From: Microlunatus phosphovorus NM-1
GTDB taxonomy: Bacteria; Actinomycetota; Actinomycetes; Propionibacteriales; Propionibacteriaceae
Direction of reading: 5' to 3'
NCBI RefSeq assembly: GCF_000270245.1
Contig: NC_015635.1
Location: 4,464,001 to 4,528,000, forward strand
DNA: 64,000 nt
Shown here: piece after piece, positions 1-64,000 of the stretch
Layout of the letters: each line of letters begins with the position of its first letter
How positions within the stretch are numbered: the first letter of the stretch is position 1
Notes under the pieces: generated by a model
The model's database searches: none
What the model saw: only the letters and a program-made list of their open reading frames with translations
What the model was told of the DNA's origin: nothing
Program-made: the position numbers and the translations under genes

Positions 1-256
1 CACCGAACAGCACCCGGCTCGCGCCACTGCGCCGCAACAGGCCCACGGCCGCCCGGCCCACCGCCGGGGTCGGCAACAGCGGTCCCGGCAGGCGCTCGAT
101 CGGATACCCGGCGGCGGCATCCCAGGCCGCGGACCCGGGTGCGATGGAGGTCAGCACCGCGACCTCGTTGTCCAGGAACCCACAGGCCTGCGCCACGAAC
201 GACTCGATGCCACCGATGTGCGGCGGGAAGTCGTTCGTCACGACCAAGACGGTCAT
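1..256 (-). CDS. pimB: GT4 glycosyltransferase, PimB'-like (5' part only)
   Basis: This is the first 85 residues of a glycosyltransferase whose remainder lies beyond the left edge. The start MTVLVVTNDFPPHIGGIES is the nucleotide-sugar-binding N-terminal strand and glycine-rich loop of GT4 enzymes, followed by 'AVLTSIAPG' and 'LPGPLLPTP', which resemble mycobacterial PimB'. PimB' adds the second mannose to phosphatidylinositol mannosides at the cytoplasmic membrane. The ATG overlaps the stop of the upstream lipoprotein gene (ATGA), so the two are translationally coupled. The order NlpC/P60 - hypothetical - glycosyltransferase matches the M. tuberculosis Rv2190c-Rv2189c-Rv2188c order, which supports PimB' over other GT4 members. 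The exact acceptor cannot be judged from this fragment. Confidence 0.75.
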   Translation of the reverse strand, partial: MTVLVVTNDFPPHIGGIESFVAQACGFLDNEVAVLTSIAPGSAAWDAAAGYPIERLPGPLLPTPAVGRAAVGLLRRSGASRVLFG

Positions 257-1518
257 CGATCGGCCAGCTGTGCCAGGTCGGCCCGCCACCGCTTCCGCAA
301 CGCGGACTCAGTCGTGCCGATGGTCGCAGCCGCCTCGTCGACAGACTTCCCAGCAGCCACTGCCGCATAGAAGCGGCTCAGCGCATCAGCACCATCCGCC
401 GCAGCGATGGAGTGGGCGGCGGTCCAAGCCAGGTCATAGGCCAGGTCGAGATCCTTGGCATCGGGCGCGAAGTCCTCCGCCGACGGCCAGTGGGTCGGCG
501 CGCCGTGCTCGCGGACCGACCGCTCGACCGACCGCAGCGCCGGGAGACGTCCGGCGGGCCAGGCGTCGTAGGCGATCTGGTCGGCATAACCCTCCACCAG
601 CCAGGTCGGCGTCGGCGAGCCCGGTGACCGGACCGCCACATGGACCGCCTCGTGGGTCAACAGCACCTTCCGACCGAGCTCGGTCAGCCGACCGGCCGCC
701 TCCGGATTGACCACGACATGGATCGGTGCGCGCGTCGTATCCGGGCCCATCGGCCACGCCGCGGCAGCCACGGCCGCGTATGATCCCGGCGACACACCGA
801 CGGTGCGCTCGAACAGCGCCCGGCTCTGCGGCACCTCGACCACCAGTACGCTGCGCCGACCCCGACGGGCACTCCCGACGCGCTGAGCGACAGCCTGCTG
901 GGCACCCCACGACTCGGCAACCCAGCGGTCCGCCGCAGCCGAGGCGGTCAGCACCAGCACCGACCCGGATCGATGCAACCGAACCGGCTGCTGCAGCCAG
1001 AGCGGCGTCGGCGAACTGCCCGTCGGATCGTCCGCGTCGCCGGCCAGTCTCGTCGTCACCCCATCCGCGGCCGTCGGAGGCTCGGTGACGAACGTCAGCC
1101 AGACGCTCTCCTGGGCGACCCGCTTCTCCCCCGCGTACGCCCACGAGATGGTGACCTCTTGAACCCAGGCGTCAGTGCCGATGCGCTGTTGCCTGGCGTC
1201 GGACAGCTCACCCTGCGCCGACTGCACGGTCCAGGTCAGCGTCGACCAATCCAGACGTGCCAGGTTGGTGGCCCAGATCGCCGCCCGACCGGCGAAACTG
1301 CCATCGCGGGGCGAAACCAGAGCGGCCGCCGTTGTCTGATCGCCACGGCGGGCGGCCGCAACGAAGTCGTCGATTGTCTGTTGAGCGGCCGCGGTGCGCT
1401 CGACGGAACTGGTCTCGCCCGGATCCGATCCGTTGGTTTGGGCTGGCGTCGGGGAGGGCGAGCAACCGGAGAGGACGCCGACGAGCAGCAGAAGAAGGAC
1501 GACCAGCGCAATGCCCAG
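253..1518 (-). CDS. secreted lipoprotein with basic-metalloprotease-like HExxH-type region
   Basis: About 420 residues. A hydrophobic stretch (VVLLLLLVGV) followed by LSGC is a clear lipobox, so the mature protein should be anchored to the outer face of the membrane. A Ser/Thr/Pro-rich linker follows. Near residue 290 'LLTHEAVHVAVRS' carries an HEAVH (HExxH) zinc motif, and 'WLVEGYADQIAYDAW' about 22 residues later supplies the usual downstream Glu, so a gluzincin-like peptidase fold is likely. It lies between the NlpC/P60 hydrolase and the PimB'-like gene, where M. tuberculosis has Rv2189c. The start is unresolved: the reading frame is open far upstream but has no ATG, GTG or TTG before the lipobox. 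The first ordinary start, GTG at 1227, would remove the signal peptide. I placed the start at an in-frame CTG at 1518. Confidence 0.7.
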   Translation of the reverse strand: MGIALVVLLLLLVGVLSGCSPSPTPAQTNGSDPGETSSVERTAAAQQTIDDFVAAARRGDQTTAAALVSPRDGSFAGRAAIWATNLARLDWSTLTWTVQSAQGELSDARQQRIGTDAWVQEVTISWAYAGEKRVAQESVWLTFVTEPPTAADGVTTRLAGDADDPTGSSPTPLWLQQPVRLHRSGSVLVLTASAAADRWVAESWGAQQAVAQRVGSARRGRRSVLVVEVPQSRALFERTVGVSPGSYAAVAAAAWPMGPDTTRAPIHVVVNPEAAGRLTELGRKVLLTHEAVHVAVRSPGSPTPTWLVEGYADQIAYDAWPAGRLPALRSVERSVREHGAPTHWPSAEDFAPDAKDLDLAYDLAWTAAHSIAAADGADALSRFYAAVAAGKSVDEAAATIGTTESALRKRWRADLAQLADR

Positions 1519-1580
1519 CCGGCATGAGCTACCGGATGATCCAAGCCACGCCTGGTGGCTGGTTCGAGCGAGGGTGACGA

Positions 1581-2654
1581 TCAGCCCGGGCGACGAGCGC
1601 CGGCAAACGGCATCGAGTCGAGCGCGGCGTACTCCACCGACTTGCCCGGCCGCGGGGCGTGGATGATCTGGCCGTTGCCCGCATACAAGCCGACATGGCT
1701 GATGCCGCTGTAGTAGAAGACGAGATCACCTGGCTGCAGCTCGGACTTCGAGACCGAACGACCCGCACCGATCTGGGACTGCGAGGTACGCGGCAGCGAG
1801 ACGCCAGCCTTGGCCCATGCCGCCGACGTGAGGCCGGAGCAGTCGTACGCATCGGGACCGGCGGAGGCGTACCGATAGGGCTTGCCGAGCTGCGACTTGG
1901 CGAAGGCCAGCGCGGTCGCTCCCTTGCTGGAGCCGGCGGGAACAGTGGTCGACGAGACGGGGGACCCGCCCTCGGCGGTGGCCTGCGCAGCCGCCTGAGC
2001 TTGGCTCTCCTCGGCCGCGATCCGCTGGCGCTCCTCCTCGGTCAGCCGGTCGAGAACCGTCTTGGACTCGGCGATCTTGCTGTCCGAGGACTTCCGGAGC
2101 TTGCTGAGCTCGGCTTGTTCCTTGGTCAGCTGAGCGGTCTCAGTCTCGGTGGACCGCTCCAACTCGGCGAGCTTGGCCTGCTCGGACTGATAGTCCTGGA
2201 GCGCGGAGTTCTGGTTCTCGCTGACCTTCTCGAGCGTCGAGACCTGGCTGAGGAAGTCTTCGGTGTCGTCGCTGAGCAGCAGCTTGGCCGCCGTGTCGAG
2301 GTGCCGGTTCTGGTACTGAGCCAGCGCGGCCTGACCTGCCTGGACCCGCAGGCGCTCGACCTTCTTGGTCTGCGCCGCGAGGTCGGCCTTCTTCTGCTTC
2401 AGCTGAGCCTTGCTCTGCGCCAGGCTCTCCTTGACTCCCACGTACTCCTGGTCGATCGCCGCTGCTTCGGTCTCCAGCTCGGCGACCTGCACCTTGGCCT
2501 CCTCGACCGTCAGCGGAGGGTCCGCGGAGGCCAGCTGCGGAGCAGCCATGAGGGCACCGGCGAGGGCAAGAGCAGACAGACCGAGGGTCCCGTTTCGCGC
2601 AAGCCTGCGCAGGCGGTCCCCGAGTCGGACGGCCTCAGTACAGCGTGAGGTCAC
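1581..2654 (-). CDS. NlpC/P60 peptidoglycan endopeptidase, RipC-like
   Basis: 357 residues. Residues about 15-45 form a Sec signal peptide (Arg-rich start, Ala/Leu core, ASA cleavage region). Residues about 45-220 are a long coiled coil rich in Glu, Gln, Ala and Lys. The C-terminal ~115 residues are an NlpC/P60 domain with the catalytic Cys in YDCSGL (about residue 271), His in SHVGLY and His in IIHAP. The family cleaves D-Glu-mDAP (or equivalent) bonds in stem peptides. In actinobacteria a coiled-coil plus NlpC/P60 layout is typical of FtsEX-activated hydrolases such as RipC. FtsEX dependence here is inference. The start is GTG at 2654, preceded by two palindromes (see 2696-2731). Confidence 0.9.
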   Translation of the reverse strand: MTSRCTEAVRLGDRLRRLARNGTLGLSALALAGALMAAPQLASADPPLTVEEAKVQVAELETEAAAIDQEYVGVKESLAQSKAQLKQKKADLAAQTKKVERLRVQAGQAALAQYQNRHLDTAAKLLLSDDTEDFLSQVSTLEKVSENQNSALQDYQSEQAKLAELERSTETETAQLTKEQAELSKLRKSSDSKIAESKTVLDRLTEEERQRIAAEESQAQAAAQATAEGGSPVSSTTVPAGSSKGATALAFAKSQLGKPYRYASAGPDAYDCSGLTSAAWAKAGVSLPRTSQSQIGAGRSVSKSELQPGDLVFYYSGISHVGLYAGNGQIIHAPRPGKSVEYAALDSMPFAGARRPG

Positions 2655-2695
2655 CGAATCAGGTTAGGTCACGGAATGGTCACTGCCAAATTGTT

Positions 2696-2710
2696 CTGCG
2701 AAATTCGCAG
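2696..2710. promoter_or_regulatory. palindrome upstream of the NlpC/P60 gene
   Basis: CTGCGAAATTCGCAG is a perfect 7-1-7 dyad in an unusually AT-rich stretch, 42-56 bp upstream of the GTG start of the NlpC/P60 gene. It could be an operator or a hairpin in the 5' untranslated RNA. No regulator is assigned. Confidence 0.5.
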
Positions 2711-2714
2711 CTTC

Positions 2715-2731
2715 TCACAACCAATTTGTGA
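2715..2731. promoter_or_regulatory. second palindrome upstream of the NlpC/P60 gene
   Basis: TCACAA-N5-TTGTGA is a perfect 6-bp dyad only four bases from the first palindrome. It is the everted form of a CRP half-site pair, not a standard TGTGA-N6-TCACA site, so CRP is not claimed. Confidence 0.5.
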
Positions 2732-2753
2732 TGTAAGCCACTGCGTTGGCGTG

Positions 2754-2990
2754 TCAGCCGGACTCGCTCCAATCCAGCGGGCTCTGCACCGACCGTACCC
2801 GTCTGGCCCGGGGCAGCAACCGAAGCGGCGGCACCAGACCGGCCCGCGCCAGCTCGGCCAAGGCCTGCTGTTCGTCCGCGTCCAGATCGACGCCGTGCCG
2901 GGGTGAGCCAAGCAGCACTGTCACAACGCAGTCCGCGCATGCGGGACCTCGCGCCACGCAGTCGTCGCAGTCCACATGCACCGTATCCAT
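2754..2990 (-). CDS. small conserved actinobacterial protein with two CxxC pairs
   Basis: 78 residues beginning MDTVHVDCDDCVARGPACAD. The N-terminal CDDC and CADC pairs look like a metal- or disulfide-binding knuckle. The remainder (DEQQALAELARAGLVPPLRLL) matches, from memory, a short family found next to RipC-like hydrolases in many actinobacteria. A GGAGG ribosome site at 2996-3000 sits well before the ATG at 2990, which supports translation. It is 99 bp upstream of the NlpC/P60 gene on the same strand and may share its transcript. No function is known to me. Confidence 0.75.
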   Translation of the reverse strand: MDTVHVDCDDCVARGPACADCVVTVLLGSPRHGVDLDADEQQALAELARAGLVPPLRLLPRARRVRSVQSPLDWSESG

Positions 2991-3099
2991 TCCAACCTCC
3001 GCTCGTCCTGCCCGGCCCCGTCGGAACCGGCACGATCACTGTGAAGCAGGGGTCTGACAGTGCTGTCTCGCTCGCCCGTTCGGATCGGCACGGGACTCT

Positions 3100-3190
3100 G
3101 TCACGTCCTGCGCCCGCGGGCCACATACGACCGCGGGTCCCGCACGAACCGCGTACGTCTTTGGCCCCTGGGCCACACACGCACAGGAGA
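3100..3190. repeat. 52-bp-period GGGCCAC repeat, two units
   Basis: GGGCCAC occurs at 3118 and at 3170, exactly 52 bp apart, each followed by an ACRYACGAC-like stretch, with GCGTACGT between them. The same period and core recur at 30950-31510, 45090-45260 and 54820-55110. The repeat lies in the spacer between the divergent small Cys protein and the DnaQ-UvrC-like gene. Confidence 0.7.
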
Positions 3191-3191
3191 A

Positions 3192-3215
3192 GCAGCAGCG
3201 AGTTCTCGCTGCTGC
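3192..3215. promoter_or_regulatory. perfect 11-bp inverted repeat
   Basis: GCAGCAGCGAG-TT-CTCGCTGCTGC is a perfect dyad with almost no loop, about 70 bp upstream of the nuclease start. It could be a cruciform, a transcript hairpin or an end structure of the adjoining repeats. There is no T-run, so a classical terminator is not clear. Confidence 0.45.
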
Positions 3216-3266
3216 GTGTGGAATGCGTAGCCGAACGAGCGAGCGACGACCAACACTGTCAGAGGC
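3216..3266 (+). repeat. remnant of the 3' end of the ~132-bp hairpin repeat
   Basis: GTAGCCGAACGAGCGAGCGACGACCAACACTG matches the 3' end of the hairpin repeat family (compare 54030-54062 and, inverted, 46087-46110). The hairpin core itself is absent here, so only the terminal ~45 bp remain. Confidence 0.5.
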
Positions 3267-3285
3267 GGTGGCTAGGTTTCCGGGC

Positions 3286-5052
3286 ATGACATCGACGCGC
3301 GGCCGCGAGAGCCTGCAGGACTCCTTTGAGGACCTCGGCACGCATCTGTCGGAGGTGACGTTCTGTGTCGTCGACCTGGAGACCACCGGTGGGGCGGAGA
3401 GTGATGCGATCACCGAGATCGGCGCGGTCAAGGTGCGCGGTGGCGAGGTGCAGGGACGGTTCCAGACGCTGGTCAACCCGAAGGGGAGCATCCCGCCACT
3501 GATCGCGGTGCTGACCGGGATCACCAACTCCATGGTCGCCGACGCCCCGCCGCTGCGGCAGGTGCTGCCGGCCTTCCTCGCCTTCGCCGAGAACACCGTG
3601 CTGGTGGCGCACAACGCACCCTTCGACACCGGCTTCCTGCGACGCGCCTGCGAGTCGCTCGGCTATCCGTACCCGAAATGGCCGGTGCTGGACACCGCCA
3701 GTCTGGCGCGGGCGATCCTGCTGCGCGACGAAGTGCCCAACTGCCGGCTCGCGACGCTGGCCCGGCATTTCCGGTCCGTCACCGCTCCCAACCACCGCGC
3801 GCTGACCGATGCCGAGGCCACCGTCGATGTGTTGCACGGTCTGATCGAGCGCGTCGGCAACCTCGGCGTGCACACGATCGAGGACCTTCGCGAGTTCACC
3901 CGGCGGGTCTCTCCGCAACGCCGGGCGAAGCGCACCTGGGCGCATGCCCTGCCAGAAGTGCCCGGCGTCTACCTGTTCGTCGCCGAGCACGACGACAGTC
4001 GTGAGGTGCTGTACGTCGGCACGTCACGCAACCTCCGCAAGCGGGTCCGGACCTACTTCACCGCCGCCGAGAAGCGTCCGCGGATGGAGGAGATGCTGCG
4101 GGTCGCCACCGGCGTCGAGGCGGTGCCCTGCGCCACCCCGCTGCACGCCGAGGTGGTCGAGCTCCGGCTGATCGCCAGTCATGCGCCGCGCTACAACCGG
4201 CGGTCCAAATTCCCCGAGCGCACCCAGTGGATCAAGATCACCACCGAGGCCTATCCCCGGTTGAGCATCGTGCGCGAGGTACGCGACGACGGGGCGACCT
4301 ACTTCGGTCCCTTTCGCCGACGCCAAGCCGCGGAGGAGGTGGTGCTGGCGATCTACGACGGTTTCCCGATCCGCCAGTGCACCCAGCGGCTCAGCCCACG
4401 CCATCCGTCCCCCGCCTGCGCGCTGGCCGAGATGAGCCGGTGCCTCGCCCCCTGCACGGGCGCGATCTCTCTCGACGGCTACGCCGACCTGGTCGAGCAG
4501 GTGCGCACCACGCTGGCCAGTGATGTCCGCCCTGCGGTCCGCGGGCTGCGTAGCCGGTTGCAGCGCCTCACCAGTGAGCAGCGCTACGAGGAGGCTGCCA
4601 CGGTGCGCAGTCGATTGGATGCCTTGCTGCGTACCGGGATCCGCTTCCATCGGGTTCGCAGTCTCGCCGCATGCCCGGAGATCGTCGCCGCGCGACGCAA
4701 CGGGGACGACTGGGAGATCCACGTCATCAGATTCGGCCGACTGGCCGCCGCCGGGCGCGCTCGACCCAACGACGTGCCTCAAGCTGTCGCCCGGGCGGTT
4801 CGCGCCACCGCCGAGACCGTGCTGGCGCCGGTCGGTCCGCTGCCGGCGGCCGGTATCGAGGAGACCGAACGGATCGCAGCCTGGCTGGAGCAGCCCGGCT
4901 CTCGGCTGATGGAACTGGAGGGCGACTGGAGCTGGCCGCTGCACACCACCCTGGACCATGCCGGACTGGTCGATGAGCTGACTCGTGATCGCGTTGCTGG
5001 TCGCACTTCGTGCTCGGTGGGCGGAGGATCCAGCCGAACCGACGATCACTAG
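3286..5052 (+). CDS. DEDDh exonuclease fused to UvrC/Cho-like GIY-YIG nuclease
   Basis: 588 residues combining two nucleases. Residues about 20-190 form a DnaQ-type 3'-5' exonuclease with all acidic/His positions visible: CVVDLETTGG, HNAPFDTGFL and HRALTDAEATVD. Residues about 215-300 form a GIY-YIG domain (GVYLF ... LYVGTSRNLRKRV) with a catalytic Glu region VVELRLI and the trailing PRYNRR seen in UvrC. A UVR-type coiled coil (LTSEQRYEEAATVRSRLDAL) lies near residue 440. The protein is therefore like Cho/UvrC with a proofreading-type exonuclease attached, the layout of M. tuberculosis Rv2191. A role in nucleotide excision repair is plausible but inferred. The ATG at 3286 was chosen over an upstream in-frame start at 3223 that lies in repeat sequence. 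Confidence 0.85.
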   Translation: MTSTRGRESLQDSFEDLGTHLSEVTFCVVDLETTGGAESDAITEIGAVKVRGGEVQGRFQTLVNPKGSIPPLIAVLTGITNSMVADAPPLRQVLPAFLAFAENTVLVAHNAPFDTGFLRRACESLGYPYPKWPVLDTASLARAILLRDEVPNCRLATLARHFRSVTAPNHRALTDAEATVDVLHGLIERVGNLGVHTIEDLREFTRRVSPQRRAKRTWAHALPEVPGVYLFVAEHDDSREVLYVGTSRNLRKRVRTYFTAAEKRPRMEEMLRVATGVEAVPCATPLHAEVVELRLIASHAPRYNRRSKFPERTQWIKITTEAYPRLSIVREVRDDGATYFGPFRRRQAAEEVVLAIYDGFPIRQCTQRLSPRHPSPACALAEMSRCLAPCTGAISLDGYADLVEQVRTTLASDVRPAVRGLRSRLQRLTSEQRYEEAATVRSRLDALLRTGIRFHRVRSLAACPEIVAARRNGDDWEIHVIRFGRLAAAGRARPNDVPQAVARAVRATAETVLAPVGPLPAAGIEETERIAAWLEQPGSRLMELEGDWSWPLHTTLDHAGLVDELTRDRVAGRTSCSVGGGSSRTDDH

Positions 5053-5061
5053 GATGGCGTC

Positions 5062-5337
5062 ATGGTGACAGCGATCGTCTTCGTCAAGGCCGATGTGGCC
5101 CGGATCCCCGAGATCGCCGAGGAGATCGCGGCGCTGCCGGGCGTGAGCGAGGTCTACTCGGTCACCGGCACGATCGACTTGATCGTCCTGGTCCGGGTGT
5201 CGAGCCACGAGCAGGTCGCGGAGGTGGTCGCCGATCGGCTGAACAAGGTCGTCGGTGTCCAGGCCACCGAGACCCACATCGCCTTCCGGGCGTATTCGAG
5301 CCACGACCTCGAAGCGGCCTTCTCACTCGGTGGCTAG
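5062..5337 (+). CDS. stand-alone Lrp/AsnC ligand-binding (RAM) domain protein
   Basis: 91 residues starting MVTAIVFVKADVARIPEIAE. The whole protein is one alpha/beta RAM (AsnC_trans_reg) domain: IPGV-like 'LPGVSEVYSVTGTIDLIVLVRV' is the diagnostic strand-turn-strand. There is no DNA-binding helix-turn-helix, so it cannot bind DNA alone. Such single-domain proteins form dimeric or octameric small-ligand binders, usually for amino acids. It starts 9 bp after the nuclease stop. The ligand is unknown. Confidence 0.85.
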   Translation: MVTAIVFVKADVARIPEIAEEIAALPGVSEVYSVTGTIDLIVLVRVSSHEQVAEVVADRLNKVVGVQATETHIAFRAYSSHDLEAAFSLGG

Positions 5338-5356
5338 CGCCGCGGCCAGTCTGCCC

Positions 5357-5518
5357 ATGGTGAGCATCCGGCATTGGGTACGCGGCCAGCCCAAGGCTCT
5401 ACTGGTCGTCCTCGCTGTCCTGACCCTGGCGTTTGTCGGCTCGGCGATCATGCTGATGGTGGTCGCCGCGCCCCCGTCGTACGAGCCCGTGCCGGTGCCC
5501 TCGGTCGGTCGCACCTGA
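5357..5518 (+). CDS. small single-pass membrane protein
   Basis: 53 residues, MVSIRHWVRGQPKALLVVLA..., with one strong transmembrane helix (about residues 14-36) after a basic N-terminus, and a short Pro-rich outside tail. A GTG at 5330 in the same frame would add nine residues and overlap the upstream stop, so the start is uncertain. It follows the RAM-domain gene closely. I recognise no family; its codon pattern and topology look real, but its size makes this a moderate call. Confidence 0.45.
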   Translation: MVSIRHWVRGQPKALLVVLAVLTLAFVGSAIMLMVVAAPPSYEPVPVPSVGRT

Positions 5519-5595
5519 GAGTGCGACTCGGCACTCGTCAAGGCACCAGCCAGCAGCGCTACTCCGCCACCCGCGGACTTCCATCCACAGCGGCG

Positions 5596-6435
5596 TCAGA
5601 ACGCGAGCTTGGCCACCACCAGGCCCAGGCAGACTGCCACCAGCGCGAGCATGCCGACCAGTTGGATGGTGAGCCGGTTCTGCCGCGGCGCGTACGCCAG
5701 GATCGCGCCGGACAGGCCGCCGACGATGATCCCGCCGATCATGGTGACCCAGCCGAAGCTGGCGAAGCCCACCAGGACCGAATAGAGCACTAGCAGGACC
5801 AGCAGCCCGATGTCGGGCCGGATGTCCTCGCCGCTCTTGGCCTTGCCGATCATGTTGGCGGCCAGCAGGCCGATGATCGCCGAGGTTGCACCGATCGACC
5901 AGGCAGTGAGGGGTGCCACCAGGAAAAACAGCGTCGCACCGCCAAAGCCGGACGCCAGATAGAGCACCGCGAACCGCCAACTACCCAGCTCTGCTTCCAG
6001 TGCACGACCAGCCAGCCACAGGACCAGCAGATTCATCAGCACGCCGAACAGCTGACCCGAGGTCAGCGACGAGGTCACCAGCCGCCAGAGCTGTCCGGTC
6101 TGTACGTACCCGTTGCTCATCGCCAGCAGCCCGGTGACCAGCCCGCGAGTCACCAGGTCGAGCACCCACACCGCAGCCAGCGTGCCCATGATCACCTTGG
6201 TGGCCGGTGATCCACCGCGACGAAGCGCTGCCCCGAATCCGGACTTCGGCTGCCGGACGCTGGCCCGGCCGAGCCCGACGCACTTCGGGCACTGGAACCC
6301 GACCGACGCCTCGGTCATGCACTCCCCACAGATCGGTCGCCGACAACGCCGGCAGGTGATCCCGGTCAGCCGATCGGGGTGGCGGTAGCAGCCGGTGAAG
6401 TCGGGTGCGGTGTAGCTCGGCCCGGGCTCGGTCAC
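5596..6435 (-). CDS. rhomboid-family membrane protein, probable pseudoprotease, with N-terminal zinc finger
   Basis: 279 residues. The N-terminus (about 15-55) carries a B-box-like zinc finger: CYRHP, CRRC, CGEC and CPKC. Then come at least six transmembrane helices with rhomboid features: a WRLVTSSLTSGQLFGVLMN segment (usual WRLxTxxF.H..xxHxxxN), and 'GGATLFFLV'. The active-site loop that should read GASG reads SIGATSAIIG, so the nucleophile Ser is replaced by Thr. The catalytic His helix that should read xHLGG reads TMIGG. Both catalytic residues appear lost. In actinobacteria a gene of this layout commonly sits next to the cyclophilin gene, as here (1 bp apart). A non-proteolytic membrane role is inferred. 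Confidence 0.85.
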   Translation of the reverse strand: MTEPGPSYTAPDFTGCYRHPDRLTGITCRRCRRPICGECMTEASVGFQCPKCVGLGRASVRQPKSGFGAALRRGGSPATKVIMGTLAAVWVLDLVTRGLVTGLLAMSNGYVQTGQLWRLVTSSLTSGQLFGVLMNLLVLWLAGRALEAELGSWRFAVLYLASGFGGATLFFLVAPLTAWSIGATSAIIGLLAANMIGKAKSGEDIRPDIGLLVLLVLYSVLVGFASFGWVTMIGGIIVGGLSGAILAYAPRQNRLTIQLVGMLALVAVCLGLVVAKLAF

Positions 6436-6436
6436 G

Positions 6437-6952
6437 TCACTCGCTGATGTCCACTGACTCGATCACGACGGGCTCGGCGGGACGGTCCAGCCGACCGGTA
6501 CGCACCCGGGCAATCTGGTCGACGACGTCGCGGCTGGCCTGGTCGGCGACCTCGCCGAAGATGGTGTGGCGCCGGTTGAGGTGGGGCGTCGGGCCGACGG
6601 TGATGAAGAACTGCGAGCCGTTGGTGCCCGGACCGGCATTGGCCATGGCCAGCAGATAAGGCTTGTTGAACACGAGCTCGGGGTGGATCTCGTCGGCGAA
6701 TGCGTAGCCGGGGCCACCAGTGCCGGTGCCCAGCGGACAGCCGCCCTGGATCATGAAGCCGTCGATGACCCGGTGAAAGGTCAGCCCGTCGTAGAACTTT
6801 CCCGTGGTCGGCGCGCCGGTCACCGGATCGCGGTATTCCTTGGTGCCCGAGGCCAGGCCAACGAAGTTCGCCACCGTCTTGGGAGCATGGTCGGGAAGCA
6901 GGTTCACGGTGATGTCACCGTGGTTGGTGTGCAGTGTCGCCGTCGTGGGCAC
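6437..6952 (-). CDS. ppiA: cyclophilin-type peptidyl-prolyl cis-trans isomerase
   Basis: 171 residues covering a complete cyclophilin domain without signal peptide, so cytoplasmic. Signature stretches are DHAPKTVANFVGLASG, FHRVIDGFMIQGG (catalytic Arg in FHRV), GTNGSQFFITV and HTIFGEV. It catalyses proline isomerisation in folding proteins. The start is GTG at 6952. It lies upstream of the rhomboid-like gene on the same strand with 1 bp between them, so the two are probably co-transcribed. Confidence 0.93.
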   Translation of the reverse strand: MPTTATLHTNHGDITVNLLPDHAPKTVANFVGLASGTKEYRDPVTGAPTTGKFYDGLTFHRVIDGFMIQGGCPLGTGTGGPGYAFADEIHPELVFNKPYLLAMANAGPGTNGSQFFITVGPTPHLNRRHTIFGEVADQASRDVVDQIARVRTGRLDRPAEPVVIESVDISE

Positions 6953-7293
6953 CGGGGTCGTACCTTTCCGTCAAGGCTCCGTCGGTCACGGAGATCGCAG
7001 ACATCCTGTCATGAGTGCCCAACCCGCCGGGGGCACACGAGCCCTTCTGCACTGGTACGAGATCCGGTGACAGCCTGACGTTCTCCGACACATGTGGCTT
7101 TCGCCGCCCGGAAGGCAATGCCGAGCGTCGGGACAACATCATGCGAACCCGCGACAGGGCTGCCGGCGCGGACTGACATGTGGGCGCGGGGCCACCGTCG
7201 AGCCGACTGTTCGAGCCGAGCGGTAGGTTGGGCCAATCCGACAGCCCAGGATCGGACCGGGCGGACTGCAGCACCCGACGATGGAGGAATGCA
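6953..7293. other. 341-bp divergent spacer without a gene
   Basis: This stretch separates the cyclophilin gene and the Ala-rich membrane protein, which diverge. Short open frames on both strands are inconsistent with each other and lack ribosome sites. I see no repeat-family copy and no clear palindrome; it should hold both promoters. Confidence 0.5.
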
Positions 7294-8340
7294 ATGGGGA
7301 AGAAGAGCACGCCAGCCGAGGTGGTGAACGAGCACGTGGTGCCGGCGGCGCAAGATTTCGCACACCTCGCGGCCGAGAAGATCGGCCAGGCAGCGGACAA
7401 GGTGGGCCCCCTCGCCCACCAGGCAGCCGACGCGGTCGGCCCCTACGCCCACCAGGCGGTCGAGACCGTCACACCATATGCACATCACGCCGCTGAGGTG
7501 GTCAGCGAGCGGGTCGGCCCATACGCACAGCACGCCGCGGGAGTCGTCACCGACAAGGTCGGCCCGTATGCCCATCATGCCGCGGAGGTCGTCGGTCCGT
7601 ACGCGAAGACCGCCAAGCAGCGAGGCGCCCAGGTCGCGCACGATGCGGTCGAGAGGTTCGGCCCGGTTCTCGAGGACGCGTTGGATCGAGTGCCACCCGC
7701 AGTCGAGTCCGCGAAGACGAAGATGCATGTCGATGTGCTGCCGAAGCTCGCGGAGGCGCTCGCCGCAGCAGCCGCCGCTCCGGTGGTGACCGCTGCCGCC
7801 GAGAAGAGCAAGGCCCTCGTGTCTACTGCCGCGGAGGAGGTCGAGCCGACCCGGTCCAAGGGACGGTGGCTGCGCCGGATCGCCGTCGTGGTGGCAGTCG
7901 GCGGCATCGCCGCAATCGTCGCCCGCAAGCTGCTGGGCAGCTCGGACGCCAGTTGGCAGGCGGCCCGGCCGACCGCGCCCTATGCCCCCACCTCGGCTCC
8001 GGCGACGTCACCGGCCAGCGAGTCCGCTGCGGCCGACCCCACCACAGAGGTCAGCCCATCGGCCCCGACTGCTGACGAGGCCGATGCCGACGCCGATGAA
8101 GACGCCGTCTCCGCGGAGGCAGGCCAGACAGCTGAGGTCGCCGCGTCCGATGAGGTGCCCGAGGAGTCGGCGTCCGAGGAAGCGTCGGACGAGTCGAGCG
8201 ACGGCACCGGCGGCGAGCTGCCCAGCGAAGACGCCGAAGCCGACGGGGGCGATGTCTCTGCCTCGGGAGACACCGAGGGCTCGGAAGACACCGAGGGCGA
8301 AGGCGACAACACCGAGGGTGAGAACGACAACAACAAGTAG
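7294..8340 (+). CDS. DUF5324-like Ala-rich amphipathic-repeat membrane protein
   Basis: 348 residues, ATG at 7294 with GGAGG at 7284-7288. Residues about 25-120 repeat an 11-13 residue unit of the type VGPYAHHAAEVV at least six times, predicting long amphipathic helices. A Lys/Arg-flanked transmembrane helix (IAVVVAVGGIAAIVARKLLG) is near residue 200. The C-terminal ~110 residues are extremely acidic and Ser-rich (DEADADADEDA, SEDTEGEGD). The layout and the position beside cyclophilin and rhomboid genes recall the Streptomyces DUF5324 family (from memory). The repeat helices suggest membrane or surface binding; no function is known. Confidence 0.75.
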   Translation: MGKKSTPAEVVNEHVVPAAQDFAHLAAEKIGQAADKVGPLAHQAADAVGPYAHQAVETVTPYAHHAAEVVSERVGPYAQHAAGVVTDKVGPYAHHAAEVVGPYAKTAKQRGAQVAHDAVERFGPVLEDALDRVPPAVESAKTKMHVDVLPKLAEALAAAAAAPVVTAAAEKSKALVSTAAEEVEPTRSKGRWLRRIAVVVAVGGIAAIVARKLLGSSDASWQAARPTAPYAPTSAPATSPASESAAADPTTEVSPSAPTADEADADADEDAVSAEAGQTAEVAASDEVPEESASEEASDESSDGTGGELPSEDAEADGGDVSASGDTEGSEDTEGEGDNTEGENDNNK

Positions 8341-8479
8341 TCCCGGGAGACGGCTCCTGCCCGTCGGGAAACACCGACCGGAAATCGCCCACACCTGAGC
8401 AGAAAAACATCGGCTGCAGCGCTCACAACAACCTCCTCGACGAGGCCTTCTCTTCATAGAGGCTTCATGAGGAGGATCC

Positions 8480-8980
8480 ATGTCAGCGGCGCTGCAGCCG
8501 GTTCTGTATTCCTACGACCCCGAGCGGGAGGCGGTGTGGGTCGACGCGACACCGTTTCGAGCCCATGTCGCCCAACTGCTCGCCACGGGTCTGACAGTGC
8601 CGGTGATCGCCCAGTTGGCGGGTGTACGCGAGCGCTCGGTCCAGCATCTGGCCCACGGCCGCGAGGGTCGTCGAGTCCATCGCATCTGCCGCGATACCGG
8701 ACGACGGTTGTTGCGGATCACCACGCTGGAGGCTCGAGCAGTCCGGTTTCGCCCGGTGCCCGTCCGGCTCAGCCGCGAACGACTACGGACCATGGTCGGC
8801 GCCGGCTGGTCGGTCGATCAGCTGGCAGACCAGACCGGTCTCGGGATCGACGAGGTGGCGCGGATCGTGGGCCGTGGGTCGGCCACCTGCTCCCAGCTTT
8901 GCGCATTGAAGATCGCCGTCGGGTACCAGCGGTGGATCGCCCAGCAGGAAGCCGGTCCCGGCTGCCCGGCGGTCGCGTGA
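8480..8980 (+). CDS. double helix-turn-helix DNA-binding-like protein
   Basis: 166 residues. Two helix-turn-helix-like segments are visible: one near 35-55 (LTVPVIAQLAGVRERSVQHL) and one near 105-130 (GWSVDQLADQTGLGIDEVARI). A VRFRPVPVRLS linker joins them. This resembles small actinobacterial HTH proteins also found in phages and integrative elements, but no integrase or phage gene is nearby. GAGGAGG at 8468-8474 precedes the ATG. A regulatory role is inferred; its target is unknown. Confidence 0.65.
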   Translation: MSAALQPVLYSYDPEREAVWVDATPFRAHVAQLLATGLTVPVIAQLAGVRERSVQHLAHGREGRRVHRICRDTGRRLLRITTLEARAVRFRPVPVRLSRERLRTMVGAGWSVDQLADQTGLGIDEVARIVGRGSATCSQLCALKIAVGYQRWIAQQEAGPGCPAVA

Positions 8981-8993
8981 CGGGCCACGTTCG

Positions 8994-9752
8994 ATGATGG
9001 CCACGATCGGCGTCGCCCTCGGCCTCGGGATCCTGATGGCCCTGCTGACGCCACGCATGCTGCGCGCGCTACCCGAGCCACCGGCGCCGTCTGCCGACCC
9101 GAGCGAGCACGACCAGCTCACCGAGCCCGACCTGGACGAACCTGGCGTCGTCCCGGTCGAGTCCGGCGAGTCCGGCGAGTCCGGCGAGTCCGGCGAGTCG
9201 AAGATCCCCTACGCGTCGCTGGCCACGCCGCGGTTCTCTCTGGTCGTCGGCGGGCTCACAGCACTCGGCAGCATCGTGGCCGGCCTCCTGCTGCCGTCCT
9301 CCGGGCTGCCGGTCTGGCTGACCCTGAGCACATTGGGCATGCTGCTTGCCGCCATCGACGCCAGGACGACCTGGCTGCCACTGCCCTTGACTCGCGTGGC
9401 GTGGCTTGCCACGGCGCTGGCGCTCATCATCGACGGCGTGCTCGGGAGCTGGGGCGACGCTCTCCGCGGGCTGGGTGGGTTTGTGCTCGCCGGAGCCCTG
9501 TTCGGCCTGGTCTGGCTGCTGACCCGAGGAGGATTCGGCTTCGGCGACGTCCGTTATGCCCCGCTGGTGGGCGCAGCCACGGCATCGGTGTCGTGGTCGC
9601 TGCTGGCCTGGGCACTCGTGCTCGGCAGCCTGGTCGGCGCCGTGGTCGGGCTCGTCCGGTTGGCCGCAGGCAAGCGGAGCGCCTTCGCATACGCGCCGTC
9701 CATCCTGGCCGGTGGCTACCTTGCCTTGCTGGCCCGCTGGTTGCTCGCCTGA
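8994..9752 (+). CDS. prepilin peptidase, A24 family
   Basis: 252 residues, polytopic. The two aspartate motifs of the A24 family are present: AAIDARTTWLPLP (Asp about residue 121) and RGGFGFGDVRY (Asp in GFGD, about 182). The family cleaves the leader of type IV prepilins at the cytoplasmic face of the membrane. The N-terminal methylase domain with Cys pairs is absent, as in archaeal and tad-type enzymes. A cytoplasmic loop (about 50-70) holds tandem ESG codons: the 9-bp unit GAGTCCGGC repeats several times at 9160-9199. No pilin or pilus ATPase gene is in the window, so its substrate is elsewhere. Confidence 0.85.
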   Translation: MMATIGVALGLGILMALLTPRMLRALPEPPAPSADPSEHDQLTEPDLDEPGVVPVESGESGESGESGESKIPYASLATPRFSLVVGGLTALGSIVAGLLLPSSGLPVWLTLSTLGMLLAAIDARTTWLPLPLTRVAWLATALALIIDGVLGSWGDALRGLGGFVLAGALFGLVWLLTRGGFGFGDVRYAPLVGAATASVSWSLLAWALVLGSLVGAVVGLVRLAAGKRSAFAYAPSILAGGYLALLARWLLA

Positions 9753-10156
9753 GAGTCGCCGTGGCCGACCACATGGAGCAGCGCTCGGGCGTAGGCATCG
9801 GCCGCCTCAGGCTCCGGGGGCGTGTGCATGGCATGCCCTGGTCCGCTGACGGCCACCACGAATCCGTCCGGCCCGGCATCGAGGGACAAGAAGTGGTCGC
9901 CCAGCAGGGTGCGCAGCTGATCCTCCCTGGGCAGCCAGATCACCTGACCGACCTGCACCGAGTCCAGCGCCCACTCCACCGTGCCGTTGAAGTGGAATCG
10001 GGTGTCGTTGTCGCGAGTCACCAGCTCCACCACCATGTCGCTGACCAGAAAGATTGAGTCAGCGATCTCCGGTTGCGGGATGAAGAACTCATCACCGTTG
10101 CGCGGTTGCCAGCGCAGGTACGGCTGCAGCTCTCGGGCCAGCTCGCGGGAGATCAC
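9716..10156 (-). CDS. conserved actinobacterial protein of unknown function
   Basis: 146 residues starting MISRELARELQPYLRWQPRNG. Diagnostic stretches are FLVSDMVVELV, HFNGTVEWALDSV and VIWLPREDQLRTLLG. From memory this is a widespread actinobacterial family sometimes labelled a pilus-assembly protein, but I see no ATPase or FHA motif here and do not support that name. The 3' end overlaps the convergent prepilin peptidase gene by 37 bp. The start is GTG at 10156. Confidence 0.7.
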   Translation of the reverse strand: MISRELARELQPYLRWQPRNGDEFFIPQPEIADSIFLVSDMVVELVTRDNDTRFHFNGTVEWALDSVQVGQVIWLPREDQLRTLLGDHFLSLDAGPDGFVVAVSGPGHAMHTPPEPEAADAYARALLHVVGHGDSQASNQRASKAR

Positions 10157-10159
10157 GTT

Positions 10160-10556
10160 GCGAGCTTACGAGTTCAACGGTCGCCGCTCTTCGAGCCCGG
10201 CTACTTCGTCGTCACGCGGAGACGAAGAACGCCTCTCCCCACTCCTCCTCAGCACACCGGCGGGCGATCCCAGCCGCTCGCACTCCGTTGAATGGTCGTG
10301 CTCGCTGGGACCGCCCTTCCAGCCCGGCTACTTCGTCGTCACGCGGAGAGGAAGAACGCCTCTCCCCACTCCTCCTCAGCACACCGGCGGGCGATCCCGG
10401 CCGCTCGCACTCCGTTGAATGGTCGTGCTCGCTGGGACCGCCCTTCCAGCCCGGCTACTTCGTCGTCGCGCGGAGAGGAAGAACGCCTCTCCCCACTCCT
10501 CCTCAGCACACCGGCGGGCGATCCCGGCCGCTCGCACTCCGACTACTCTCGACGTC
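10160..10556. repeat. 127-bp tandem repeat, three copies
   Basis: Three nearly identical units start around 10191, 10318 and 10445 (for example CCGGCTACTTCGTCGTC recurs at 127-bp spacing), the last one truncated just before the DUF2510 gene. Differences between copies are few, which suggests recent duplication. Each junction contains an inverted repeat, GGCGATCCCRGC ... GCTGGGACCGCC (loop ~30 bp, itself holding GCAC/GTGC). The array fills the divergent promoter region between the 9716-10156 gene and the DUF2510 gene. Open frames through it are products of the repeat, not genes. Confidence 0.9.
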
Positions 10557-11393
10557 GTGACCACGACGCCGCGACCGGGTTGGTATCCCGACCCTGCCGA
10601 GGACGCCGAACGCGGCGGTTTTCGCTGGTGGGACGGCAGCGGCTGGACCGACCACGTCGCGGATCACGGCTACGCGCCGGCCCCGGACATCGCCGACATC
10701 ACGGCCCCCCGCCGCCCGCGGTCACGGATGATCCAGGTCGTGTCCTGGACCGTGATCGTGGCGCTGGTCGTGACGACCGCGGCCGGCGCCCTGGTGCTGC
10801 TGTGGACCGGACCCGAAGCCAGCGGTGGACACCAGCCGGTCGAGGTCACCGCGCCCATCGGCGGCCAGCTCGATGAGCGGGCTCGGCGAGCCAGCATCGG
10901 TCCGGTCACGATGGACCTACCCGGTGCGCCGTACAAGGTGGCCGGCGCACATTCGGTGCCGGGGATCCTCGACACCGCCTTCGTCGCCGAGGCAACCACG
11001 CACTCTCGCACTTCCTCCCAGGAGCCGAGCTGGGGCGCGGTGGTCTGCCTTGCCTCGGTCCATGAGCGGCTCACGGCGGACTTCGATCTCGACGCGGACT
11101 CCGTGGACACGGTACGTCGGCTCGCGGAGAAGATGTACGGCACGGGACCCACCCGCATCCGCCACCTCAAAGCCTTCGACCACGCAGTGGACGGACACGG
11201 CGGGATGCGGGTGACGGCTCAGATCCACTACAAGATCGCCGGGCTGCCCAATCACTACGACGAGGTGACCGCCCAAGTCGTCCGGCTCGACGACGGCTCG
11301 GTCATCGCGGCCTTCAGTTCCATCCCGAACGACGCGAGTGAGGAGATCCGCGAGCTTGCGGCACAGTCGCTCGCCAGCCTGCGGATCAACTGA
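10557..11393 (+). CDS. DUF2510-domain membrane protein
   Basis: 278 residues, GTG at 10557. The N-terminus is a DUF2510 domain (PGWYPDPAED ... FRWWDGSGWTDHV), a short cytoplasmic aromatic module common in actinobacterial membrane proteins. A single transmembrane helix (VVSWTVIVALVVTTAAGALVLLW region) lies near residue 65. The remaining ~190 residues are extracellular with no family I recognise. An in-frame start at 10419 lies wholly inside the 127-bp repeat and was rejected. Confidence 0.8.
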   Translation: MTTTPRPGWYPDPAEDAERGGFRWWDGSGWTDHVADHGYAPAPDIADITAPRRPRSRMIQVVSWTVIVALVVTTAAGALVLLWTGPEASGGHQPVEVTAPIGGQLDERARRASIGPVTMDLPGAPYKVAGAHSVPGILDTAFVAEATTHSRTSSQEPSWGAVVCLASVHERLTADFDLDADSVDTVRRLAEKMYGTGPTRIRHLKAFDHAVDGHGGMRVTAQIHYKIAGLPNHYDEVTAQVVRLDDGSVIAAFSSIPNDASEEIRELAAQSLASLRIN

Positions 11394-11410
11394 CCAGCCC
11401 GGGGTCAGGC

Positions 11411-12463
11411 TCAGGCCCGAGTGGCGTCGACCCACAGCTGGAGCTTGGTTCGACCAGCCCCGCTGTCGATCGCCTCTCGGGCCCGATCCAGGGCGCCCGC
11501 CAGTTGTGTCTCGAACTCGTCGGCCACCGGGCCGTCGAAGGCGACCAGCGCCGCGGCAGCATTGAGCAGCACCACGTCGCGTACCGGTCCTGGCTTGCCG
11601 TCCAACAGGTCGTTGACCACACCGGCATTGAAGGCTGGGTCGCCACCGACCAGGTCGTCCACCTCCGCCCGCGGGATGCCCAGCTCGAGCGGATCCAACT
11701 CCCGCTCGCGCACCACCCCGTCGCGGTAGACCCACAATCGGGACGTCGTGGTGGTGGTCAGCTCGTCCAGACCGTCGCCGCCATGCACCACCAGGCCGCG
11801 CTGGCCGCGGGCGGCGAAGACGCCGGCCATCAGCGGGGCCATCCGCTCGTCGGCGACCCCGACTGCCTGGGCGATCGGCTGGGCCGGATTGGTCAGCGGC
11901 CCGAGGATGTTGAACGTGGTCGGGATGCCGAGCTCCCGGCGCCAGACGGCATGCCGGAGCGCCGGGTGATAGATCGGTGCGAACAAGAAGCCGATCCCGG
12001 CCTCGTCCACCACCCCGGCCTGTCGCTCCGGCGCCAGGTCGAGCTTGACCCCGAGCGCCTCGAGGACGTCGGCCGCGCCGCACATGGACGAAGCCGCCCG
12101 ATTGCCGTGCTTGACCACTCGGGCACCCGCCGCCGCGGCGACAATTGCCGCCATGGTGGAGATGTTGACCGAGTTCGACCGATCCGCACCTGAGCCCACG
12201 ATGTCGACCGCCGGACCCGGCACCTCGATCGGGGTCGCGAAGTCGAGCATCGTGTCGGCCAGACCGGCGATCTCCTCGACCGTCTCGCCCTTGCAGCGCA
12301 ACGCGACTGCGAAAGCCACCTGCTGCGGTTGGGTGGCCTCACCACTGAGCAGCTGCTCTATCGCCCAAGCGGTCGCCTCCCGCGACAGATCCTGCCCGGC
12401 GACCAGCGGACCGAGCACCTGCGGCCAGGTACGCCCGCCGTGCCCGGTGCTCGACGCCGGCAT
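11411..12463 (-). CDS. trpD: anthranilate phosphoribosyltransferase
   Basis: 350 residues. TrpD transfers phosphoribosyl from PRPP to anthranilate in tryptophan synthesis. Family motifs are visible: [17 protein letters not shown] (the GTGGD-type PRPP loop, here GSGAD), [10 protein letters not shown], and [11 protein letters not shown]. The ATG at 12463 overlaps the stop of the receiver-like gene (ATGA), which fixes the start; a longer frame upstream is a shadow of that gene. The position next to ctaE matches the M. tuberculosis Rv2192c-Rv2193 order. No other trp gene is present. Confidence 0.93.
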
Positions 12464-12942
12464 CAGGCCGGGCTCGCAGGCACGACCGCGCGGGCACGCC
12501 GCAGCATGGTCGCCACTGCCTCGGGCAGCCGGATCGGATCGACCGGGTGCGGCACCACACCGTCGGCCCGGGACCAGGTGGCCAGCCAGGCGTCGTCGCG
12601 GCGTCCGGTGAGCACCATGATTGGCGGGCAGGGGAAGATCTCGTCCTTGAGTTGACGGCACATCCCGATGCCCCCCGGCACGGCCTCCCCGTCCAGCAGC
12701 GCCAGATCGATGCCGCCGGCATCCATCGCCGTCAGCACCGCTGGCTGTGTCGCCACCTCCAACACCCGGATCGGTGGCAGATCGTCGGCGAGCTTGCGTC
12801 CCAAGGTGAAGCGGATGTTCTCCCGGACCGTCCGGTCGGAGGAATAGAGCAGGATCGTCAGTTGAGACTCGTCTGCCGCCCGACCTTGCTCGCCGCTCGG
12901 CGTCTGCTCACCGTGCTTGGTCTGCTGGGCCCCATCGGTCAT
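12463..12942 (-). CDS. receiver-like (REC) protein upstream of trpD
   Basis: 159 residues. After a polar ~30-residue N-terminus there is a CheY-like fold: [23 protein letters not shown] (Asp at the phosphoacceptor strand), [13 protein letters not shown]. The usual acidic pair at strand 1 is replaced by SSD and the conserved Lys-Pro near the end by HPVDP, so normal phosphorylation is doubtful. There is no output domain. The ATG at 12942 was chosen over an in-frame upstream start because it precedes the conserved region. It is translationally coupled to trpD; a functional link to tryptophan synthesis is not established. Confidence 0.75.
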
Positions 12943-13170
12943 CGCGTCGCGTCCTTCGCCTCCGGCGTCCACCGTCCGCCGTCCAATTCCGGTCTTGGCA
13001 GGGATCGTAGCCGAACGGCGCTGGCAACCCCGCGCCGCCGCTGCCCGGGTCCTTCGGCTGGGGCCCAAACCCGCTCGAACACACGCTGCTGCCTCCGAAG
13101 ATCTAGGCTTTCAGCCCACAATTGCGAGCCCTGGGGTGACCTCCGGGTGTCATACCGACATAATGACCCC

Positions 13171-13881
13171 GTGGCTCTCCATACACACGAGGTCAGCGGC
13201 TCGATGATCCAGCCCCACGGCGCGCTGCACCGCATTCCCCAGTCTCGGCTGCGCGGGCACGCAGGGCGCCCCGACATGGTTGCCGTCGGCACCATTGTCT
13301 GGCTTGCGTCGGAGTTGATGTTCTTCGCGGCCTTGTTCGCGGCGTACTTCACGATCCGCAACATCACCAATGGACAGGCTGCCGCCGCAGGCACCGAGAC
13401 CTTGTGGCACACCTCGACCGAGATGCTCAACATCCCGTTCGCGATCATCAACACCACGGTGCTGGTGGCCAGCTCATTCACCTGCCAGATGGGTGTCTTC
13501 GCTGCCGAGCGTGGCCAGGTCAAGCGGGCCGGTTCGCTGGCCAACATCAAGGGCTGGGGGCTGCGGGAGTGGTACATCCTGACCTTCTTGATGGGCGCCT
13601 TCTTCATCGGCGGCCAGGTGTACGAGTACGCGGCGCTGTTCTCCGAGGGTGCCACCATCTCCACCGACGTCTATTGGTCGGCGTTCTTCCTGGCGACGGG
13701 CTTCCACGGTCTGCACGTGACCGGCGGCCTGATCGCCTTCGTGCTGCTGCTGGGCCGCACCTACCTGGCCCGCACCTTCACCCACGAGCAGGCGGTCAGC
13801 GCCGTCGTGGTCTCCTACTACTGGCACTTCGTCGACGTCGTCTGGATCGCCCTGTTCGGCGTCATCTACCTGCTCCGCTGA
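13171..13881 (+). CDS. ctaE: cytochrome c oxidase subunit III
   Basis: 236 residues, GTG at 13171. Typical subunit III features: [48 protein letters not shown] and the C-terminal [21 protein letters not shown], with about five transmembrane helices. It is part of the aa3 oxidase, which reduces oxygen to water with electrons from the bcc complex. It leads the ctaE-qcrC-qcrA-qcrB cluster, the standard actinobacterial order. Confidence 0.95.
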
Positions 13882-14004
13882 ATTACCCGACCGATAGCCT
13901 GCCCTCATGCTCGACTGAAAGACCCTTGGGCGAGTCCCATCGCAAGCTCAAGCTCCGCCAAGTGAATATCCACCAAGTACCGCACAACCGAGAGGGACCC
14001 CCAC

Positions 14005-14820
14005 GTGCGATTCCTGACCGCAAGACGACGGCATCCGGCAGCCAAAGCGCTGGTCTTGGTGTTCGCCCTGCTTGTCATGGGCGCTCTCTACTCCGCGCTC
14101 GCCCCGAGCTCCAAGTCCGCTGCTGACACCAGCACCAGCCAGCAGGTCGAGGAGGGGCGCGCACTGTTCGCGGTCTCCTGCGCCTCCTGCCACGGGCTGA
14201 ACGGCGAAGGACAGACCGAAGGCACGATCCAAGGTCCCCCACTGATCGGCGTCGGTGCCGCCGCCGTGGAGTTCCAGGTCGCCACCGGCCGGATGCCGAT
14301 GGCCCGCCCCGGCCCGCAGGCCGAGGTGAAGGCAAGCGAGTTCACCGAGGAGGAGACGCTCGCCCTCGCCGCGTACGTCGCCAGCCTCGGCCCCGGCCCG
14401 GCCATCCCCGAGCCTGCGGACTACGACCCGGCGGGTCTCAGCGAGGAAGAGATCGCTCGTGGTGGCGAACTGTTCCGCACCAACTGCTCGGCCTGCCACA
14501 ACTTCGAAGGCGCCGGCGGCGCACTGCCGAACGGCAAGTACGCCCCGTCCCTGTTCGGGGTCAGCAACCTGCACCTGTTCGAGGCCATGCTGACCGGCCC
14601 GCAGCAGATGCCGGTCTTCTCCAACGGTGTGCTGACCGTCGACGACAAGCGAGCCATCATCGGCTACCTCAACGAACTGCATGAGCAGCCCAGCCGCGGC
14701 GGTCTGGCACTCGGCGGGCTCGGCCCGGTGTCCGAGGGCCTGTGGGCCTGGCTCGCCGGCCTTGGTGTGCTGGTGCTGTTCGCGATCTGGATCGCAGCGA
14801 AGGGAGTCAGGGCGCGATGA
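14005..14820 (+). CDS. qcrC: diheme cytochrome c subunit of the bcc complex
   Basis: 271 residues, GTG at 14005. One N-terminal membrane anchor (LVLVFALLVMGALYSAL) is followed by two cytochrome c domains, each with a CxxCH haem site: CASCHG near residue 58 and CSACHN near residue 164, and Met ligands in GRMPMARPG and GPQQMPVF. A C-terminal transmembrane helix (AWLAGLGVLVLFAIWI) anchors it again. The diheme c subunit replaces soluble cytochrome c in actinobacteria and wires complex III directly to the oxidase. Its stop overlaps the qcrA start. Confidence 0.96.
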   Translation: MRFLTARRRHPAAKALVLVFALLVMGALYSALAPSSKSAADTSTSQQVEEGRALFAVSCASCHGLNGEGQTEGTIQGPPLIGVGAAAVEFQVATGRMPMARPGPQAEVKASEFTEEETLALAAYVASLGPGPAIPEPADYDPAGLSEEEIARGGELFRTNCSACHNFEGAGGALPNGKYAPSLFGVSNLHLFEAMLTGPQQMPVFSNGVLTVDDKRAIIGYLNELHEQPSRGGLALGGLGPVSEGLWAWLAGLGVLVLFAIWIAAKGVRAR

Positions 14821-15902
14821 GCGACCTCCAGCGTCACGGCGCAACCGACCACGAGCTCGCGACCGTGGACAGCGAGCGGTTCCCGGTGCCGGATCCCGGC
14901 GAGCCCGAGCATCTTCCTCGCCTCACCGATATCGACGAGGCGGCCGCCAATCGCGCGACCCGCCAGGTCGCCACCATGTTCGGCCTGGTGCCGATCCTGG
15001 CCCTGATCTTCGTGGTCTGCTATTTCGCGGTTCCGAAAGACGTGGTTGTCGACTTCGGCCCGCTGCACACGCCGGCCCAGCACGTCATCTTCGGTCTCAC
15101 GCTCGGACTGGCGCTGCTGCTGATCGGCACCGGTGCGATCCAGTGGGCGCGGCAACTCATGGACGATCACGAGATGGTCGACCACCGGCACGGCGCGGCG
15201 TCCAGCAATGAGGACCGCGAGTACGTCATCACCGAGCTCGAGAAGGGCATCGACGAGTCCGGCATCACCCGCCGCAAGGTGCTCGGTGCCAGCCTCCTCG
15301 GCGCGCTGGGTCTGGTGGCCTTGCCCGGTGTCGTGCTGCTCGCCGATCTCGGTCCCTGGCCGACGCGCAAGTTCTTGGAGCGGACGCTGGAGACAACGAT
15401 CTGGAAGGAGGGCATCCGCCTGGTCAACGACGTCACGTACACCCCGATCAAGGCGGAGCAGGTCCAGATCGGTCAGCTGATCAACGCCCAGCCGGAGAAC
15501 CTGCAGGACTTCCACGGCACCGAGTTCCTCCAGGAGAAGGCGAAGGCATCGATCATCGTCGTCCGGATGAACCCGAACACGATCAAGATCCCCGAGTCCC
15601 GCAAGGACTGGCATGTCGGGGGCATCCTCTGCTACTCCAAGATCTGCACCCACGTCGGTTGCCCGATCAGCTTGTGGGAGCAGCAGACCCATCATCTGCT
15701 CTGCCCCTGCCACCAGTCGACCTTCGATCTGGGCGACTCCGGTCTGGTGGTCTTCGGGCCGGCGGCTCGCGCGCTTCCTCAGTTGCCGATCACGGTCGAC
15801 GCCGAGGGTTATCTGGTCGCCAGAGACGGATTCGATGTGCCAACGGGTCCCAGCTACTTCGAGCGGGATTCCAGAAACGACTTCAAGCGGGGTGACAACT
15901 GA
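14817..15902 (+). CDS. qcrA: Rieske iron-sulfur subunit of the bcc complex
   Basis: 361 residues, ATG overlapping the qcrC stop. Three N-terminal transmembrane helices (about 60-85, 105-125, 160-185) are typical of actinobacterial QcrA, against one in most bacteria. The C-terminal Rieske domain has both cluster motifs, CTHVGC and CPCHQS, each giving one Cys and one His ligand to the 2Fe-2S centre. It accepts electrons from menaquinol and passes them to QcrC. The gene overlaps qcrB by one base. Confidence 0.96.
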   Translation: MSDLQRHGATDHELATVDSERFPVPDPGEPEHLPRLTDIDEAAANRATRQVATMFGLVPILALIFVVCYFAVPKDVVVDFGPLHTPAQHVIFGLTLGLALLLIGTGAIQWARQLMDDHEMVDHRHGAASSNEDREYVITELEKGIDESGITRRKVLGASLLGALGLVALPGVVLLADLGPWPTRKFLERTLETTIWKEGIRLVNDVTYTPIKAEQVQIGQLINAQPENLQDFHGTEFLQEKAKASIIVVRMNPNTIKIPESRKDWHVGGILCYSKICTHVGCPISLWEQQTHHLLCPCHQSTFDLGDSGLVVFGPAARALPQLPITVDAEGYLVARDGFDVPTGPSYFERDSRNDFKRGDN

Positions 15903-17653
15903 TGGCCAAGCCAGCACCCACTGTCTCCGGCAGCGCCTCGGTCCCGGCCGAGACGCCGGCCAAGCAACTCGGTCCGGTCTTCAAAGCCGCGGCCGGTCCC
16001 GCTAAGTGGACCGACGAGCGGATCGGTGTTGCCAAGCTCAGCCGGCCCTTCATCCGCAAGGTGTTCCCCGACCACTGGTCGTTCCTGCTGGGTGAGGTTG
16101 CGCTCTATTCGTTCATCATCCTGCTGCTCACCGGCGTCTTCTTGACCTTGTGGTTCAAGCCGTCGATGGCCGAGGTCGAGTACGAGGGCACCTATCAGCT
16201 GCTTCGCGGCCTGCAGATGTCCCAGGCGTTCGAATCCTCGCTGGCCATCTCGTTCGACATCCGCGGTGGCCTGCTGATCCGCCAGATGCACCACTGGGCG
16301 GCCATGCTCTTCATCGCCGCCATGTTGGCGCACAGCCTGCGCATCTTCTTCACCGGCGCGTTCCGCAAGCCGCGTGAGGTCAACTGGCTGATCGGCGTCG
16401 GGCTGTTGAGCATCGGCCTGGTCGAGGGCTTCGCCGGCTACTCGCTGCCGGACGACCTGCTGTCGGGCACCGGCTTGCGCTTCGTCGACGGCCTGATCCG
16501 CTCGATCCCGGTGATCGGCACCTGGGCGGAGATGTTCGTCTTCGGTGGCGAGTTCCCCGGCGACCTGATCGTGGCCCGGCTCTACATGGCCCATATCTTG
16601 CTCATTCCGGCGTTGCTGCTCGGCTTGATCGGTGCTCACCTGGCGCTCGTCGTCTACCACAAGCACACGCAGTATCCGGGGGCGGGCCGTAACGACGGCA
16701 ACGTCGTCGGTTACCCGGTCTTCCCGGTCTACATGGCCAAGGCTGGCGGCTTCTTCTTCATCGTGTTCGGCGTCGTCACCTTGATGGGTGGCCTGATGCA
16801 GATCAACCCGCTCTGGACGTACGGGCCGTACAACCCGGCGGAGGTCACGGCAGGTTCCCAGCCCGACTGGTACATGGGCTTCGTCGAAGGCGCCATCCGG
16901 ATCATGCCGAACTGGGAGTCGCACATCGGCAGCACCACCTGGTCGTGGAACGTGGCGATTCCGGGTCTCGGGCTGATGGGTCTGATGTTCGGCCTGATGG
17001 CGGCCTACCCGTTCATCGAGGCCTGGGTCACCGGGGACAAGTCCGAGCACCACGTCCTGGACCGGCCGCGCAATGCCCCGACCCGGACCGCGTTCGGCGT
17101 CGCCGCGATGACCTGCTACGGGTTGTTCTGGATCGGCGGCGGCAACGACCTGGTCGCCACCCAGTTCCACGTCTCGCTGAACTCGGTGACCTATTTCCTC
17201 CGGGTCGCGGTGTTCGTCGGACCGGTGATCGCGTTCATCATCACCAAACGGATCTGCATCGCTCTGCAGCGCGCCGACGAGGAGCGGCTGCTGCATGGCT
17301 CGGAGAGCGCCATCATCGTTCGCGATCCCTCGGGCTCCTACTCCGAGGCGCATGTCCCGATCAGCCAGGAGGAGGCGTACGCTCTCACCCAGCACGTCGA
17401 GCCGAAGCCGCTGGCGCCGCTCACGGAGCAGGGCGACCTCTCCGATAAGGAGTACAAGGCCGAGCAGCGTCGTCGCAAGGCGACCCGGTTCTGGTTCCTG
17501 GATGCCTTGCGCAAGCCCACCCGGGCCGAGCTGGAAGAGGCTGCGCATCATCACGATGGCGGGGATCACGACGGTGCGGACGGCGACGGGCACGGCGGCC
17601 ACGACGCCAAGGCGCTGGGTGCCAGCTCAGGAGCGCGGCGCGCCGCGGACTGA
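15902..17653 (+). CDS. qcrB: cytochrome b subunit of the bcc complex
   Basis: 583 residues, ATG at 15902. The b-type core has paired His ligands (QMHHWAAMLF..AHSLRIF and HILLIPALLLGLIGAHLALVVYHKHTQ), the PDDLLSGTG region, and the quinol-site PEW-like segment QPDWYMGF. At least eight membrane helices are visible. The C-terminal ~150 residues are cytoplasmic and end in an unusual His/Asp/Gly-rich tail (AHHHDGGDHDGADGDGHGGHD). It oxidises menaquinol in the bcc-aa3 supercomplex. A strong terminator follows at 17680. Confidence 0.96.
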   Translation: MAKPAPTVSGSASVPAETPAKQLGPVFKAAAGPAKWTDERIGVAKLSRPFIRKVFPDHWSFLLGEVALYSFIILLLTGVFLTLWFKPSMAEVEYEGTYQLLRGLQMSQAFESSLAISFDIRGGLLIRQMHHWAAMLFIAAMLAHSLRIFFTGAFRKPREVNWLIGVGLLSIGLVEGFAGYSLPDDLLSGTGLRFVDGLIRSIPVIGTWAEMFVFGGEFPGDLIVARLYMAHILLIPALLLGLIGAHLALVVYHKHTQYPGAGRNDGNVVGYPVFPVYMAKAGGFFFIVFGVVTLMGGLMQINPLWTYGPYNPAEVTAGSQPDWYMGFVEGAIRIMPNWESHIGSTTWSWNVAIPGLGLMGLMFGLMAAYPFIEAWVTGDKSEHHVLDRPRNAPTRTAFGVAAMTCYGLFWIGGGNDLVATQFHVSLNSVTYFLRVAVFVGPVIAFIITKRICIALQRADEERLLHGSESAIIVRDPSGSYSEAHVPISQEEAYALTQHVEPKPLAPLTEQGDLSDKEYKAEQRRRKATRFWFLDALRKPTRAELEEAAHHHDGGDHDGADGDGHGGHDAKALGASSGARRAAD

Positions 17654-17679
17654 CCGTCCACCTCCACCGCAGCCATGCC

Positions 17680-17709
17680 GAACGCCTCGCCCGTCAGGGC
17701 GGGGCGTTC
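17680..17709 (+). terminator. intrinsic terminator after qcrB
   Basis: GAACGCCTCGCCC-GTCA-GGGCGGGGCGTTC forms a 13-bp stem with a single G-T pair and a 4-base loop, 27 bp after the qcrB stop. There is only a weak T-run, as usual in high-GC actinobacteria. Confidence 0.8.
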
Positions 17710-17926
17710 GTGCTTTCGCCCTGCGTGCCAGCGAAGTCGGACACGCACCCCGATGGCGTCCCGGGAAGGTGCAGCCAGCACCGTGTGCGTTTGATCACCC
17801 CCGGCGCGCGTTGGTAACGATGAGCCCCTCCCCCGCGTTGACTTGGACGGACAGAGGCGTCCGCCATGCCCTGTCCGGGCCTGGTTCTGCGCCGCACCGA
17901 AACACCAGGGAATTATCTGCTTCGCC

Positions 17927-18826
17927 ATGACTGACACCAAGACTGAATACCGCGCCCGCGACTTGACCACCGAAGACAAGACCTACTACCGCAGCAACCA
18001 CGGACGACCGCCCGCGCAGGAGCCGGAACCCAAGCCGAAGCGGATCGATCTGTCGCCGACCCAGCTCGCCGGCGGCGCGCTGGCTGCGATGACCTCAGCG
18101 GTCGTCGGCGCGCGTCTCGGCGTCGCCGGCACGGTGCTCGGCGCAGCAGTGGGCAGCGTCGTGGCCGGGGTGGCCGGCACGCTCTACACCACTTCGCTGC
18201 GGCACACCAAGGAGAAGATCTCCGAAGTCATCGTCGCCAAGGCGGGTGACGCGGAGACCGAGATCATTCCGGTCTCGGTGGAGCCGGACCGAATCGCGGA
18301 CCAGCACACCTCCAACCAGGTCACTGTCGGCGACACACGTACGCTGCAGCGGTCACTGGCAGCAGACCCTGCCGTACAGCCAGCGGCCGCTGCCGATGCA
18401 ACTGAGCCGGGCCAACCCGGGCGTCGCTGGCCGTGGAAGGCGATCCTGATGAGCACGGCCGCTGTGTTCGTGCTCACGTTCGCGGCCATCACCGGATTCG
18501 AGGTCCTCACCGGCCATGCGATCTCCGGTGGTCAGGGCACCACGATCACGCAGGTGAGCGAAGGACGCTCCAGCGGCTCGAGCAAGCCGTCGGATGCGCC
18601 GTCGACGCAGCCCAGCGACAGCGCGAGCACCGAGGCATCGACCGAGACCAGCTCAGCGCCATCCGCCGAGCCGAGTCAGTCGGCTGCGCCGAGCAGCACG
18701 CCCAGCGCGACGACGGTGCCGCCAGCCACGACCACCGAGACCCCCTCGGCCGGCGCCGGCGCGGGTGACCAAGGCGGCGTACGCGGTCAGGCCGACAGCA
18801 CGGACGGCACGATCGTCGACCGCTGA
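17927..18826 (+). CDS. membrane protein with glycine-zipper region and Ser/Thr/Pro-rich tail
   Basis: 299 residues, ATG at 17927. Residues about 45-85 (LAGGALAAMTSAVVGARLG and GAAVGSVVAGVAGTLYTT) form a Gly/Ala-zipper membrane hairpin. A second transmembrane helix (ILMSTAAVFVLTFAAITGFEVL) is near residue 180. The last ~100 residues are a low-complexity Ser/Thr/Pro/Ala tail, likely outside the cell and perhaps wall-spanning or glycosylated. I do not recognise the family. A role beside the bcc complex is not implied, because a terminator separates them. Confidence 0.7.
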   Translation: MTDTKTEYRARDLTTEDKTYYRSNHGRPPAQEPEPKPKRIDLSPTQLAGGALAAMTSAVVGARLGVAGTVLGAAVGSVVAGVAGTLYTTSLRHTKEKISEVIVAKAGDAETEIIPVSVEPDRIADQHTSNQVTVGDTRTLQRSLAADPAVQPAAAADATEPGQPGRRWPWKAILMSTAAVFVLTFAAITGFEVLTGHAISGGQGTTITQVSEGRSSGSSKPSDAPSTQPSDSASTEASTETSSAPSAEPSQSAAPSSTPSATTVPPATTTETPSAGAGAGDQGGVRGQADSTDGTIVDR

Positions 18827-18827
18827 C

Positions 18828-18850
18828 GCCCAGGGACACGCCCCGTGGGC
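18828..18850. terminator. hairpin between convergent genes
   Basis: GCCCAGGG-ACACG-CCCC(G)TGGGC forms an imperfect stem between the stops of the zipper protein (18826) and the convergent GST gene (18879). It could end transcripts from both sides. Confidence 0.45.
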
Positions 18851-18878
18851 GAAGGCACACGTCAGGGTTGCCTATTAC

Positions 18879-19913
18879 TCAGTTCTGCGGCACCCAGTCG
18901 GCGGCCGGCACCTCTTCGCCTGCCTTGACCGGACCAGGCGGCGTACCTTCGCCGAAGGGCCGGCCGCCTAGCTCCTCACGCCCGTGCGCTGTCAGCCAGT
19001 TGGTCAGATCCGGCCCAGCGGGCACGATCTGAGTCGGATTCACGTCAGTGTGCACCACGTAGTAGTGCTGCTTGATCTGGGTGAAGTCGACGGTGTCGCC
19101 GAACCCGGGTGTCTGGAACAGATCCCGCGCGTAGGCCCACAGCACCGGCATTTCGCTCAGCTTCTCCCGGTTGCACTTGAAGTGCCCGTGGTAGACGGGG
19201 TCGAAGCGAGCCAGCGTGGTGAACAGCCGCACATCGGCCTCGGTGATGGTGTCGCCCACCAGATAGCGCTGGGTTGCCAGCCGCTCGCTCAACCAGTCCA
19301 AGGCGGTGAACAACCGGTCGTAGGCGGCGTTGTACGCGGCCTGTGAGCCGGCGAACCCGCAACGGTAGACGCCGTTGTTCACCTCGGTGAAGACGCGCTT
19401 GTTGACGGTGTCGATCTCCTCCCGCAGCTTCTCGGGATAGAGCTCCGGAGCACCCTCACGGTGGAACTCCTTCCACTCCAGCGAGAAATCGATGGTGATC
19501 TGGGGATAGTCGTTGGTGACGACTGCCTTGCTCGGAATATCGACGACGGCAGGCACCGTGATTCCGCGCGGATAGTCGGGAAAGCGAGCAAAGTACGCCT
19601 GCTGCAGCCGCTCGTAGCCCAGTACCGGGTCGACGCCGCCGGGGTCGAGGTCGAAGGTCCACGACCGTTTGTCATGAGTCGGCCCGCACAGTCCCATCGA
19701 GATGACGTCCTCGAGCCCGAGCAGTCGACGCACGATGATGGTCCGGTTCGCCCAGGGGCAGGCCCGGGCCGCAATCAGCCGATAGCGGCCCGGCTCCACC
19801 GGATAGCCGTCGCGACCGTCACGGGTGATGTGGGTGGTGATGTAGTTCGTGTCGCGGGTGAACTCTGCCCCGCTGGTCACGTACGCGCCTTTGGTGGAGT
19901 GATCATCGGTCAT
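18879..19913 (-). CDS. Xi-class glutathione S-transferase-like reductase
   Basis: 344 residues. The active-site motif is ACPWANRTIIVRRLLGL, the CPWA signature of Xi-class enzymes (YqjG/EcmB type), which remove thiol adducts from quinones or chlorinated aromatics. Other family stretches are DYPQITIDFSLEW, VNNGVYRCGFAGSQ, and the C-terminal helical domain with RYLVGDTITEADVRLF. Actinobacteria generally use mycothiol rather than glutathione, so the cofactor is probably mycothiol; this is inference. The gene diverges from guaB1. Confidence 0.85.
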   Translation of the reverse strand: MTDDHSTKGAYVTSGAEFTRDTNYITTHITRDGRDGYPVEPGRYRLIAARACPWANRTIIVRRLLGLEDVISMGLCGPTHDKRSWTFDLDPGGVDPVLGYERLQQAYFARFPDYPRGITVPAVVDIPSKAVVTNDYPQITIDFSLEWKEFHREGAPELYPEKLREEIDTVNKRVFTEVNNGVYRCGFAGSQAAYNAAYDRLFTALDWLSERLATQRYLVGDTITEADVRLFTTLARFDPVYHGHFKCNREKLSEMPVLWAYARDLFQTPGFGDTVDFTQIKQHYYVVHTDVNPTQIVPAGPDLTNWLTAHGREELGGRPFGEGTPPGPVKAGEEVPAADWVPQN

Positions 19914-20060
19914 ACGGTCAGCCTAGGTGAATCGATGCGGCCCGGACTGCGGCCAACTAGCCCTGACTCCCGGCCAGACAGGGCATGTCGGGCCATAGGA
20001 GCGCTGTTGAGGCAAGTTCGACGCAATGCCGGCCCTTGTTAGGCAGAACCCTTCGTTTGA

Positions 20061-21530
<1,470 letters not shown>

Positions 21531-21592
21531 CGACATCGGCCGCCTGCCGGGCCGCACCACGGCCTTCACCCCATACAACTAAGGTTGAGGCC

Positions 21593-22414
21593 ATGCAGCA
21601 GGCCCCGGAGCGCACCGCGGTGATCGTCGACGACGACGCCGATGTGCGCAACCTTCTCGCGGCCATCCTGCAGCAGGCAGGATTCACTTGCATCATCACC
21701 TCGAACGGACCCGATGGCATCGAAGCGATCCGCGAGCACCACCCGATCCTCACCACGCTGGACGTCAGCATGCCCGGTATCGACGGTTTCGAGGTGGTCC
21801 GACGCATCCGCAGCTTCTCCACCACCTACGTGATCATGGTGTCCGCTCGGGACGAGGAGATCGACACCTTGATGGGGCTCGATGCCGGCGCAGACGACTA
21901 TCTGACCAAGCCGTTCCGCCCACGTGAACTCCGAGCTCGGATCGAGGCGGTGCTGCGCCGCTTCCACCAGTACGAGAAGCCGTCTGAGGTCAGCTACAGT
22001 TCCTCGGCCTCCGGTGTCGCCACACGGGCTCCTGTGGCCCTGGCAACTGGCGGCTCGCCCGGCCCGGGACTGGACGAGACCAGCGACGGCTGGCTGGATC
22101 ACAACGGGCTACGCATCCATCCGGAGATGTGGCAGTGTGAGCTGGACGGTCGGCCCATCGATCTCACCCGAAGCGAGTTCGAACTGTTGTTGGCGTTGGT
22201 GGAGGGGCGACGACGGGTGATCAGCAAGAAAGAGCTCGCGCTCAGACTCCGGGGTGGACCTACCGGAGAGTACGCTCTCGACGCCGATCGTCGCGCGGTC
22301 GAGGTCCATCTGGCCAATCTTCGGCGCAAGCTGAGTGACCCGGTGAACTCGCCACGTTTCATCGAGACTGTCCGTGGGGTGGGCTATCGACTCACCCACT
22401 CTCTGCGCACTTGA
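21593..22414 (+). CDS. OmpR-type response regulator
   Basis: 273 residues, ATG at 21593. The receiver domain (about 8-125) has DDDAD acidic residues, the phosphoacceptor Asp in LDVSMPG, Ser/Thr in MVSARD and Lys in LTKPFRP. A ~60-residue variable linker follows, longer than usual. The C-terminal winged helix (about 180-270) has ITRSEFELLLAL-like 'LTRSEFELLLALVEG' and the RVVEVHLANLRRKL-type recognition helix. No histidine kinase is adjacent on this strand; the hybrid kinase at 25272-28733 is nearby but has its own CheY-like partner. Confidence 0.93.
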   Translation: MQQAPERTAVIVDDDADVRNLLAAILQQAGFTCIITSNGPDGIEAIREHHPILTTLDVSMPGIDGFEVVRRIRSFSTTYVIMVSARDEEIDTLMGLDAGADDYLTKPFRPRELRARIEAVLRRFHQYEKPSEVSYSSSASGVATRAPVALATGGSPGPGLDETSDGWLDHNGLRIHPEMWQCELDGRPIDLTRSEFELLLALVEGRRRVISKKELALRLRGGPTGEYALDADRRAVEVHLANLRRKLSDPVNSPRFIETVRGVGYRLTHSLRT

Positions 22415-22523
22415 CGGCCGACGAGCCCCGGCGCTCCGGACTCACAGCGTAGAAGGATCTCGGGCCAAGCAACTCCTGCCTGGCCTTTGCCACCTCGGGG
22501 GTGGATCAGAGAGGAATCGGCGG

Positions 22524-23888
22524 GTGCACCAGGCCGACCCGACAACCGACCGCGTCATCAGCAGTGTCCTGCGCTATGTCGACTATCGGCTCCGAACCGA
22601 CGACGTCCCACTGGACGGCCAGGTCCGCAGCCGTGCCGAACTGGACTCGTGTCTGGGAGGTGTGATCCGCGAGCAAGGCCGTGACCCCGATGAGGTGCTC
22701 GATCTCTACACCTCGGTCATCGCACCAACCGTGCTCTCCGCAGACAGCACGCGCTTCCTCGGCTTCATCCCGGCCGCACCGACGAAGGCCAGTCTGGCGT
22801 TCGACGCCCTTGCCTCGTCCGCATCACTGCAGGGGATCTCCTGGACGGAGGCGTCCGGCATCATCGCAGCGGAGAATTCGGTTCTCCGGATCATCGCTGA
22901 CGAGGCAGGGCTGCCACCCAGCGCCGGCGGCTGCTTCGTGTCGGGTGGCTCGGCCGGCAATCTGTCGGCGTTGGCGGTGGCTCGCGAGGTGGCGAAGTCG
23001 AAAGCCGGCGACAGCAGCGATGGCCGGCGAAGGACCTGGCGGGTCGTCGTGGGCCAGTCCGCGCATTCCTCCATCCTCAGCACTCTCAGGCTCCTGGAGA
23101 TGGAGCCATTGGTCGTGCACACTCCCCACCACCGCCTGACAGCCGAGGCCCTGGCAAGCGCCCTGGCCCAGGAGACCGATCTCAGCACCGTGGCCGCAGT
23201 CGTGGCGACGGCCGGCAGCGCAAACGCCGGGATGATCGACGACCTCGCCGGAATCGCCGACTTGGCACAAGAGTTCGGCTTCTGGCTGCATGTCGACGGC
23301 GCTTACGGCGGCGCGGGGATCTTCGCGCCGAGCCTGCGCCCCCGATTTCGGGGTCTCGAACGTGCGGACTCCTTCATCGTCGACCCGCATAAGTGGATGT
23401 TTGCCCCATTTGACTCCTGCGCGTTGCTATACCGTACGCCGGCGACTGCCCGCACCGTCCACGCGCAGCGGGCGCCCTACTTGGAGGTGCTGCACGCCAA
23501 CGGGGAGTGGAACCCTTCCGACTACGCCTACCATCTGACGCGGCGGGCGCGCGGTCTCCCGCTGTGGTTCTCCATGGCCGTACACGGGGTGGGCGCCTAT
23601 CGGGAAGCGATCGAGGCGTCCTTGTGCCTCGCCGAGGCAACCGCCGACATCATCAAAGACACGGCTGGTCTCGAACTGGTCTGCGACCCCGATCTCGGCG
23701 TGGTGCTCTTTCGCCGGCTGGGCTGGTCCACCGCTGACTATCACGACTGGTCGGCGGCACTCCTCACCGATCAGATCGCGTTCGCCCCACCGACCACTTG
23801 GCACGGCGAAACCGTTGCTCGGCTGGCTTTCCTCCACCCGAACACCTCGATGGACATCGTCAAGACCATCCTCGCCCGGATGTGGTGA
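22524..23888 (+). CDS. PLP-dependent decarboxylase, aromatic/acidic amino acid type
   Basis: 454 residues, GTG at 22524 with a GAGAGGA site about 11 bp before. It is a group II decarboxylase: GFIPAAPTKASL at the substrate pocket, SGGSAGNLSALAVAR in the phosphate-binding region, HVDGAYGG (PLP ring Asp), and the Schiff-base Lys in VDPHKWMFAPFDSCALL. The family makes amines from tyrosine, tryptophan, DOPA, glutamate or 2,4-diaminobutyrate; I cannot choose. The gene is immediately followed by a GNAT-fold protein. An in-frame start at 22374 overlaps the regulator gene and was rejected. Confidence 0.88.
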   Translation: MHQADPTTDRVISSVLRYVDYRLRTDDVPLDGQVRSRAELDSCLGGVIREQGRDPDEVLDLYTSVIAPTVLSADSTRFLGFIPAAPTKASLAFDALASSASLQGISWTEASGIIAAENSVLRIIADEAGLPPSAGGCFVSGGSAGNLSALAVAREVAKSKAGDSSDGRRRTWRVVVGQSAHSSILSTLRLLEMEPLVVHTPHHRLTAEALASALAQETDLSTVAAVVATAGSANAGMIDDLAGIADLAQEFGFWLHVDGAYGGAGIFAPSLRPRFRGLERADSFIVDPHKWMFAPFDSCALLYRTPATARTVHAQRAPYLEVLHANGEWNPSDYAYHLTRRARGLPLWFSMAVHGVGAYREAIEASLCLAEATADIIKDTAGLELVCDPDLGVVLFRRLGWSTADYHDWSAALLTDQIAFAPPTTWHGETVARLAFLHPNTSMDIVKTILARMW

Positions 23889-24001
23889 GCATGGTCAGCC
23901 CTCGCCTTGTCCCAGCCATCGATACCGATCCGAACCTTCTTCTCCCATCAAGGTCCATCCCCCCGCACCCCAACCCCCTACACCTTGGAGCCAATCCCTC
24001 G

Positions 24002-25294
24002 ATGCGTACGATCATGATGCCGATCCTGCCTCTCGACACCATCGATGACCTCTATCCCCGGTACGCCGCTGCCTGGGAGTCGCTTTTGCCCAAAGCCGCT
24101 GCGCGGCACCGGCTGAGCGCCGAGGAGTTCCGTCACGAGATGCTCGACCCCCGGCTGGAGAAGTACGTGGTCCTCGACACCGACGATCGCGTCGTCGCCA
24201 TGACCACGATGACGACCGATCTCGATGCCATCCCGTGGATCAATCCGGACTTCTATCAGCAGCGCTATCCCGACGAGTGCGCCAACGGCACGATGTTCTA
24301 TCTGGGCTACAGCTTCGTCGACATCGAGCATCGACGTACCCGTGCCTTCGCCATGATGACGGAGGCCGTCGACGAGCGAGTCTCCTCCGTGCACGGTGTG
24401 ATCGGGCTCGACATGTGCGGATTCGCCATGGAGCACGGCATCGGCCGGCGCCTTCAGCGGCTGTTCCCCAGCAGCCGAGAGGTCGTCCGCGGTGACACGC
24501 AGACCTACCTGATCGCCGACTACCGGACATCGCAACGCTCGAACGACTGCTATGCCCTCACCTCTCTCGCTGAGCGCCCCGATCTCCTCGACGACGTCCG
24601 CATGCTGCTCAGCAAGCAGTGGCCGGCCTACACTCTGATCGGCAACGCAGGTCACGGGGTGGACCTGGACGGGCTGCTGCTCGGCCTTGCCGAGAGCCAA
24701 CTGCTGCTGGTGGACGAGCAGGAGGCACTAGCCGGCGTGGGCTTCTCGGTGCCGCTGCAGTGGGACGGCACCGTCGACGATCTGCCGGGAGGCTGGGACG
24801 ACGCGATCGTGGCCAGCGAGCGATTGCAGCGCATCGGCGGCCGACTCGACACGGTCTGTGTGTTGTCGATCACGGTCGCACCACATTTGACCGGCCGCGG
24901 CCTTGCTGAGCGGCTTATCGGTGCCTTCAAGGAGCGGGCGAGCGGCATGGGAGCGCACGCCGTAATCATTCCGGTTCGTCCCAGCCAGAAGTCGCGCTAT
25001 CCGTTGATCTCGATGACGGAATACCTGAGCTGGACCCGGGCCGACGCTCAGTCCTTCGATCGGTGGCTGCGGGTGCACCTGCGTCTTGGTGCGACCGTCC
25101 TTGCCATTGCCCCCGAGTCCATGGTCGTCACCGGCACGATCGCACAGTGGGAAGGTTGGTTGGGCATGCCGCTGCCCGGCAACGGCGAGTTCGTGATCGA
25201 CGGTGGATTGGTGCCGCTCCTGGTCGACCGGACGGCCGACCAGGGGCGATATGTCGAGCCGAACGTGTGGGTCAGCTACCAGACCGCTCGCTGA
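24002..25294 (+). CDS. GNAT-family acetyltransferase-like protein
   Basis: 430 residues from ATG 24002; an ATG at 23891, three bases after the decarboxylase stop, would add 37 Pro-rich residues and cannot be excluded. The C-terminal half holds a GNAT core: VCVLSITVAPHLTGRGLAERLIGAFKER includes the acetyl-CoA pyrophosphate loop (LTGRGLA). The N-terminal half (EFRHEMLDPRLEKYVVLDTDDRVVAMTTM) looks like a second, degenerate GNAT repeat. Pairing with the decarboxylase suggests acylation of the amine product, as in some siderophore and polyamine routes, but no oxygenase or synthetase is nearby. Its end overlaps the convergent kinase gene by 23 bp. Confidence 0.65.
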   Translation: MRTIMMPILPLDTIDDLYPRYAAAWESLLPKAAARHRLSAEEFRHEMLDPRLEKYVVLDTDDRVVAMTTMTTDLDAIPWINPDFYQQRYPDECANGTMFYLGYSFVDIEHRRTRAFAMMTEAVDERVSSVHGVIGLDMCGFAMEHGIGRRLQRLFPSSREVVRGDTQTYLIADYRTSQRSNDCYALTSLAERPDLLDDVRMLLSKQWPAYTLIGNAGHGVDLDGLLLGLAESQLLLVDEQEALAGVGFSVPLQWDGTVDDLPGGWDDAIVASERLQRIGGRLDTVCVLSITVAPHLTGRGLAERLIGAFKERASGMGAHAVIIPVRPSQKSRYPLISMTEYLSWTRADAQSFDRWLRVHLRLGATVLAIAPESMVVTGTIAQWEGWLGMPLPGNGEFVIDGGLVPLLVDRTADQGRYVEPNVWVSYQTAR

Positions 25295-28200
25295 GCGGAC
25301 TCTCGACAGCGTCGCAGAGCAGCGGCGGGCCGAGCGTGGACAGCGCTCGAACAGCGGCATCCATCTCGGCCAACAGATCGTCGACCGCTGCTGCGCTCAG
25401 CGACGCACCGGATCGAGTCCGCTGCTCGATCCCGGCTGCATGATGCATGACTCGCTGTGCCCCGATCGTGCCCGAAGACCCCTTCAGCTCGTGGGTGATC
25501 GCGACCATGGCCTCCCGATCGTCGGTGGCGACGGCATCCCTCAGCGCCTCGACCCAGTCTGAACTGCGACGCACGTAGGAGGCGACCATCGACTCGACCA
25601 GCCGGGTGCCGTCGGCCGTGACCAACTCGGTCAGATCCATCAGTCTGCTGAGATCCAGAACATCGTCGTCCGGCTCCTCCGCCGGTTCCGGCGCCGTGGT
25701 CAGCGGTACGTCATGCAGTCCCTGCGCAGGTGGCAGTTCGACCAAAGTCGACCGCAGCGAGGCCGTGTCCAGTGGACAGAAGAGCAGGCTACTGACGTCA
25801 ACGGCAAGGTAACGCTCTCGGTCCTCGGCCGTGGCGTTACAGACGACTGCCGCGATCGGTATCTCACGACCCGCGCCCTGCGTGCGCCGGATGGCACGGG
25901 CAACGTCGAGACTCTCCTCGACCTCGAGATCGATCAGCACAGCTCTGACGGCCGTGCCTGCGAGCACCTCCAGTGCCTCCTCACCATCGGCGACACTCCG
26001 GATCTCGAAACCGAGGCTCGCGAGGAACCGGCCGGTGAGGATCCTTCGGGCAGGGTCTTCGCCGACAACCAAGACGGGGTCACTCCCCCCGGGCTCGTGC
26101 GGGGACCCCGACTCCCCTTGATGTGCACGGCGACGAAGTAGTTCCTTCTCCCGCGGAGCCATCAAACGGATCAGCCGATCGAAGAGGTCCCCGTTCCGCA
26201 CTGGCTTGGGCAACCACTGGCTGATCCCCGCCTCACGCATGGCCTCCGGGCCGGGATACAAACCCGAGGTCAGCATGATCATCGGGAGCCCCCGCAGGAT
26301 CGGGTCCATCGTCACTCGGCGTGCCAGCTCCAGGCCGTCGACCTCGGGCATATGGGCGTCCAGGGCGGCCAGATCGTACGGTCGCCCCTCGATCGCGGCG
26401 CTACGCAGCAGTTGAAAGGCCTCCTGTGCACCATCGACGATCTCGGGCTCCATCGACCAAGATCTCAGCTGCGTCTCGAGCAGGGTTCCGTTGGTGGAGT
26501 TGTCGTCGACGACCAGAACGCGCAGACCGGCCAGCAGGTCGTGGCTCACCGACCTGGCAGTCGGCTCGGCCCGCGTCGCTGTCCGCAGGCCCAACTCGAC
26601 GATGAACCGGCTGCCCACACCGACCTCGCTCTCCAAGGTGATCGTGCCTCCCATCACCTCCACCAGCCTTCGGGAGATCGCCAGCCCGAGCCCGGTGCCG
26701 CCGAAGCGGCGGGTCGTCGATGCATCGGCCTGAGAGAACGACTCGAACAATCGGCCACGATGCTCCTCCGCGATGCCGATGCCGGTATCGATCACTTCCA
26801 GTCGCAACCGGCAGCGATCACGATCCACACCCACCACGGCCACCTTGATGATCACCTCGCCTTCCTGGGTGAACTTCACCGCGTTCGAGGCGAGATTGAG
26901 CAGAACCTGGCGAATCCGACCGGCATCGCCATGCAGTGCCTCGGGCACGTCCGGCAGGCAGTAGGCGATCAGCTCCAGCCCCTTGGTCGTAGCAGTGGGG
27001 GCCATCAAAGCGCCGACCTCTTCGACGACGTGGCGCAGGCTGAAGTCCGATTGCTCGAGCACGACCTTGCCGGCCTCCAGCTTCGAGAAGTCCAAGATGT
27101 CGTCGATGACACTGAGCAGTGCATCACCTCCGCTTTGCACGCCCTCGGTGTAGAGCCGCTGTGTCGGGTCCAGTTCGGTCTCCAACAGCAGTGCGGTCAA
27201 GCCGATCACGGCGTTCATGGGCGTCCGGATCTCGTGACTCATGGTCGCCAGGAACTCCGACTTCAACCGTGCCGTGGTCAGCGCCTCCTCACGAGCCCGT
27301 TCGAGAGCCTCGGCCTCGCGACGCCGGCTGGTGATGTCCTGGGCAAAGATCGAGATTCCTTCCACACGTTCGCCGCCGACGATGGGTGAGACGGTCAACG
27401 CGATCGGGACGACACTGCCATCCGGGCGGGACCAGTCGATCTCGTACCCGTCCATCCGTTCGCCGCGGACGGCCCTGGCAAGCAGTGTCTTGGCATCGAC
27501 CCCGGCATCCGCGAGCAGGAAGTCGGGAGATCGTCCGATCACGTGATCGAGCGGGTAGCCGTAGAGCCGGGCCGCAGACGGATTCCAGGAGGTGATCCGG
27601 CTGTCCAGGGAGACACCGACGATCGCGTCCGTCGAGGAGGTGACGATGGACCCCAGCGCGGCGAGCTCCGAGGTTCGCCTGGCCACCTTGGCCTCGAGGT
27701 CGCGGGTCAGACTCACGTTCTCGTACACGATCATCACCTGCCGACCGGTCACCACGACCAGCAGTAGACCCGCTGTGGTGAGGAAGTACGGGTCCCGGTC
27801 GCCGACTCCGATGCCGAGCAGCACCAAGGCACCCGCGAACGGCAGGTACGGCAGCAGTTGGAGCAGCAAGGTGTAGTCGCGACCACGTGAGTGCCAGCCG
27901 CTCATCGGGATGAAGGTCGCCAGCCCGATCAGCGCCGGCCCAGCCATCCAGCCTGCCGCCAACGGGGTGGCGGTGGCGAACTCGACCCCGTGTGCCATCA
28001 GCCACACGTAGACGCTGTCGGAGACCGCGATGATCAGCAGACCAGAACCCAGGAAGAACCAGGTCAGCCGGTCCCCCGGCAGCTGCCGCATGCCAAAGCC
28101 GAGGACCAACGCGCAGATCGCGACATCGGAGACCAGGTAGGCCAGGTGCAGCCAGCTGTCGAGGGTGCCGAAGTCCGCGTTTCGCAGCACGGCGCCGAGA

Positions 28201-28733
28201 ACGGTGGCCTCGCTAATCAGCAGCACACCGATGGTGATGACGAGCGCATCCAGTAGCTGACGGAAGCGAGAGATCAACAGCTCGGAGCGACGGGGAAAGG
28301 CAAGCACAGCAAGGACGGACGGCACCATGTAGCCGAGGAACGACAGCGTGTCAGCGATCGCGGATGGCGATGACTCGGTGTTCGAGAGAGCCGTGAGCAC
28401 CCAGCCGACTTGGCCGAGCCCGCCCAGGCCCATCCCGACTGCCATGAAGATCCAGGCCAGCCGTGCTGCGGTTCGACGGCGTACCGCAAGCACACAGCAA
28501 ACGCATGCGAAGATGAGCGCCGCCAGGATCGAGACGCTGCCGATGACCTGGGCCTGGATCGACGCCGGATCCCGACGCGCCAGCAGCAACGCGACCAGCA
28601 GAACCGCCAACGCCCAACCGATGCCGAAGGCGATCAACAACCGCCTGGCGCGGTCTGGGAAGTGGTTCTGGTGAGCTGTGACCGAAGGATCCACGGTCTG
28701 ACGGCTCCGGGGCATGTGGCAGCTACTCCTCAT
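25272..28733 (-). CDS. hybrid sensor histidine kinase with PAS, two receivers and Hpt
   Basis: 1153 residues. Residues about 25-340 hold around ten transmembrane helices, a membrane-embedded sensor of no family I can name. Then come a PAS domain (about 360-465), HisKA with FLATMSHEIRTPMNAVIG (His about 499), HATPase_c (NAVKFTQEGE, DTGIGIAEE, GTGLGLAISRRLVEVMGG), receiver 1 (VLVVDDNSTN, ALDAHMPEVDG, WLPKPV), receiver 2 and an Hpt domain with HELKGSSG (His about 1080). Receiver 2 is degenerate (VLVVGEDPA at strand 1, no Lys at the end), though it keeps an Asp in VLIDLEVE. The protein could run most of a phosphorelay internally. A second ATG is at 28715. Confidence 0.93.
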   Translation of the reverse strand: MRSSCHMPRSRQTVDPSVTAHQNHFPDRARRLLIAFGIGWALAVLLVALLLARRDPASIQAQVIGSVSILAALIFACVCCVLAVRRRTAARLAWIFMAVGMGLGGLGQVGWVLTALSNTESSPSAIADTLSFLGYMVPSVLAVLAFPRRSELLISRFRQLLDALVITIGVLLISEATVLGAVLRNADFGTLDSWLHLAYLVSDVAICALVLGFGMRQLPGDRLTWFFLGSGLLIIAVSDSVYVWLMAHGVEFATATPLAAGWMAGPALIGLATFIPMSGWHSRGRDYTLLLQLLPYLPFAGALVLLGIGVGDRDPYFLTTAGLLLVVVTGRQVMIVYENVSLTRDLEAKVARRTSELAALGSIVTSSTDAIVGVSLDSRITSWNPSAARLYGYPLDHVIGRSPDFLLADAGVDAKTLLARAVRGERMDGYEIDWSRPDGSVVPIALTVSPIVGGERVEGISIFAQDITSRRREAEALERAREEALTTARLKSEFLATMSHEIRTPMNAVIGLTALLLETELDPTQRLYTEGVQSGGDALLSVIDDILDFSKLEAGKVVLEQSDFSLRHVVEEVGALMAPTATTKGLELIAYCLPDVPEALHGDAGRIRQVLLNLASNAVKFTQEGEVIIKVAVVGVDRDRCRLRLEVIDTGIGIAEEHRGRLFESFSQADASTTRRFGGTGLGLAISRRLVEVMGGTITLESEVGVGSRFIVELGLRTATRAEPTARSVSHDLLAGLRVLVVDDNSTNGTLLETQLRSWSMEPEIVDGAQEAFQLLRSAAIEGRPYDLAALDAHMPEVDGLELARRVTMDPILRGLPMIMLTSGLYPGPEAMREAGISQWLPKPVRNGDLFDRLIRLMAPREKELLRRRAHQGESGSPHEPGGSDPVLVVGEDPARRILTGRFLASLGFEIRSVADGEEALEVLAGTAVRAVLIDLEVEESLDVARAIRRTQGAGREIPIAAVVCNATAEDRERYLAVDVSSLLFCPLDTASLRSTLVELPPAQGLHDVPLTTAPEPAEEPDDDVLDLSRLMDLTELVTADGTRLVESMVASYVRRSSDWVEALRDAVATDDREAMVAITHELKGSSGTIGAQRVMHHAAGIEQRTRSGASLSAAAVDDLLAEMDAAVRALSTLGPPLLCDAVESPLSERSGS

Positions 28734-28838
28734 CCGCCCCGAGCGCGACGATTACGCTCCGATCATACGCACGTTGACATCAACCGTCAGGACTGCGTCC
28801 CGACGAAGCGCGGAGTCAGATCCTGGACGTCGGCGCTG

Positions 28839-29252
28839 TCACCTCCGGGACGGCGCACGACCCAGCGCCGCACTCAGTGCGGTCTTCGTCAACGGCTTGG
28901 CCAGATAGTCGTCCATGCCGGCGGCCCGGCAGCGCTCGGCGTCACCGGCCATGGCATTGGCTGTGAGCGCGATGATGTACGGCTGCCGCTCGTCCGGCAG
29001 CTCAGCGCGAACTCTACGAGAGGCCTCGTAGCCGTCGAGCTCCGGCATCTGCACATCCATCAGCACGATCGGATAGAACGTCGTGTGCAGCTCCGCGACG
29101 GCCTGGAGCCCGTCGTTCACGCTCCGACATTCATAGCCGAGGAGCCGCAGCATGCCTTCGGCGACCATCTGGTTCAGCTGGTTGTCCTCCACCAGGAGCA
29201 CCTGCCGAGCGGACACTCGGACGTTCTCAGACGCGTGTGCGACTGCTGACAT
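28839..29252 (-). CDS. CheY-like single-domain response regulator
   Basis: 137 residues, essentially one receiver domain: VLLVEDNQLNQMVAEGMLR, phosphoacceptor Asp in VLMDVQMPELDG, Thr in IIALTANAM and Lys in YLAKPLTKTAL. All five functional positions are intact and there is no output domain. It lies 105 bp upstream of the hybrid kinase on the same strand, so it is likely its phosphotransfer partner, receiving phosphate through the kinase's Hpt domain. That link is inferred from order. Confidence 0.92.
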   Translation of the reverse strand: MSAVAHASENVRVSARQVLLVEDNQLNQMVAEGMLRLLGYECRSVNDGLQAVAELHTTFYPIVLMDVQMPELDGYEASRRVRAELPDERQPYIIALTANAMAGDAERCRAAGMDDYLAKPLTKTALSAALGRAPSRR

Positions 29253-29328
29253 GCCAATCCCTCGCTGCTCATCGAGCCCGTTTCCCCGAGATCAGTCCGC
29301 AGTCTAGCTCGGCCGTGCTGGTTGCCCG

Positions 29329-29601
29329 TCACACGGTGGCGTACCGTTTCGCAGCCCTTGCTCGCGCTTTCAGCGTTTCCTCTTCGCGGTTCTTGGGCGG
29401 CGCGGTCGTCGTCAGATGGTCGAGCAGATGCTGGGTGGCGTGTGCGACGGCGTGAACGGCTTCGTTGAACGCCTCTTCGTTGGCCTTGGATGGCTTGGTC
29501 GTCCCGGCGATCTTGCGGACGTACTGCAAGGCTGCCTCATGCACCTCCCGGCTCGTCGCGGGCGGCTCGAAGTTGTGGAGCTGGCGAATGTTCCGGCACA
29601 T
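29329..29601 (-). CDS. DUF2277 family protein
   Basis: 90 residues starting MCRNIRQLHNFEPPATSREV, the near-invariant opening of DUF2277, followed by EAALQYVRKIAGTTKPS and NEEAFNEAVHAVAHATQHLL. The start at 29601 is fixed by this conserved N-terminus; a longer frame upstream runs into the divergent gene. The function is unknown. The C-terminus is basic. Confidence 0.9.
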   Translation of the reverse strand: MCRNIRQLHNFEPPATSREVHEAALQYVRKIAGTTKPSKANEEAFNEAVHAVAHATQHLLDHLTTTAPPKNREEETLKARARAAKRYATV

Positions 29602-29716
29602 ATCTCGACAATAGGCCCACCTGCTGCCCCACCCGATTCCGAGGCGCATCGAAATGGTGCGGAGATGAGTCACCTGGTGCGGAGCAGGACCGGAGTCTCC
29701 GCCAGACTTCTTGGCC

Positions 29717-30883
29717 ATGAGGATCATCGACGACGACGAACGCCGTACGCGGCTGGCTCAGCGGCATCGGTTGCTGCCGCGGCTGCGGACCGACGATGTC
29801 GTCCAGATCGCCGACGACCTCGTCGCGCTGCACTCCACGGACCCCGTGACGGCGATGATGTCACCGATGGTGCGGATGAAGCACCCGTCCCTCGCCATCA
29901 TCGAGCAGGTGGTGTACGAGCAGCGGGCCCTGATCAGGCACCATGCCATGCGCCGCACTCTGTGGCTCGCACCGCCGGAAACGATGCGGCTGATGAACGC
30001 CGCCACGAGCCGCAAGCTGGTGGCACCCGAGCGGCGGCGGCTGCTCACCGCCCTCGCCCGACACGGAGTGGCAGATCCCGACGCCTGGCTGGATGACGCG
30101 CGAGCGGCCATCCTCGACGACCTCCGCAGTCACGGCCCGAGCACCGCGCGTGAGATCGGCCAGCGGGTCGAGGCTGTCCGACTTCCGCTGCACTTGGCGC
30201 CTGGCAAGTCGTACGCGTCCATCCAGGGCGCGCACAGTCGAGTCATCGTCCTGCTCGGGTTCGAGGGGCAGATCCTCCGGGCGCGGCCATCCAGCTGGAT
30301 CACCGGTGCGTACGCGTACGTGACCGCTCAGGACTGGCTACCCGACGGTCTGGGCGAGCTGGACGAAGAGGCTTCGGCCATCGAGCTCGCCCGCCGCTGG
30401 CTGCGCCGCTTCGGTCCCGGCACCACGACCGACCTGCAGTGGTGGATGGGCTGGACACTCGGTCTGACCCGCCGCGCACTTCAGGGCTGCGATGCCGTCC
30501 CGGTGCAACTGGCAGCCGGTGCCGGCTGGATTGCCGCCGACGAGGATCCGGTCGAGGACGACGAGCCGTGGGTGGCGCTGCTGCCGGCCCTCGACCCGAC
30601 CACGATGGGCTGGAAACAGCGCGCCTGGTATCTCCCGGACGCTGCGGCTGAGGCGTTCGACTCCGTCGGCAACGGTGGGCCGACCATCTGGGTCGACGGC
30701 CGGATCGTCGGCGCCTGGGCCCAAGACAAACAGGGCCAGATCCACCTGCACTACTTCGAACGGGTTGCTGCCACCCGCCGTCACGAGATCGACGCCCGAG
30801 TCGCCGACCTCAAAGCAATGGTGGGCGACACCCGCTTCTCAGTCCGCTTCCCCGGCGACATCCACGCCCGGATCCTCGGTTGA
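29717..30883 (+). CDS. winged-helix AlkZ-like (HTH_42) DNA glycosylase family protein
   Basis: 388 residues, ATG at 29717. Family stretches are QIADDLVALHSTDPVTAMMS, RRTLWLAPPE, WWMGWTLGLTR and LLPALDPTTMGWKQR, placing it in the HTH_42 / AlkZ group. Characterised members open interstrand crosslinks or remove alkylated bases, including from the producer's own toxic metabolite. I cannot identify the QxQ/QxD catalytic pair with certainty, so activity is not claimed. No biosynthetic cluster for a DNA-damaging compound is near. It diverges from DUF2277. Confidence 0.8.
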   Translation: MRIIDDDERRTRLAQRHRLLPRLRTDDVVQIADDLVALHSTDPVTAMMSPMVRMKHPSLAIIEQVVYEQRALIRHHAMRRTLWLAPPETMRLMNAATSRKLVAPERRRLLTALARHGVADPDAWLDDARAAILDDLRSHGPSTAREIGQRVEAVRLPLHLAPGKSYASIQGAHSRVIVLLGFEGQILRARPSSWITGAYAYVTAQDWLPDGLGELDEEASAIELARRWLRRFGPGTTTDLQWWMGWTLGLTRRALQGCDAVPVQLAAGAGWIAADEDPVEDDEPWVALLPALDPTTMGWKQRAWYLPDAAAEAFDSVGNGGPTIWVDGRIVGAWAQDKQGQIHLHYFERVAATRRHEIDARVADLKAMVGDTRFSVRFPGDIHARILG

Positions 30884-30949
30884 CCATTGGTCTTCAGTGG
30901 CCCTGAGCCGCCAGCTCAGCCGCGTCGAGCACCGGGAGCGGTCGATGGC

Positions 30950-31510
30950 GAACCGTCTGGCGCCGCGGGGCCACGAACGATCGGCGGTCAGGCACGCCCA
31001 GCAGACGGCTTACGCCCCCGGGCCACAAACGATCGAAAGCCAAGCACAACACCCGTACGGGCTACGCCCGCGGGCCACAAACGACCAGCGATCACGCGGA
31101 CCCAGCAGACGGCTTGCGCCGCGGGGCCACGAACGATCGGCGGTCAGGCACGCCCAGCAGACGGCTCGCGCCCCCGGGCCACAAACGATCGAAAGCCAAG
31201 CACAACACCCGCACGGCTGCCGCCGGCGGGCCACAAACGACCGGCGGTCAGGCGCGCCCAGCAGACGGCTTGCGCCCCCGGGCCACAAACGATCGAAAGC
31301 CGAGCACAACACCCGTACGGCTGCCGCCGGCGGGCCACGAACGATCGGCGGTCAGGCGCGCCCAGCAGACGGCTTGCGCCCCCGGGCCACAAACGATCGA
31401 AAGCCAAGCACAACACCCGCACGGCTGCCGCCGGCGGGCCACGAACGGCCGGCGGTCGAGCGTGCCCAGAGAACGGCTTGCGCCCCCGGGCCACAAACGA
31501 CAATCAGTGC
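30950..31510. repeat. tandem array of 52/104-bp GGGCCAC repeats
   Basis: About ten GGGCCACRAACGA cores lie at close to 52-bp intervals. Two alternating versions make a 104-bp super-unit: GCAGACGGCT recurs at 31001, 31105, 31157, 31261 and 31365 (steps of 104, 52, 104 and 104). Version one continues TCGAAAGCCAAGCACAACACCC, version two TCGGCGGTCAGGC. All frames read open for long distances because the units carry few stops; these frames were rejected as genes. The array lies after the AlkZ-like gene and before the convergent ctaF. Confidence 0.9.
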
Positions 31511-31588
31511 CGCGCAGCGGGCCTTCCGGCGAGCGTCAGCGAGCCGGCTTACCCTGCGAGCGACCGAGAGCGGAGTCAGGAGCGCAGC

Positions 31589-31736
31589 GAGTGACGACTC
31601 CCGTCGCGAGCGGCCGCGCCGCGGAGCGCCCGGTTCCGTCTGGACTGAGGAGCGAGCAAACACGTTCTTCGTTTGCGAGCGACGAGGGAAGACGGAACCA
31701 ATCGGCGCGTAGTTGGCGCAGCGAGTGACGACTAGC
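31589..31736 (+). repeat. ~132-bp hairpin repeat, diverged single copy (locus A)
   Basis: Starts GAGTGACGACTCCCGTCGCGAGCGG and runs to the ctaF stop. The outer arms are GGTTCCGTCT (31632-31641) and AGACGGAACC (31690-31699), a perfect 10-bp pairing. The inner arms are GCAAAC (31656-31661) and GTTTGC (31671-31676). Both arms differ from the other copies yet still pair, which is the key covariation evidence. Confidence 0.85.
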
Positions 31737-32132
31737 TCAGTGCGCGTAGTCACCCCGGTAGTACTGGTAGATCCAGCCGGTCAGGGTGGCGAAAGCGGTG
31801 CCGACGGCGATGATCGAGAGCCACCAGCCGAAGACCGGTCCGAGCACGAAGAGGGCGAAGGACACCGCGCAGAACAGCGGCCACTTGCTTTGGGGCGGGA
31901 AGAAGCCGTACTCGCCCGCACCCTCGGCGATCTCACCGTCACGTCGGTCCTCCGGCCGCGCCGCCAAGCGCCGCGAGACCAGACCGAGATAGGTGCAGAT
32001 CATCATCACCAGGAAGAAGGTCAAGATCAGCGCGACCGTGCCGGTGAGCTCGTGACTCAGGAACCAGTAGACCGGGGTGACGATGGCGAAGAAGATCATC
32101 AACCCGCCGAAGATCCAAGCTTCGACCTTCAC
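31737..32132 (-). CDS. ctaF: actinobacterial cytochrome c oxidase subunit IV
   Basis: 131 residues with four transmembrane helices: [61 protein letters not shown] and [21 protein letters not shown]. The [16 protein letters not shown] loop between the helix pairs is the family signature. It stabilises the aa3 oxidase in actinobacteria. The start is GTG at 32132, overlapping the ctaD stop. Confidence 0.94.
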
Positions 32133-33925
32133 TTGTCACCCTCTCCCTTGGTCTGATCGGACGAATCGCCGACCACGTCATCGGACTGTCCCCCGACCCG
32201 CGCCTTCAACTCGTCCACCCGCCCGGTGTCATCGCCGGCGTCGACCAGCCCATCAGCAGGAGCGTCGTTGGCCGGGTACTCCGCCAAGGCCACCTCCGGG
32301 TGGTGCAGATCAAAGGCCGGAGACTCCGACCGGATCCGCGGCAGGGAGGCGAAGTTGTGCCGTGGCGGCGGGCACGAGGTCGCCCACTCCAGCGAACGTC
32401 CCCAACCCCATGGGTCGTCGACGGTGACCCTCGGGCTGTTCCGGGTCTTCCAGACGTTGATCAAGAACGGGATCATCGAGGCGCCGAGCAGGAACGCACC
32501 GACGGTGGACACCTGGTTCAGCGTGGTGAAACCGTCGGTCGGCAGGTAGTCCGCATAGCGCCGCGGCATGCCCTCGACACCCAGCCAGTGTTGCACCAAG
32601 AAGGTGGTGTGGAAGCCCACGAACAGCAGCCAGAAGTGGATCTTGCCGAGCCGCTCGTCCAGCATCCGCCCGGTGAACTTCGGCCACCAGAAGTAGAAGC
32701 CGGCGAACATGGCGAAGACGACCGTGCCGAACACCACGTAGTGGAAGTGCGCCACCACGAAGTAGGAGTCGGACACATGGAAGTCCAGCGGCGGCGACGC
32801 CAGGATGACGCCGGTCAGACCGCCGAACAAGAAGGTGGTCAAGAAGCCGACCGCCCAGAGCATGGGAGTGGCCATGGAGATGTTGCCACCCCACATGGTG
32901 CCGATCCAGTTGAAGAACTTCACTCCGGTGGGCACCGCGATCAGGAATGTCATGAAGGAGAAGAACGGCAGGTTGACCGCTCCGGTCACATACATGTGGT
33001 GCGCCCAGACCGCCACCGACAAGGCGCCGATGAGCAGCGTCGCCGCCACCAGACCGATGTAGCCGAAGACCGGCTTCTTGCTGAACACCGGCAGCACTTC
33101 GGTGATGATGCCGAAGAACGGCAACGCGATGATGTACACCTCGGGATGCCCGAAGAACCAGAACAGGTGTTGCCACAGGATCGGGCCACCAGTGGCCGCA
33201 TCGAAGATGTGCGCACCGAGCACTCGGTCGGCCTCCAACACCAGCAGCGCCGCCGCCAGCACCGGGAACACGATCAGCACCAGGATCGAGGTCACCAGGA
33301 TGTTCCAGGTGAAGATCGGCAGTCGGAACATGGTCAGACCCGGAGCCCGCAGGCAGAGGATCGTGGTGATGAAGTTCACCGAGCCGAGCACCGTGCCGAT
33401 ACCGGCCATGTAGAAGCCCATGATCCACAGGTCGCCGCCGACGCCCGGCGAGTTCACCGCGTCGCTCAGCGGCACATACGCGAACCAGCCGAAGCTCGCC
33501 GCGCCCTGCGGGGTGAGGAAGCCGGAGCAAGCGATGATGCCGCCGAACAGATACAGCCAGTACGCGAACATGTTCAGCCGTGGGAAGGCGACGTCCGGAG
33601 CGCCGATCTGCAATGGCATGATCGCGTTCGCGAATCCGGCGAACAACGGCGTCGCGAACAGCAGCAGCATGATCGCACCGTGCATGGTGAAGAACTGATT
33701 GAAGGTCTCGTACGACAGGAACTGGATACCGGGGAAGGCCAGCTCGGCGCGGATGGACAGAGCCAAGATCCCGCCGAAGGCGAAGAAGACCAACGAGGTG
33801 ATGAAGTAGAGGTTGCCGATCACCTTGTGATCGGTGGTGGTCATCCACTTCCAGATCATGGTGCCGAGCTGACGAGTCGGCTCAGCAACCTCGGCACCGG
33901 ACGCCGTGCGCTGCAGGGTGGTCAT
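32129..33925 (-). CDS. ctaD: cytochrome c oxidase subunit I
   Basis: 598 residues with the twelve-helix haem-copper core. Ligand segments are visible: TMHGAIMLL (low-spin haem His), [10 protein letters not shown] (CuB His and cross-linked Tyr), AHHMYVTG (two CuB His) and [12 protein letters not shown] (haem His pair). It pumps protons while reducing oxygen. The ~85-residue C-terminal tail after the last helix is hydrophilic and acidic. The ATG at 33925 overlaps the ctaC stop. The frame is open far upstream through ctaC, but that part is a shadow. Confidence 0.97.
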
Positions 33926-34800
33926 CGCCGTTCCTCTCTCTGGATCGCCGGGCCATGGGCCTGCGCGTCGACCGATCCCTTGACCTCGCCGGTCTGACCC
34001 TTCGCCACCAATGACTTCAGGTAGGCGTTGTACTCGGCCTCGCTCACCACGTGGACGTTGAACAGCATCGCCGAGTGGTAGGTGCCGCACAGTTCCGCGC
34101 ACTTGCCGGCGAAGACGCCTTCCTTCGTCGGGGTGACCTGCATGACGTTGTCCCGCCCAGGCACGATGTCGAGTTTGTCGTAGAAGGCGGGGATCCAGAA
34201 GGAGTGGATCACGTCCGGCGAATGGAGATTGAACTCCACCCGCTTGCCGACCGGAAGATAGAGGTCGGGCGTCTGGTTGACGGTGCCGGCGTTCCAGACA
34301 TCCTCGCCCACGGCCGGATTGTCCGCGGACTTGTAGTTGAACGTCCACGACCACTTCTGACCGATGACGTTGATCTTCACATCGGGATCCGGCTGCTTCT
34401 CCAGCACCTTGTTCTGGGTGACCACGGTGAAATAGAAGAGCGTGCCGATGATGATGAACGGAACGATCGTGTACATGATCTCCAGCGGCAGGTTGTACCT
34501 GTTCTGCCGCGGCAGCAGGTTCGCGCGCCGCCGGTAGCGCAGCACCGCCCAGCCGATCAGGCCCCAGACCAGGATGCCGACCGCCGCTGCGGCGATCCAG
34601 GCACCGATCCACAGATTGCCGATGGCCACCGCGTTGTCGCTGGCCGGCTCCGGCAGCCCCACACGCTGGAACGAGTTCGTGGTGTCCTCGACCGAGCACG
34701 ACGCGAGGAACAACACACCCAACCCGGCCGCCATCGCCACCGGTCGCCGTAACCGCTGCCATCCAACCGACGAGCGAGTCCGTCTCGTCAGTTCAGGCAT
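33922..34800 (-). CDS. ctaC: cytochrome c oxidase subunit II
   Basis: 292 residues, ATG at 34800. The N-terminus is a lipoprotein signal ([11 protein letters not shown]). Two transmembrane helices ([37 protein letters not shown]) precede the CuA cupredoxin domain, with the ligand cluster [12 protein letters not shown] and an upstream HSFWIPAF His; QKWSWTFNY carries the electron-entry aromatics. It accepts electrons from the QcrC haems. ctaC-ctaD-ctaF form one overlapping operon, 16 kb from ctaE-qcrCAB. Confidence 0.96.
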
Positions 34801-35012
34801 CTCCGCGCCACCCACATCGCGCCTTTCGTCCGTGTCAACTGGGAGGCCCAGCGGCCCCCCAACACGGTCCCGACGCGACGCGTCGGTCTCGAGGTTTGCG
34901 GGGGGAGCCAATCCTCTTGGGAAACCATAACGTAGGAGTCAGACGATGGCTGCGGCAGCCGGTCTCGAAGACCGTGGCGTCTCATCACGCGAAGCCCTCC
35001 GAGAACGACGAA

Positions 35013-35038
35013 GGCTCCCCGGCCGATGCCGGGGAGCC
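35013..35038 (-). terminator. intrinsic terminator after erpA
   Basis: GGCTCCCCGGC-CGAT-GCCGGGGAGCC is a perfect 11-bp stem with a 4-base loop, 24 bp beyond the erpA stop, between erpA and the ctaC promoter. Confidence 0.85.
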
Positions 35039-35061
35039 AACGTAGGATCGTTCGTGCAGAC

Positions 35062-35421
35062 TCAGTGAAAACTGTCGCCGCAAGCGCAGGATCCGGTGGC
35101 GTTCGGATTGTCGATGGTGAAGCCCTGCTTCTCGATGGTGTCGACGAAGTCGATGGTCGCGCCCATCAGATACGGCGCGCTCATCCGGTCGGTGACGACG
35201 TTGACGCCGCTGAACTCGGCGACGATGTCACCGTCCAGGTTTCGCTCGTCGAAATACAGCTGGTAGCGCAGCCCGGAGCAGCCGCCCGGTTGCACCGCGA
35301 TTCGCAGCGCCAGGTCGTCGCGGCCTTCGCCGTCGAGCAGCGCCTTGACCTTCGAGGCCGCGCCGTCGGTGAGGCTCACACCATCCGCGATCGGGGTGGT
35401 GCTCTGGTCGGTAACCGTCAT
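35062..35421 (-). CDS. erpA: iron-sulfur cluster insertion protein, A-type carrier
   Basis: 119 residues, ATG at 35421 with GGAG 8 bp upstream. All three cluster-ligand Cys are present: one in GGCSGLRYQLYFDE and two in the C-terminal CACGDSFH. A-type carriers pass 2Fe-2S or 4Fe-4S clusters to apoproteins. Candidate clients in this window are LipA and the Rieske protein, though that is inference. The neighbours (glycerate kinase, ctaC) match M. tuberculosis Rv2200c-Rv2205c. Confidence 0.93.
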   Translation of the reverse strand: MTVTDQSTTPIADGVSLTDGAASKVKALLDGEGRDDLALRIAVQPGGCSGLRYQLYFDERNLDGDIVAEFSGVNVVTDRMSAPYLMGATIDFVDTIEKQGFTIDNPNATGSCACGDSFH

Positions 35422-35493
35422 GTCTGTCTCCACGGGGTTGGGCTGGTCTTTCAGTCTCAGTGTAGAACCGCGATCGAGTCCGGGAAACTCCCC

Positions 35494-36558
35494 TCACCAA
35501 CGCCAAGTACGTGAGATCCGTGTCACTGTCGCGACCAACTCGGCCTCCTGCAGGTCGCCTCCGGCAGGCCGGTCCAGGTGGGACTCGCGGATCGGGTACG
35601 CCGCCTCGATGCCCATCGTGCGCATCTCCCGAGACCCGATCAGCACCTCGCCCGCCACCACGATGCAGGGCGCCAACAACTCCGCCGCCAACTCAGCGGA
35701 GGCGGCCACCACGCCCCCGCCGCGGGTCGCGAAGTCGAAGAGGCCACAGCCGGTGACCACCAGGTCGTAGGGACCTCGCACTTCCGCCAGCGCCAACTCG
35801 GGGCCGGTGGTCAACCGACCGCCCAAGGCCAGCACCATCCAGCCCAGCCCGCCGCACGCGCCGGCCCCGGGAGCTGCCGCCGCCTCGGAGGCGACCAATC
35901 CGGTGAGCCGCTGCAGCGCGGCGTCGGCCGCAAGCAGCAGCGCCGCGTCCTCCCGCGCCGCATGACCGCGCCGGGAGGTGATGCCACGCAGACCCAGCAG
36001 CAAGGCATCGCGCTGCTGGCTGGGCACGACGCCGATCAGCTCGGTCGAGGCGAGCAGCGCGCGCGCCGGCGCCAGATCGACGCCGTCGATCCCAGACAGC
36101 CCAGCCACGCCACCGGTCAGCTCGGCACCCGTGGCCACAGCACCCAACCCGGCCAGCAGGCCGGCCCCTCCGTCGTGGCAGTCCAACCCGGCGAGATCGA
36201 CGAACAGCTGTCGCGGTCGGTGCTCGGCCAGCACCGTCGCGACGGCGCGGCCGAGCGGCAGCGACGTCGCCTCGTACGGGATCGGTGAGTCGGCGGCGGG
36301 CGGGCCACTCGGCCCACGGATGCCGAGCACCGCCTGACCATCGGTGACCGCCCATTCGAACAGTGCTCCGTCGAGCACTCCCGTCTGCAACGGGACCCCC
36401 CAGCCATCGGCGGTCGCCTCGACCAGGCCGAGACCAGCCTCCCCTATCGCGACGGTGTCGGCCCCCGGCCAGCCAACGGCCAATGCCTGGCCGGCCGACG
36501 CGGAGGACAGCGAGCCCATCCGGTCGGGACAGATCAGCACACGCACTCGACTTGTCAC
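35494..36558 (-). CDS. glxK: glycerate kinase, type 1
   Basis: 354 residues. Motifs of the GarK/GlxK fold are FVDLAGLDCHDGGAGLLAGLGA (usual GGSATNDGGAG), GAGACGGLGWMVLALGG, LVVTGCGLFD (GEGxxD-like, here GCGLFD) and PCIVVAGEV. It phosphorylates D-glycerate. The GGSATND motif is changed to LAGLDCHD and the first Lys-rich opening (usually APDSFKGS) reads CPDRMGSLS, so it is a divergent member and activity is not certain. It matches Rv2205c in position. It starts directly after the pspAA stop. Confidence 0.75.
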   Translation of the reverse strand: MTSRVRVLICPDRMGSLSSASAGQALAVGWPGADTVAIGEAGLGLVEATADGWGVPLQTGVLDGALFEWAVTDGQAVLGIRGPSGPPAADSPIPYEATSLPLGRAVATVLAEHRPRQLFVDLAGLDCHDGGAGLLAGLGAVATGAELTGGVAGLSGIDGVDLAPARALLASTELIGVVPSQQRDALLLGLRGITSRRGHAAREDAALLLAADAALQRLTGLVASEAAAAPGAGACGGLGWMVLALGGRLTTGPELALAEVRGPYDLVVTGCGLFDFATRGGGVVAASAELAAELLAPCIVVAGEVLIGSREMRTMGIEAAYPIRESHLDRPAGGDLQEAELVATVTRISRTWRW

Positions 36559-36843
36559 TCAGTCCGGGATCAGACCCTCGCCCGACTCACTCAGCAGCGC
36601 CCGGACCTCGGCCAGGGACGCGTCGGTCTCCGGCAGGATGAGGTCGGAGTCGGCCAGCTCATCGAGGGGCAGCTCGGCACCGATCGCCCGTACCCGGTCG
36701 TGCAGTCGGCTCAGCGCGACACCGAGGCGCTCGGAGTCATCGGCCCGCACGGCCGCTTCGACCTCGTCGTCCAAAGAGTTCAACTCCGCACGTACGGCGT
36801 CATCGATCCGCCACTGACCCTCGCCGAGGATCCGCACGATCAT
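36559..36843 (-). CDS. pspAA: PspA-associated protein PspAA
   Basis: 94 residues starting MIVRILGEGQWRIDDAVRAE, the hallmark of PspAA, with ELNSLDDEVEAAVRADD following. The family accompanies PspA in actinobacteria and is thought to help it respond to envelope stress. The ATG overlaps the pspA stop, so the two are translationally coupled. Confidence 0.9.
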   Translation of the reverse strand: MIVRILGEGQWRIDDAVRAELNSLDDEVEAAVRADDSERLGVALSRLHDRVRAIGAELPLDELADSDLILPETDASLAEVRALLSESGEGLIPD

Positions 36844-37715
36844 CGCAGGTCACCCTGATTCGGCTGCTGCCCAGCCGGAGGCTGCCCGTAGGGCTGGGCA
36901 GGCGGCTGACCGTAGGACTGAGGGGGTTGCCCGTACGTCTGGTTCGGCGCCTGCTGGCCGACCGGCGGCTGGTTGGCGCCGCCAATGGCCTGCGGGCCGG
37001 ACGCAGCCGGTCCGGCACCGAGCTGGGCCTTCATCCGGGCCAACTCGTCCTCGACCTCGGAGGTGGAGGCCAACTGCTCGAGCTCACGAGTGATGTCGTC
37101 CTTGGCCAGCCCGCTCGGATCGTCCAAGGCGCCAGAAGCCAGCAGCTCATCGATCGCTCCGGCACGCGCCTGCATCTGTGCGGTCTTGTCCTCGGCCCGC
37201 TGGATCGCCAGACCGACGTCGCCCATCTCCTCGCTGATCCCGGAGAACGCCTCGTTGATCCTGGTCTGCGCCTCGGCCGCGGAATAGGTGGCCTTGATGG
37301 TCTCCTTGCGGGTTCGGAAGGCATCGACCTTGGCCTGGAGCCGCTGGCTCGCCCGGGTCAGCTTTTCCTCCTCGCCCTGCAACTGGGCGTGCTGGGCCTG
37401 GAGATCACCGAGTTGCTGCTGCAGACCGGAACGCCTGGTGAGCGCCTCGCGAGCCAGGTCCTCCCGCCCGACCTCGAGCGCCTTCTGCGCCTGCTGGGTG
37501 AGTTTGTCGATCTGGGTGTTGAGTCCGGCGGCCTGCAGTTCGACGCGCTTGCGGCTGGTCGCCACGTCGGCAACACCGCGACGTACCTTCTGCAACAGCT
37601 CGAGCTGACGCTGGTAGGAGTAGTCGAGCGTCTCGCGCGGATCCTCCAGCTTGTCCAAGGCCTTGTCGGTCTTGGCGCGGAAGATCAACGAGATGCGCTG
37701 AAAGATGCCTGCCAT
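36840..37715 (-). CDS. pspA: phage-shock protein A / IM30 family
   Basis: 291 residues, ATG at 37715. MAGIFQRISLIFRAKTDKAL is the amphipathic membrane-binding helix, followed by ~200 residues of coiled coil typical of ESCRT-III-like PspA. The C-terminal ~50 residues are an unusual Gln/Pro/Gly/Tyr-rich tail with YGQPPQSYGQPPAQPYGQPP repeats, absent from classical PspA. The family guards membrane integrity. The 5' extension to 37769 was rejected as it precedes the conserved start. Confidence 0.92.
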   Translation of the reverse strand: MAGIFQRISLIFRAKTDKALDKLEDPRETLDYSYQRQLELLQKVRRGVADVATSRKRVELQAAGLNTQIDKLTQQAQKALEVGREDLAREALTRRSGLQQQLGDLQAQHAQLQGEEEKLTRASQRLQAKVDAFRTRKETIKATYSAAEAQTRINEAFSGISEEMGDVGLAIQRAEDKTAQMQARAGAIDELLASGALDDPSGLAKDDITRELEQLASTSEVEDELARMKAQLGAGPAASGPQAIGGANQPPVGQQAPNQTYGQPPQSYGQPPAQPYGQPPAGQQPNQGDLR

Positions 37716-37930
37716 CGTGTCCTCAACTGTCCCTTCGCGGCCCCGGCGCGCGCCGGGGCGGGTGTACACCGACTTCTACCGTAGCCCGGTCGCCGGACGA
37801 GTGACAGACAATGGGTGTCGAGGATTCGAGATCACGGGTATCCCCTGACACAATCCAGGGATACCTACCCGCATCACCCAGTCCGGCAATCTCGAGTCTC
37901 GCCGGGCGTCGCAAGCATCGAGAGGCAGCA

Positions 37931-38503
37931 GTGGCATTCTTCCGCCGGAACAAGTCCGAGGCAGCGCAGCCGGAGCCGGAGGACACACAGCTCGACACCG
38001 CCGCCGAATCCGGCCGAGCCAAGAAGGACGGACCCACCCCGTCCCGCAAGGAGGCTGAGGCAGCCCGTCGAGCGCGAGTGAACCGCCAGCTGACGCCGAA
38101 GGAGGCGCGCAAGGAGACCGCCGCCAGAAACCGGACCGAGCGGATGAGGGCCCTCAACGCCCGCGAGGCGCAACCGGAGAAGGTGCTGGCCCGCGACTAT
38201 GTCGACGCCAGATTCAGCATCGGCGAGTTCCTGCTCCCGGCGTTGGTCCTCATCCTGTCGCTCAGCTTCCTCAACTCGATGATCCCCGGCGTGGCGCTGT
38301 ATGCGACGGTGCTGATGTACGGCTACATCGCGTGGGTGATCATCGACGTCTGGTGGATGTGGCGTGGCCTGAAGAAGGTGCTGGCCGAACGGTATCCGCG
38401 ATCCTCAACCAAGGGCCTGATGATGTATGCCATGAACCGGACCATCCAGATCCGGCGCTTCCGGATGCCTGCACCCCGACTCAAGCGCGGACAAAAGTAC
38501 TGA
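37931..38503 (+). CDS. DUF3043 membrane protein
   Basis: 190 residues, GTG at 37931. The N-terminal half is basic and charged (FFRRNKSEA, PSRKEAEAARRARVNRQLTPKEAR), the second half has two transmembrane helices (LLPALVLILSLSFLNSMIPGVAL; VLMYGYIAWVIIDVWWMW) and ends RRFRMPAPRLKRGQKY. This matches DUF3043, the M. tuberculosis Rv2206 family. No function is known. It diverges from pspA. Confidence 0.88.
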   Translation: MAFFRRNKSEAAQPEPEDTQLDTAAESGRAKKDGPTPSRKEAEAARRARVNRQLTPKEARKETAARNRTERMRALNAREAQPEKVLARDYVDARFSIGEFLLPALVLILSLSFLNSMIPGVALYATVLMYGYIAWVIIDVWWMWRGLKKVLAERYPRSSTKGLMMYAMNRTIQIRRFRMPAPRLKRGQKY

Positions 38504-38515
38504 GGGCTGTGTTTG

Positions 38516-38672
38516 TCGTCGCTCGCTGTTCGGCTGCGCTCCCAAGACTCCGTCTTCCTCCCTCACTCACAAGACGAAAAGACGTGTCTTGTTCGCTCAG
38601 TCGTCCAGACGGAGCCGTCGCTCCGCCTCACGGCCGCTCGCGACGGGATTGCTCGCTCGGGCTGAGCAGTAG
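38516..38672 (-). repeat. ~132-bp hairpin repeat, single copy, inverted (locus B)
   Basis: The complement of the family sequence. The outer arms are GACTCCGTCT (38546-38555) and AGACGGAGCC (38607-38616); the inner arms are ACAAGAC (38569-38575) and GTCTTGT (38586-38592). It starts 13 bp after the DUF3043 stop and is antisense to both flanking genes. Confidence 0.85.
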
Positions 38673-38713
38673 GGTCGGCTAGCAACGCGAATCGACTAGG
38701 AGCAGCACGGACG

Positions 38714-39721
38714 ATGGAATTCCGCTATCTCGGCAACAGCGGGCTGAAGGTCTCGGCGATCAGCTACGGCAACTGGGTGACCCACGGTTCCCAGGTGGAG
38801 GCCGACCGGGCCACGGTATGTGTCCGGGCGGCGCTCGAGGCGGGCATCACCACCTTCGACACCGCCGACGTCTACGCCAACACCGCAGCCGAGAAGATCC
38901 TCGGCGATGCCCTCGCGGGCCAGCGGCGGGAGAGTCTGGAGATCTTCACCAAGGTCTATTTCCCGACCGGACCCCGGGGCCACAACGACACCGGGCTGTC
39001 GCGTAAGCACATCCTCGAGTCGATCAACGGATCGCTGCAGCGGCTGCAGACTGACTACGTCGACCTCTACCAGGCCCACCGCTATGACCACTTCACGCCG
39101 CTGGAGGAGACCATGGAGGCGTTCGCCGACGTGGTGCGCTCGGGCAAGGCGCTGTACATCGGGGTGAGCGAGTGGACGCCGGAGCAACTACGGGCGGGCC
39201 ATGCCCTGGCCCGCGAGCTGCGGATCCCCTTCGTCTCCAACCAGCCGCAGTACAACGCGCTCTATCGGGTGATCGAGCCCGAGGTGGTGCCGACCTGCCG
39301 CGAGCTGGGGATCTCCCAGGTGGTGTTCTCCCCCATCGCCCAAGGCGTACTGACCGGCAAATACAAGCCGGGTCAGCCGGTGCCGGAGGGTTCGCGGGCC
39401 ACCGACAAGGACGGCTCGGTGTTCATCAAGAACCTGCTCACCGACGACACGCTCAGCAAGGTCCAGCAACTCCAGCCGCTGGCGGACGCCGAGGGACTCA
39501 CCATGGCGCAGCTGGCGATCGCCTGGGTGCTGGCCAACGACAACGTCGCGTCCGCCATCACCGGTGGCTCCCGGCCGGAACAGATCACTGCGAACGCCGC
39601 GGCGGCGGGCAAGAAGCTGTCGGCGGAGACCCTGGCCGGGATCGATGCGGCGCTCGGCGACGCCGTCCAGCGCGATGGCTCGGTCGTCGGCCAGGCCTCG
39701 CCGTCGCGTCGGCTCAGCTGA
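38714..39721 (+). CDS. aldo/keto reductase, Kv-beta/YghZ-like
   Basis: 335 residues. MEFRYLGNSGLKVSAISYG is the classical opening. The catalytic tetrad is visible as D and Y in TFDTADVYANTAAE, K in EIFTKVYFP and H in YQAHRYDHFTP. NADPH-site segments are VVFSPIAQGVLTGKY and SAITGGSRPEQI. It reduces small carbonyls in the cytoplasm; the substrate is unknown. The stop overlaps the next start (TGATGG). Confidence 0.92.
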   Translation: MEFRYLGNSGLKVSAISYGNWVTHGSQVEADRATVCVRAALEAGITTFDTADVYANTAAEKILGDALAGQRRESLEIFTKVYFPTGPRGHNDTGLSRKHILESINGSLQRLQTDYVDLYQAHRYDHFTPLEETMEAFADVVRSGKALYIGVSEWTPEQLRAGHALARELRIPFVSNQPQYNALYRVIEPEVVPTCRELGISQVVFSPIAQGVLTGKYKPGQPVPEGSRATDKDGSVFIKNLLTDDTLSKVQQLQPLADAEGLTMAQLAIAWVLANDNVASAITGGSRPEQITANAAAAGKKLSAETLAGIDAALGDAVQRDGSVVGQASPSRRLS

Positions 39722-39915
39722 TGGCTTGGCGCTGGGTCGGCGACCCGCAGCTCCCGAAGGAGTACGAACACAGCTGGCCCAGCCAGGGCGACGCCGAGAC
39801 CTGGCTGGGTGAGTTCTATCCCGACCTGCGTACGGCCGGTGTCCGCTCGGTCACCCTCTACGAGGAGGATCGTCGCGTGTACGGACCGATGTCGCTCGAC
39901 CCCGATGCCTCCTGA
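39721..39915 (+). CDS. small conserved actinobacterial protein
   Basis: 64 residues, MAWRWVGDPQLPKEYEHSW, then PSQGDAETWLGEFYPDLR, VTLYEEDRRVYGPMSLDP. From memory this short acidic-aromatic family is conserved in many actinobacteria. The ATG overlaps the aldo/keto reductase stop, so it should be translationally coupled. The function is unknown. Confidence 0.75.
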   Translation: MAWRWVGDPQLPKEYEHSWPSQGDAETWLGEFYPDLRTAGVRSVTLYEEDRRVYGPMSLDPDAS

Positions 39916-40026
39916 GCGCCCCCGGGCGGCAGGACGCGGTTGGGACAGGCCGCTCGATTCCGGCGGTATGGCATACGCTCCGGCCATGACTGTGCTGACT
40001 GGTCGCACTCCCGAGAGGCTCCGCCC

Positions 40027-40971
40027 ATGACCGGTACCCGTCTTGTCGCAGTGGGGCACTACCAGCCGGAGCGCGTGGTTCCCAACTCCGAGCTGGAGAC
40101 CATGGTCGAGACCAGCGACGAGTGGATCCAGCGTCGGGTGGGCATCAAGGAGCGGCGCTGGGCCGCGCCGGAGGAGTCCGTCGACGTGCTGGCGGAGCGC
40201 GCCGCGCTGGACACGCTGGCCAAAGCCGGCACCGGTGTGGATCAGATCGACATGGTCATCGTCGCGACCTGCAGCGCGCTGGATCGATCCCCCAACATGG
40301 CCGCCCGCGTCGCGGCTCGGCTCGGCATCCCCACCAGCCCGGTCACCATCGACATCAACACGGCCTGCTCCGGCTTCCCACATGCGGTCGCGATCGCCCA
40401 GCACGCCATCTCAGCCGGCGCCGCGACCACCGCCTTGGTGATCGGGGCGGAGAAGCTGACCGACGTCACCGACTTCACCGACCGGACGACCTGCGTGCTG
40501 ACCGCGGACGGCGCCGGCGCGTTCCTGCTCACCGCGGACGCCGACGAGCACATCTCGCCGGTGCTGTGGGGCTGCGTACCCGAGTTGGGTGATGCGGTGC
40601 GCATCGAGCGCGCCAACGACGACAAGTTCGCCCAGAACGGGCGGGCGGTGTACCGGTGGACCACCTTCGAGCTGCCCCGAATCGCCCGCGAGGTGATCGA
40701 CCGAGCCAAGATCGCCCCGGAGGACCTGGCGGCCATCGTGCTGCATCAGGCGAATCTGCGGATCATCGAGCCGTTGGCGAACAAGATCGGTGCCGTCAAC
40801 GCCGTGGTGGCCACCGACGTCACCGTCTCGGGCAACACCTCGGCGGCCTCGATTCCGCTCGCGCTGTCCAAGCTCTTGGAGGAGAACCCGTTGCCCTCGG
40901 GGTCGCCGGCTCTGCTCTTCGCCTTCGGCGGCGGACTCGCGTACGCGGGTCAGGTCGTCAAGCTGCCCTGA
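40027..40971 (+). CDS. 3-oxoacyl-ACP synthase III (FabH-like)
   Basis: 314 residues, ATG at 40027. The catalytic triad is present: Cys114 in INTACSGF, His in VLHQANLRI and Asn in SGNTSAAS. DEWIQRRVGIKERRW is the standard substrate-tunnel segment. FabH starts fatty acid synthesis by condensing acyl-CoA with malonyl-ACP; in branched-chain actinobacteria the primer is often isobutyryl- or methylbutyryl-CoA. No fab cluster is adjacent, so a specialised role is possible. Confidence 0.9.
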   Translation: MTGTRLVAVGHYQPERVVPNSELETMVETSDEWIQRRVGIKERRWAAPEESVDVLAERAALDTLAKAGTGVDQIDMVIVATCSALDRSPNMAARVAARLGIPTSPVTIDINTACSGFPHAVAIAQHAISAGAATTALVIGAEKLTDVTDFTDRTTCVLTADGAGAFLLTADADEHISPVLWGCVPELGDAVRIERANDDKFAQNGRAVYRWTTFELPRIAREVIDRAKIAPEDLAAIVLHQANLRIIEPLANKIGAVNAVVATDVTVSGNTSAASIPLALSKLLEENPLPSGSPALLFAFGGGLAYAGQVVKLP

Positions 40972-40990
40972 GCCACCAGACCTGAGTCTC

Positions 40991-41542
40991 GTGCCTACGC
41001 CGACCTACATCACTGCCCTGCGCGAGGTCTGGGGACACCGGCCGCTGCTGCTGCCCGGAGTCTCGGGGGTGGTGCTGCGCGGCGATCCAGACCAGGAGAA
41101 TCAGGTGCTGCTGGTCCAACGCCGCGACAACGGCCGCTGGAGCCTACCGGCCGGCATCGTCGAGCCCGACGAGCAGCCTGGTGACTGCATCGCTCGGGAG
41201 ATCTGGGAGGAGGCTCGGATCCGGGCGCTTCCTGAGCGGCTCGTTCGAGTATCGGCGGACCCGGAGATCAGCTATCCCAACGGCGACCGCTGTCAGTTCA
41301 TGTCGATGACCTTTCGTTGCCGCTATCTCGGCGGAGAAGCCGCGGTGGGCGACGACGAGTCGCTGGCGGTTGCCTGGTTCGAGCTGCAGGCGCTTCCCGA
41401 CCTGGAACCGAAGGACCACCGCCGGATCGCCGACGCGTTATCGGCCGATCCGGCCTGCACCTTCGTACTGACCGAGAATGTCGTACCGACCGAGGAGGTC
41501 GTACTGACCGAGAGCCCGGTGCCGCCGGCTACCGAGCGCTGA
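40991..41542 (+). CDS. Nudix hydrolase
   Basis: 183 residues, GTG at 40991. The Nudix box is GIVEPDEQPGDCIAREIWEEARI, matching Gx5Ex7REUxEExGU apart from Arg for the last Gly. WSLPAG precedes it. These enzymes cleave nucleoside diphosphates linked to another group. The C-terminus contains an imperfect VVPTEE / VVLTES duplication. Its stop overlaps the convergent small membrane protein by 14 bp. Confidence 0.88.
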   Translation: MPTPTYITALREVWGHRPLLLPGVSGVVLRGDPDQENQVLLVQRRDNGRWSLPAGIVEPDEQPGDCIAREIWEEARIRALPERLVRVSADPEISYPNGDRCQFMSMTFRCRYLGGEAAVGDDESLAVAWFELQALPDLEPKDHRRIADALSADPACTFVLTENVVPTEEVVLTESPVPPATER

Positions 41543-41834
41543 TCTGCTCTCGCCCCCGGCGTACGTCGCCGATGAACAAGGCGGTGCCGAAACCGGCCAT
41601 CAGCAGACCCACCCCGACGATCACCGGGGTGGCGTTCTTTGCGGTGGCCAGGCGCTCCTCGTAGGTCTGTTCGGCGCTGCCGTCGGCCTTGCTGCAGGTC
41701 TGTCCTGGCTGGAGCTGGACGCCGCGACAGGTGGGTGTCGGATTCGCACCCAGGGTGAACGGGTAGGCCACGATCAGCACGCCGACCAGGGCGAGGAGCA
41801 GATGGGCAATGCGCCGCCGGGTCACCGCGTTCAC
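41529..41834 (-). CDS. two-helix membrane protein downstream of gcvT
   Basis: 101 residues, GTG at 41834 overlapping the gcvT stop. Two transmembrane helices (IAHLLLALVGVLIVAYPFTL; PVIVGVGLLMAGFGTALFI) enclose an outside loop with two Cys (PTCRGV, GQTCSK) that could form a disulfide, and the tail is basic. I recognise no named family; translational coupling to gcvT supports it as a gene. Confidence 0.7.
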   Translation of the reverse strand: MNAVTRRRIAHLLLALVGVLIVAYPFTLGANPTPTCRGVQLQPGQTCSKADGSAEQTYEERLATAKNATPVIVGVGLLMAGFGTALFIGDVRRGREQISAR

Positions 41835-42946
41835 GTCTTCCGTACGTCGGTGGTGACGAACGGCGGTTTGACGATGGTGAACGCCTCCCGCCTGGTGCGA
41901 ATGTCGACCTGGACCTGCTCCCCCACCACGAACCGAGAATCCAACAGGGCCAGCGCGATCCCGGTCTTGAGAGTCGGCGAGAAGGTGCCGGAGGTGACCG
42001 AGCCGATCTCGTGCCCATGGGCGTCGCGGACCAGCATGCCGGGTCGCGGGATCCCTCGCCCGACGGCGCGCAAGCCCCACAGCCGCCGATTCGGGGTGGC
42101 CTCTTTCTCCGCGCGCAACGCGGCATCGCCGAAGAAGGCATCCTTCGTCCAACCGATCGCCCAGCCGAGCCGAGCTTGGACCGGGGAGATATCGGGTGAG
42201 ATGTCCTGGCCGTGCAACGGATAGCCCATCTCGGTGCGCAAGGTATCCCGAGCTCCCAGCCCGGCCAGCTGCAGTCCGTAGGGCTCCCCGGCGGCCACCA
42301 CCGCGTCCCAGACGGCACCGGCCTGCGCGCTCGGCACGACCAACTCGTAGCCACGCTCACCGCTGTAGCCGGTCCGGCAGACGGTGAGCGGAACGCCGGC
42401 CAGTTCGGCGTGCAGGAACGACATGTAGCCGAGCTCGGACGGCAACCCAGCGGTCGTCAGCACCTCGTTGCTGAGCGGCCCCTGCACGGCGAACACCGCG
42501 TACGCCTCGTGCTCGTTCCTGACTCCGATACCAGCCGAGGCGGTGTCGGCAAGCAGCTGGGCGACCTCGGCGCAGTTGGCCGCATTCGGGATGAGGAACA
42601 CGTCGTCGGGCGAGTTCAGGTAGGCGATCAGGTCGTCGATCACTCCACCGTCGTCGTTGCAGATCAGCGTGTACTGCGCCTGGCCGGGCTGGATCTTGGC
42701 CAGATCGGCAGTCAGGCAACGGTTGACGAATGCTGCCGCCTGGGATCCCATCACAGAGATCTTGCCGAGGTGGCTGACATCGAACAGGCCGACCGCCGAC
42801 CGCACTGCGGTGTGCTCGGCCAGGACACCGGCACCGGCGTACTCCAGCGGCATCGACCAGCCGCCGAACTCGGAGAACTTGGCGCCGGCGGCCTCGTGCC
42901 GGTCATGGACAGGCGACAGTCTGAGGTCCGAGGATGCGGTGGACAC
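41831..42946 (-). CDS. gcvT: glycine cleavage system T protein (aminomethyltransferase)
   Basis: 371 residues, GTG at 42946. Features are GGWSMPLEY, GLFDVSHLGKI, the folate-site Asp-region YTLICNDDGGVIDDLIAY, GYSGERGYEL and the C-terminal beta-barrel with GTFSPTLKTGIALALL. It moves the aminomethyl carbon to tetrahydrofolate. gcvP and gcvH are not in the window. The gcvT / pepB divergence matches Rv2211c-Rv2213. Confidence 0.94.
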   Translation of the reverse strand: MSTASSDLRLSPVHDRHEAAGAKFSEFGGWSMPLEYAGAGVLAEHTAVRSAVGLFDVSHLGKISVMGSQAAAFVNRCLTADLAKIQPGQAQYTLICNDDGGVIDDLIAYLNSPDDVFLIPNAANCAEVAQLLADTASAGIGVRNEHEAYAVFAVQGPLSNEVLTTAGLPSELGYMSFLHAELAGVPLTVCRTGYSGERGYELVVPSAQAGAVWDAVVAAGEPYGLQLAGLGARDTLRTEMGYPLHGQDISPDISPVQARLGWAIGWTKDAFFGDAALRAEKEATPNRRLWGLRAVGRGIPRPGMLVRDAHGHEIGSVTSGTFSPTLKTGIALALLDSRFVVGEQVQVDIRTRREAFTIVKPPFVTTDVRKT

Positions 42947-43024
42947 GGAGGCGAACCTACCCCACTACTGTGGGCCGTGGTCGGTGTCCCGAGCCGGCCG
43001 AGTCGTTCGAATCGAGGAGATCTC

Positions 43025-44542
43025 GTGCCTGTGCCCAGCTTGCCCACTCTGACCGTCGCCAAGGTCCCGGACAAAGGCGCGTCTGCGCTGGTGGTCGGGT
43101 ATGGGCCCGATGGTGTCGTAGGTGCCCCGAGCACCCTCGACAAGGAGTACGCCAGGCGACTCGGGCAGTCGGTCAGCGCGCTGGCGGCCAGCGTCGGCAT
43201 CAAGACAGACAGCGGTCATACCCGGACACTGCCTGCGGTCGGTGGCTGGCCGGTGGTGATCGTGGTCGGCATCGGCGACGGCACCCCCACGCAGGAGGAT
43301 CTCCGACAGGCCGCCGGCGCAGGGGTCCGCCAGGCAGCCAAGCAGGGTGGCGGCGATGCCCACGTGGCCGTCGCGCTCGGAGCCGACGAGCCCGAGACAG
43401 TCCAGGCCGTCGCCGAGGGCGCGCTGCTCGGCAGCTATCGCTACCAGCCGGTCAGCACCGGCACGGCGAATAGCAGCAATGGCAAGCCGGCCGCGATCTC
43501 CGCGCTCACCGTGATCACCCCGCTGGCCGGGCGGCGATCCGCGGTCACCCATGCCGTCGAGTCGGCACGGACGGTCGCCGCCTCGGTGGTCGCCGCACGG
43601 GAATGGGTGAACATCCCGCCGAACCTGCTCTTTCCTGCCTCGTTCGCCGAGGAGGCTGCTGCGTACCTGAAGGGCTCCAAGGTCGCTGTCGAGGTGCTCG
43701 ACGACAAGGCGCTGACCAAGGGCGGGTACGGCGGCATCCTGGCGGTCGGCGGCGGCTCGTCGCGGCTGCCGCGACTGGTCCGGCTGGCGTACGCGCCGCG
43801 CGGCGCCAAGCTGCACCTAGCGCTGGTCGGCAAGGGCATCACCTTCGACTCCGGTGGCTTGAACCTCAAGCCCGGGGACAGCATGAACACGATGAAGTGC
43901 GACATGGCGGGGGCTGCTGCGGTGATCGCCGCCGTCAAGGCGATCGCTGACCTCGGCCTGCGGGTGAAGGTCACCGCGTATGCGTCGATGGCGGAGAACT
44001 TGCCTTCGGACACCTCGTACCGTCCGTCCGACGTGCTGACGATGTATGGCGGCAAGACCGTCGAGAACGGCAACACCGACGCCGAGGGCCGACTGGTGAT
44101 GGCCGATGCCATCGCGCGGGCGAGCGAGGATGCCCCGGACCTCATCGTCGATGTGGCCACCCTGACCGGCGCTGCGATCGTCGCGCTCGGTGACAAGACC
44201 GCTGGTCTGATGGCCAGCGACGACGACACCGCCGACCGGCTGCTGGACGCCGCCGAGGCCGCGGGCGAGGACATCTGGCAGCTGCCGATCCCCAAGCACA
44301 TCCGCGGCAAGCTCGACTCCAAGGTCGCCGACATCCGCTCCACCGGCGGCGATCGGACCGCTGGTGCGCTCGTGGCGGCGGCGTTCCTGCGGGAGTTCGT
44401 CGGCGAAGGCATCTCCTGGGCGCACCTCGACATCGCCGGCCCGGCCTGGACCGACGGCGGCGGCTCCGGCTACATCTCCTCCGGTGGCACCGGCTTCGGG
44501 GTACGGACGCTGGTCGCCCTGGCGCGCTCGTTGGAGAAGTAG
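43025..44542 (+). CDS. pepB: leucyl aminopeptidase (M17)
   Basis: 505 residues, GTG at 43025 (a second GTG at 43031). The M17 active site is present: LVGKGITFDSGGLNLKP, MKCDMAGAAAV and the signature NTDAEGRLVMADA, giving the two-metal ligands and the catalytic Arg. The N-terminal ~170 residues are the macro-like domain. It removes N-terminal residues from peptides in the cytoplasm. Confidence 0.94.
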   Translation: MPVPSLPTLTVAKVPDKGASALVVGYGPDGVVGAPSTLDKEYARRLGQSVSALAASVGIKTDSGHTRTLPAVGGWPVVIVVGIGDGTPTQEDLRQAAGAGVRQAAKQGGGDAHVAVALGADEPETVQAVAEGALLGSYRYQPVSTGTANSSNGKPAAISALTVITPLAGRRSAVTHAVESARTVAASVVAAREWVNIPPNLLFPASFAEEAAAYLKGSKVAVEVLDDKALTKGGYGGILAVGGGSSRLPRLVRLAYAPRGAKLHLALVGKGITFDSGGLNLKPGDSMNTMKCDMAGAAAVIAAVKAIADLGLRVKVTAYASMAENLPSDTSYRPSDVLTMYGGKTVENGNTDAEGRLVMADAIARASEDAPDLIVDVATLTGAAIVALGDKTAGLMASDDDTADRLLDAAEAAGEDIWQLPIPKHIRGKLDSKVADIRSTGGDRTAGALVAAAFLREFVGEGISWAHLDIAGPAWTDGGGSGYISSGGTGFGVRTLVALARSLEK

Positions 44543-44601
44543 GGCCCGGCGGGCGCTGGCTGTTGGTCGTCCGCTCAATCGGCCATCTCAATCGCCCATC
44601 G

Positions 44602-44655
44602 AAAAGGAGGCTTGGCACCTGATTTCGCGAAATTTGGGTGCCAAACCCCCTTCTC
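44602..44655. terminator. long hairpin between convergent pepB and hypothetical gene
   Basis: TTGGCACC (44612-44619) pairs with GGTGCCAA (44637-44644); AAGGAGG and CCCCCTT extend the stem outward; a nested TTTCGCGAAA dyad fills the loop. An AT-rich island in GC-rich surroundings, it probably terminates both genes. Confidence 0.65.
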
Positions 44656-44701
44656 GTCGGGCGCTGGCTCCGGAGTCAGCTTGGGTCAGCGCAGGTTCGG
44701 G

Positions 44702-45046
44702 TCAGCGCAGATCGGGATGCTTCTTGTTGCGGGTGTTGTAGTCACGCATGCGTTGCGGATACCCGACGACCGCGGCGTCGTAGCCGGGGATCTTCATGCT
44801 TTCGGCGAATTTGTGGCCCCACTGTGGGCTGGGCACGACGCGCCGCGTCCATTCCCCGTCCCAGGCGACCAGCAGCAGCGTGGTCTGGGTGACTGCGGTA
44901 CGCGGCTCGATGAAGGCCTCGACCCCACGCCGAGTCTGCACGAACGACGCCAAATGCGTCACCACTGCGTCGTCGACCTTGCCGGACTTGCCCTTGGCTG
45001 CGCCGCCAGCACGCTGCTTCTGGGAACTCCGTTTCCACCAGGCCAT
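44702..45046 (-). CDS. conserved actinobacterial protein of unknown function
   Basis: 114 residues, ATG at 45046. After a basic start (MAWWKRSSQKQRAGGAAKGK), VVTHLASFVQTRRGVEAFIEP, TTLLLVAWDGEWTRRVV and AAVVGYPQRMRDYN are, from memory, conserved in a family found next to pepB in many actinobacteria. It is sometimes labelled an oxidoreductase, but no cofactor motif is visible. Confidence 0.7.
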   Translation of the reverse strand: MAWWKRSSQKQRAGGAAKGKSGKVDDAVVTHLASFVQTRRGVEAFIEPRTAVTQTTLLLVAWDGEWTRRVVPSPQWGHKFAESMKIPGYDAAVVGYPQRMRDYNTRNKKHPDLR

Positions 45047-45089
45047 ACCGCCATTATGAATGCGCCACAGGAATGCCGACTGTGATTCG

Positions 45090-45260
45090 GCTGTGAGCAC
45101 GTGGCCCCAGGCCCGGCACCCGGGATCGTCCGTGGCCCGCGGGCGCGAAACGTGCCTGGGCACCGCGTACCGGCAGATCATCTATGGCCCCGTGGCGCAA
45201 GACAACCCAAGGCCGGGCGCGGACCGCGTACGTACGTGGCCCGCCGGCGCGAAACGAATC
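45090..45260 (-). repeat. 52-bp GGGCCAC repeat, three to four units, inverted
   Basis: On the plus strand GTGGCCC or a variant occurs at 45100, 45131, 45184 and 45236, the last three 52-53 bp apart; GCGAAACG and ACCGCGTAC, shared with the 54.8-kb copy, lie between. It fills the spacer between the 44702-45046 gene and the PTH2 gene. Confidence 0.7.
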
Positions 45261-45306
45261 GGGCGCCGCCCCCTCACGCGAAGACCGGAGGCAGTTGCAG
45301 CCGGTA

Positions 45307-46098
45307 TCAAGCCGGAGCGATAGCGATCACCGTGATGGTGCCGGGGTCGACCTCGGTGAACCCGGCGTCCCGGACCGCGAGCAATCGGTGTTCCCGCCAG
45401 GCTGACGCAGGGTCGGCCAGCAGCGCACAGTACTGAGCGAACGAGGTCTGGTCGAGCGTGTCGACATGCGCCGGGCAGCCGGCCGCGATCCATCGGCTCA
45501 ACGCATCACTCGCCCCATCGGCCATCAGCGCGGCGGCGATCATCCCCGCATGCCCGGTCTGAGCCATCGCCTTGCCCATGGTCATCGAGAGGGAGGGCGG
45601 CAGTAGCAGACGCAGCACTCGATCCGGCTCGGTGGGCGCGGGTCCCGGGTCATCTCGGTCGACATCGGTGCCGCCAACCTGAAGCTTGCTGACCCGCTTG
45701 TCCAGCTGCGACACCAGACCGGGGACCAGCGCCCGTACCTGTGTGTCGGCGCTGGTCAGTGTCAGTCCGGGGATATCGGCGGTCGCTTCCCATTGCGCGC
45801 CACGCCCGCGCCGGGTGACCTTGCGGATGTGGCCCGCGCAGTACGCGGCCACCGCGTCGAACCATTCGCCGCCCGGCTCGGCCCGCGGGTCAAGACAGAT
45901 GGCTGCCGCTCCAGAAGCGGCCAGTTCCAGGGCGCGGTGCCAGGACGGCGGTCGGTCTCGCTCCATCCGGATCAGCAGTTGCAAGGCCCGGATGTCCTCC
46001 GCCGCTTCCTCGCGATTCTGCTCCACTTCGGCGGCGTTCAGCCCAAGCCAATAGCCGTACCGCGCCCGCAGCGGCGCCAAGGCTGTGTTGGTCGTCAC
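45307..46098 (-). CDS. PTH2-family peptidyl-tRNA hydrolase-like protein
   Basis: 263 residues from GTG 46098. The C-terminal ~125 residues are a PTH2 domain: SMTMGKAMAQTGHAGMIAAAL (usual GKMAAQCGHA) and the ending DAGFTEVDPGTITVIAIAP. The N-terminal half is Arg/Glu-rich with WHRALELAASGAAAICL and no fold I recognise. PTH2 enzymes release peptides from tRNA; this long actinobacterial form is uncharacterised. The putative start VTTNTALAPL lies inside the end of a hairpin repeat, so the 5' end may have been altered by repeat insertion. Confidence 0.75.
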   Translation of the reverse strand: MTTNTALAPLRARYGYWLGLNAAEVEQNREEAAEDIRALQLLIRMERDRPPSWHRALELAASGAAAICLDPRAEPGGEWFDAVAAYCAGHIRKVTRRGRGAQWEATADIPGLTLTSADTQVRALVPGLVSQLDKRVSKLQVGGTDVDRDDPGPAPTEPDRVLRLLLPPSLSMTMGKAMAQTGHAGMIAAALMADGASDALSRWIAAGCPAHVDTLDQTSFAQYCALLADPASAWREHRLLAVRDAGFTEVDPGTITVIAIAPA

Positions 46099-46247
46099 TC
46101 GCTGTTCACTCCGCTCCACAGACTCCGTCTTCCCTCGTCATTCGCAGACGATAAAGCGTTGTCTGCTCACTCCTCAGTCCAGACGGAGCCGTCGCTACGC
46201 TCACGGCCGCTCGCGACGGGAGACCTTGGTCCTCACTCGCTGTTCAC
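46088..46247 (-). repeat. ~132-bp hairpin repeat, single copy, inverted (locus C)
   Basis: The outer arms are GACTCCGTCT (46121-46130) and AGACGGAGCC (46181-46190), with one G-T type pair. The inner arms are GCAGAC (46144-46149) and GTCTGC (46161-46166), a different pairing from other copies. It fills the spacer between rocD and the PTH2 gene in the same sense as both. Its 3' end supplies GTGACGACC, the likely start of the PTH2 gene. Confidence 0.85.
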
Positions 46248-47479
46248 CCGCGACGCAAGTCCACCAAAACCTCGGCGAGCTGGTTGACGGCCCAGGTGAT
46301 CTCTTCGGCGGTGACGACCAGGGGTGGCGCCATCCGAATGGTGGAGCCGTGGGTGTCCTTCACCAGGATCCCGCGTTCCATCAGCCGCTCGCTGACCTCG
46401 CGACCGGTCGCCAACGCCGGGTCGATGTCGATGCCGGCCCACAGCCCGATACAGCGTACGGCGGTCACACCTTGGCCGATCAGACCCCGCAACGCGTCAC
46501 CCAGCACCGTGCCGAGCTCGGCAGCCCGCTGTTGCCAGCTGCCATCGGCGAGCATCCGTACCACGCTCAGGCCCACCGCAGCGCCCAGCGGATTGCCGCC
46601 GAAGGTGGAGCCATGCTGACCAGGGCGCAGCACGCCCAGCACATCGCGGTTGCCGACCACGGCCGACACGGGCACCACGCCGCCGCCCAGGGCCTTGCCC
46701 AGCAGGTAGAGGTCGGGCTCGACCCCCCAATGCTGACTGGCGAACGTCGTACCGGTCCGAGCGAGCCCGGCCTGGATCTCATCGCAGATCAGCAGCATCT
46801 GACGCTCATCACACAGCGCCCGCAGGCCTGGCAGGTAGTCATCGGGCGGGATGATGATCCCGGCCTCGCCTTGCACCGGCTCGACCAGGACCGCGACCGT
46901 CGTCTCGTCGCAGGCTGCCCGAACCGCCTCGACGTCGCCGTACCGAACCGTGCGGAAGCCCGGCGTATAGGGCCCGAAGCCGACCCGCGCATCCGGATCG
47001 TCGGAGAAGGAGACGATCGAGATGGTTCGGCCGTGGAAGTTCCCGGCAGCCACGATGATGCTCGGATTCTCGATCCCCTTGACCTCGTGGCCCCACTTGC
47101 GGGCCACCTTGATGCCGCTCTCCACCGCCTCGGCACCGGTGTTCATCGGCAGCATCATCTCTTTGCCGGCCAACTCGCACAGCTCAGCCGCGAACGGCCC
47201 GAGCCGATCAGAGCGGAAGGCGCGACCGACCAACGTGACCCGGTCCAGCTGCTCCTTGGCGGCGGCGGTCACGATGGGATTGCAGTGACCGAAGTTGACC
47301 GCTGAGTAGGCAGCCAGACAGTCCAGATAGCGGCGACCGGTCACGTCGGTGACCCAGGCGCCCTCCGCCTCGGCGATGACTACCGGCAGGGGATGGTAGT
47401 TGTGGGCTACGAACTCGTCCTCGAGTTCGATCTCGTCCGGAAGGGTCCGGTCTGTGGTCTCGGTCATGACGTCCATCAT
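46244..47479 (-). CDS. rocD: ornithine--oxo-acid aminotransferase
   Basis: 411 residues, ATG at 47479 with AGGAGAG just upstream. A class III aminotransferase: NTGAEAVESGIKVARKWG, GNFHGRTISIVSFS, VLVEPVQGEAGIIIP, LLICDEIQAGLARTG and the PLP Lys in LLGKALGGGVVPVSAV. LMGRAFRSD-like 'TLVGRAFRSDRLGPF' and YSAVNFGHCNP fit ornithine aminotransferases. It converts ornithine to glutamate semialdehyde. It is downstream of ddaH and probably co-transcribed (61-bp gap). Confidence 0.93.
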   Translation of the reverse strand: MMDVMTETTDRTLPDEIELEDEFVAHNYHPLPVVIAEAEGAWVTDVTGRRYLDCLAAYSAVNFGHCNPIVTAAAKEQLDRVTLVGRAFRSDRLGPFAAELCELAGKEMMLPMNTGAEAVESGIKVARKWGHEVKGIENPSIIVAAGNFHGRTISIVSFSDDPDARVGFGPYTPGFRTVRYGDVEAVRAACDETTVAVLVEPVQGEAGIIIPPDDYLPGLRALCDERQMLLICDEIQAGLARTGTTFASQHWGVEPDLYLLGKALGGGVVPVSAVVGNRDVLGVLRPGQHGSTFGGNPLGAAVGLSVVRMLADGSWQQRAAELGTVLGDALRGLIGQGVTAVRCIGLWAGIDIDPALATGREVSERLMERGILVKDTHGSTIRMAPPLVVTAEEITWAVNQLAEVLVDLRRG

Positions 47480-47540
47480 CACTTCTCTCCTGAGGTCTGT
47501 ACGGGGTCTCTCAGCACTGGGGCTCCCAGCACAGCGTCTT

Positions 47541-48410
47541 TCAGCGCTGGTCCCCCAGCGAAGGGAGGGCACGGCGGAGCTCGAGAGTGCAGCACTTGAC
47601 GCTGCCGCCGCCTTTGAGCAGTTCGGTCAGGTCGATCGGCATGGGTACGAAGCCGCGACCGACGAGCTGGGCCGCCAACCCGGACGCCGCCGCGGCCAGC
47701 ATCACGTGCTTGCCGTCGGAGACCGCGTTGAGGCCGAAGACCGCCGCATCAGCCTCGGTGGCGATGATCGCGTCGGGGAAGATCGTGGCCAGCGTAGCCT
47801 GGGCGACCGGCGAGAACGCCGCCGGATAGTAGGCGATCGTGCGGTCGTCGAGCACCGCCAGCGCGGTGTCGAGGTGGTAATAACTCGGGTTGACCAGCTC
47901 GAGGCTGACGACCTGCATCCCGGTCAGCCTCGCCACTTCGGCATGTGCGGCCGGCGCGGTCCGAAAGCCGGTACCGGCCAGGATCAGGTCGCCGACGACC
48001 AGGAAATCGCCTTCACCTTCGTTGATCTCCTGCGCGACATGGACCGGACCGAGGCCATGGCTGTCCAGCCACGCCGCGTACGCCTTCGACTCCTCGGCCC
48101 GCTGCGGATAGGCGAAACGAGCCGCGATGGTCGCCGTGGGAGTGATCAAGGCACCGTTCGCCGCGTACACCATGTCGGGCAGGCCCGCGACCGGCTCCAT
48201 GATGTCCACCCGATGGCCGAGCCGACGGTAGCTGTCGACCAGGCTCTGCCATTGCCGCAATGCCAGGTCGACATCGACCTCGATGCCTGGATGCATCCAG
48301 GGATTGATCGCATACTGCACCGCGAAGTATCGAGGTGGAGTCATCAAGTAGTGCCGGGAGCGCGCCGAGCGCTCGACCGTCAGAGGTGAGGTGAATGCCA
48401 GATTGGTCAT
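47541..48410 (-). CDS. ddaH: arginine deiminase-superfamily amidinohydrolase (DDAH-like)
   Basis: 289 residues, ATG at 48410. The pentein fold has YAINPWM, LPDMVYAANGALI, EGEGDFLVVGDLILAG, catalytic His in NPSYYHLDTALAVL and catalytic Cys at the end in KGGGSVKCCTLELRR. These enzymes cut the guanidino group of arginine or methylarginine. Paired with rocD, the likely purpose is arginine-derived carbon and nitrogen use. The true substrate (dimethylarginine, arginine) is not decided by sequence. A Lrp/AsnC regulator diverges from it. Confidence 0.85.
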   Translation of the reverse strand: MTNLAFTSPLTVERSARSRHYLMTPPRYFAVQYAINPWMHPGIEVDVDLALRQWQSLVDSYRRLGHRVDIMEPVAGLPDMVYAANGALITPTATIAARFAYPQRAEESKAYAAWLDSHGLGPVHVAQEINEGEGDFLVVGDLILAGTGFRTAPAAHAEVARLTGMQVVSLELVNPSYYHLDTALAVLDDRTIAYYPAAFSPVAQATLATIFPDAIIATEADAAVFGLNAVSDGKHVMLAAAASGLAAQLVGRGFVPMPIDLTELLKGGGSVKCCTLELRRALPSLGDQR

Positions 48411-48596
48411 GACGAACGCTCCGATCGACACGGAAGTTGGCACGGACGAATCCACCGGGGTCCCGGTGGTGTGGTGCTTCGATCGTAGGAAGACGCCCGC
48501 TCACAATCAATCGCCATACATTGCGTCTTTCACGCCTCAACTCATGTGTACGTTCAGACTATGCAGCGATTTGTTGTGCAGCTAGGTTAGGGAACC
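48411..48596. promoter_or_regulatory. divergent control region of ddaH-rocD and the AsnC regulator
   Basis: 186 bp, noticeably AT-richer than the genes (CAATCAATCGCCATACATTGCG; GATTTGTTGTGCAGCTAGG). It must hold both promoters and probably the regulator's binding sites; I could not define an exact operator. Confidence 0.5.
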
Positions 48597-49028
48597 ATGG
48601 ACGTTGTCGACGAACGAATCCTGCAGCACCTGGTCCGCAATGCGCGCGCGACGTTCGCCGAGATCGGCGCCGAGGTGAACCTGTCGGCACCGGCGGTCAA
48701 ACGACGAGTGGATCGGATGCTCGCCGACAACACCATCGCCGGTTTCACCACGATCGTCGATCCGGAGTCGCTGGGCTGGGGCACGGAGGCGTACGTCCAG
48801 GTCTACTGCAAGGGCACCGTGTCACCGCAGGCTCTGCTGGCTACCTGGGAGTCCATCCCCGAGGTGGTCAGTGCGTCGACCATCACCGGGAAAGCTGACG
48901 CGATTCTGCGGGTCCGGGCCCGCGACGTCCGCCACCTCGAGCAGGCGCTGGAGCGGATCCGCGGCGACGAGACCATCGACCACACCGAGTCGATCATCGT
49001 GCTCTCCCGCCTGATCGAACGCGGCTGA
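48597..49028 (+). CDS. Lrp/AsnC family transcriptional regulator
   Basis: 143 residues. The N-terminal helix-turn-helix (about 5-55: ILQHLVRNARATFAEIGAEV, LSAPAVKRRVDRM) and the C-terminal RAM domain (VVSASTITGKADAILRVRARD) are both complete. It probably senses an amino acid, perhaps arginine or ornithine, and controls the divergent ddaH-rocD pair and itself; that is inferred from arrangement, which is common in actinobacteria. Confidence 0.92.
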   Translation: MDVVDERILQHLVRNARATFAEIGAEVNLSAPAVKRRVDRMLADNTIAGFTTIVDPESLGWGTEAYVQVYCKGTVSPQALLATWESIPEVVSASTITGKADAILRVRARDVRHLEQALERIRGDETIDHTESIIVLSRLIERG

Positions 49029-49034
49029 CGGGGC

Positions 49035-49317
49035 CCGTCGCGAGTGACGACCCCGTTGCGAGCGGCCGTGAGGCGGAGCGAGGGCTCCGTCTGGACTGAC
49101 GAGGGAGCAAGACACGTTCTTCGTCTTGCGAGCGAGGAAGGAAGACGGAGTCCTGGGAGCGCAGCCGAACAGCGAGCGACGAGGACACAGCGAGCGGCCG
49201 TGAGGCGGAGCGACGGCTCCGTCTGGACGACTGAGCGAACAAGACACGCCTTTCGTCTTGCGAGTGAAGGAGGAAGACGGAGTCCTGGGAGCGCAGCCGA
49301 ACAGCGAGCGACGAAGG
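49035..49317 (+). repeat. ~132-bp hairpin repeat, two tandem copies (locus D)
   Basis: GCGAGCGGCC recurs at 49058 and 49190 (132 bp). Copy 1 has outer arms GGCTCCGTCT (49083-49092) / AGACGGAGTC (49143-49152) and inner arms GCAAGAC (49107-49113) / GTCTTGC (49123-49129). Copy 2 has ACAAGAC / GTCTTGC, with one unpaired position. The array fills the space from the asnC stop to 19 bp before lpd. Confidence 0.9.
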
Positions 49318-49335
49318 TACTGCGAAGATGGCTCC

Positions 49336-50736
49336 ATGAGTGATCAGGTGGATGTCGTCGTTCTCGGCGGGGGCAGCGGTGGCTATGCGGCGGCACTACG
49401 CGCCGCACAACTCGGGCTGAGCGTGACGCTGATCGAGAAAGGCAAGCTGGGCGGCACCTGCCTGCACCGGGGCTGCATCCCGACCAAGGCGATCCTGCAT
49501 GCTGCCGAGGTCGCCGACAGCGCGCGGCACAGCGCTCGGTTCGGGGTGCACACGAGGTTGGATCGGATCGATGCCAAGGAGATCGTGACGTACGCCGATT
49601 CGGTGGTGAGCCGCCTGTACAAGGGCCTGACCGGCCTGGTGAAGAGCCGTCGAATCACCGTGGTCGCGGACGAGGGACGCGTGGAGCGCGCTCCGGACGG
49701 CCAGATCGCGGTCCGGGTCGGAGACGACCTCATCGTTGGCCGCGCGACCGTGCTGGCCACCGGATCGGCGCCCAAGAGCATCCCCGGCGTCGAGATCGAC
49801 GGCACCCGGGTCCTCACCAGTGAGCACGCGCTCCGTCTGGAGACCCTGCCAGCGAAGGCGCTGGTGCTGGGCGGTGGCGTGATCGGCGTCGAGTTCGCGT
49901 CGGCCTGGACCTCGCTCGGCGTTGAGGTGACCGTGGTCGAGGCGCTGCCGCGCCTGCTCCCGGGCGAGGAGCCGGAGATCTCGGCCGCTCTCGAACGGGC
50001 GTTGCGCAAGCGCGGAATGAACATCCGTACCAGCAGTGGCGTCGAGCAGGTGGTGGTCACCGACGAGGGGGTGACCCTTCACCTGGCCGACCAGAGCACG
50101 GTCAGCGGCGAACTCGTCCTGGTGGCGGTGGGCCGTGGGCCGGTCAGCGCCGGCCTGGGTTACGAGGATGCCGGTGTGGTGCTGGAGCGCGGTTTGGTGC
50201 GCGTGGACGAGCAACTGCAGACCTCGGTCGATGATGTGTACGCCGTCGGTGACCTGGTGTCGGGTCCGCAGCTCGCGCACCGCGGCTTCGCGCACGGGAT
50301 CTATGTGGCCGAACAGATCGCCCACCAACTGGCCCGGCTGGATCGTGCGCCCGTACCGGTCCGCGATCGCGACCTAGCCAAGATCACCTACAGCGACCCC
50401 GAAGTCGCCTCTGTCGGCCTGACCGAGGAAGCGGCGCGGGAAGCGTACGGGGAGATCGAGACGCTCACCTACGACCTCGCGGGCAACGGCCGCTCGCAGA
50501 TCCTGAAGACGCAGGGTTTCGTCAAGCTGATCCGACAGACTGACGGGCCGGTCGTGGGTGTCCACCTGATCGGATCACGAGTCAGCGAGCTGATCGCCGA
50601 GGCGCAGCTGATCACCGGTTGGGATGCCTTCCCCGCGGATGTCGCAGGTCTCATCCACCCCCATCCGACCCAGGCTGAAGCGCTGGGCGAGGCGCACCTC
50701 GCCCTGGCCGGCAAACCGCTCCATGCCCACAGCTGA
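49336..50736 (+). CDS. lpd: dihydrolipoyl dehydrogenase (E3)
   Basis: 466 residues, ATG at 49336. FAD site [13 protein letters not shown], redox disulfide [13 protein letters not shown] (Cys42 and Cys47), NAD site [15 protein letters not shown], second FAD motif DVYAVGDL and C-terminal active-site [13 protein letters not shown]. It reoxidises the lipoyl arm of the 2-oxo acid dehydrogenase E2, encoded next. An in-frame start at 49258 is inside the repeat and was rejected. Confidence 0.96.
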
Positions 50737-50897
50737 CGATGTCGGCCACGCCGTCTCCGGTGACGCGCGCGGTATCTACGGTGACGCGCGCGGCAGGCCG
50801 GATGCTCCTATGGCTAGGCTGGCCCCCACCGTTACGCTCAGGTCAAACGCGACCAGCGTCTGACCCGGTTCCGCGCCAGAAGGAGTCCAAACACCCC

Positions 50898-52727
50898 ATG
50901 TCGACTTCCGTAACCCTTCCCGCCCTCGGCGAAAGCGTCACCGAGGGCACGGTCACCCGGTGGCTGAAGCAGGTGGGCGACCGTGTCGAGGCTGACGAAC
51001 CCTTGCTCGAGGTCTCGACCGACAAGGTCGACACCGAGATCCCGTCACCCGTGTCCGGCGTGCTGCTGGAGATCAAGGCCGCTGAAGACGAGACCATCGA
51101 GGTCGGCGCGGCCCTGGCCGTGATCGGGGACGCCGACGAGGCAGCGAGCAGCGACGGCGGCGACTCCGCCGCTGCGGCGCCCGCCCCGGCAGCTCCGGAG
51201 GCGGCAGCGCCCGACCCGGAGCCGGCGGCGACGTCCGAGTCCCAGGCGCCCGCGGCCAGCAGTTCCGCGCCCGCCGGCGGGGCCGGCACCGAGGTGACCT
51301 TGCCGGCGCTCGGCGAGAGCGTGACAGAAGGCACCGTGAGCCGCTGGCTGAAGCAGGTCGGTGACACGGTCGATGCCGACGAGGCACTGCTGGAGATCTC
51401 CACCGACAAGGTCGACACCGAGATCCCCTCGCCTGTCGCCGGCACGATCCTCGAGATCAGGGTCAGCGAGGACGAGACCGTAGAGGTCGGCGCCGTACTG
51501 GCTGTGATCGGTGATGCGTCCCAGGCCGGGGCGCCCGAGCCGGAGCCTGAGCCCGAACCGGAGCCGGAACCCGAGCCCGAGCCGGAACCAGCGCCCAAGC
51601 CCGCTCCGGCGGCCGCGCGGTCGGCCGCCGAGTCCTTGCCGCTGCAGCGCGCGGCCGAGCCGCCAGCCCCGGCAGCACCGGCTCCAGCGGCCCCAGCTCC
51701 GGCGGCCCCAGCTCCGGCAGCACCGGCAGCCGATGGGGATCGCAGCTACGTCACCCCACTGGTCCGCAAGCTGGCCGCTGAGCACAATGTCGACCTGTCG
51801 ACGATTCAGGGCACCGGGGTCGGCGGCCGAATCCGCAAGCAGGACGTGCTGGCTGCGGCGGAAGCCGCCAAGCGGGCCGCGGAGGCGGCAGCGAAGGCGG
51901 AGGCCGCGGCCAAGGCAGCGGCGGCGCAGCCAGCTGCGGCTCCGGCGGCAGCCCCGACCGCGAGCCCGGCACCGGCCAAGAAGCCGGCTGCCGAGCCGAG
52001 CGGTCTGCGCGGCACCACCGAGAAGATGTCGCGGATGCGCAAGACGATCGCCCGGCGGATGGTCGAGTCGCTGCAGACCTCGGCTCAGCTCACCGCCACC
52101 GTGGAGGTCGACCTCACCGCGGTGTCTCGCATCCGTGCCCAGGCCAAGGACGCCTTCAAGGCCCGCGAGGGTGCGAGCCTGTCGTACCTGCCGTTCATCA
52201 CCAAGGCCGCCGTCGAGGCGCTCAAGGTCTTCCCGAAGCTCAACGCCATCGTCGACACCGAGGCCGGCGAGATCTCCTACCCGAGCGCGGAGCACATCGG
52301 CATCGCCGTGGACACCGAGCGCGGTCTGATGGTTCCGGTGATCAAGGACGCCGGTGACCTCAACATCGCCGGCCTGGCCAAGAAGATCGGCGATCTGGCG
52401 GCCCGGACCCGGAAGAACAAGGTCACCCCCGACGAGTTGAGCGGTGGCACCTTCACCATCACCAACTACGGCTCGGCCGGGACCCTGATGGACACCCCGA
52501 TCATCAATCAGCCGCAGGTCGCCATCCTGGGCACCGGTGCGCTGGTCAAGCGGCCGGTGGTGCTCACCGATCCGGTTCTCGGAGAGGTCATCGCCGTGCG
52601 GGACATGATGTATCTGTCGATGTCGTACGACCATCGGATCGTCGACGGCGCTGATGCCGCTCGCTTCCTGTCCGCGGTCAAGGCCCGACTGGAAGAAGGC
52701 GACTTCGGCTCCGAGTTCGGGGTCTAG
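50898..52727 (+). CDS. sucB: 2-oxo acid dehydrogenase E2 (dihydrolipoamide acyltransferase)
   Basis: 609 residues, ATG at 50898. Two lipoyl domains (about 2-77 and 132-207), each with the [10 protein letters not shown] lipoyl-Lys turn, then a (PE)n and Pro/Ala-rich linker, a peripheral subunit-binding domain ([20 protein letters not shown]), an Ala-rich linker, and the catalytic domain ending [16 protein letters not shown] with the HxxxD site. Actinobacterial E2 (DlaT) often serves both pyruvate and 2-oxoglutarate complexes. No E1 gene is in the window. It forms a run with lpd, and lipB/lipA follow. Confidence 0.94.
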
Positions 52728-52729
52728 TC

Positions 52730-53635
52730 ATCAAATACCTGTTGGCGGGCGCCTCCGGATTCCTGGGCACAGCCCTGCGGATCCGGCTGGCGCAGGAAGG
52801 ACATCACGTCGTTCGGCTGGTCCGGCGCGAGCCGGGTGTGGGGACCGAGGCCCAGTGGGACCCCCAGACCGGCTCGCTCCCGCCTCGGCTGTTCGACGAC
52901 GTCGATGCCGTCATCAACCTCTGCGGGGCCGGCATCGCGGACCGACCGCTGACCACCAGACGCAAGGCGCTTGTCCGGTCGTCACGGATCGACCCGACCC
53001 AGACGCTGGCCCGGGCGCTGGCTGAGCGGCAGGTGCAGACCGGGTCAGCGCCGGTGCTGGTGCAGGCCAGTGCCACGGGCTACTACCCGACCGACAGCAC
53101 CGACCAGCCCATGACCGAGACGAACGTGCCCGGTCAGAGCTGGATCTCCGAGTTGGTCGACGAGTGGGAAGAGGCGGCCCGGCCGGCGGCCGATGCCGGC
53201 GTACGCGTGGTGTGGACCCGGACCAGTCCGGTGTTGGATTCCTCCGGCGGGATGTTCCCGCTGATGCGGCGAGCCTGGTGGTTCGGCGCCGGCGCTCGGT
53301 TCGGTGACGGCAAGCAGCACATGCCCCTCGTTCATCTCACCGACTATCTGCGCTTCGTCCTCTGGGCGGTGGAGAATCCCACAGCCTCCGGTCCGTACAA
53401 CCTCACCCTGCCGGAACCGACAACCAACGGCGCTTTCAGCGACGAACTGGCCACTCAGCTGCGTCGGCCGCGGCTCTTCACCGTGCCCAAGGTGGTGTTG
53501 TCAACCGTGCTGGGGGACTTCGCCGAGCAACTCCTGGGCGACGCCTGGCTGGTTCCCCAGCGAGCGGTCGACCAGGGATTCGGTTTCCTCGCGCCGGATG
53601 TCCAGACTGCCGTCCGGTTCGCCCTGCGTCGCTGA
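52730..53635 (+). CDS. TIGR01777-family epimerase-like NAD(P)-binding protein
   Basis: About 301 residues. YLLAGASGFLGTAL is the Rossmann glycine motif, NLCGAGIADRPLTTRRK is the family signature, followed by SATGYYP and the C-terminal extension FGFLAPDVQTAVRFALRR. M. tuberculosis Rv2216 is the positional equivalent. The role is unknown (E. coli YfcH type; sometimes mislabelled a cell-division inhibitor). No ATG or GTG precedes the first strand: the only ordinary start is TTG at 52742, which would delete 'IKYL'. I placed the start at the in-frame ATC at 52730, just after the sucB stop. Confidence 0.85.
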   Translation: MKYLLAGASGFLGTALRIRLAQEGHHVVRLVRREPGVGTEAQWDPQTGSLPPRLFDDVDAVINLCGAGIADRPLTTRRKALVRSSRIDPTQTLARALAERQVQTGSAPVLVQASATGYYPTDSTDQPMTETNVPGQSWISELVDEWEEAARPAADAGVRVVWTRTSPVLDSSGGMFPLMRRAWWFGAGARFGDGKQHMPLVHLTDYLRFVLWAVENPTASGPYNLTLPEPTTNGAFSDELATQLRRPRLFTVPKVVLSTVLGDFAEQLLGDAWLVPQRAVDQGFGFLAPDVQTAVRFALRR

Positions 53636-53639
53636 GCAC

Positions 53640-54062
53640 GACAGCGAGTGACGACCCCGTCGCGAGCGGCCGTGAGGCGGAGCGACGGCTCCGTCTGGAC
53701 GACTGAGCGAACAAGACACGCCTTTTCGTCTTGTGAGTGAAGGAGGAAGACGGAGTCCTGGGAGCGCGGCCGAACAGCGAGTGACGACCCCGTCGCGAGC
53801 GGCCGTGAGGCGGAGCGACGGCTCCGTCTGGACGACTGAGCGAACAAGACACGCCTTTCGTCTTGTGAGTGAAGGAGGAAGACGGAGTCTTGGGAGCGCG
53901 GCCGAACAGCGAGCGACGAGGACACAGCGAGCGGCCGTGAGGCGGAGCGACGGCTCCGTCTGGACGACTGAGCGAACAAGACACGCCTTTTCGTCTTGTG
54001 AGTGAAGGAGGAAGACGGAGTCTTGGGAGCGCGGCCGAACAGCGAGTGACGACCAACACTGC
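53640..54062 (+). repeat. ~132-bp hairpin repeat, three tandem copies (locus E)
   Basis: GCGAGCGGCC recurs at 53662, 53795 and 53927. In copy 1 the outer arms are GGCTCCGTCT (53687-53696) and AGACGGAGTC (53748-53757) and the inner arms ACAAGAC (53711-53717) and GTCTTGT (53728-53734), loop ACGCCTTTTC. The array fills the entire spacer between the TIGR01777 gene and lipB. Long frames on both strands across it are repeat artefacts. Confidence 0.92.
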
Positions 54063-54078
54063 TCGTAGACTCCAATCC

Positions 54079-54795
54079 ATGAGCCTGGACTTCCTCTACC
54101 CCGGTCCGTTGGGCACCGACCTTGTCGACTACCGCGAGGCGTGGGAAGCCCAACGCAAGCTGCACGCCGAGGTCGTCGCGGGCGAACGCCCGAACACCGT
54201 GCTGCTGCTGGAGCACGCCAGCGTCTACACCGCCGGCAAGCGGACCGAACCGCACGAGCGACCGCTGGACGGCACGCCGGTGGTCGACGTCGACCGGGGA
54301 GGAAAGATCACCTGGCACGGGCCCGGTCAGCTGGTGGGCTATCCGATCGTCAAGCTGCCGCAGGCGGTCTATGTCGTGGACTACGTCCGTCGGCTGGAGG
54401 AGGCCCTGATCGACCTGTGCGCCGACTACGGACTCCATCGCGCGGCACGGGTGAAGGGGCGATCCGGCGTCTGGCTGCCGGCCGAGCCCGGCAAGCAGGA
54501 ACGCAAGATCGCCGCCATCGGAGTCAGGGTGGCCGGCGGAGCGACGATGCACGGGTTCGCCCTCAACGTCGATCCGGATCTCAGCGCCTTCGACGCGATC
54601 ATCCCGTGCGGCATCACCGATGCCGGCGTGACCTCCTTGGCTGCCGAGCTCGGCGAATCACCGTCGCTGCCTGAGGTGGCACATGTGCTCCGCCCCCACC
54701 TGGAGCGCTATCTGTCGTTCCAGCCGTACGAGCAGTCCGCGCCGCTGCCGCCGCAACCTGCTGTCACCTACGGATTGGACATCGCCGTCGCCTGA
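54079..54795 (+). CDS. lipB: octanoyl-[ACP]:protein octanoyltransferase
   Basis: 238 residues, ATG at 54079. Family motifs are [37 protein letters not shown], the catalytic Lys in [20 protein letters not shown] and Cys in [14 protein letters not shown]. LipB moves octanoate from acyl carrier protein to the lipoyl domains of E2 (encoded upstream); LipA (downstream) adds the sulfurs. Confidence 0.96.
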
Positions 54796-54819
54796 GCGCG
54801 CGGTGGGTGTGAGGCGTCT

Positions 54820-55110
54820 GCGGACGTTCTTGGCCCGGCGGCGCAAGGCGATCGGCGGCTGAGCGCGATCCGCGTACGTTTCGCGCCTGCGGGCCACAGA
54901 AGACCGCGGATCCAGCGCAAAGCCCGTACGTTTCGCGCCTGCGGGCCACAGAAGACCGCGAGCCGAGCGCAAAGCCGGTACGCCCCACGCCCCCGGGCCA
55001 CAGAAGACCGCGAGCCCGATGCGTTCGGCGCCCCGGGGCCAAGGACGTTTGCGGATCGGGCGCATGGTCGACCCGTTTCGCGCCGCCGGGCCAAAGACGC
55101 CCGACACAAG
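54820..55110 (+). repeat. 52-bp GGGCCAC repeat, about five units
   Basis: GGGCCA cores at 54891, 54943, 54995, 55036 and 55088. Steps are 52, 52, 41 and 52 bp. Units read GCGCCTGC-GGGCCACAGAAGACCGCG ... AGCGCAAAGCCCGTACG. It fills most of the spacer after lipB; no gene is seen in 54796-55249. Confidence 0.85.
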
Positions 55111-55249
55111 ACACCAGGCCCGACCGCGGATCACATACCCAGCACGCCGCGCGCCGCATCCTGGCTGTCAGTGCTATCTGGCAGGCTGACCCGATCAGCC
55201 GAGAGTCGGCGGGGTGAGGCAAGGGCCAGCTCAGATCGGGGAGGTGTCG

Positions 55250-56326
55250 GTGTCCGGCAGCGCGATGTCCGCATCTGCCGACGGGTGGGCGCTGCGCACC
55301 CAGGGACTGGTGAAGAGCTACCGGCGGCGCCGTGGAGTCAGCGTCCCTGCCGTCGACCGACTCGATCTGAATGTGCCGGCTGGCGGCGTGCACGGATTCC
55401 TCGGACCGAACGGATCCGGCAAGACGACCACCATCCGCATGGCGCTGGGTTTGATCCGTGCCGACGCCGGGCAGATCGAGATCTTCGGCACTCAGGTCCC
55501 GCAGCGGCTGCCCGAGGTGGTCGACAGAGTCGGAGCGATCGTCGAACAGCCCAAGTTCTTCCCGAACTTCTCGGCCCGACGAAACCTGGAACTGCTGGCT
55601 ACCGGCATCGGCACCCCGCCGGCGCAGGTCGGCAAGGTGCTGGAACAGGTGGGGCTGAGCGAACGGGCCAGGGACCGCTACAAGACCTATTCATTGGGCA
55701 TGAAACAGCGGCTGGCGATCGCCGCGACGCTGTTGAAGGACCCTGACCTGCTGATCTTCGACGAGCCCACCAACGGCCTCGATCCGGCCGGGATCCATGC
55801 GGTCCGGCTGACCATGCGCCAGCTCGCCGGACAGGGCAAGACGGTGCTGGTCTCCAGTCACATCCTGGCCGAGGTCCAACAGGTGGCGGACACGGTGTCG
55901 ATCGTTGGTCAAGGCCGGCTGCTGGCCGAAGGCCGAGTGAGAGACCTGCTGGCCTCGGCGGGCGGCGGATTCGTGGTGCGGGCCACCGACCCGGTCGCCA
56001 CCGGCGAGCTGCTGCGGTCGGCGGGTTTCCGTCTGACGCAGAACCCAGATGGGGGCCTGCTCGTCACCCTCGCTCCTGATGGGTCGGCCGTCGATGGCGC
56101 GGCGCTCAACCGGTTCCTGGCCGAGCGTGGGATCTTCGCCGCCGAGCTGTATCGCCAGACCGACAGCCTGGAGCAGGTCTTCTTGGATCTCACAGCTGGC
56201 GTTGCCCTCGGTCAGCCCTCTCCCCCGGCCCCACCCACTTCCCCGGCGCGTCCCCCTGCGACGAGCCAGCCGCCTGGGAGCCAGCCGCCCCCGGCGCTTC
56301 CGTCGTCATCGGAGCCGCTGCGATGA
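55250..56326 (+). CDS. ABC transporter ATP-binding protein
   Basis: 358 residues, GTG at 55250 with GGGGAG 6 bp upstream. Walker A FLGPNGSGKTTTIRM, Q-loop VEQPKFFPN, signature YSLGMKQRLAIAATLL, Walker B DLLIFDEPTNGLD, and switch His in VLVSSHIL. The drug/peptide exporter type (CcmA/BcrA-like). It has a ~35-residue Pro/Ser-rich C-terminal tail. The stop overlaps the permease start, so the two form one transporter. Substrate unknown. Confidence 0.93.
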   Translation: MSGSAMSASADGWALRTQGLVKSYRRRRGVSVPAVDRLDLNVPAGGVHGFLGPNGSGKTTTIRMALGLIRADAGQIEIFGTQVPQRLPEVVDRVGAIVEQPKFFPNFSARRNLELLATGIGTPPAQVGKVLEQVGLSERARDRYKTYSLGMKQRLAIAATLLKDPDLLIFDEPTNGLDPAGIHAVRLTMRQLAGQGKTVLVSSHILAEVQQVADTVSIVGQGRLLAEGRVRDLLASAGGGFVVRATDPVATGELLRSAGFRLTQNPDGGLLVTLAPDGSAVDGAALNRFLAERGIFAAELYRQTDSLEQVFLDLTAGVALGQPSPPAPPTSPARPPATSQPPGSQPPPALPSSSEPLR

Positions 56327-57285
56327 TCCACGTGCTGCGGGCTGAGATCCGGCGACTGTTCGCGCGCCGCTTGACCCTGCTCGCCTTGTTGGGCCTGCTG
56401 GCCTTGATCGGGCTCTTCCAGCTGCAGGTCAATCAGCTGGTGACCCCGCCGTCAGCCGAGGAGGTGGCGACTTCCCAGGCTGAATACCAGGAGTATGTGA
56501 AGGACTGGGAGGCCAATCACGAGGAATGGGAGGCCGAGTGCCTGGCCGATGGCGGCTCGGCGCAGGACTGTGCCTCGGAACGGCCCGAGCCGAGCGATTG
56601 GGGCTTGGCCGCGCTGCCGTACAAGGACGCCGCCAGTATCGCGGTCACCTTCGGTGCCTATCTGGGTGGCATGGTCACCCTCGTCGTCACGGCCTCGTTC
56701 ATCGGGGCAGAAGTGACCACAGGCTCACTGGCAAACTGGCTGACCTTCGTGCCCGACCGCCGACGGGTGTTTACCAGCAAGCTGTTGGTCGCCACCGCGT
56801 TCAGTCTGCTCGTCGGCCTGGCGGTCGGCGCCCTCACCGTCGCGGTCTCCGCGCTGCTGACCAGCGTGCACGGCCAGCCGCTGACCGGCCTGCCCGACAT
56901 CGCCGCGATGGCCGCGCGCGGTTCGCTGGTGGTCACGGTCTTCGGAGTCGTGGGTTTCTGCCTGGCCCTGCTGACCGGCTCGACCGGTGCCACGATCGGC
57001 ATGCTGCTGGGTGGAGTCTTCGTGCTGTACGTGCGCACCATCTTGGCCTTCAGCTCCCGATGGGCCCAACGGCTGTCCCCGTGGAGCCCGGACGTCAATC
57101 TCCAGGCGGTGCTGAACAAGGGCACGACGTACGTGGTCAGCACCGGCACGGGATCAGAGATCTACGAGGTCCCGAGCGTCGAAAAGACAGTCAGCCTGCT
57201 GCACGGGCTCGGCTATTGGGCGGTCGTGCTCGGATTGCTGATCACCATCACCTCGCTGGTCTTCCGCCGCCGTGACGTCACCTGA
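56323..57285 (+). CDS. ABC-2 type transporter permease
   Basis: 320 residues. About six transmembrane helices: one near 15-40 (LTLLALLGLLALIGLFQL), then a ~75-residue outside loop with two Cys (AECLADGG, AQDCASE), then five more, including AAYLGGMV-like 'GAYLGGMVTLVVTASFIGAE' and TTGSLANWLTFVPDRRRVFTSKL, typical of the BcrB/NatB type. It pairs with the preceding ATPase. It is wedged between lipB and lipA, which are adjacent in mycobacteria. Confidence 0.88.
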   Translation: MIHVLRAEIRRLFARRLTLLALLGLLALIGLFQLQVNQLVTPPSAEEVATSQAEYQEYVKDWEANHEEWEAECLADGGSAQDCASERPEPSDWGLAALPYKDAASIAVTFGAYLGGMVTLVVTASFIGAEVTTGSLANWLTFVPDRRRVFTSKLLVATAFSLLVGLAVGALTVAVSALLTSVHGQPLTGLPDIAAMAARGSLVVTVFGVVGFCLALLTGSTGATIGMLLGGVFVLYVRTILAFSSRWAQRLSPWSPDVNLQAVLNKGTTYVVSTGTGSEIYEVPSVEKTVSLLHGLGYWAVVLGLLITITSLVFRRRDVT

Positions 57286-57316
57286 TGCGCAGACGCTCAA
57301 CGAGTAGGCTGACCTG

Positions 57317-58333
57317 GTGACCGTTGCCCCTGAAGGACGAAAGATGCTTCGCCTCGAAGTCCGCAACGCGAGTGTGCCCATCGAGAAGAAGCCGTCGTGG
57401 ATCAAGACGACCGCACGGATGGGCCCGCAGTACACCCAGTTGCGCGCCCTGGTGAAGAACGAGGACCTGCACACGGTCTGCCAGGAAGCGGGCTGTCCCA
57501 ACATCTTCGAATGCTGGGAGGACCGCGAGGCGACCTTCCTGATCGGCGGCGACCAGTGCACCCGGCGTTGCGACTTCTGTCAGATCGACACCGGCAAGCC
57601 GGCCGAGTTCGACGCCGCCGAGCCGGTCCGGGTCGCGGAGTCGGTGCAGAAGATGGGGCTTCGCTACGCAACGGTCACCGGTGTCTGCCGCGACGATCTG
57701 CCCGATGAGGGGGCCTGGCTCTACGCAGAGACGATCCGGCAGATCCATGCGTACAACCCCGACACCGGGGTGGAGATGCTGGCACCGGACTTCTCCGGAA
57801 ACCTCGACTACCTGAACCAGGTGTTCGAGACCCGCCCGGAGGTGTTCGCCCACAATGTGGAGACGGTGCCGCGAATCTTCAAGCGCATCCGCCCGGGCTT
57901 TCGATACCAGCGCTCGCTCGAGGTGCTACGAGCCTCCCGCGCAGCGGGCCTGGTCACCAAATCCAACCTGATCCTGGGCATGGGCGAGACCCGCGAAGAG
58001 GTGTCGGCCGCACTGCGGGACCTGCACGATGCGGGCACCGAGCTGATCACCATCACCCAGTACCTGCGTCCCTCGCCTCGACACCACCCAGTGGAGCGCT
58101 GGGTGAAGCCCGAGGAGTTCATCGAGCTCAAAGCCGAGGCAGAGCAGATAGGGTTCGCAGGCGTGATGAGCGGACCGCTCGTGCGTTCCTCCTACCGTGC
58201 TGGCCGGCTGTATCGTCAGGCGATGGCGACTCGCGACGACCTCGTCCCGTCGGCGGTCAGCCCTGAGCGCCAGCCAACGGCGCTGACTGAGCGCCAGTCA
58301 ACGGTGATAGCTGAGCACCAGCCGGCGACGTAG
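57317..58333 (+). CDS. lipA: lipoyl synthase
   Basis: 338 residues, GTG at 57317. Radical-SAM enzyme with both clusters: auxiliary Cys55, Cys60 and Cys66 in [12 protein letters not shown], and SAM Cys81, Cys85 and Cys88 in CTRRCDFC; the C-terminal cluster Ser is in [11 protein letters not shown]. It inserts sulfur into octanoyl-E2. The last ~30 residues are a degenerate ER(Q)xTAL/xTVI repeat not found in typical LipA. Confidence 0.96.
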
Positions 58334-58389
58334 GCCGGCACCACCGCAGAAAGACCGAGAAGAGCAGATGAAGCACGAGGGAGCACGGC

Positions 58390-59160
58390 ATGGCTGACCA
58401 GGCCGGCAAAGAAGCCAAGGCCCAGCTGAAGGCCGAGAAGAAGGCAGAGAAGCTGCGCCGCAAGAACAGCACCGACCCGGCCGACATGGGCCGGATGCGC
58501 CAGATCGCCCGGGCGTACAAGCTGACGCATGAGTACGACAAGATGCTGCCGCTGTGGGTGTTCGGCTCATGGGCCCTGGTGGTCGTGGTCTTCCTGGCCA
58601 TCGGGTTCGTCATCGGCCACCCGATCTACTTGGCGCTCTTCGGTCTGTCGGCAGGCATGCTGCTGGCGATGATGATGTTGGTCCGCCGAACCAAGGCAGC
58701 GACCTATCGTCGGTACGCCGGCCAGGCGGGCTCGGCCGAGGTCGCCTTGTCAATGCTGCCCAAGCAATGGGTGTCCAAGGCTGCCATCGCGGGCACCCGG
58801 CAGATGGACGCCATTCACCGCACCCTCGGTCCCGGTGGGCTGGTGCTGATCGGTGAGGGCGATCCGGGCCGGCTCAAGGCATTGCTGGCCGGCGAGGTCA
58901 AGAAGCACGAGCGGGTCGCGTACGGGGTCAAGGTGATCACCATCGTGATGGGCGACAAGCCGGGTCAGGTGCCGCTGAACAAGCTGGCCGACCACATCCG
59001 CAAGCTGCCCAAGACCTTGGCGCCGCATCAGATCACCGACATCAAGCAGCGGCTGCGCGCCTTGGATGCCGTCCGTCCGATGGCACCCATGCCGAAGGGC
59101 CCGATGCCCACCAACCCGCGGCAGGTCAAGGGCGCCCGCCAGGCCATGCGTGGTCGCTGA
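58390..59160 (+). CDS. DUF4191 membrane protein
   Basis: 256 residues. A highly basic N-terminus (KEAKAQLKAEKKAEKLRRKN), two transmembrane helices (about 55-100) and a C-terminal soluble part with KQWVSKAAIAGTRQMDAIHRTLG and VLIGEGDPGRLKALLAGE. It matches DUF4191 (M. tuberculosis Rv2219), constantly found after lipA in actinobacteria. No function is known. Confidence 0.9.
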   Translation: MADQAGKEAKAQLKAEKKAEKLRRKNSTDPADMGRMRQIARAYKLTHEYDKMLPLWVFGSWALVVVVFLAIGFVIGHPIYLALFGLSAGMLLAMMMLVRRTKAATYRRYAGQAGSAEVALSMLPKQWVSKAAIAGTRQMDAIHRTLGPGGLVLIGEGDPGRLKALLAGEVKKHERVAYGVKVITIVMGDKPGQVPLNKLADHIRKLPKTLAPHQITDIKQRLRALDAVRPMAPMPKGPMPTNPRQVKGARQAMRGR

Positions 59161-59205
59161 ATCGCGCTCCGACGACAAGCTTTCTGACGACACGATGATG
59201 CACTG

Positions 59206-61002
59206 ATGGCTGTGCCGTTGGTGGTCGGAGAGTCCATGCACTTGGCGTATCCGACCAAGGTCGTGTTCGACTCGGTGACCGTCGGCATCGAAGAGGGCGA
59301 CCGAATCGGCGTCGTCGGTCGTAACGGCGACGGCAAGTCGAGCCTGCTGGGCATGCTCGGCGGCTCGATCGAGCCGCTGTCTGGCCGGGTGACCAGGCGG
59401 GGTGGTGTCCGGTTCGGGATGCTCTCCCAGCGCGACGACCTGGATCCGGCGGCCACGGTTGGGCACTCGATCGTTGGCGACCGCCCCGACCACGAGTGGG
59501 CGGGCGACGCAGGGGTACGAGAGGTGATCGGCGGTCTCGTCGCCGACCTGCCGTGGGACGCGGCGATCGGTTCGCTCAGTGGAGGTCAACAGCGCCGAGT
59601 GGCCTTGGCCGCGCTGCTGGTCGGCGAATGGGACGTGATCGCTCTCGATGAGCCCACGAACCATCTCGACATCGAGGGCATCGCCTGGCTGGCTCAGCAC
59701 CTGAAGACCCGCTGGGCGAAGAACTCCGGTGGGCTGCTGGTCATCACCCACGATCGCTGGTTTCTCGATGAGGTCTGCACCGAGACCTGGGAGGTGCACA
59801 GCGGGATCGTGGAGCCGTTCGAGGGCGGCTACGCCGCCTATGTGCTGCAGCGGGTCGAGCGGGACCGGATGGCTGCGGCCACCGAGGCGAAACGGCAGAA
59901 CCTGATGCGCAAGGAGTTGGCCTGGCTCCGTCGTGGCGCACCCGCCCGCACGTCCAAGCCGAAGTTCCGCATCGATGCCGCGAATCAGCTGATCGAGGAC
60001 GTGCCGCCGGTACGCAATCCGATCGAGTTGCAGCGGCTCGCTGTCGCCCGGCTAGGCAAGGACGTGATCGATCTGGAAGGCGCGGGCGTCCGGTATGGCG
60101 ACCGCGACGTGCTGCGGGACGTGACCTGGCGGATCGCCCCAGGTGAGCGGACCGGGATCCTCGGGGCGAACGGAAGCGGGAAGTCGACCCTGTTGGGGCT
60201 GATCGCGGGGACCGTGCAGCCGGCCTCCGGGCGGGTCAAGCGTGGCAAGACGGTACGGCTCGGTCTGCTGGATCAGCAGTTCACCCAGCTCACCGAGATC
60301 GCCGGAGACCGGGTGCGGGAGGTCTTGGCGCGGACCAAGACCACGTTCATGATCGACGGCAAAAACCTGACGCCCGCGCAGCTGCTGGAACGGCTCGGCT
60401 TCGCCCGCGAGCACCTCTCCGCACGGGTCGCAGAACTGTCGGGCGGTCAGAAACGGCGGCTGCAACTGCTGCTCCTGCTGTTGAGCGAACCCAACCTGAT
60501 CGCTCTAGATGAACCTACGAACGACGTGGACTCCGACATGCTCGCGGCGATGGAGGACCTGCTGGACTCCTGGCCGGGCACGTTGATCGTCGTCTCGCAC
60601 GACCGCTACCTGCTGGAGCGAGTCACCGATCAGCAGTACGCGATCCTCGACGGACGCTTGCGGCATCTGCCCGGCGGAGTGGACGAGTACCTGCGGCTGC
60701 GACGCGAGCAACCGTCGTCGCGCACGAATAGCCCGATTACTCCGACGACCGGCGACGCGGGAGCGGGTGCGTCCGGGCTCTCCGGTGCCGAACGACGCAC
60801 CGCGCAGAAGGAAGTCGCCTCGATCGAACGCCGTCTCGACAGACTCCACGCCGAGGTGAAGACCCTGCATCAGCACATGGTCGACCACGATCAGGGCAAC
60901 TACGAAGGCCTACAGAAGCTCGCGGGCAGGCTCCGCGCCGTCGAGGGCGAGACGGTCGAACTCGAAGAACGCTGGCTGGAGCTCTCCGACCTCATCGACT
61001 AG
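59206..61002 (+). CDS. ABC-F ATPase, Uup-like
   Basis: 598 residues, two ATP-binding cassettes and no membrane part. Cassette 1: VVGRNGDGKSSLLG, LSGGQQRRVALAALL, ALDEPTNHLD. Cassette 2: ILGANGSGKSTLLGLI, LSGGQKRRLQLLLLLLSEP, ALDEPTNDVD. The interdomain linker (about 225-265) is the basic tRNA-interaction motif. A C-terminal coiled coil (RTAQKEVASIERRLDRLHAEV) follows. ABC-F proteins act on the ribosome; the Uup-type C-terminal domain suggests a housekeeping rather than antibiotic-resistance member. Confidence 0.93.
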   Translation: MAVPLVVGESMHLAYPTKVVFDSVTVGIEEGDRIGVVGRNGDGKSSLLGMLGGSIEPLSGRVTRRGGVRFGMLSQRDDLDPAATVGHSIVGDRPDHEWAGDAGVREVIGGLVADLPWDAAIGSLSGGQQRRVALAALLVGEWDVIALDEPTNHLDIEGIAWLAQHLKTRWAKNSGGLLVITHDRWFLDEVCTETWEVHSGIVEPFEGGYAAYVLQRVERDRMAAATEAKRQNLMRKELAWLRRGAPARTSKPKFRIDAANQLIEDVPPVRNPIELQRLAVARLGKDVIDLEGAGVRYGDRDVLRDVTWRIAPGERTGILGANGSGKSTLLGLIAGTVQPASGRVKRGKTVRLGLLDQQFTQLTEIAGDRVREVLARTKTTFMIDGKNLTPAQLLERLGFAREHLSARVAELSGGQKRRLQLLLLLLSEPNLIALDEPTNDVDSDMLAAMEDLLDSWPGTLIVVSHDRYLLERVTDQQYAILDGRLRHLPGGVDEYLRLRREQPSSRTNSPITPTTGDAGAGASGLSGAERRTAQKEVASIERRLDRLHAEVKTLHQHMVDHDQGNYEGLQKLAGRLRAVEGETVELEERWLELSDLID

Positions 61003-61031
61003 GCCAGTCTCTCAGCGTAGTCCGGCGTTCT

Positions 61032-61052
61032 GCCGCCTCAAGCCCAGGCGGC
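61032..61052 (+). terminator. putative terminator after the ABC-F gene
   Basis: GCCGCCT-CAAGCCC-AGGCGGC, a 7-bp stem with a 7-base loop, 30 bp after the ABC-F stop and before the convergent SDR gene. The surrounding 61003-61149 holds nothing else I can support. Confidence 0.45.
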
Positions 61053-61149
61053 TCTCACCGCGCTCGCCGTCGATGAGTTGATCGACCTGGATTAAGCATC
61101 CCTTACCTGGTGACTGCTTGGTTGCCACCTCAAGGCGGTCGAGGCCGCG

Positions 61150-61887
61150 CTACCAGGCGACGGGTCCCTGGTCGTCGGTGAACGTGCCAGTAGGCCCGTC
61201 TGGCGCGATAGTTGCCATGCGGACAGCTGATGCGGCTCCCTCGGCCGGTGTGCGAACACCGCGGTGGTTGTTCAGATCGGTGGCAACGAATCCGGGGCAA
61301 ACGGCGTTGACCAGGATGTGCTCGGAGGCGAGGTCGCGGGCATACATCATGGTCACCGCGGTGAGCGCGGTCTTGGATGCGACGTAGCCCAGTGCGATGG
61401 GATCGGTGTTGGCGAAGTCCGAGATCGCCGCGAGGGAGCCGGCGCTGCTGGATACGTTGACGATCCGCGGGCTGTCGGAGCGGCGCAGCAGCGGCAGGAA
61501 GGCGCTGCTGACGGTGATGACACCGAACACGTTCGTCTCGAACACGTAGCGGACGTGATCGACGTCTGCCGAGCGGGGTAGCTGCCCGGCGAAGTCGACG
61601 CCAGGCTGATGGCTGATACCAGCGTTGTTGATCAATGCGTCAAGCCGGCCGAAGCGGGACCGGACGGTCTCGGCGGCGGCGGACGCCGAGTCGGGGTCGG
61701 TGACGTCGAGGGCTACGACCGTGACATCGCCGCCTGCTGCGCGCAGTTCGGCGGCTGCCTCTTCACCGCGCTCGATGCTTCGTACACCGATGAGGACGGT
61801 ATGGCCGAGTCCGGCGAGCTGGGCTGCGATCTCGCGACCGATTCCCTTATTGCCGCCGGTGACCAGGGCGATCATTGAGTGGTTCAT
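61150..61887 (-). CDS. short-chain dehydrogenase/reductase
   Basis: 245 residues, ATG at 61887. TGGNKGIGREIAAQL (cofactor), LDVTDPDS, NNAGISHQ, IVNVSSSAGSL (catalytic Ser) and YVASKTALTAV (Tyr and Lys). Arg near the second strand (GVRSIERGE) favours NADPH. The substrate is unknown. It lies after the alpha/beta hydrolase on the same strand and is probably co-controlled by the TetR repressor. Confidence 0.9.
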   Translation of the reverse strand: MNHSMIALVTGGNKGIGREIAAQLAGLGHTVLIGVRSIERGEEAAAELRAAGGDVTVVALDVTDPDSASAAAETVRSRFGRLDALINNAGISHQPGVDFAGQLPRSADVDHVRYVFETNVFGVITVSSAFLPLLRRSDSPRIVNVSSSAGSLAAISDFANTDPIALGYVASKTALTAVTMMYARDLASEHILVNAVCPGFVATDLNNHRGVRTPAEGAASAVRMATIAPDGPTGTFTDDQGPVAW

Positions 61888-61921
61888 GGGGCTCCTTCAG
61901 TGCTTGCCCAGCCTCCGGGGA

Positions 61922-62890
61922 CTACCTGGATTCGACCTGGCCGAAGGCGTCGGGGCCTGTGGCGAGTGCGTCCTGTGCCGTCTGCCAGGCGGTGTCGTCG
62001 GAGTCGAAGGCGGTGCGGAGGTAGGCGGCGGTCAGTTCGGCGACCGCGGCGACCCGATCGGGGCTCTCGTCTGTGGTCTCGACGTTGTCGTGGCCCTGGA
62101 TGCCGCCGAGGAGGTGCTCACCGTTGAAGACGGTCAGCAGGGTCTTGGGCCTGGGGGCCAGGTGGTAGGGGTCGGCATGCCAGTCCGGTCCCATGGTCGT
62201 CCAGTGCTGGGAGTCGTCCTTGCCGCCGGCGACGACCAACGCGGGGGTGGTCATCGTGGTGAGGTCGACGGTCTTGAGGAACGGCGCGTGATCGGTCAGG
62301 AACCCGTTGAAGGTGTCGCCGCCCCTGCCGGTGGCGCAGATCAGCACGCCTTGCGTGATCCGCGGCTCGAAGAGGTTCACCTCCTCTCCCGTGTCGAGGT
62401 CGGTGATCCGGGCGCCGAGGAGGAGTTCGCCGGTGAAGCCGCCGAGAGAGTGACCGGCCACCGCGACCTTGCTACGGTCGATGCGCCCGGCGAGCAGCGG
62501 CACGGCCTGCTCGATCTCGTCCAGCCGGTCGAGGATGCTGCTCATGTCCTCGGCGCGTGAACGCCAGAACAGCGGCGCTTCGGGCCTGTCGCCGACCAGG
62601 TGGCTCAGCCTGGGGGCGCTGAGATGGTTGGGCTGGATCACGACGAAGCCGCGAGCCGCCCAGACCTTGGCGAGCGGCAGATAGCCGTCGAGCGAGGACT
62701 GGCCGTAGGCCCCGCCGTGGCCGTGCGACAACAGAATGACCGCCAGGTCCGTGCCGGTCAGGGGCGCGGACACTCGGACCTCAAGGTCCAGGGGGCGTCC
62801 GGGCACGGCCAGCGTGACGGGGCTGACCGATATCACGGGCGGGGCGGTCGGGTGGAGGTAGGTGTCGGCGACGGAAGTCCACTCAGGCAT
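61922..62890 (-). CDS. alpha/beta hydrolase, chlorophyllase/PAF-acetylhydrolase-like
   Basis: 322 residues. Oxyanion-side segment VILLSHGHGGAYGQS, nucleophile elbow VAVAGHSLGGFTGELLLGA, acid region PALVVAGGKDD and a late His in VFNGEHLLGGIQGH. There is no signal peptide. The promoter at 63005-63033 overlaps two TetR operator palindromes, so the gene is probably induced by a small molecule, perhaps its own substrate. Confidence 0.85.
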   Translation of the reverse strand: MPEWTSVADTYLHPTAPPVISVSPVTLAVPGRPLDLEVRVSAPLTGTDLAVILLSHGHGGAYGQSSLDGYLPLAKVWAARGFVVIQPNHLSAPRLSHLVGDRPEAPLFWRSRAEDMSSILDRLDEIEQAVPLLAGRIDRSKVAVAGHSLGGFTGELLLGARITDLDTGEEVNLFEPRITQGVLICATGRGGDTFNGFLTDHAPFLKTVDLTTMTTPALVVAGGKDDSQHWTTMGPDWHADPYHLAPRPKTLLTVFNGEHLLGGIQGHDNVETTDESPDRVAAVAELTAAYLRTAFDSDDTAWQTAQDALATGPDAFGQVESR

Positions 62891-62987
62891 GCGTGTTTCC
62901 CTTCTAAGGCCTCCGTGGCAGATCGCGGCGCGGAGGGTGGCAGGAGCGGTGAGAAACGTTCAGGCTCGGCTACACTCAAGCCGAATC

Positions 62988-63000
62988 GGAACGCTGCTCC
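62988..63000. promoter_or_regulatory. TetR operator 1 (imperfect)
   Basis: GGAACGCTGCTCC, an imperfect dyad closely related to the 63012-63024 palindrome and centred 24 bp from it. It flanks the putative -10 of the divergent promoter pair. Confidence 0.65.
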
Positions 63001-63004
63001 ATTT

Positions 63005-63033
63005 ACAATACGGAGCGCCGCTCCATTTTGCAA
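63005..63033 (-). promoter_or_regulatory. leftward promoter of the hydrolase-SDR genes
   Basis: On the minus strand TTGCAA (63028-63033), a 17-bp spacer and TATTGT (63005-63010). The second operator palindrome occupies the spacer, a classical repression geometry. A plus-strand -10-like TACAAT at 63004-63009 overlaps it. Confidence 0.6.
63012..63024. promoter_or_regulatory. TetR operator 2 (near-perfect palindrome)
   Basis: GGAGCGCCGCTCC is symmetric except for its central base, lies between the hydrolase and tetR genes, and is duplicated at 62988-63000. Confidence 0.7.
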
Positions 63034-63068
63034 CCGGGAAGAGAGTTCGCCGAACCGAAGGGGGCGTG

Positions 63069-63653
63069 GTGGCCAGCAGTGCGGAGCAGCCCGGAGAGAT
63101 GGGTGCCACGGCCAAGCGGGCCGACGTGGTGCGCAACCAGAAGAAGCTGCTCGTTGCCGCAGCGGAGGTGTTCGCAACGTCTGGTGTCGATGCACCTGTT
63201 CGCGAGGTCGCCGCCAGAGCCGGCGTCGGCATGGGCACGCTCTACCGCCACTTCCCGACACGGGCGGATCTCGTCGTGGCCGTCTTCCGCCATCAGGTCG
63301 AGGAATGCGCCGAGGCTGGACCGCGGCTGCTGGCCGAGACGGAGTCCCCGATGGCAGCGCTGCGCCTGTGGATCGACCGCTTCGTAGACTTCCTGATCAC
63401 CAAACACGGCCTCGCCGCCATCCCCCAGGCGGACAACAGCTCCGCCACCCTCCACACGTACTTTCTCGACCGACTCCTGCCCGTCGCCGAGCAGCTCCTG
63501 AAAGCTGCGGTCGACGCCGGCGAGGCCAAGGCCGAGATCCAGCCCTACGAGCTGATGCGCGGAATCGGCAACCTCTGCATTGCCCCCGAGCGCGATCCCC
63601 GCTACAACCCGCGCAGATTGATCGACCTGCTCTTGCGAGGGCTCCAGTCCTGA
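63069..63653 (+). CDS. TetR family transcriptional regulator
   Basis: 194 residues from GTG 63069 with AAGGGGG upstream; GTG 63066 and ATG 63099 are alternatives. The DNA-binding domain is typical: RNQKKLLVAAAEVFATSG, VREVAARAGVGMGTLYRHFPTRADL. The ligand-binding half (FVDFLITKHGLAAIP, SSATLHTYFLDRLLPVAEQLL) resembles the SACE_7040/TetR_C_33-like group. It should repress itself and the divergent hydrolase and SDR through the paired operators. Confidence 0.93.
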   Translation: MASSAEQPGEMGATAKRADVVRNQKKLLVAAAEVFATSGVDAPVREVAARAGVGMGTLYRHFPTRADLVVAVFRHQVEECAEAGPRLLAETESPMAALRLWIDRFVDFLITKHGLAAIPQADNSSATLHTYFLDRLLPVAEQLLKAAVDAGEAKAEIQPYELMRGIGNLCIAPERDPRYNPRRLIDLLLRGLQS

Positions 63654-63734
63654 TCAGTATCGTGACGGTGCCTGATCGGCTAGGTCTAGCTCGCCGAGAG
63701 CCGCACCGCGCAACAGCATGGTGCAATTGAGGCC

Positions 63735-63848
63735 ATGAGTGACCCGCGCAGATTCGGACCCCTCGGCGGCTCCGCGTTGTCGTGGTTCGTGGACGCTCCT
63801 TCAACCGTGGGCGCGGTTCGCAGGACTGCCTCTCCTGTTCTAGACTAA
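63735..63848 (+). CDS. possible 37-residue leader ORF before the flavoprotein
   Basis: An open frame MSDPRRFGPLGGSALSWFVD..., 37 codons, ends with TAA directly against the Zur/Fur-like box. The ribosome site is weak (TTGAGG). It may be chance, a leader peptide or a remnant of a longer gene. Nothing else is visible in the 63654-63848 spacer. Confidence 0.2.
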   Translation: MSDPRRFGPLGGSALSWFVDAPSTVGAVRRTASPVLD

Positions 63849-63863
63849 TGAAAATGATTATCA
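63849..63863. promoter_or_regulatory. Zur/Fur-family box
   Basis: TGAAAATGATTATCA matches the 7-1-7 Fur-family pattern TGATAATNATTATCA at all but one defined position, and also the actinobacterial Zur pattern TGaaAATnaTTatCA. It sits 21 bp before the ATG of the flavoprotein gene, in an AT-rich island, where binding would block transcription when zinc or iron is plentiful. Confidence 0.75.
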
Positions 63864-63883
63864 CTATTGCTAGAAGCTGAGCG

Positions 63884-64000
63884 ATGCCCACAGAACCTCA
63901 AGCCCTCGATGCGCTCGTCGTCGGCGCCGGACCGGCCGGCATCGGCACCGCCCTCGCCCTGGCTGCCATCCCGGACCTGACCTTCGGGGTGCTCGAACGC
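63884..64000 (+). CDS. FAD/NAD(P)-binding oxidoreductase (5' part only)
   Basis: The first 39 residues, MPTEPQALDALVVGAGPAGI, then GTALALAAIPDLTFGVLER. The GxGxxG dinucleotide-binding loop is clear and the Glu at the end of strand 2 favours FAD. The rest lies beyond the right edge. The metal-responsive box directly upstream suggests a member of the zinc- (or iron-) starvation response. Confidence 0.8.
   Translation, partial: MPTEPQALDALVVGAGPAGIGTALALAAIPDLTFGVLER

Follow-up and report, generated by a model that had tools for sequence, protein, structure and literature searches.

A dispersed, covarying hairpin element with conserved GA/GA steps in Microlunatus phosphovorus and other Actinomycetes

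Copies at the lipB locus and across the genome

The window analyzed here is a stretch of 64,000 nucleotides (bases 4464001-4528000) from the genome of Microlunatus phosphovorus NM-1, a single contig of 5,683,123 bases. Within it, a dispersed element forms a three-unit array flanked by a TIGR01777-family gene (52742-53635) on one side and by lipB (from 54079) on the other. Eight copies had been predicted in the window, and profile hits confirm all of them; the features are as follows.

53652..53789, + strand: unit 1 of the three-unit array (profile and covariance-model match)
53785..53921, + strand: unit 2 of the array, the reference unit for arm coordinates (151.6 bits)
53917..54054, + strand: unit 3 of the array, which starts GACACAGCGAGC, not CCCGTCGCGAGC
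49048..49316, + strand: two-unit array (49048-49184 and 49180-49316) upstream of a dihydrolipoyl dehydrogenase gene
46090..46224, − strand: single unit (profile and model match)
38514..38651, − strand: single unit (profile and model match)
31596..31733, + strand: single unit of the GGTTCC/GGAACC subfamily (profile match)
10418..10546, − strand: far-diverged cousin of the element (33 bits)
3212..3256, + strand: remnant of an element tail, GAGCGACGACCAACAC, directly before a damage-promoter-like motif, TGTCAGAG

The 3′ end of unit 3 on the + strand, GACGACCAACACTG, lies immediately ahead of the lipB −10 box TAGACT, and that of the unit at 31596..31733 (+) lies 4 bases from the stop of a cytochrome c oxidase subunit IV gene on the opposite strand.

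In the regions of the genome examined first, an iterative profile gave 72 hits, a few being no more than short pieces, which fall into 43 arrays. A covariance model built from 52 own-genome copies (R1) yielded 89 matches over the whole genome (best E 4e-29), which merge into 62 arrays: 45 consist of one unit, 9 of two, 6 of three and 2 of four. Seventeen of the 62 are tandem, and some combine subfamilies (L051, L047).

Other repeats were seen along the way. The cousin at 10418-10546 (−) belongs to a hairpin class in which CTGAGGAG...CGACGAAGTAG replaces the CTGGAC...GAGGAAG core, with further sites at L053:6835-7078 and in the flanks of L078, L088 and L024. A different repeat of 52-bp period, ACGGCTTGCGCCCCCGGGCCACAAACGATCG-like, occurs as tandem arrays and dispersed copies (window 30902-31551, 54824-55103 and 45185-45248). 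Directly before the 5′ end of the element, the own-genome arrays at 53325, 601645, 1306145, 4025329, 4224071, 4461483 and 5448726 carry a small CGAGCGAGCGTYAGCGAGCGAG-like hairpin, a second, mosaic module.

Anatomy and covariation of the hairpin

Laying the arms of the copies against each other reveals that the unit of 128-133 bp is one long hairpin of some 55 positions, in which stems that vary freely in sequence are separated by opposed GA/GA steps. The hairpin of the original prediction, an outer and an inner stem, is real and extends much further than was described: nearly the entire unit is enclosed between its outermost arms, CGTCGC/GYGACG. In the reference unit its parts are placed as follows.

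53791..53796, + strand: left arm of the base stem P1, CGTCGC
53913..53918, + strand: right arm of P1, GCGACG
53820..53829, + strand: left arm of P3, GGCTCCGTCT (the outer stem of the original prediction)
53880..53889, + strand: right arm of P3, AGACGGAGTC
53828..53835, + strand: 5′ side of the conserved core, CTGGACGA, a bulged G followed by GA steps
53875..53881, + strand: 3′ side of the conserved core, GAGGAAG
53844..53850, + strand: left arm of the inner stem P4, ACAAGAC
53860..53866, + strand: right arm of P4, GTCTTGT, with the loop ACGCCTTTC between the P4 arms

From the base, the CGTCGC/GYGACG stem is followed by an opposed GA/GA step, by GC/GC and by GTGAGGC opposite GCCKMAC, where GA faces TC (paired) or GA depending on the copy. 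Further inward come P3 (8-12 pairs, the second base of the left arm forming a G.T pair in most copies), the bulged G, and GA/GA steps alternating with one or two pairs; innermost are P4, whose arms occur in many matched versions, and the loop ACG(C/T)TY.T. One-pair and two-pair steps can trade places, and do so jointly on both arms, GGACTGACGA going with GAGGAAGG and GGACGACTGA with GAGGGAGG. The opposed GA/GA steps probably form sheared tandem G.A pairs. The core CTGGA...GAAG is near-invariant across four families while the flanking stems vary freely, and the apical loop aCGYTYTT is conserved within the genus. By eye, a one-sided bulge keeps a constant place; GNA-type apexes occur in copies of families f2, f3 and f20. 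The arm variants quoted in support of the original prediction are present in the sequence, but the copies are not all perfect: the one at 49180-49316 breaks the outermost pair of the inner stem (ACAAGAC facing GTCTTGC).

That both arms change together, so that the fold itself is selected, is supported by phylogeny-aware and alignment-free tests alike. Because shuffles do not keep relatedness, we simulated substitutions on a FastTree tree, in the manner of R-scape, as the null (significance at E<0.05). Significant structure pairs numbered 5/37 within the own genome (A1, 52 copies), where most pairs are too uniform for testing, 9/22 within the genus (A5, 42 sequences) and 9/22 across four families (A6, 36 sequences). 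Significant pairs off the structure numbered 0, 0 and 1, the last (A6 columns 27-82) lying within the GA-step region. All three are MAFFT alignments, with structures read off these very sequences. A1 holds 52 of 64 distinct own copies, 12 close duplicates having been left out by hand after L072 and hits below 60 bits. For A5, 73 rows were reduced to 56 cores by dropping nine with long inner stems, L024, and seven that lacked both motifs or were duplicates; 42 of the 56 were aligned, once 13 own cores and L075 had been set aside. A6 contains 36 of 40 cores (L121, L114, L118 and L137 left out).

Counts of double changes agree with these tests. In A1, 92.5% of cells are paired and double-change cells number 115 (34.9 when shuffled), with a covariation score of 0.218 as against 0.02-0.06 with partners slid; the corresponding double-change counts are 129 (32.4 shuffled) in A5, where 18 of the 22 pairs change on both sides, and 188 (66.4 shuffled) in A6. 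For the alignment-free test, sites were found by the core pattern alone and scored on the eight bases to either side, which had not been used in finding them, counting Watson-Crick plus G.T pairs and dropping sites within 10 bases of a locus end. Arms were paired at 90.2%, versus 55.9% with right arms shuffled among the 84 sites (sd 2.0; maximum of 1000 shuffles, 62.2%). These sites carry 55 distinct left and 60 distinct right arms, so the arm changes do not go back to just one or two ancestral variants. The original prediction thus withstood the refutation set for it. The view that evolution has preserved the shape of the hairpin rather than its letters is thereby supported.

In relatives the outermost stem is locus-specific, with 13 distinct left arms at 15 sites (L013, L028, L099, L103, L016 and others). 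Its arms are nonetheless complementary at 87.8%, versus 60.2% when shuffled, over these 15 sites of other species, which were drawn from 55 A2 matches with duplicates included and with the misparsed L089 kept in the mean. Compensatory evolution could produce such a stem, as could insertion of the element into palindromes already present or an inverted copy of host bases made during insertion.

Two measures bear on which strand folds. G.T cells outnumber A.C cells by 142:37 (A1), 28:10 (A5), 19:10 (A6) and 56:15 (A7), and pairs in which G.T exceeds A.C outnumber the reverse by 17:5, 6:3, 7:3 and 12:3, respectively; the A7 counts lean to the R3 structure because A7 was fitted to it. Mean RNA folding energy over 65 copies is −58.9 kcal/mol for the + strand and −48.4 kcal/mol for the − strand. 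Without the two richest pairs the G.T:A.C counts are 64:37 (A1), 11:10 (A5), 9:10 (A6) and 34:14 (A7). As two columns carry much of the excess, the + strand is favored moderately as the folded strand, either as RNA or as single-stranded DNA, which the G.T excess would fit as well.

Placement, distribution and insertion history

Gene positions come from a home-made codon-score caller that favors starts behind Shine-Dalgarno-like bases, not from annotation, and give a context for 61 of the 62 own arrays (the exception is in L165). Fifty-seven of the 61 are intergenic (called-gene overlap of at most 30 bases). Codirectional, convergent and divergent gaps hold 32, 20 and 9 arrays. From the remaining gaps of this DNA, counting those of 20 bases or more, 36.1, 6.2 and 18.8 would be expected by gap length or 38.0, 8.9 and 14.1 by gap number, so that convergent gaps are enriched (chi-square p = 1e-8 and 2e-4, respectively). 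Among codirectional arrays, both genes run in the sense of the element in 24 and antisense to it in 8 (p = 0.007). The 3′ end of the element is often tight against stop codons or promoters in this genome: of the 28 arrays whose downstream gene opposes the element, 8 have that gene ending precisely one base inside the element boundary, and 13 have it ending no more than 4 bases away. A TGA of the element also supplies the stop of four upstream genes that read into it.

No U-tract was seen after the hairpin in the own-genome flanks examined. The genes downstream of the arrays at 2084783 and 3950701 show a ribosome-site-like stretch alone after the element, so transcription must pass through it or start inside it. 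In the wider Actinomycete set, context was obtained for 77 of 84 arrays, 4 of them overlapping called genes, and the placement (30 sense, 21 antisense, p = 0.26; 15 convergent; 11 divergent) weakens a strict terminator reading. In Kribbella, 11 of 18 arrays (L240, L241, L244, L248, L261 and six more) end at the called start codon of a divergent gene, 6 bases inside the 5′ boundary of the element; here GGGAGG comes from the P3 arm and CATG lies in P2, so that the ribosome site may be masked by the hairpin. An effect of the replication strand was dropped, the 62 own arrays showing no clear bias (37 vs 25).

Copies in other actinobacteria, which the original prediction had proposed to look for, were found across Actinomycetes. 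The 9 genomes (of 57) matched by a DNA search belong to a single genus and include the own genome; R1 matched 11 of 20 genus genomes, again with the own. Model R2 matched 29 of 391 genomes of the order, 13 from the genus and 16 from two further families, and 6 of 296 of the class, and R3 matched 21 of 394 genomes of the class in 12 of 137 genera; with 10-13 candidates scored per genome under strict filters, these R2 and R3 counts are lower bounds. A pattern scan of an 84,980-species collection found at least 119 loci. The 80 among the matches listed are all from Actinomycetes, including Streptosporangium, Actinomadura, Kribbella, Amycolatopsis, Actinophytocola, Virgisporangium, Williamsia, Streptomyces, Nocardioides and others, and R3 matches 80/80 of these and covers 84/84 pattern sites. 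Head-to-head pairs (− then +) with starts approximately 140-170 bases apart were observed in L120, L121 and L127, of the same-order family f3.

The proposal that the element belongs to no named family agrees with our searches. Rfam (release 15) gave 0 matches at the gathering score in the window, and for the three-unit array below-threshold hits at E 0.82 and 4.8 only, which is chance level; a known RNA family was therefore rejected. A literature search, short of exhaustive, names no such element. Plasmid or phage origin was also rejected, as blastn (E≤1e-5) found no match in either collection, from which records close to the own genome are possibly absent.

Comparison within the genus shows that the element was gained by insertion in the lineage of M. 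phosphovorus at both lipB and uvrA. Both genes are present in 20/20 genus genomes. Upstream of lipB the element occurs in the own genome (G000) only among the 18 that are readable (L206 and L207 are cut), and in the nearest relative (LipB 84% identical) the site is empty while the −10 box, TAGACT, is unchanged. Within 330 bases upstream of uvrA, the element again occurs only in the own genome, where it directly precedes TGTCAGTG. Filled and empty sites at the two genes are too diverged for exact alignment, and by eye the flanks have no constant short direct repeat. A loose core regex also flags L198 (lipB), L179 (uvrA) and L376 (oxidase); by eye these have no paired arms and were not counted, and model searches gave no match in G010, the genome of L179.

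The oxidase IV gene, found in 19 of 20 genus genomes, offers a shared site, compared at 19 loci of 18 genomes (L375 of G016, which is cut, was left out). The element is present there in G000, G003 and G015 (L362), and its tail alone in G005. A perfect hairpin of 13-28 bp follows the oxidase IV stop at 8 of 16 sites without the element and at 0 of 3 with it, a contrast that is suggestive, the sample being small and the difference not significant.

Some copies stand directly before a promoter-like motif. TGTCRG[TA]G-N7-9-[TC]AnnnT follows the element at the same offset in 6 of 61 arrays, where about 0.1 would be expected from 26 motif hits in 557 kb on both strands; the test is post hoc, since the motif was noticed while reading flanks. 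Four more cases of motif and element tail lie outside the 61 arrays or after truncated copies. The motif resembles the PafBC-type promoter, whose consensus is given as tTGTCRgtg-8-TannnT (PMC5656591). Genes downstream of the six arrays include UvrA and RmuC (Pfam) and a DNA-3-methyladenine glycosylase match below cut-off; by eye, a near motif is also seen at an array upstream of exonuclease III. The motif precedes uvrA in 19 of 20 genus genomes by pattern, the 20th (L179) reading TGTCAGTA by eye. We rejected the idea that the element carries a damage promoter, because the uvrA motif is in all 20 genomes and the element in one.

Explanations and comparison with known systems

The element is a covarying, intergenic hairpin with conserved GA/GA steps, placed at gene boundaries in its own genome. 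Our tentative reading (probability about 0.42) is that of a non-autonomous dispersed hairpin that spreads in the genomes of Actinomycetes. Its + strand would be the one that folds, most likely at the RNA level and within untranslated transcript ends. Transcription of a neighboring gene would read through into the hairpin, which would then end, cap or insulate the transcript in the manner of a terminator or 3′ stabilizer, and an enzyme recognizing the GA core would copy the element in trans. We counted in favor of a role at transcript ends the covariation, the strand signal, the placement, the insertions and the hairpin contrast at the oxidase IV site, and against it the dependence of the strand signal on few columns, the lack of a U-tract, the wider placement and the small size of the oxidase IV comparison.

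It is also possible, with somewhat lower probability, that the element is mobile at the DNA level, its hairpin serving, in single-stranded or extruded form, as the DNA that a transposase or recombinase recognizes and having no role for host genes. The lineage-specific insertions at lipB and uvrA, the end-to-end tandem units and mixed-subfamily arrays, the fixed offset of the 3′ end before the TGTCRG motif (6/61 arrays, ~0.1 expected), the locus-specific yet complementary outermost stem (87.8% vs 60.2%, 15 sites), the GNA-type apexes of f2, f3 and f20 and the weakness of the strand asymmetry once two columns are set aside all fit such an element. However, a search covering the Y1 (RAYT/IS200) transposase family (PF01797) gave 0 matches in the own genome, the control being positive in 5 of 14 genomes, and a RAYT/IS200 origin was rejected on this ground. 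There is no clear bias by replication strand, and the gene-sense bias of 24:8 and the convergent enrichment point to transcription.

That the element is a structured RNA with a specific task (as a protein-binding, small regulatory or self-processing RNA), dispersed as a by-product, appears unlikely. The near-invariance of CTGGA/GAAG over four families amid free flanking stems, the genus-conserved apical loop and the constant one-sided bulge seen by eye would suit it, but no Rfam family matches at the gathering score, and high, variable copy number, tandem arrays and lineage-specific insertions better fit a repeat.

Less probable still is mobility at the RNA level, in which a structured RNA with the sequence-specific tandem-GA core would be copied to DNA in trans and enter gene ends, host sequence completing the outermost stem; if true, bacteria would have a SINE-like class of their own, found throughout Actinomycetes. 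The own genome has four PF00078 matches (one group II intron maturase, one RT-Cas1 fusion and two further reverse transcriptase matches), which are compatible with RNA-based spread and are not evidence for it. Two of these proteins, the RT-Cas1 fusion and the group II intron reverse transcriptase/maturase, are encoded at L378:1087-3162 and L377:733-2541.

We consider it very improbable that the element is a DNA landmark bound by a nucleoid or damage-response protein: copies do stand directly before PafBC-type promoters in 6/61 arrays by pattern, but most arrays have no motif, 0/46 flanks in relatives contain it, and at uvrA it is found in 20/20 genus genomes with the element in one. Long imperfect palindromes are known hot spots of template switching, yet repeated correction that matched the arms without selection or function is just as improbable, as it would erase mismatches and the GA/GA steps and bulged G are kept across families.

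Returning to the reading of a spreading hairpin at transcript ends, the element may be compared with known systems. ERIC/RU-1 of Enterobacteriaceae is described as a non-autonomous, multi-copy intergenic sequence of ~127 bp with a stable long stem-loop, TA ends and TA duplications, its transfer mechanism being given as not known (PMC2759123). By analogy, the Actinomycete element is likewise an imperfect palindrome of comparable size, intergenic and present in many copies. It differs in its phylum, in its tandem arrays and in having stems of freely varying sequence around a near-invariant GA-step core; TA ends and TA duplications are not evident in it. REPs are palindromes of 20-40 bp with a conserved terminal tetranucleotide. 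Together with BIMEs and the RAYT transposase, they are described as high-copy, extragenic, mosaic and clustered (PMC2817692). The element shares these traits, but its unit is far longer, a single hairpin of 128-133 bp, in a genome without Y1 transposase.

Intrinsic terminators combine a G+C-rich hairpin with a T run. Like them, the element is a hairpin that follows stop codons and is enriched between convergent genes in its own genome; unlike them, it has no T run after it in the flanks examined, is a dispersed repeat, and contains GA/GA steps along with a conserved core. Integron attC sites are imperfect hairpins with unpaired bases and a variable apex at gene 3′ ends. The element shares the imperfect hairpin, unpaired bases, variable apex and gene 3′ ends, but its sites are scattered among ordinary chromosomal genes and no cassette array was seen. 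By analogy it would seem to behave like ERIC or BIME, and our best guess is a non-autonomous mobile hairpin. Judged by its sequence, it is set apart from known dispersed palindromes by the near-invariant GA-step core shared across families amid freely varying stems.

Classic terminators are scarce in high-GC Gram-positives. A high-copy Actinomycete family offers a testable handle on transcript ends in these bacteria and on the mobility of small hairpins without REP transposase; both questions can be addressed directly by experiment, at lipB and uvrA through their empty sites and at the oxidase gene through the site that is shared. At the oxidase site, L366 (G011) and L367 (G019) have perfect hairpins of 28 and 18 bp after the oxidase IV stop. 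The loop of the former, GAAGAACGT, is the complement of the element apical loop ACGTTCTTC, and that of the latter differs at two bases, which may connect the element with ordinary hairpins of terminator type.
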